In this document: positions 1 to 11,314 of the stretch, in pieces
Layout: each line of letters starts with the position of its first letter
Position numbering within the stretch: the first letter of the stretch is position 1
Assembly (NCBI GenBank): GCA_021129695.1
Contig: JAJOKU010000086.1
Coordinates: 1-11,314, forward strand
Origin: a candidate division NPL-UPA2 bacterium
GTDB lineage: Bacteria; NPL-UPA2; JAGMAN01
Direction of reading: 5' to 3'
Length of the DNA stretch: 11,314 nucleotides
Translations under genes and position numbers: made by a program
The notes under the pieces: generated by a model
Told to the model about the DNA's origin: nothing
What the model saw: the letters and a program-made list of their open reading frames with translations, nothing else
Databases searched by the model: none

Positions 1-70
1 CGGCACTGCCTGAGAATCGGCACTGCTTTGCGCTGCTTTGCGGTGAAACTTCGCAAGGAATGAGTTCTAA

Positions 71-93
71 GTTCGCCAACTTCGTTGGCGGAC
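71..93. repeat. Palindromic hairpin with TTC/GAA loop in leader region
   Basis: Ten-base arms GTTCGCCAAC and GTTGGCGGAC flank a TTC loop, with a single G.T wobble in the stem. On the minus strand the loop reads GAA closed by C-G, the stable GNA triloop type. The surrounding 1-116 stretch has no convincing gene. It also holds short direct repeats (CGGCACTG at 1-8 and 18-25; CTGCTTTGCG at 23-32 and 33-42). The hairpin ends 23 bp before the chosen start of the first gene, so it sits in that gene's leader or in the junction with an upstream gene outside the window. It resembles the other TTC-loop hairpins in this window. No T-tract follows, so it is not a standard terminator. Confidence 0.7.
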
Positions 94-116
94 AAAGTTT
101 CTTGTGCGACATAGCG

Positions 117-812
117 ATGGAGAGGCAGAAAGTAAGAATGAGATTCAGAAAGGGGGAGGAAGTAAGGTTTATTTCCCATCTAAATTTGACCAAAACCTTG
201 ACTCAAGCCCTGCGCAGAGCAGATTTACCGGTGGCTCATTCTCATGGATTTAGTCCCCGTCCTCGGATTAGCTTTGGCCCAGCCCTTCCCCTGGGAATGC
301 GCAGTTGCAGTGAATTTGCCGATGTGGTTCTGGAGGAGGCAATAGATGTGGACCAATTTAAAGCTCGCCTGAATGAGAAGCTACCGCCCGGGTTAGAGAT
401 TTTAGATGTGAGGAAGATTCCCTTGAAGTCTAAATCGCTAACTGCCACTGTGGATGTAGCCACTTATAAGATAGCTATAAGGGGCGAGCTATTAGCTCTT
501 AGCCCTGAAGAATTGAGAGAGCGGATAGAGAAGCTTTTAAGACGGGAGGAGATCCCTATCGAGCGGGTCAGAAATAAAGAGGTTAAGAAAATCAACCTTC
601 GTCCTCTCATACTGAGTCTGGAGTTGGAAAGTCCCTCACCTTTATCTCTGAAGATGTCCCTAAAGGCAGGAACAAGGCCAGAGGAGGTAGTAAGATTGCT
701 CCTAAAAGTAGAGGAATTGGAGTTGGGTTTCTTAGACATAGAAAGGGCAGGGATATTCATGCAGAAGAACGGAAAGCTGATTTCACCGATGAGAGATTCA
801 GTTCTGGACTAA
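117..812 (+). CDS. TIGR03936 family radical SAM-associated protein (DUF2344)
   Basis: A 231-residue protein with the hallmarks of the DUF2344/TIGR03936 family. The N-terminus VRMRFRKGEEVRFISHLNL matches the family pattern (basic-FxK...RFxSHLDL). It is followed by an Arg-rich helix (QALRRADLP) and the signature HGFSPRPRISFGPALPLG at about residues 42-59. The family is often found next to, or fused to, a B12-binding radical SAM protein and near rng/rplU/rpmA. Its biochemical role is not established; some fused relatives have been linked to tRNA modification. The frame is open back to 60, but residues encoded before 117 come from the palindromic leader and do not look family-like, so ATG 117 is preferred. 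ATG 138 is an alternative, with a GGAGAGG about 12 nt upstream. The gene ends 34 bp before rng and is probably cotranscribed with it. Family call firm, start moderate. Confidence 0.88.
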   Translation: MERQKVRMRFRKGEEVRFISHLNLTKTLTQALRRADLPVAHSHGFSPRPRISFGPALPLGMRSCSEFADVVLEEAIDVDQFKARLNEKLPPGLEILDVRKIPLKSKSLTATVDVATYKIAIRGELLALSPEELRERIEKLLRREEIPIERVRNKEVKKINLRPLILSLELESPSPLSLKMSLKAGTRPEEVVRLLLKVEELELGFLDIERAGIFMQKNGKLISPMRDSVLD

Positions 813-846
813 TGTCAGAACTTCATATGACAAATGGAGAATTTGT

Positions 847-2472
847 ATGTATAAGGAAGTAGTGATTAGTGTGGATGAGAGCGAAGTAAGGGCAGCTCTT
901 CTTGAGGATAAGGTCCTACAGGAATTTTTCGTTGAGCGCAAGGGGCGCAGAGGAATTGCGAGCAATATCTATAAGGGAAGGGTGGAGAGTATCTTGCCAG
1001 GTATGGAGGCGGCCTTCGTTGATATCGGCCTGGAGAAAAGCGGGTTCTTATATGTCTCCGATGTGGCTAAGGAGGTGGACATCTTCGAGGAGATGGTAGC
1101 CCCTCGCTTCGCTCGGGACAACCAGGTAGGCAACCCCTCGGTTGACTCGGGACGGCGAGAAGCCCGCCCTGAGCGTAGCGAACGGGTAGCCACTTACGGG
1201 GAGGAAGAAGCCAGCAAATTAGAGTCCGGCAAGAGAGCTCGTCCCTCCCCCTCCATAGAAAATATATTGAAGAAAGGACAGGAGATATTGGTGCAGGTAG
1301 TTAAGGAGCCAATGGGAACGAAGGGGGCCCGCATTTCCTCCCACATAAGTCTACCGGGTAGATTCCTGGTCCTTATGCCAACGGTGGAGCACATCGGAGT
1401 TTCTCGGAGGATTACTGATGAGAAGGAGCGGGAAAGGCTGAGGAAGCTCCTCCAGAGGCTGCGTCCGGCCGGTATGGGTCTCATTCTCCGCACTGCCGGT
1501 GAGGGAAAAGGAAAAAAAGAATTTCTTGCCGATATCAGGTATTTGACCCATCTTTGGCGCAGAATAGAAAAGATAGCCCGGAGATGCCGAGCCCCGAAGC
1601 TTATTCATGAGGAATTAGGGTTGATCTGCCGGGTAGCCAGGGATTTTTTTTACTCCGACATTAATAGAGTGGTGATTGACTCTAAGGAGGAGGGGGCTGC
1701 CCTGAAGGGATTCTTAAAGACTTTCCTCCCCGATTTAAGGCCGAGGGTGGAGACCTATAGGGGTAAGGAGCCACTGTTTACTTCTTATGGTTTGGAGAAA
1801 GAAATAGAAGCGGCGCTGGAAAGCAAAGTCTGGTTAAAGAGCGGAGGGAATCTGGTCATTGAGGAAGGAACGGCGGCCACAACTATTGACGTGAATACGG
1901 GAAGATATGTTGGCCGGGAGAGTTTGGAGGAGACGGCTCTTCGGATAAATCTGGAGGCTGCCTCTGCAATTGCCAGGCAGTTACGCCTCCGGGACCTGGG
2001 TGGAATTATTATCATTGATTTCATTGACATGGAATTGCAGAAGAACAGGAAGAAGATCTTGAGAAGACTGGAGGAAGCTCTCAAGCGTGACCGCTCGAAA
2101 ACAGAAATTCTCCAGTATAGCCCATCAGGGTTAGTGGAGATGACAAGGCAGAGAATAAGGGAAAATTTATCCAGAACCTTATGCCAGTCCTGCCCCTACT
2201 GTCAAGGCCGAGGATTAGTTAAGTCCGTAGTTACTATCAGCATCGATGCCCAAAGGAAGCTGCGCAGGCTCTCTTCCCGGTCGGCAGAGAAGGAAATAGT
2301 CCTTAAGGCCCATCCACAGGTTGCTATGCATCTTCTAAATGAAGCCAAGGAAAGTATCTCTAAATTAGAGAGGCAGTTCCGAAAGCAAGTGGTGATTGAG
2401 GAGGACAGGGATCTGCATTTAGAGGAGGTTAAGTTTCTCTCCAGGATGGGGGAGGAGCTTGACACAGAGTAA
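847..2472 (+). CDS. rng: Ribonuclease E/G family endoribonuclease
   Basis: A 541-aa RNase G-type enzyme that cleaves single-stranded, AU-rich RNA, normally in rRNA maturation and mRNA decay in the cytoplasm. Visible elements: S1 domain from about residue 36 (YKGRVESILPGMEAAFVDIG, 42-61); the VKEPMGTKGARISSHISLPGR block (152-172); DNase I-like catalytic region with the two metal-binding aspartates D348 in TIDVNTGRYVG and D391 in IIIIDFIDM; zinc-link cysteines C449 and C452 in CPYC; and a short C-terminal region without the long RNase E scaffold. Start ATG 847 has a GGAG a few bases upstream. Odd feature: residues 86-115, in the variable loop of the S1 domain, are encoded by a 90-bp palindromic insertion flanked by 7-bp direct repeats (separate entry). 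All catalytic motifs remain intact, so the enzyme is probably active. It lies directly upstream of rplU/rpmA, a common arrangement. Confidence 0.95.
   Translation: MYKEVVISVDESEVRAALLEDKVLQEFFVERKGRRGIASNIYKGRVESILPGMEAAFVDIGLEKSGFLYVSDVAKEVDIFEEMVAPRFARDNQVGNPSVDSGRREARPERSERVATYGEEEASKLESGKRARPSPSIENILKKGQEILVQVVKEPMGTKGARISSHISLPGRFLVLMPTVEHIGVSRRITDEKERERLRKLLQRLRPAGMGLILRTAGEGKGKKEFLADIRYLTHLWRRIEKIARRCRAPKLIHEELGLICRVARDFFYSDINRVVIDSKEEGAALKGFLKTFLPDLRPRVETYRGKEPLFTSYGLEKEIEAALESKVWLKSGGNLVIEEGTAATTIDVNTGRYVGRESLEETALRINLEAASAIARQLRLRDLGGIIIIDFIDMELQKNRKKILRRLEEALKRDRSKTEILQYSPSGLVEMTRQRIRENLSRTLCQSCPYCQGRGLVKSVVTISIDAQRKLRRLSSRSAEKEIVLKAHPQVAMHLLNEAKESISKLERQFRKQVVIEEDRDLHLEEVKFLSRMGEELDTE
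1095..1191. mobile_element. MITE-like palindromic insertion inside rng, flanked by 7-bp direct repeats
   Basis: GGTAGCC occurs at 1095-1101 and again at 1185-1191, exactly 90 bp apart, enclosing 83 bp. The enclosed DNA begins CCTCGCTTCGCTC and ends GAGCGTAGCGAACG, so its ends are imperfect inverted repeats around the core GAGCGNAGCGA (minus strand at 1104-1114, plus strand at 1171-1181). Each end can fold by itself: GNA triloop, two pairs, tandem sheared-type G.A/A.G mismatches, then a G/C stem (1099-1119 and 1167-1186). The net gain is 30 codons, so the reading frame is kept and the element is translated as residues 86-115, a basic, low-complexity stretch containing RPERSER. Excision in silico restores a short acidic linker (EEMVATYGEEEAS) like those of other RNase G proteins. 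Interpretation as a mobile element with a target duplication is inference. Confidence 0.7.
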
Positions 2473-2509
2473 GTTCTATGATATTATTCTCCTGAAGCGA
2501 GGTTTGTCA

Positions 2510-2827
2510 ATGTATGCTATTGTTGAAATCGGCGGCGAACAGCATCGGGTCTCAGAAGGCGATCTGATTAAGGTTGAGAAGCTCAACGGGGAAGTGGGGC
2601 AGAAGATGGAGTTTAATGATGTCCTTTTGGTTGCCGGGCAGGGAGAAGTTACTGTTGGCCGACCCAAGATAGAGCAGGCAAAGGTAATCGCAGAAGTAGT
2701 CCGACAAGGGAAAGGCAGGAAGACCATTGTCTTCACATACCGCCGGAGGAAGGACTCTAGTAGAAAGCTCGGACATCGTCAGCTATTTACTGAATTGAGA
2801 ATCGTGGAGATTCAAGGGGGTGATTAG
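2510..2827 (+). CDS. rplU: 50S ribosomal protein bL21
   Basis: A 105-aa protein, the normal length for bL21, which binds 23S rRNA in the large subunit. The N-terminus [20 protein letters not shown] is the family signature (YAIVexGGkQyrV). The C-terminal part has the [18 protein letters not shown] motif, the basic rRNA-binding segment (usually K.kRrk...r.GHRQ). The frame is open upstream to 2459, but that would overlap the end of rng and add 17 non-family residues. ATG 2510 has a GCGAGG Shine-Dalgarno-like sequence about 8 nt upstream and gives the canonical N-terminus. It lies 37 bp after rng and 2 bp before rpmA, so it is surely in one transcript with both. Confidence 0.97.
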
Positions 2828-2829
2828 AG

Positions 2830-3090
2830 ATGGCTCATAAGAAAGGAATGGGAAGTTCAAGGAACGGGCGAGATAGTCAAGCTCAACGGTTGGGGGTGAA
2901 GCGTTTCGGAGGTCAGTTTGTCTCAGCCGGCAGCATCTTGGCCAGACAGCGGGGAACGAAATTGAGACCAGGCCGTAATGTTGGTCGAGGGAAGGACGAT
3001 ACTCTCTTTGCACTTCGGGAGGGATTCGTTCGTTTCGAGCGAGTGGGGAAGAGAGCAAAGCAGGTCAGTGTCTACGCTGAAGTGGTGTAA
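2830..3090 (+). CDS. rpmA: 50S ribosomal protein bL27
   Basis: An 86-aa protein with the bL27 N-terminal motif [27 protein letters not shown]. The N-terminal tail reaches toward the peptidyl-transferase centre and helps place the tRNA acceptor ends. It starts MAHKKG directly, as in Gram-negative bacteria, without the cleavable FxxFFAxK leader of Firmicutes. Consistently, there is no Prp protease gene between rplU and rpmA. The SD is the AAGGGGG run at the end of rplU, and the start is 2 bp after the rplU stop, suggesting translational coupling. Unusually, the next gene is proB rather than the GTPase gene obg. Confidence 0.97.
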
Positions 3091-3106
3091 AGGTGACCAA
3101 AAGACG

Positions 3107-4231
3107 GTGGACAGAAAGAATATATTAAAGGATGTCAGGCGAGTGGTGATAAAGGTGGGAACAGCCCTCATCGGCTCTCCCACGGGTGGGCTAAATTTTG
3201 GTAGAATGGAGAAGCTGGTAGATGAGGTAGCCGCCTTACTCCGCTCCCGGGTAGAGGTCATCCTGGTAACCTCTGGCGCCATTGGGGCCGGGATGAAGGA
3301 GCTGGGACTGAAAGCAAGACCGAAGACTATTCCTCAAAAGCAGGCCGCGGCCGCTGTTGGTCAGAGTCGCCTTATGCACCTCTATGAACAGCTCTTCCAG
3401 AAGAGGGATTACCTGGTTGCTCAGATACTGCTCACTCAGGATGACTTCAATGACAGAAGACGCTATCTGAATGCCCGCCATACCTTGATGACTCTACTCA
3501 AATTCAAGGTCATCCCCATCATCAATGAGAACGATTCGGTGGCCGTGGAGGAGATTAAATTTGGCGATAACGATACCCTGTCAGCTTTGGTCACCAACCT
3601 CATTGAGGCAGATCTACTTATCCTCCTCTCAGACATTGATGGATTATATACCGCTGACCCCCATAAGAAGAGGGAAGCAAGACTGATCCCGGTGGTTGAG
3701 GGAATTGATTCCAGGATGGAAGAGTTAGCTGGGGGAGCGGGCCTGCCTGCCTCTACCGGGGGGATGTACACCAAGCTGCAGGCGGCCAAGATGGTTACTG
3801 GCTCAGGGCTGTCAATGGTCATCGCCAATGGTAATACTTCCCAAGTAATTCAAAGGATTTTAGGTGGAGAAGAGGTAGGAACCTTGTTCCTGCCTAAGGG
3901 AGAGAAGATAGCCAGCCGTAAGAGGTGGATTGCTTTCACGCTCCCTCGACAGGGCAGAATATTCATTGACCAGGGAGCTAAAGAGGCTTTGAAGCTTAAG
4001 GGAAAGAGCCTGCTTCCCAGCGGCATTGTCAGGGTGAAAGGAAAATTTAGCGGAGGAGATGTAGTAAGCATTATTGACGGCAATGACCGGGAGTTTGCCC
4101 GGGGACTGAGCAACTATTCCGGGGAGGAAGTAGATGAGATAAAGGGAGTAAAGACCAAGGACATCCAGTCCATTCTTGGTTATAAGCCTTACGATGAAGT
4201 GGTCCATCGGGATAATTTAGTGATACTTTAG
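3107..4231 (+). CDS. proB: Glutamate 5-kinase with C-terminal PUA domain
   Basis: Phosphorylates L-glutamate to glutamyl-5-phosphate, the first step of proline synthesis and the usual point of proline feedback inhibition. It is 374 aa from GTG 3107, close to the usual length of about 370. Amino-acid-kinase domain: VVIKVGTALI (13-22), VTSGAIGAG (54-62), NDRRRYLNARHT (115-126), the substrate-binding INENDSV (139-145), the FGDNDTLSALV segment (152-162), LSDIDGLYTADP (174-185) and STGGMYTKLQAA (216-227). A PUA domain follows from about residue 280. The frame is open back to 2978, but that overlaps rpmA and adds unrelated residues. GTG 3107 has AGGTG about 11 nt upstream, lies 16 bp after rpmA and gives a normal N-terminus. 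The partner gene proA is displaced by the inverted-repeat block that begins at the proB stop codon. Confidence 0.96.
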   Translation: MDRKNILKDVRRVVIKVGTALIGSPTGGLNFGRMEKLVDEVAALLRSRVEVILVTSGAIGAGMKELGLKARPKTIPQKQAAAAVGQSRLMHLYEQLFQKRDYLVAQILLTQDDFNDRRRYLNARHTLMTLLKFKVIPIINENDSVAVEEIKFGDNDTLSALVTNLIEADLLILLSDIDGLYTADPHKKREARLIPVVEGIDSRMEELAGGAGLPASTGGMYTKLQAAKMVTGSGLSMVIANGNTSQVIQRILGGEEVGTLFLPKGEKIASRKRWIAFTLPRQGRIFIDQGAKEALKLKGKSLLPSGIVRVKGKFSGGDVVSIIDGNDREFARGLSNYSGEEVDEIKGVKTKDIQSILGYKPYDEVVHRDNLVIL

Positions 4232-4464
4232 CTTCGGCATAGCCCCTCGCTCATTCTCGGCACACCCTGAAATCTCTCAAGAGATTTCGGGCACTTAGTC
4301 CCGGGAATTCTCCGAATTCCTCGGGGCGCTCCATGCGAGTGTGATGATCATAATAGACATAGTCTTTCTTGGGAGCGTGCCTCCGAGGGTTTTCTTGCCG
4401 CTTATGCCTCTTAAGTAACAGCGGCAAGAAAAAATCCGCTCGGGGCTAAGGCCGAAGCTTAAGT
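4225..4464. repeat. Nested inverted-repeat block (MITE-like) between proB and proA
   Basis: The whole proB-proA spacer is built of inverted repeats. The outer arms are ACTTTAGCTTCGGC at 4225-4238 and GCCGAAGCTTAAGT at 4451-4464 (13 of 14 bases complementary). Pairing continues inward through AGCCCC/GGGGCT after a small asymmetry. Inside are: GAAATCTCT/AGAGATTTC (4269-4277, 4280-4288) with CCC/GGG outside a one-base bulge; CCCGGGAATTC/GAATTCCTCGGG (4300-4325), again with a single T bulge; an imperfect pair 4319-4332 / 4371-4388; and TTTTCTTGCCGCT/AGCGGCAAGAAAA (4390-4402, 4420-4432; 17-nt loop). The left outer arm includes the proB stop codon and the right one ends 10 bp before the proA ATG. 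No T-tract follows any hairpin on the plus strand, so it is not an obvious terminator. A clean flanking target duplication was not found. Confidence 0.72.
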
Positions 4465-4474
4465 GGGTGACACA

Positions 4475-5731
4475 ATGAATCTCAAAGATGAAATTTTGGC
4501 TGTGGCTCAGGGGGCCAGGCAGGCCGCTAGACGGTTAGCCCATGCCTCGACAGAGACCAAGAACCGGGCCCTACTGTCTATGGCCAAGGGCTTGAGGAAA
4601 AGCGAAAAAGCCATTCTCACTGAGAACGAAAAGGATGTGAAAGGTGCTAAGGAGAAGAATCTTCCTAAGGCTTTAGTGGACCGACTGCTTCTAAATTCAT
4701 CTCGAATAGAAAGCATGGCAAGTGGTTTGGAGGAAGTAGCCGCTCTTCCGGACCCAGTGGGCGAGACCATTAAGATGTGGAGACGGCCCAATGGCCTGGA
4801 GATTGGGAAGAGGCGGGTGCCCATCGGAGTGATTGCCCTTATCTATGAGGCCAGGCCAAATGTTACTGCTGATTCAAGCGGACTTTCGCTCAAGGCAGGA
4901 AATGCCATTATCCTGAGAGGCGGTTCAGAGGCAATTCATTCCAATTTAGCCATTGCCCGGGTCTTATCGGAGGAAGCTTCCCGAGCTGGAGTTCCGCAAG
5001 CGGCTATCCAGCTAATTAAAACCACCGATCGGGAAGCGGTAAGAGAACTGCTCAAGCTAAATGACTTCATTGACCTAATTATTCCCCGGGGGGGAGAGAG
5101 TTTAATTCGAACGGTGGTGGAAGAGTCCACTATTCCGGTTATCAAACATTACAAAGGAATATGCCACACTTATGTGGACGAGTCTGCAGATCTGGATATG
5201 GCTGTGAAGGTCTCCTTCAACGCCAAGGTCCAGCGACCGGGAGTCTGTAATGCTATGGAGACACTCCTGGTTCACCAGGATATAGCCAGGGATTTTCTCC
5301 CCACCATGATAAAAAAATTCCAGGAAGCCGGGGTTGAGATGAAAGGCTGCCAAGAGGTGAGAAAGATTGTCCCCGAAATAAAGGAGGCTACCGAGGAGGA
5401 CTGGAAGACTGAGTACCTGGATTTAGTACTTTCGGTAAAGGTAGTCCCCAGCCTGAAAGAGGCCATAGAGCACATTCATAAATATGGGTCCAGTCACTCA
5501 GAGGCTATCATCACCGAGAATTATCGAGCGGCTAAGAGATTTCTGGACGAGGTAGATGCCGCCGCTGTCTATGTGAATGCTTCCACCCGTTTCACCGATG
5601 GAGGGGAATTTGGCCTGGGGGCAGAGATAGGCATCAGCACAGAGAAGATCCATGCTCGTGGTCCCATGGGCCTGGAGGAGCTGTGCATCTATAAATACAT
5701 TATTTATGGAGAAGGCCAGGTAAGACAATAA
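4475..5731 (+). CDS. proA: Glutamate-5-semialdehyde dehydrogenase (gamma-glutamyl phosphate reductase)
   Basis: Reduces glutamyl-5-phosphate with NADPH to glutamate-5-semialdehyde, the second proline-synthesis step, acting on the unstable product of ProB. It is 418 aa, the normal family length. Visible: RRVPIGVIALIYEARPNVT (113-131), the LKAGNAIILRGGSEA cofactor region (139-153), IPRGGESLIRTVVE (203-216), the catalytic cysteine C258 in QRPGVCNAMETLLVH, HKYGSSHSEAIIT near the C-terminal third, and the closing block VNASTRFTDGGEFGLGAEIG. GTG 4463 is an alternative start four residues upstream, but ATG 4475 has GGGTG at a proper distance and gives the usual N-terminus. It shares the proB reading direction but is separated from it by about 240 bp of palindromes; nadD follows after 7 bp. 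Confidence 0.96.
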   Translation: MNLKDEILAVAQGARQAARRLAHASTETKNRALLSMAKGLRKSEKAILTENEKDVKGAKEKNLPKALVDRLLLNSSRIESMASGLEEVAALPDPVGETIKMWRRPNGLEIGKRRVPIGVIALIYEARPNVTADSSGLSLKAGNAIILRGGSEAIHSNLAIARVLSEEASRAGVPQAAIQLIKTTDREAVRELLKLNDFIDLIIPRGGESLIRTVVEESTIPVIKHYKGICHTYVDESADLDMAVKVSFNAKVQRPGVCNAMETLLVHQDIARDFLPTMIKKFQEAGVEMKGCQEVRKIVPEIKEATEEDWKTEYLDLVLSVKVVPSLKEAIEHIHKYGSSHSEAIITENYRAAKRFLDEVDAAAVYVNASTRFTDGGEFGLGAEIGISTEKIHARGPMGLEELCIYKYIIYGEGQVRQ

Positions 5732-5738
5732 AATCCAA

Positions 5739-6323
5739 ATGCGTATTGGCATACTGGGAGGAACTTTTAATCCCATTCATTATGGCCATTTGTTAGTGGC
5801 CGCTCAAGTCAGAGAGAAGTTTGATTTAGAGAAGGTAATCTTTGTTCCCTCTGCCTCCCCTCCCCACAAGAACCATCCCGATATCGCTCCTCCCCGAGAC
5901 CGTTATCAGATGACCGTCTTAGCCACCCAGTCTAATACCTTCTTCTCAGTCTCTGACCTGGAATTGCAGCGCCCTGGTAAGTCTTATTCGGTAGAGACAG
6001 TTAAGGAGCTCCTTAATATCTATGGAAAGGATACCAGGCTTTATTTCATTACTGGAACCGATGCCATATTAGAGATATTTACCTGGAAGGCTAAAGAAGA
6101 GTTACTCAAGCTCTGCCAGTTCGTCGTGGCTACCAGACCGGGCTTCCATACGGCAAAGATCGATAAGGCAATCGCAAGACAGATTTACCTACTAAAGATA
6201 CCTAACCTGGATATTTCCTCCACCGATATCCGTAGCCGCATAAAGGAGGGAAGAACCATTAAATACTTGTTACCGGAAAAGGTGGAGGAATACATTTATA
6301 AGCATGGATTATATAAACTTTGA
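5739..6323 (+). CDS. nadD: Nicotinate-nucleotide adenylyltransferase
   Basis: Transfers AMP from ATP to nicotinate mononucleotide, giving deamido-NAD, in the cytoplasmic NAD pathway. It is 194 aa, typical for bacterial NadD. Nucleotidyltransferase signature GGTFNPIHYGH (7-17, the T/HxGH motif), PPHK (41-44), the FITGTDAI segment (103-110; usually FIIGaD), WK (116-117) and the C-terminal ISSTDIRSRI (159-168, the SxTxxR ATP-binding motif). Start ATG 5739 is 7 bp after proA; its SD would lie inside the end of proA (GGAGAAGGCCAGG), so translation is probably coupled. nadD after proA in the rplU/rpmA/obg neighbourhood is a conserved arrangement; rsfS, which often follows nadD, is not here. Confidence 0.96.
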   Translation: MRIGILGGTFNPIHYGHLLVAAQVREKFDLEKVIFVPSASPPHKNHPDIAPPRDRYQMTVLATQSNTFFSVSDLELQRPGKSYSVETVKELLNIYGKDTRLYFITGTDAILEIFTWKAKEELLKLCQFVVATRPGFHTAKIDKAIARQIYLLKIPNLDISSTDIRSRIKEGRTIKYLLPEKVEEYIYKHGLYKL

Positions 6324-6350
6324 TCCAGACAGTAAGACTTTGGACTGGGG

Positions 6351-7076
6351 ATGATGTACCAGGTGAGGAAGTATCGGAGCTGGATAAGAGATGAGGGCCT
6401 CCTTAGCTTCGAGGTAGTGGAGAGGGAAACAGGCTTATACATTAGAGCCGAATCTGATCTGATAGCTCAGGCCTCCCAGTCGATTCTGAAACATCGTCGA
6501 GTGCTCGAGGATTATATCAGGGAAAACTCTCACTTCCTCCATTCTCTAAAGCCGCTTCCGGTCAGCGAGGATGCCCCCCCAATCGTAATGGAGATGGCTC
6601 AAGCGGCCAGGAGGACGGGAGTGGGACCGATGGCCACTGTGGCTGGAGTAATAGCGGAGCTGGTCGGTAAGGACCTCTTGAGATACTCATCGGAAATAAT
6701 AGTCGAGAATGGAGGAGATATCTTCTTGAAGACCTCAAGGCGCAGACTCATTGGCATATATGCTGGTTCCTCTCCTCTGACCGGGAAGATCGCTCTGGAG
6801 ATTGAACCGGAAGATACCCCGCTGGGCATCTGCTGTTCCTCCGGGAGGGTAGGCCACTCTCTCAGTTTCGGGAAGGCAGATGCCGTTATCGCACTCTCTG
6901 GTTCTACGGCCCTCGCTGACGGAGCGGCCACTGCTATCGGTAACGTCATTAAAGACGGAGACGACATTTCCCGGGGGTTAGAGATGGCCAGAGGGCTGGA
7001 TGGTCTGAGAGGAGTAGCCGTTATCGTTGGGGAGAGGATGGGGGCCTGGGGAGAGGTCAGGATGTGCAGACCATGA
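6351..7076 (+). CDS. UPF0280 family protein (COG2122, ApbE-like)
   Basis: A 241-aa protein assigned to UPF0280 by its motif set: GVGPMATVAGVIAE (90-103), VENGGDIFL (118-126), GICCSSGRVGHSLSFGKAD (159-177; more often GICTSSGTxGHS) and LADGAATAIGN (188-198). The NGGD and ADGxATAxGN motifs recall ApbE flavin transferases, to which the family is related, but no reaction has been established that I know of. There is no signal peptide or membrane segment, unlike exported ApbE, so a cytoplasmic role is likely. The start is ambiguous between the adjacent ATG codons 6351 and 6354; the GGACTGGGG run just upstream favours the second. It lies 27 bp after nadD. The next gene, argS, is reached only after 248 bp of hairpins, so this may be the last gene of the upstream transcription unit. 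Confidence 0.85.
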   Translation: MMYQVRKYRSWIRDEGLLSFEVVERETGLYIRAESDLIAQASQSILKHRRVLEDYIRENSHFLHSLKPLPVSEDAPPIVMEMAQAARRTGVGPMATVAGVIAELVGKDLLRYSSEIIVENGGDIFLKTSRRRLIGIYAGSSPLTGKIALEIEPEDTPLGICCSSGRVGHSLSFGKADAVIALSGSTALADGAATAIGNVIKDGDDISRGLEMARGLDGLRGVAVIVGERMGAWGEVRMCRP

Positions 7077-7118
7077 AGTAAGGGCGGAAAATAATTTTGA
7101 CAAATCAGAAACATACGG

Positions 7119-7270
7119 CAAGATATCGCCTTCGGCGATACTTCCAAGGGGTTCCCCCTATGGCGGCGTGTCCTTCGGACTCGCCGGTTACCCCTTAAGG
7201 GGTGTCAGATTACACCCCTTAACAACCCCAATCCGTATCGGAATTATTGAAATTCCGATACTCCAAGATA
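7119..7270. mobile_element. Hairpin cluster flanked by 7-bp direct repeats, upstream of argS
   Basis: CAAGATA occurs at 7119-7125 and 7264-7270, enclosing 138 bp that consist almost wholly of palindromes. In order: TATCGCC/GGCGATA with a TTC loop (7124-7140); AGGGG/CCCCT with a TTC loop (7147-7159) and an outer CCA/TGG pair with one bulge; CGGCG-T-GTCC / GGAC-T-CGCCG with a TTC loop (7164-7186); the 14-bp perfect palindrome ACCCCTTAAGGGGT (7190-7203), which competes with TTAAGGGGTGT/ACACCCCTTAA (7195-7205, 7212-7222); and GTATCGGAATT/AATTCCGATAC (7235-7245, 7251-7261). None has a following T-tract. The flanking direct repeat has the same length as those around the rng and lipBA insertions. 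The rest of the UPF0280-argS spacer (7077-7118, 7271-7324) holds no gene that I can support. Confidence 0.68.
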
Positions 7271-7324
7271 ATAGGGATGGGAAAAGCGGTTATGGGCAGA
7301 TGCTGAGAGGATAGAGAGAGTAAG

Positions 7325-8980
7325 ATGACCAGGGAAGTCAAGGAGGCAGTTACCGAACTAATAAGGGAAGGAATAGATAGAGCCAGGGAGAAGGAGGAGC
7401 TGGCGCTTTGTGACCTCCCCCCCGTTTATTTAGAGGTCCCCTCCGAGAAACAATATGGGGATTTAGCGACCAGTATCGCCCTCCAACTGGCTAGCCAGGT
7501 GAAGCTCTCTCCCAGGAGGGTAGCTGAGGTCATCGTCAAACATATTCCTCAGTCTTCAACTGTTAGCCAGATAGAAGTAGCTGGTCCCGGCTTTATCAAT
7601 TTCTTTCTTACTCCAGAGGCTCTTTACCCGGTGCTCGGGGATATTGAGGAAGAAGGAGCTAACTATGGTCGGTCAGATTCAGGGAAGGGAAAGAGGGTGC
7701 TCATTGAGTTCATCAGTGCCAATCCCACTGGTCCCCTGACCGCAGCTCATGGTAGACATGGGGCCGTGGGAGATGCTCTTGCTAACATCCTCCAGATGGT
7801 TGGCTATCGGGTCTATCGGGAGTACTACTACAATGATGTAGGGCATCAGATGGATATTTTAGGGAAATCAGTCCAGGCCCGTTACCACCAGCTTCGGGGT
7901 GAGGAAACTACCTTCCCGGAAGATGATTATAAAGGAAATTATATAACTCATATTGCTCAAGAGATAGCCCGGGAATGCGAAGATGTGAAGAAGGACTTAG
8001 GATTTTTCCGTCGCTTCGCTGAAGAGAAGCTCTTTGAATCAATAAAGAAGGATTTAGAGGATTTCGCCGTCCAATTTGATGGTTGGGTTAAGGAGAAAGA
8101 CCTCTACGAGAGCGGGCAGCTTAAGAAGACCATGGAAAGATTGAAGAAGGAAGGGCATATTTACGAGAAGGAAGGGGCTCTCTGGTTTCGCTCATCACGC
8201 TTCGGTGATGAGAAAGACAGGGTGGTAGAGAAGAGCGATGGCCAGCCAACCTATCTTGCTCCTGACATTGCCTACCATCAAAATAAATATGAAAGGGGTT
8301 TCCACTGCCTTATTGACATCTTAGGTCCTGACCACCACGGATATGTGGGACGTCTCAAGGCGGCAATAGAAGCCCTTGGACATGAAAAGGAGAGCCTCAG
8401 GGTCATCATCTTGCAGTTAGTGAGCCTTTACCGGGGGAAAGAGAAACTGCCTATGTCCACCAGAGCCGGTGAATTCATTACTCTGCGCCAGGTGCTGGAT
8501 GAAGTGGGTAAAGATGCGGCTCGTTTCTTCTTCTTAATGCGCACCACAAATAGCCATTTGAATTTTGATTTGAATTTAGCCAAAAGTCAGTCCACGGAGA
8601 ATCCTGTCTATTATGTCCAGTATGCCCATGCCCGAATCTGCAGCATTCTTGAGTTTGCGGCTGAGAGAGGGGTTGAGGTAAATAAAGTGGGAGAAGTGGA
8701 CTTATCCCTTCTGAAGGAGAAAGAAGAACTGGAAATAATCAAGACCTTAGCTCAGTTTCCCGAGGTGGTAGAGGGCTGTGCCCGGGCTCTGGAACCACAT
8801 GGACTGACCAGCTATCTTCAGGAGCTGGCTGGCGGACTACACAATTACTACAATAAATTCCGGGTGATTGGTGAGGATAGAAACTTAAGCTCAGCTCGTT
8901 TAATCCTGGTAAAAGCAGTGAGGACAACTTTACAGAATGGTCTGCACTTGCTGGGTATCTCTGCCCCTGAGAAGATGTAA
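7325..8980 (+). CDS. argS: Arginyl-tRNA synthetase
   Basis: Attaches arginine to tRNA-Arg using ATP; class I synthetase, cytoplasmic. It is 551 aa, normal for bacterial ArgRS. In order: N-terminal Add-1 domain (about 1-90), including [16 protein letters not shown]; the active-site block [17 protein letters not shown] (130-146) with the HIGH-type motif [24 protein letters not shown] followed by [28 protein letters not shown]; the KMSKS-equivalent [11 protein letters not shown] (from 377); [15 protein letters not shown]; and a C-terminal DALR anticodon-binding domain beginning near [13 protein letters not shown] and closing with the typical [13 protein letters not shown] 7325 follows a purine-rich GAGAGGATAGAGAGAG leader. 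It is separated from UPF0280 by the hairpin cluster and is 2 bp from lipBA, so argS and lipBA are probably cotranscribed. Confidence 0.97.
8191..8212. repeat. Perfect 8-bp hairpin inside argS
   Basis: CTCATCAC and GTGATGAG flank GCTTCG. It falls in the conserved SSRFGDEKD segment, where the family has no insertion, so it is probably native coding sequence that happens to be palindromic rather than an inserted element. Confidence 0.35.
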
Positions 8981-8982
8981 AA

Positions 8983-10596
8983 ATGAAATGTCGTGTTCTT
9001 GATCTTGGGTCTCTTGATTACCGAAAGGCCTGGGATTTACAGAAGGAATTGATGGAGAAGAGATTTCGACGGGAAGTTCCCGATACCTTAATCCTGGTTG
9101 AACATCCTTCTGTCTTCACTATCGGTAGAAGTGGAAGCAGAAAGAATCTCCATGTTTCAAATGAATATTTAGAATCCCTTGGCATCCCTGTCTACGAAAT
9201 AGATCGGGGTGGGGACATAACCTATCACGGGCCGGGCCAGCTCATGGGCTACCCCATATTGGACTTAACCGAACATGGGCGCGATGTCCATCTTCTGCTT
9301 CGTAGTCTGGAGGAGGTCTTAATCAGGCTGTTAGCTGACTGGGAAGTGGAGGCTGGGAGAGTGGCTGGATATACTGGTGTATGGGTCGGTGATGAGAAGA
9401 TTGCCTCCATCGGCATTGGAGTCCGTCACTGGATAAGCTTCCACGGATTCTGTCTGAATGTGAATCCAGATATGAAATATTTTTCTATGATAAGTCCCTG
9501 CGGGATTAGAGATAAGGGAGTAACCTCACTAACTAAGTTAAAAGAGGAAAGCAGCGAAGGAATTGATCTTCATGAGGTGAAGGAGAGACTGGTTCAACAC
9601 TTTGGGGATGTCTTCACGGTAGAGATGGAGCACGGCAAGAAGATTCCTCGCTTCGCTCCTTCCCCCAATAACCCTCTTCCTACCTGTCGGCAGACAGGAA
9701 GGCATAGGAAAAAAACTTCCTACGCTTCGGGAAGATTAGCTCCCTGGCTGAAGAAGAGGTTGCCAGCCGGGGAAGTCATTAGTCAAACCAAGACTATATT
9801 AAGAGACCTTAACCTGAACACCGTCTGTGAGAGTGCCCACTGCCCCAACTTAGGAGAATGTTTCTCTCGGAGAACGGCTACCTTCATGATTTTAGGTAAA
9901 AGGTGTACCCGCAACTGCCGATTCTGTGCCGTGGAGAAGGGAAAACCTCTGCCCGTTGACCCGGATGAACCTAAAAGGGTAGCTCAGGGCTGTCTTAGAT
10001 TGAGGTTAACCCACGCCGTCATTACCTCCGTTACCCGTGATGACCTTTGGGATGGAGGAGCCCGGCAGTTTAAGGAAACCATCTTTGAGCTGCGCCGTCT
10101 CCTCCCAGAAATTACCATTGAGATCCTTGCTCCTGATTTCCAGGGGTCATGGGAGAGTCTGAGGATAGCCGTGGAGAACCGTCCTCACATCTTTAATCAC
10201 AATTTAGAGACAGTGCTTCGCCTCTATCCTGAGGTAAGGCCCCAGGCAGATTACCGAAGGTCCTTAGAACTTTTGAGAATGGTTAAGAAATTAAATGGTA
10301 AAATATATACCAAATCAGGCCTGATGGTGGGCCTGGGCGAGACCAGGGAAGAAGTTCTAAAAGTAATGTCTCATTTGCGAGAGGTAGGATGCGACTTCTT
10401 AACCATTGGTCAATACTTAGCTCCCTCTAAGAATCACCTGCCCGTGAAAGAATATATTCTTCCTGAAACATTTGATGAATATAGAGAAGCGGCCAGGGAG
10501 TTAGGCTTCCTTCAGGTCGCTTCCGCCCCCTTTGTCCGCAGCTCCTATCAAGCTGAGGAGCAATCTGGCCGGATTATTGGAGGCCCCCTGTTTTGA
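8983..10596 (+). CDS. lipB/lipA: LipB-LipA fusion: octanoyltransferase plus lipoyl synthase
   Basis: One 537-aa ORF covers two consecutive steps of protein lipoylation. Residues 1 to about 215 are LipB, which moves octanoyl from acyl carrier protein to lipoyl domains: [21 protein letters not shown] (75-95), catalytic K139 in [20 protein letters not shown] (153-164) and catalytic C173 in SPCGI. Residues about 251-537 are LipA, the radical SAM enzyme that inserts two sulfurs: auxiliary-cluster cysteines C282, C287, C293 ([12 protein letters not shown]), SAM-cluster cysteines C308, C312, C315 (CTRNCRFC), ITSVTRDD (347-354) and the closing RSSY (519-522). Both halves look complete. The linker (about 216-250) is encoded mostly by a palindromic insertion with 7-bp flanking repeats (separate entry). 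ATG 8983 is 2 bp after argS; no ATG or GTG suited to LipA alone is seen at the junction. lipB and lipA are normally separate genes. Confidence 0.93.
9639..9737. mobile_element. MITE-like palindromic insertion at the LipB/LipA junction, flanked by 7-bp direct repeats
   Basis: GAAGATT occurs at 9639-9645 and 9731-9737, enclosing 85 bp. Immediately after the first copy comes CCTCGCTTCGCTC (9646-9658), identical to the first 13 bp of the insertion in rng, at the same position relative to its 7-bp repeat. Inside are the hairpin CCTGTC/GACAGG with loop GGCA (9683-9698), extended by CCT/AGG across one mismatch, and CTTCC/GGAAG around TACGCTTCG (9716-9734). The net gain of 92 bp is not a multiple of three. 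Removing it would put lipB into a frame that stops at TAG about 50 bp further on and would separate it from the lipA frame, so the insertion may have created the fusion. Mobility is inferred from the repeat structure only. Confidence 0.68.
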
Positions 10597-10659
10597 GAAA
10601 GATCACCGCAATCCCAAGACCGTCAAAAGAAGAGTTTGGATGCTGCGACACCTGCACTA

Positions 10660-10865
10660 TTACTGCTGGACAAGCTTTACGTTTATAGCGCGCGGACCCT
10701 TTTCCGATTTCTCAACCTCAAACTCTACCTCTTGGTCCTCATTCAGCGCATCGAAGCTTACTTCTACGAGACCTGTTTGATGAAAAAAACCTCCTGGCCA
10801 TCCGTATCGGCAATAAACCCAAATCCTCTATCACGCACCAACTTCTTTATTTTCCCTGTGTGCAT
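10660..10865 (-). CDS. Cold-shock domain protein, interrupted by a -1 frameshift
   Basis: Read on the minus strand from ATG at 10865, frame 0 gives MHTGKIKKLVRDRGFGFIA with the RNP1 motif (RGFGFI), then reaches VFF and stops after 33 codons. Re-reading one base there restores HQTGLVEVSFDALNEDQE and onward to VKLVQQ and a TAA, a 68-aa cold-shock domain of ordinary length whose RNP2 motif VFFH spans the shift. Such proteins bind single-stranded RNA or DNA and act as RNA chaperones. The shift site is T TTT TTC (10788-10782), a canonical X XXY YYZ slippery heptamer in a run of seven T. A lost T in that homopolymer (mutation or sequencing error) and programmed -1 frameshifting both fit. The SD is GAGGTG, 6 nt before the ATG. 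It lies 52 bp downstream of the zinc-ribbon gene on the same strand. Confidence 0.8.
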
Positions 10866-10917
10866 CTTCCCACCTCTTTTTTTGCAGTGGTCTTTAACAG
10901 CTCTAAGACGCTACCTT

Positions 10918-11085
10918 TTAACGGCCGCCATCCTTGCGCTTTGAAAAGCACTCCCTGCAGTATACTGGACGCTCTCCGCTGGGTTTAAAAGGCACTTCGC
11001 ATTCTTTCTTACAGTCTGCGCAAGTCGCCTTGTGCATTTCCCGCGGCCGTCTGTCGAATCTACCACCACCTTGCTGATATGCCAT
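10918..11085 (-). CDS. Small CxxC zinc-ribbon protein
   Basis: A 55-aa minus-strand ORF preceded by a near-perfect Shine-Dalgarno. After a Gly/Arg-rich tail (MAYQQGGGRFDRRPREMHKA) it has CADC (residues 22-25), a further Cys in KKEC (29), then FKPSGERPVYCRECF with the second pair CREC (43-46), and a basic end SKRKDGGR. The CxxC-x17-CxxC spacing and the sequence around it match the small treble-clef/ribbon proteins annotated as CxxC-x17-CxxC or 'zinc-ribbon domain' proteins, common in uncultured bacteria. The two pairs should bind one zinc ion; the basic, Gly-rich tail suggests nucleic-acid contact. No function has been established. It is read toward the cold-shock gene and probably shares its transcript, which suggests a joint RNA-related role (inference). 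Confidence 0.88.
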   Translation of the reverse strand: MAYQQGGGRFDRRPREMHKATCADCKKECEVPFKPSGERPVYCRECFSKRKDGGR

Positions 11086-11086
11086 G

Positions 11087-11236
11087 TTACCTCCTTTTTA
11101 GTGTAATTTGGAGACGTGTCACTTGTGGGGACACGCCTGGTTTAAAATTATCTGGAATCCTCCATTTACCCATCAAAAAGAGATTTGTCTCCAGCATCCT
11201 GACCCATTTGTTACATTTTACTCCAAGATATTCCAT
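11087..11236 (-). CDS. Hypothetical small ORF upstream of the zinc-ribbon gene
   Basis: A 49-aa minus-strand reading frame from ATG 11236 (starting MEYLGVKCNKWVRMLETN) to a TAA that overlaps the SD of the next gene. I recognise no family. One Cys, two Trp, and a segment IPDNFKPGVSPQ are visible. The nearest SD-like sequence (AAGGAG) is about 15 nt upstream, better placed for the ATG at 11243, which opens only a 10-codon frame. Part of the frame lies over an imperfect hairpin (CGTGTC/GACACG). It may be a real small gene, a frameshifted remnant of one starting at 11243, or non-coding leader of the zinc-ribbon/cold-shock unit. Confidence 0.3.
   Translation of the reverse strand: MEYLGVKCNKWVRMLETNLFLMGKWRIPDNFKPGVSPQVTRLQITLKRR
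11089..11096 (-). promoter_or_regulatory. Perfect Shine-Dalgarno for the zinc-ribbon gene
   Basis: The minus strand reads AAGGAGGT three bases before the ATG at 11085, the full anti-SD complement. It is stronger than any site in front of the plus-strand genes and fixes the start of this short gene. It overlaps the stop codon of the doubtful ORF upstream. Confidence 0.85.
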
Positions 11237-11242
11237 TTGTCA

Positions 11243-11314
11243 TCAATATTTCTCCTTATTGCAAGTTTGACAGTTAACCCCTTTTGGGATATTTTTATCG
11301 TCGGGACACATTCT
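11243..11314 (-). CDS. Possible end of a small Cys-rich ORF, cut by the window edge
   Basis: The minus-strand frame is open from the window edge to TGA at 11243 and reads (R)MCPDDKNIPKGVNCQTCNKEKY, with cysteines spaced C-x11-C-x2-C like part of a zinc-binding site. The only ATG visible is at 11311; the true start may lie outside the window. The TGA overlaps the next ATG (TGATG). Family not recognised. It could be a third member of the minus-strand run of small Cys proteins, but too little is visible to be sure. Confidence 0.3.
   Translation of the reverse strand, partial: RMCPDDKNIPKGVNCQTCNKEKY

Follow-up and report, generated by a model that had tools for sequence, protein, structure and literature searches.

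Genomes hold many fusions of consecutive enzymes, yet the event behind a given fusion can rarely be seen. The window analysed here, a stretch of 11,314 nucleotides from a bacterium of the candidate division NPL-UPA2, contains a single open frame at 8983 to 10596 (+) in its ORF listing. It encodes 537 amino acids, LipB followed by LipA, and raises the question of how two genes came to be read as one. An initial annotation had ascribed the fusion to the insertion of a palindromic element. The junction was compared with the own genome (G000; 909,787 bases in 167 contigs, 69.6% complete), with two genomes of the same genus, G001 (81% complete) and G002 (90% complete), and with G003 of the same order. 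At this one locus, an unfused sister state, a repeat-derived linker and the frame arithmetic are all readable.

Both halves of the open frame scored above the NCBIfam cut-offs, lipB (TIGR00214) over residues 30-211 and lipA (TIGR00510) over residues 248-526. LipB and LipA are thus both complete and share one frame. The LipB (octanoyltransferase) part at 8983 to 9630 (+) shares 81-84% identity with its three closest unfused counterparts. The LipA (lipoyl synthase) part spans 9733 to 10596 (+). When the query was aligned with 11 other fusions, C282, C287, C293, C308, C312, C315 and R519-S521 were invariant in the LipA part and C173 in the LipB part. We take these to be the cluster and catalytic residues. 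The model for LplA-LipA fusions (NF053790) scored 392 bits, below its cut-off of 800, and matched the LipA part only. A structure predicted from the 12 aligned fusions had a mean pLDDT of 82.7 and a pTM of 0.52. Most of both domains exceeded 70 and residues 219-260 and 525-537 fell below 50. The linker of about 40 residues between LipB and LipA is thus predicted to be flexible or disordered at 219-260.

A match to the fused protein was obtained in 55 of 60 genomes, the own genome included. The closest LipBs among the matches listed were P0121, P0122 and P0123 with 84, 84 and 81% identity; they are 219, 248 and 223 amino acids long and unfused. The LipB and LipA searches were restricted to proteins whose length was 0.55-1.75 times that of the query, which kept fused proteins out of the LipB search. 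In the search with the fused protein, nothing but the query itself was above 54% identity among the best 120 of 7999 matches. The best of the 120 LipA matches listed, from a Peptococcaceae MAG, was 70% identical. The LipA of G003 (P0252) was among these 120, and none was recognised from the genus. LipB or LipA matches that carry the name candidate division NPL-UPA2 included P0133, P0134 and P0242, and other records of relatives bear the label Nitrospirae or Nitrospirota.

The loci of the relatives were then inspected. In G003, lipB and lipA are separate and adjacent, with four stops between them in one frame. Both same-genus genomes, which are incomplete, gave one match each, to LipB only, and no LipA match. 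In G002, lipB has a run-on tail over a remnant of the lipA start in the +1 frame. This remnant is identical to window positions 9717-9769 in 46 of 53 nt, and the remainder of lipA is absent there. In G001, lipB continues into a 38-nt stretch of which 37 nt equal window positions 10475-10512, the lipA C-terminus; further lipA matches were not found at this locus. The scrap beside lipB in G001 indicates that lipA is the native neighbour of lipB in the genus. In both genomes lipA was apparently lost by deletions with different end points, and lipB was kept (loci L062 in G001 and L058 in G002). The glycine cleavage H protein, a lipoylation target, was found in one of the four genomes, G001, and not in G002, G003 or the 69.6% of G000 that is represented.

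The initial annotation had predicted that without the extra sequence lipB would run on to a stop and lipA would lie in the +1 frame. G002 shows this state. P0122, the representative of a cluster of 7, shows the lipB run-on alone and ends VSSPAKEEIASRGAI. Counted from the ATG at 9625 up to the base that precedes AGCTCCC, the distance is 113 nt in the window and 51 nt in G002, a net difference of 62 nt and not the 92 bp that had been thought removable. A length of 2 mod 3 puts lipA into the lipB frame, which bears out that the single ORF depends on the extra sequence. The borders of the insert are provisional, since placing 73 extra nt between two TTCC also gives a good alignment. For the sister junctions, separate or overlapping genes with a single GAAGATT had been expected. 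The overlapping run-on with lipA in +1 was indeed observed in G002 and separate genes in G003, but the G002 junction did not show a single GAAGATT.

Three modules were distinguished in the extra sequence. Module A, at 9636 to 9660 (+), corresponds to the left end of an interspersed repeat, CAAGAAAATTCGTCGCTTCGCTCCT, and is identical to it in 23 of 25 positions, whereas the best score in five random 1.82-Mb sequences drawn from a first-order model of the G000 loci was 18 or 19. Its profile E value was 0.00008, with 2.2 for the next best place in the window. When the 99-nt junction was used as a query in G000 (E up to 10), it found itself, 21 places over its left 22 nt (91%) and one 14-nt match. 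GAAAATT is preceded by CAA in 19 of the 21 places, by CAG in another and by TAA in the last. One copy starts at a contig end, and the upstream flanks of the other 20 differ from one another. The repeat therefore starts near CAAG, and the left GAAGATT, at 9639 to 9645 (+), lies inside it. Beyond this left end, the full-length body and the right end of the repeat were not found at the junction, where a short piece of the middle, module B, is all that was seen.

Module B, CCTTCCCCCAATAACCC at 9658 to 9674 (+), is identical in 16 of 17 positions to a later part of the C26 copy of the repeat. A 245-nt query from that copy (E up to 1) gave 46 matches in G000, itself included, 16 in G001, 5 in G002 and 12 in G003, many of them short and weak, and matched the window with an E value of 0.0012. 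Elsewhere in the four genomes module B occurs in one place, inside the C26 copy and downstream of module A there. Since the pattern was chosen after its sighting in C26 and a reversed control also matched once in G000, the weight of module B lies in its position and not in its count. In the G003 copy L108 module A is closely trailed by a similar stretch, showing that shortened copies of the repeat exist. Module C, at 9676 to 9702 with no strand assigned, is a short palindrome around CCTGTCGGCAGACAGG (palindrome 9683-9698). With at most one mismatch it occurs in seven other places, one in G000, two in G001, four in G002 and none in G003; the reversed control occurs nowhere. The fold of the insert was mildly better than that of shuffles (z -1.7 and -2.1, with 11 and 7 of 200 as good), and its inverted pairs are weak. 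Taken together, the matches support an extra sequence that is at least partly repeat-derived.

Some copies of the module A repeat touch other reading frames. Translated from the opposite strand, module A frequently reads MRSEATNFL. At 5 of the 32 distinct copies checked (L013, L094, L098, L106 and L113) an open stretch of 187-385 codons continues in that frame beyond the repeat, which looks as though it provides the gene start. In L010 and L108 the long runs are in a different frame, and the other 25 copies have none.

The initial annotation had read the junction differently, as one 85-bp palindromic element at 9646-9730 of the same family as an insert in rng, a host gene that we take to be ribonuclease G-like, with GAAGATT as a 7-bp target duplication. 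The two GAAGATT, at 9639-9645 and 9731-9737 (+), are present as exact direct repeats with 85 nt between them, and the 13-mer CCTCGCTTCGCTC directly after the left one is also found in rng at 1102-1114. The rng insert is itself a real insertion of 90 nt with GGTAGCC on both sides, and the predicted run-on and +1 frame in G002 and the lipB tail of P0122 agree with this proposal as well. However, the last 35 or so bases of the proposed element resemble the lipA start of G002 itself. Of the 24 nt that lead up to the right GAAGATT, 15 match G002 in a fixed register, which was equalled by 1 of 20,000 shuffles and by none of 3632 other registers. Six lengths from 14 to 30 were tried and the shuffle p ranged from 0.00005 to 0.00135. 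Translation in the lipA frame yields 13 residues for the window that are similar to RGKDSHASRRLAP in G002. From the register match and this likeness, 9704 to 9737 (+) is probably the ancestral lipA start and not insert. Elsewhere in G000 the sole match to this end (E up to 10) is 14 nt long.

The target duplication is doubtful as well. In G002, which is without the bulk of the insert, GAAAGATT and GAAGGTT lie 12 nt apart at the junction, the latter being the counterpart of the right GAAGATT. With a counterpart for both, the two copies are not a clean duplication, unless G002 keeps a stub of the same element. The left copy moreover lies within the longer match to the module A repeat. As for the kinship, the 13-mer has three exact places in G000 and its reversed control two; the third place, on C31, belongs to a brief stretch that resembles the rng insert. 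GTAGCC or GCAGCC precedes the 13-mer region in five of the six left ends of the rng family, so that this end of the rng insert is partly element. All six read CGCTCC where rng has CGCTTC, and the 13-mer shared by junction and rng is therefore most likely due to chance. The family tie was dropped, as the 13-mer is no family signature and the junction insert matches another repeat over 25 nt. We consider a single 85-bp element rather unlikely. The part of the proposal that is retained is that repeat-derived sequence appears to have fused lipB to lipA.

The rng insert is an observation in its own right. At window positions 1095-1184 it is in frame, palindromic and specific to the lineage, being absent from G001, G002 and G003. 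Left-end copies of its family were found in G001 (5) and G002 (1), with further partial matches in G000. Three of the six copies (L123, L124 and L131) lie within open frames of 304-549 codons. By eye, the intergenic stretches at 4230-4460 and 7080-7310 of the window are rich in short palindromes and are likely to hold more such repeats.

Whether the fusion is derived was addressed with a quick LipB tree of 96 rows, consisting of the query, 50 of the 119 other listed fused proteins and 45 of the 120 listed LipB matches. The rows were picked by search rank, so the tree is uninformative on the frequency of fusion. The LipB of the query groups with P0121-P0123 (SH-aLRT 99), within a group of 15 rows in which the other 14 are unfused (SH-aLRT 94, an unstarred branch). 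One level further out, a weakly resolved group of 27 rows (88, drawn open) includes four other fused rows, and the remaining 46 are farther away. P0133 and P0134 group with P0124 of G003. Four changes between the fused and unfused labels are needed on the tree, of which the starred branches force two. In these 96 rows the query nests among unfused proteins and shares no fusion event with the known fusions. The fusion could instead be ancestral, with relatives that split it or lost lipA; LipB-LipA fusions are widespread and both same-genus genomes are without a LipA match. Against this stand the nesting of the query LipB with unfused rows, the separate genes of G003 with stops between them, and the lipA remnant of G002, which is out of frame. 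An ancestral fusion is therefore highly improbable, and the fusion looks derived and recent. The DNA evidence gives good support for a derived fusion of the two genes at a junction that stems from a repeat.

A different concern is that the gene order and the repeat are real, but that the single frame is an error of assembly or sequencing, or that LipA arises as a protein of its own from the in-frame ATG at 9625. The assembly is metagenome-like, with its 167 contigs. The fused frame depends on a run of seven A at 9709 to 9715 (+), where a one-base change would break the fusion. Of the 21 further copies of module A, ten are about 50 nt or less from contig ends (C136, C133, C113, C87, C78, C55, C26, C8, C6 and C5), indicating that the repeat breaks up the assembly. 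The ATG at 9625 to 9627 (+), found in a scan for start codons, is the last in-frame ATG before the LipA core and a possible internal start, 36 codons upstream of that core. On the other side, the frame 3' of the A run is backed by the lipA start of G002, and the scan of the lipB-lipA frame found no in-frame ATG, GTG or TTG between 9628 and 9759. The lipA scraps beside lipB in both G001 and G002 speak against a chimeric join, and a chimera of lipB with a foreign lipA was rejected on this ground. In the fused-protein search P0001 was listed for 2 contigs, perhaps of the same assembly. Altogether, an artefactual frame or a separately made LipA is unlikely, though it is the weightiest of the alternatives considered.

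Of all explanations, we favour as probable that a repeat-derived insert joined the overlapping lipB and lipA in one frame. In the ancestor of the genus, lipB and lipA would have been neighbours that overlapped in different frames. This ancestral frame is drawn from the protein tail of P0122 and from the one G002 remnant, where most of lipA is gone and the remaining sequence may have drifted. A degenerate copy of the interspersed repeat, made up of module A, the shortened body B and the palindrome C, would then have arrived at the junction with the net gain of 62 nt over the sister. As 62 is 2 mod 3 and the added sequence is free of stops in the lipB frame, lipB would read through into lipA, giving the 537-residue ORF with its linker. 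The order of these events and the exact ends of the insert are our inference. Presumably the product is a single protein that catalyses octanoyl transfer followed by sulfur insertion. Roughly 1 in 8 insertions should by chance have a suitable length mod 3 and some 20 codons free of stops, so no selection is needed for the origin of the fusion.

A bolder reading is that a wandering repeat made a working two-step lipoylation enzyme, that the fusion is the reason why lipA survives here, and that the repeat families actively make coding sequence. Both unfused same-genus sisters appear to have deleted lipA at the locus, with different end points. We regard this reading as speculative and rather improbable. 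If it were true, repeats would act as makers of coding sequence in three ways, by the junction fusion here, by the in-frame insert in rng and by start-codon leaders at a few other genes. More generally, the locus suggests that short interspersed repeats in the little-studied NPL-UPA2 can supply coding sequence, as the palindromic elements of Rickettsia do.

The protein architecture is not new, as all 119 other LipB-LipA fusions among the matches listed carry PF21948 and PF04055 in 479-630 amino acids. In the open-access literature searched, we found no paper on the LipB-LipA fusion as such and none in which a palindromic repeat had joined two genes. The available part of PMC10332631 has nothing on a LipB-LipA fusion, and the queried terms are absent from the NPL-UPA2 genome paper PMC6305446. 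The known fusions, for example from Propionispora, Desulfoscipio gibsoniae, Elusimicrobia and Planctomycetes, have the same order of a LipB-type domain and then LipA in one ORF, and some are called 'Multifunctional fusion protein' in UniRef. They differ from the query in that they are 46-54% identical to it among the matches listed, that the 50 placed on the tree fall in other clades, and that the linkers of the 11 aligned are different. These distant fusions, known here as proteins, are the nearest approach to fused relatives without the repeat. The LplA-LipA fusion of NF053790 likewise combines an attachment enzyme with lipoyl synthase, but a lipoate-protein ligase replaces LipB.

The closest parallels for the insert are the palindromic elements of Rickettsia and MITE fusions. 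In the available parts of the publications, these are small interspersed repeats in coding sequence that add in-frame residues (PMC2229807, PMC10969869). They belong to another host group, and the likeness is one of description and not of sequence. Unlike them, the junction insert joins two neighbouring genes and is a shortened mosaic without clear inverted ends. The rng insert resembles the junction insert in being repeat-derived, lineage-specific and placed in a conserved gene, but it is of another family and stays within one gene. In conclusion, LipB-LipA fusions and in-frame repeat inserts are both already known, and it is their combination that is new.
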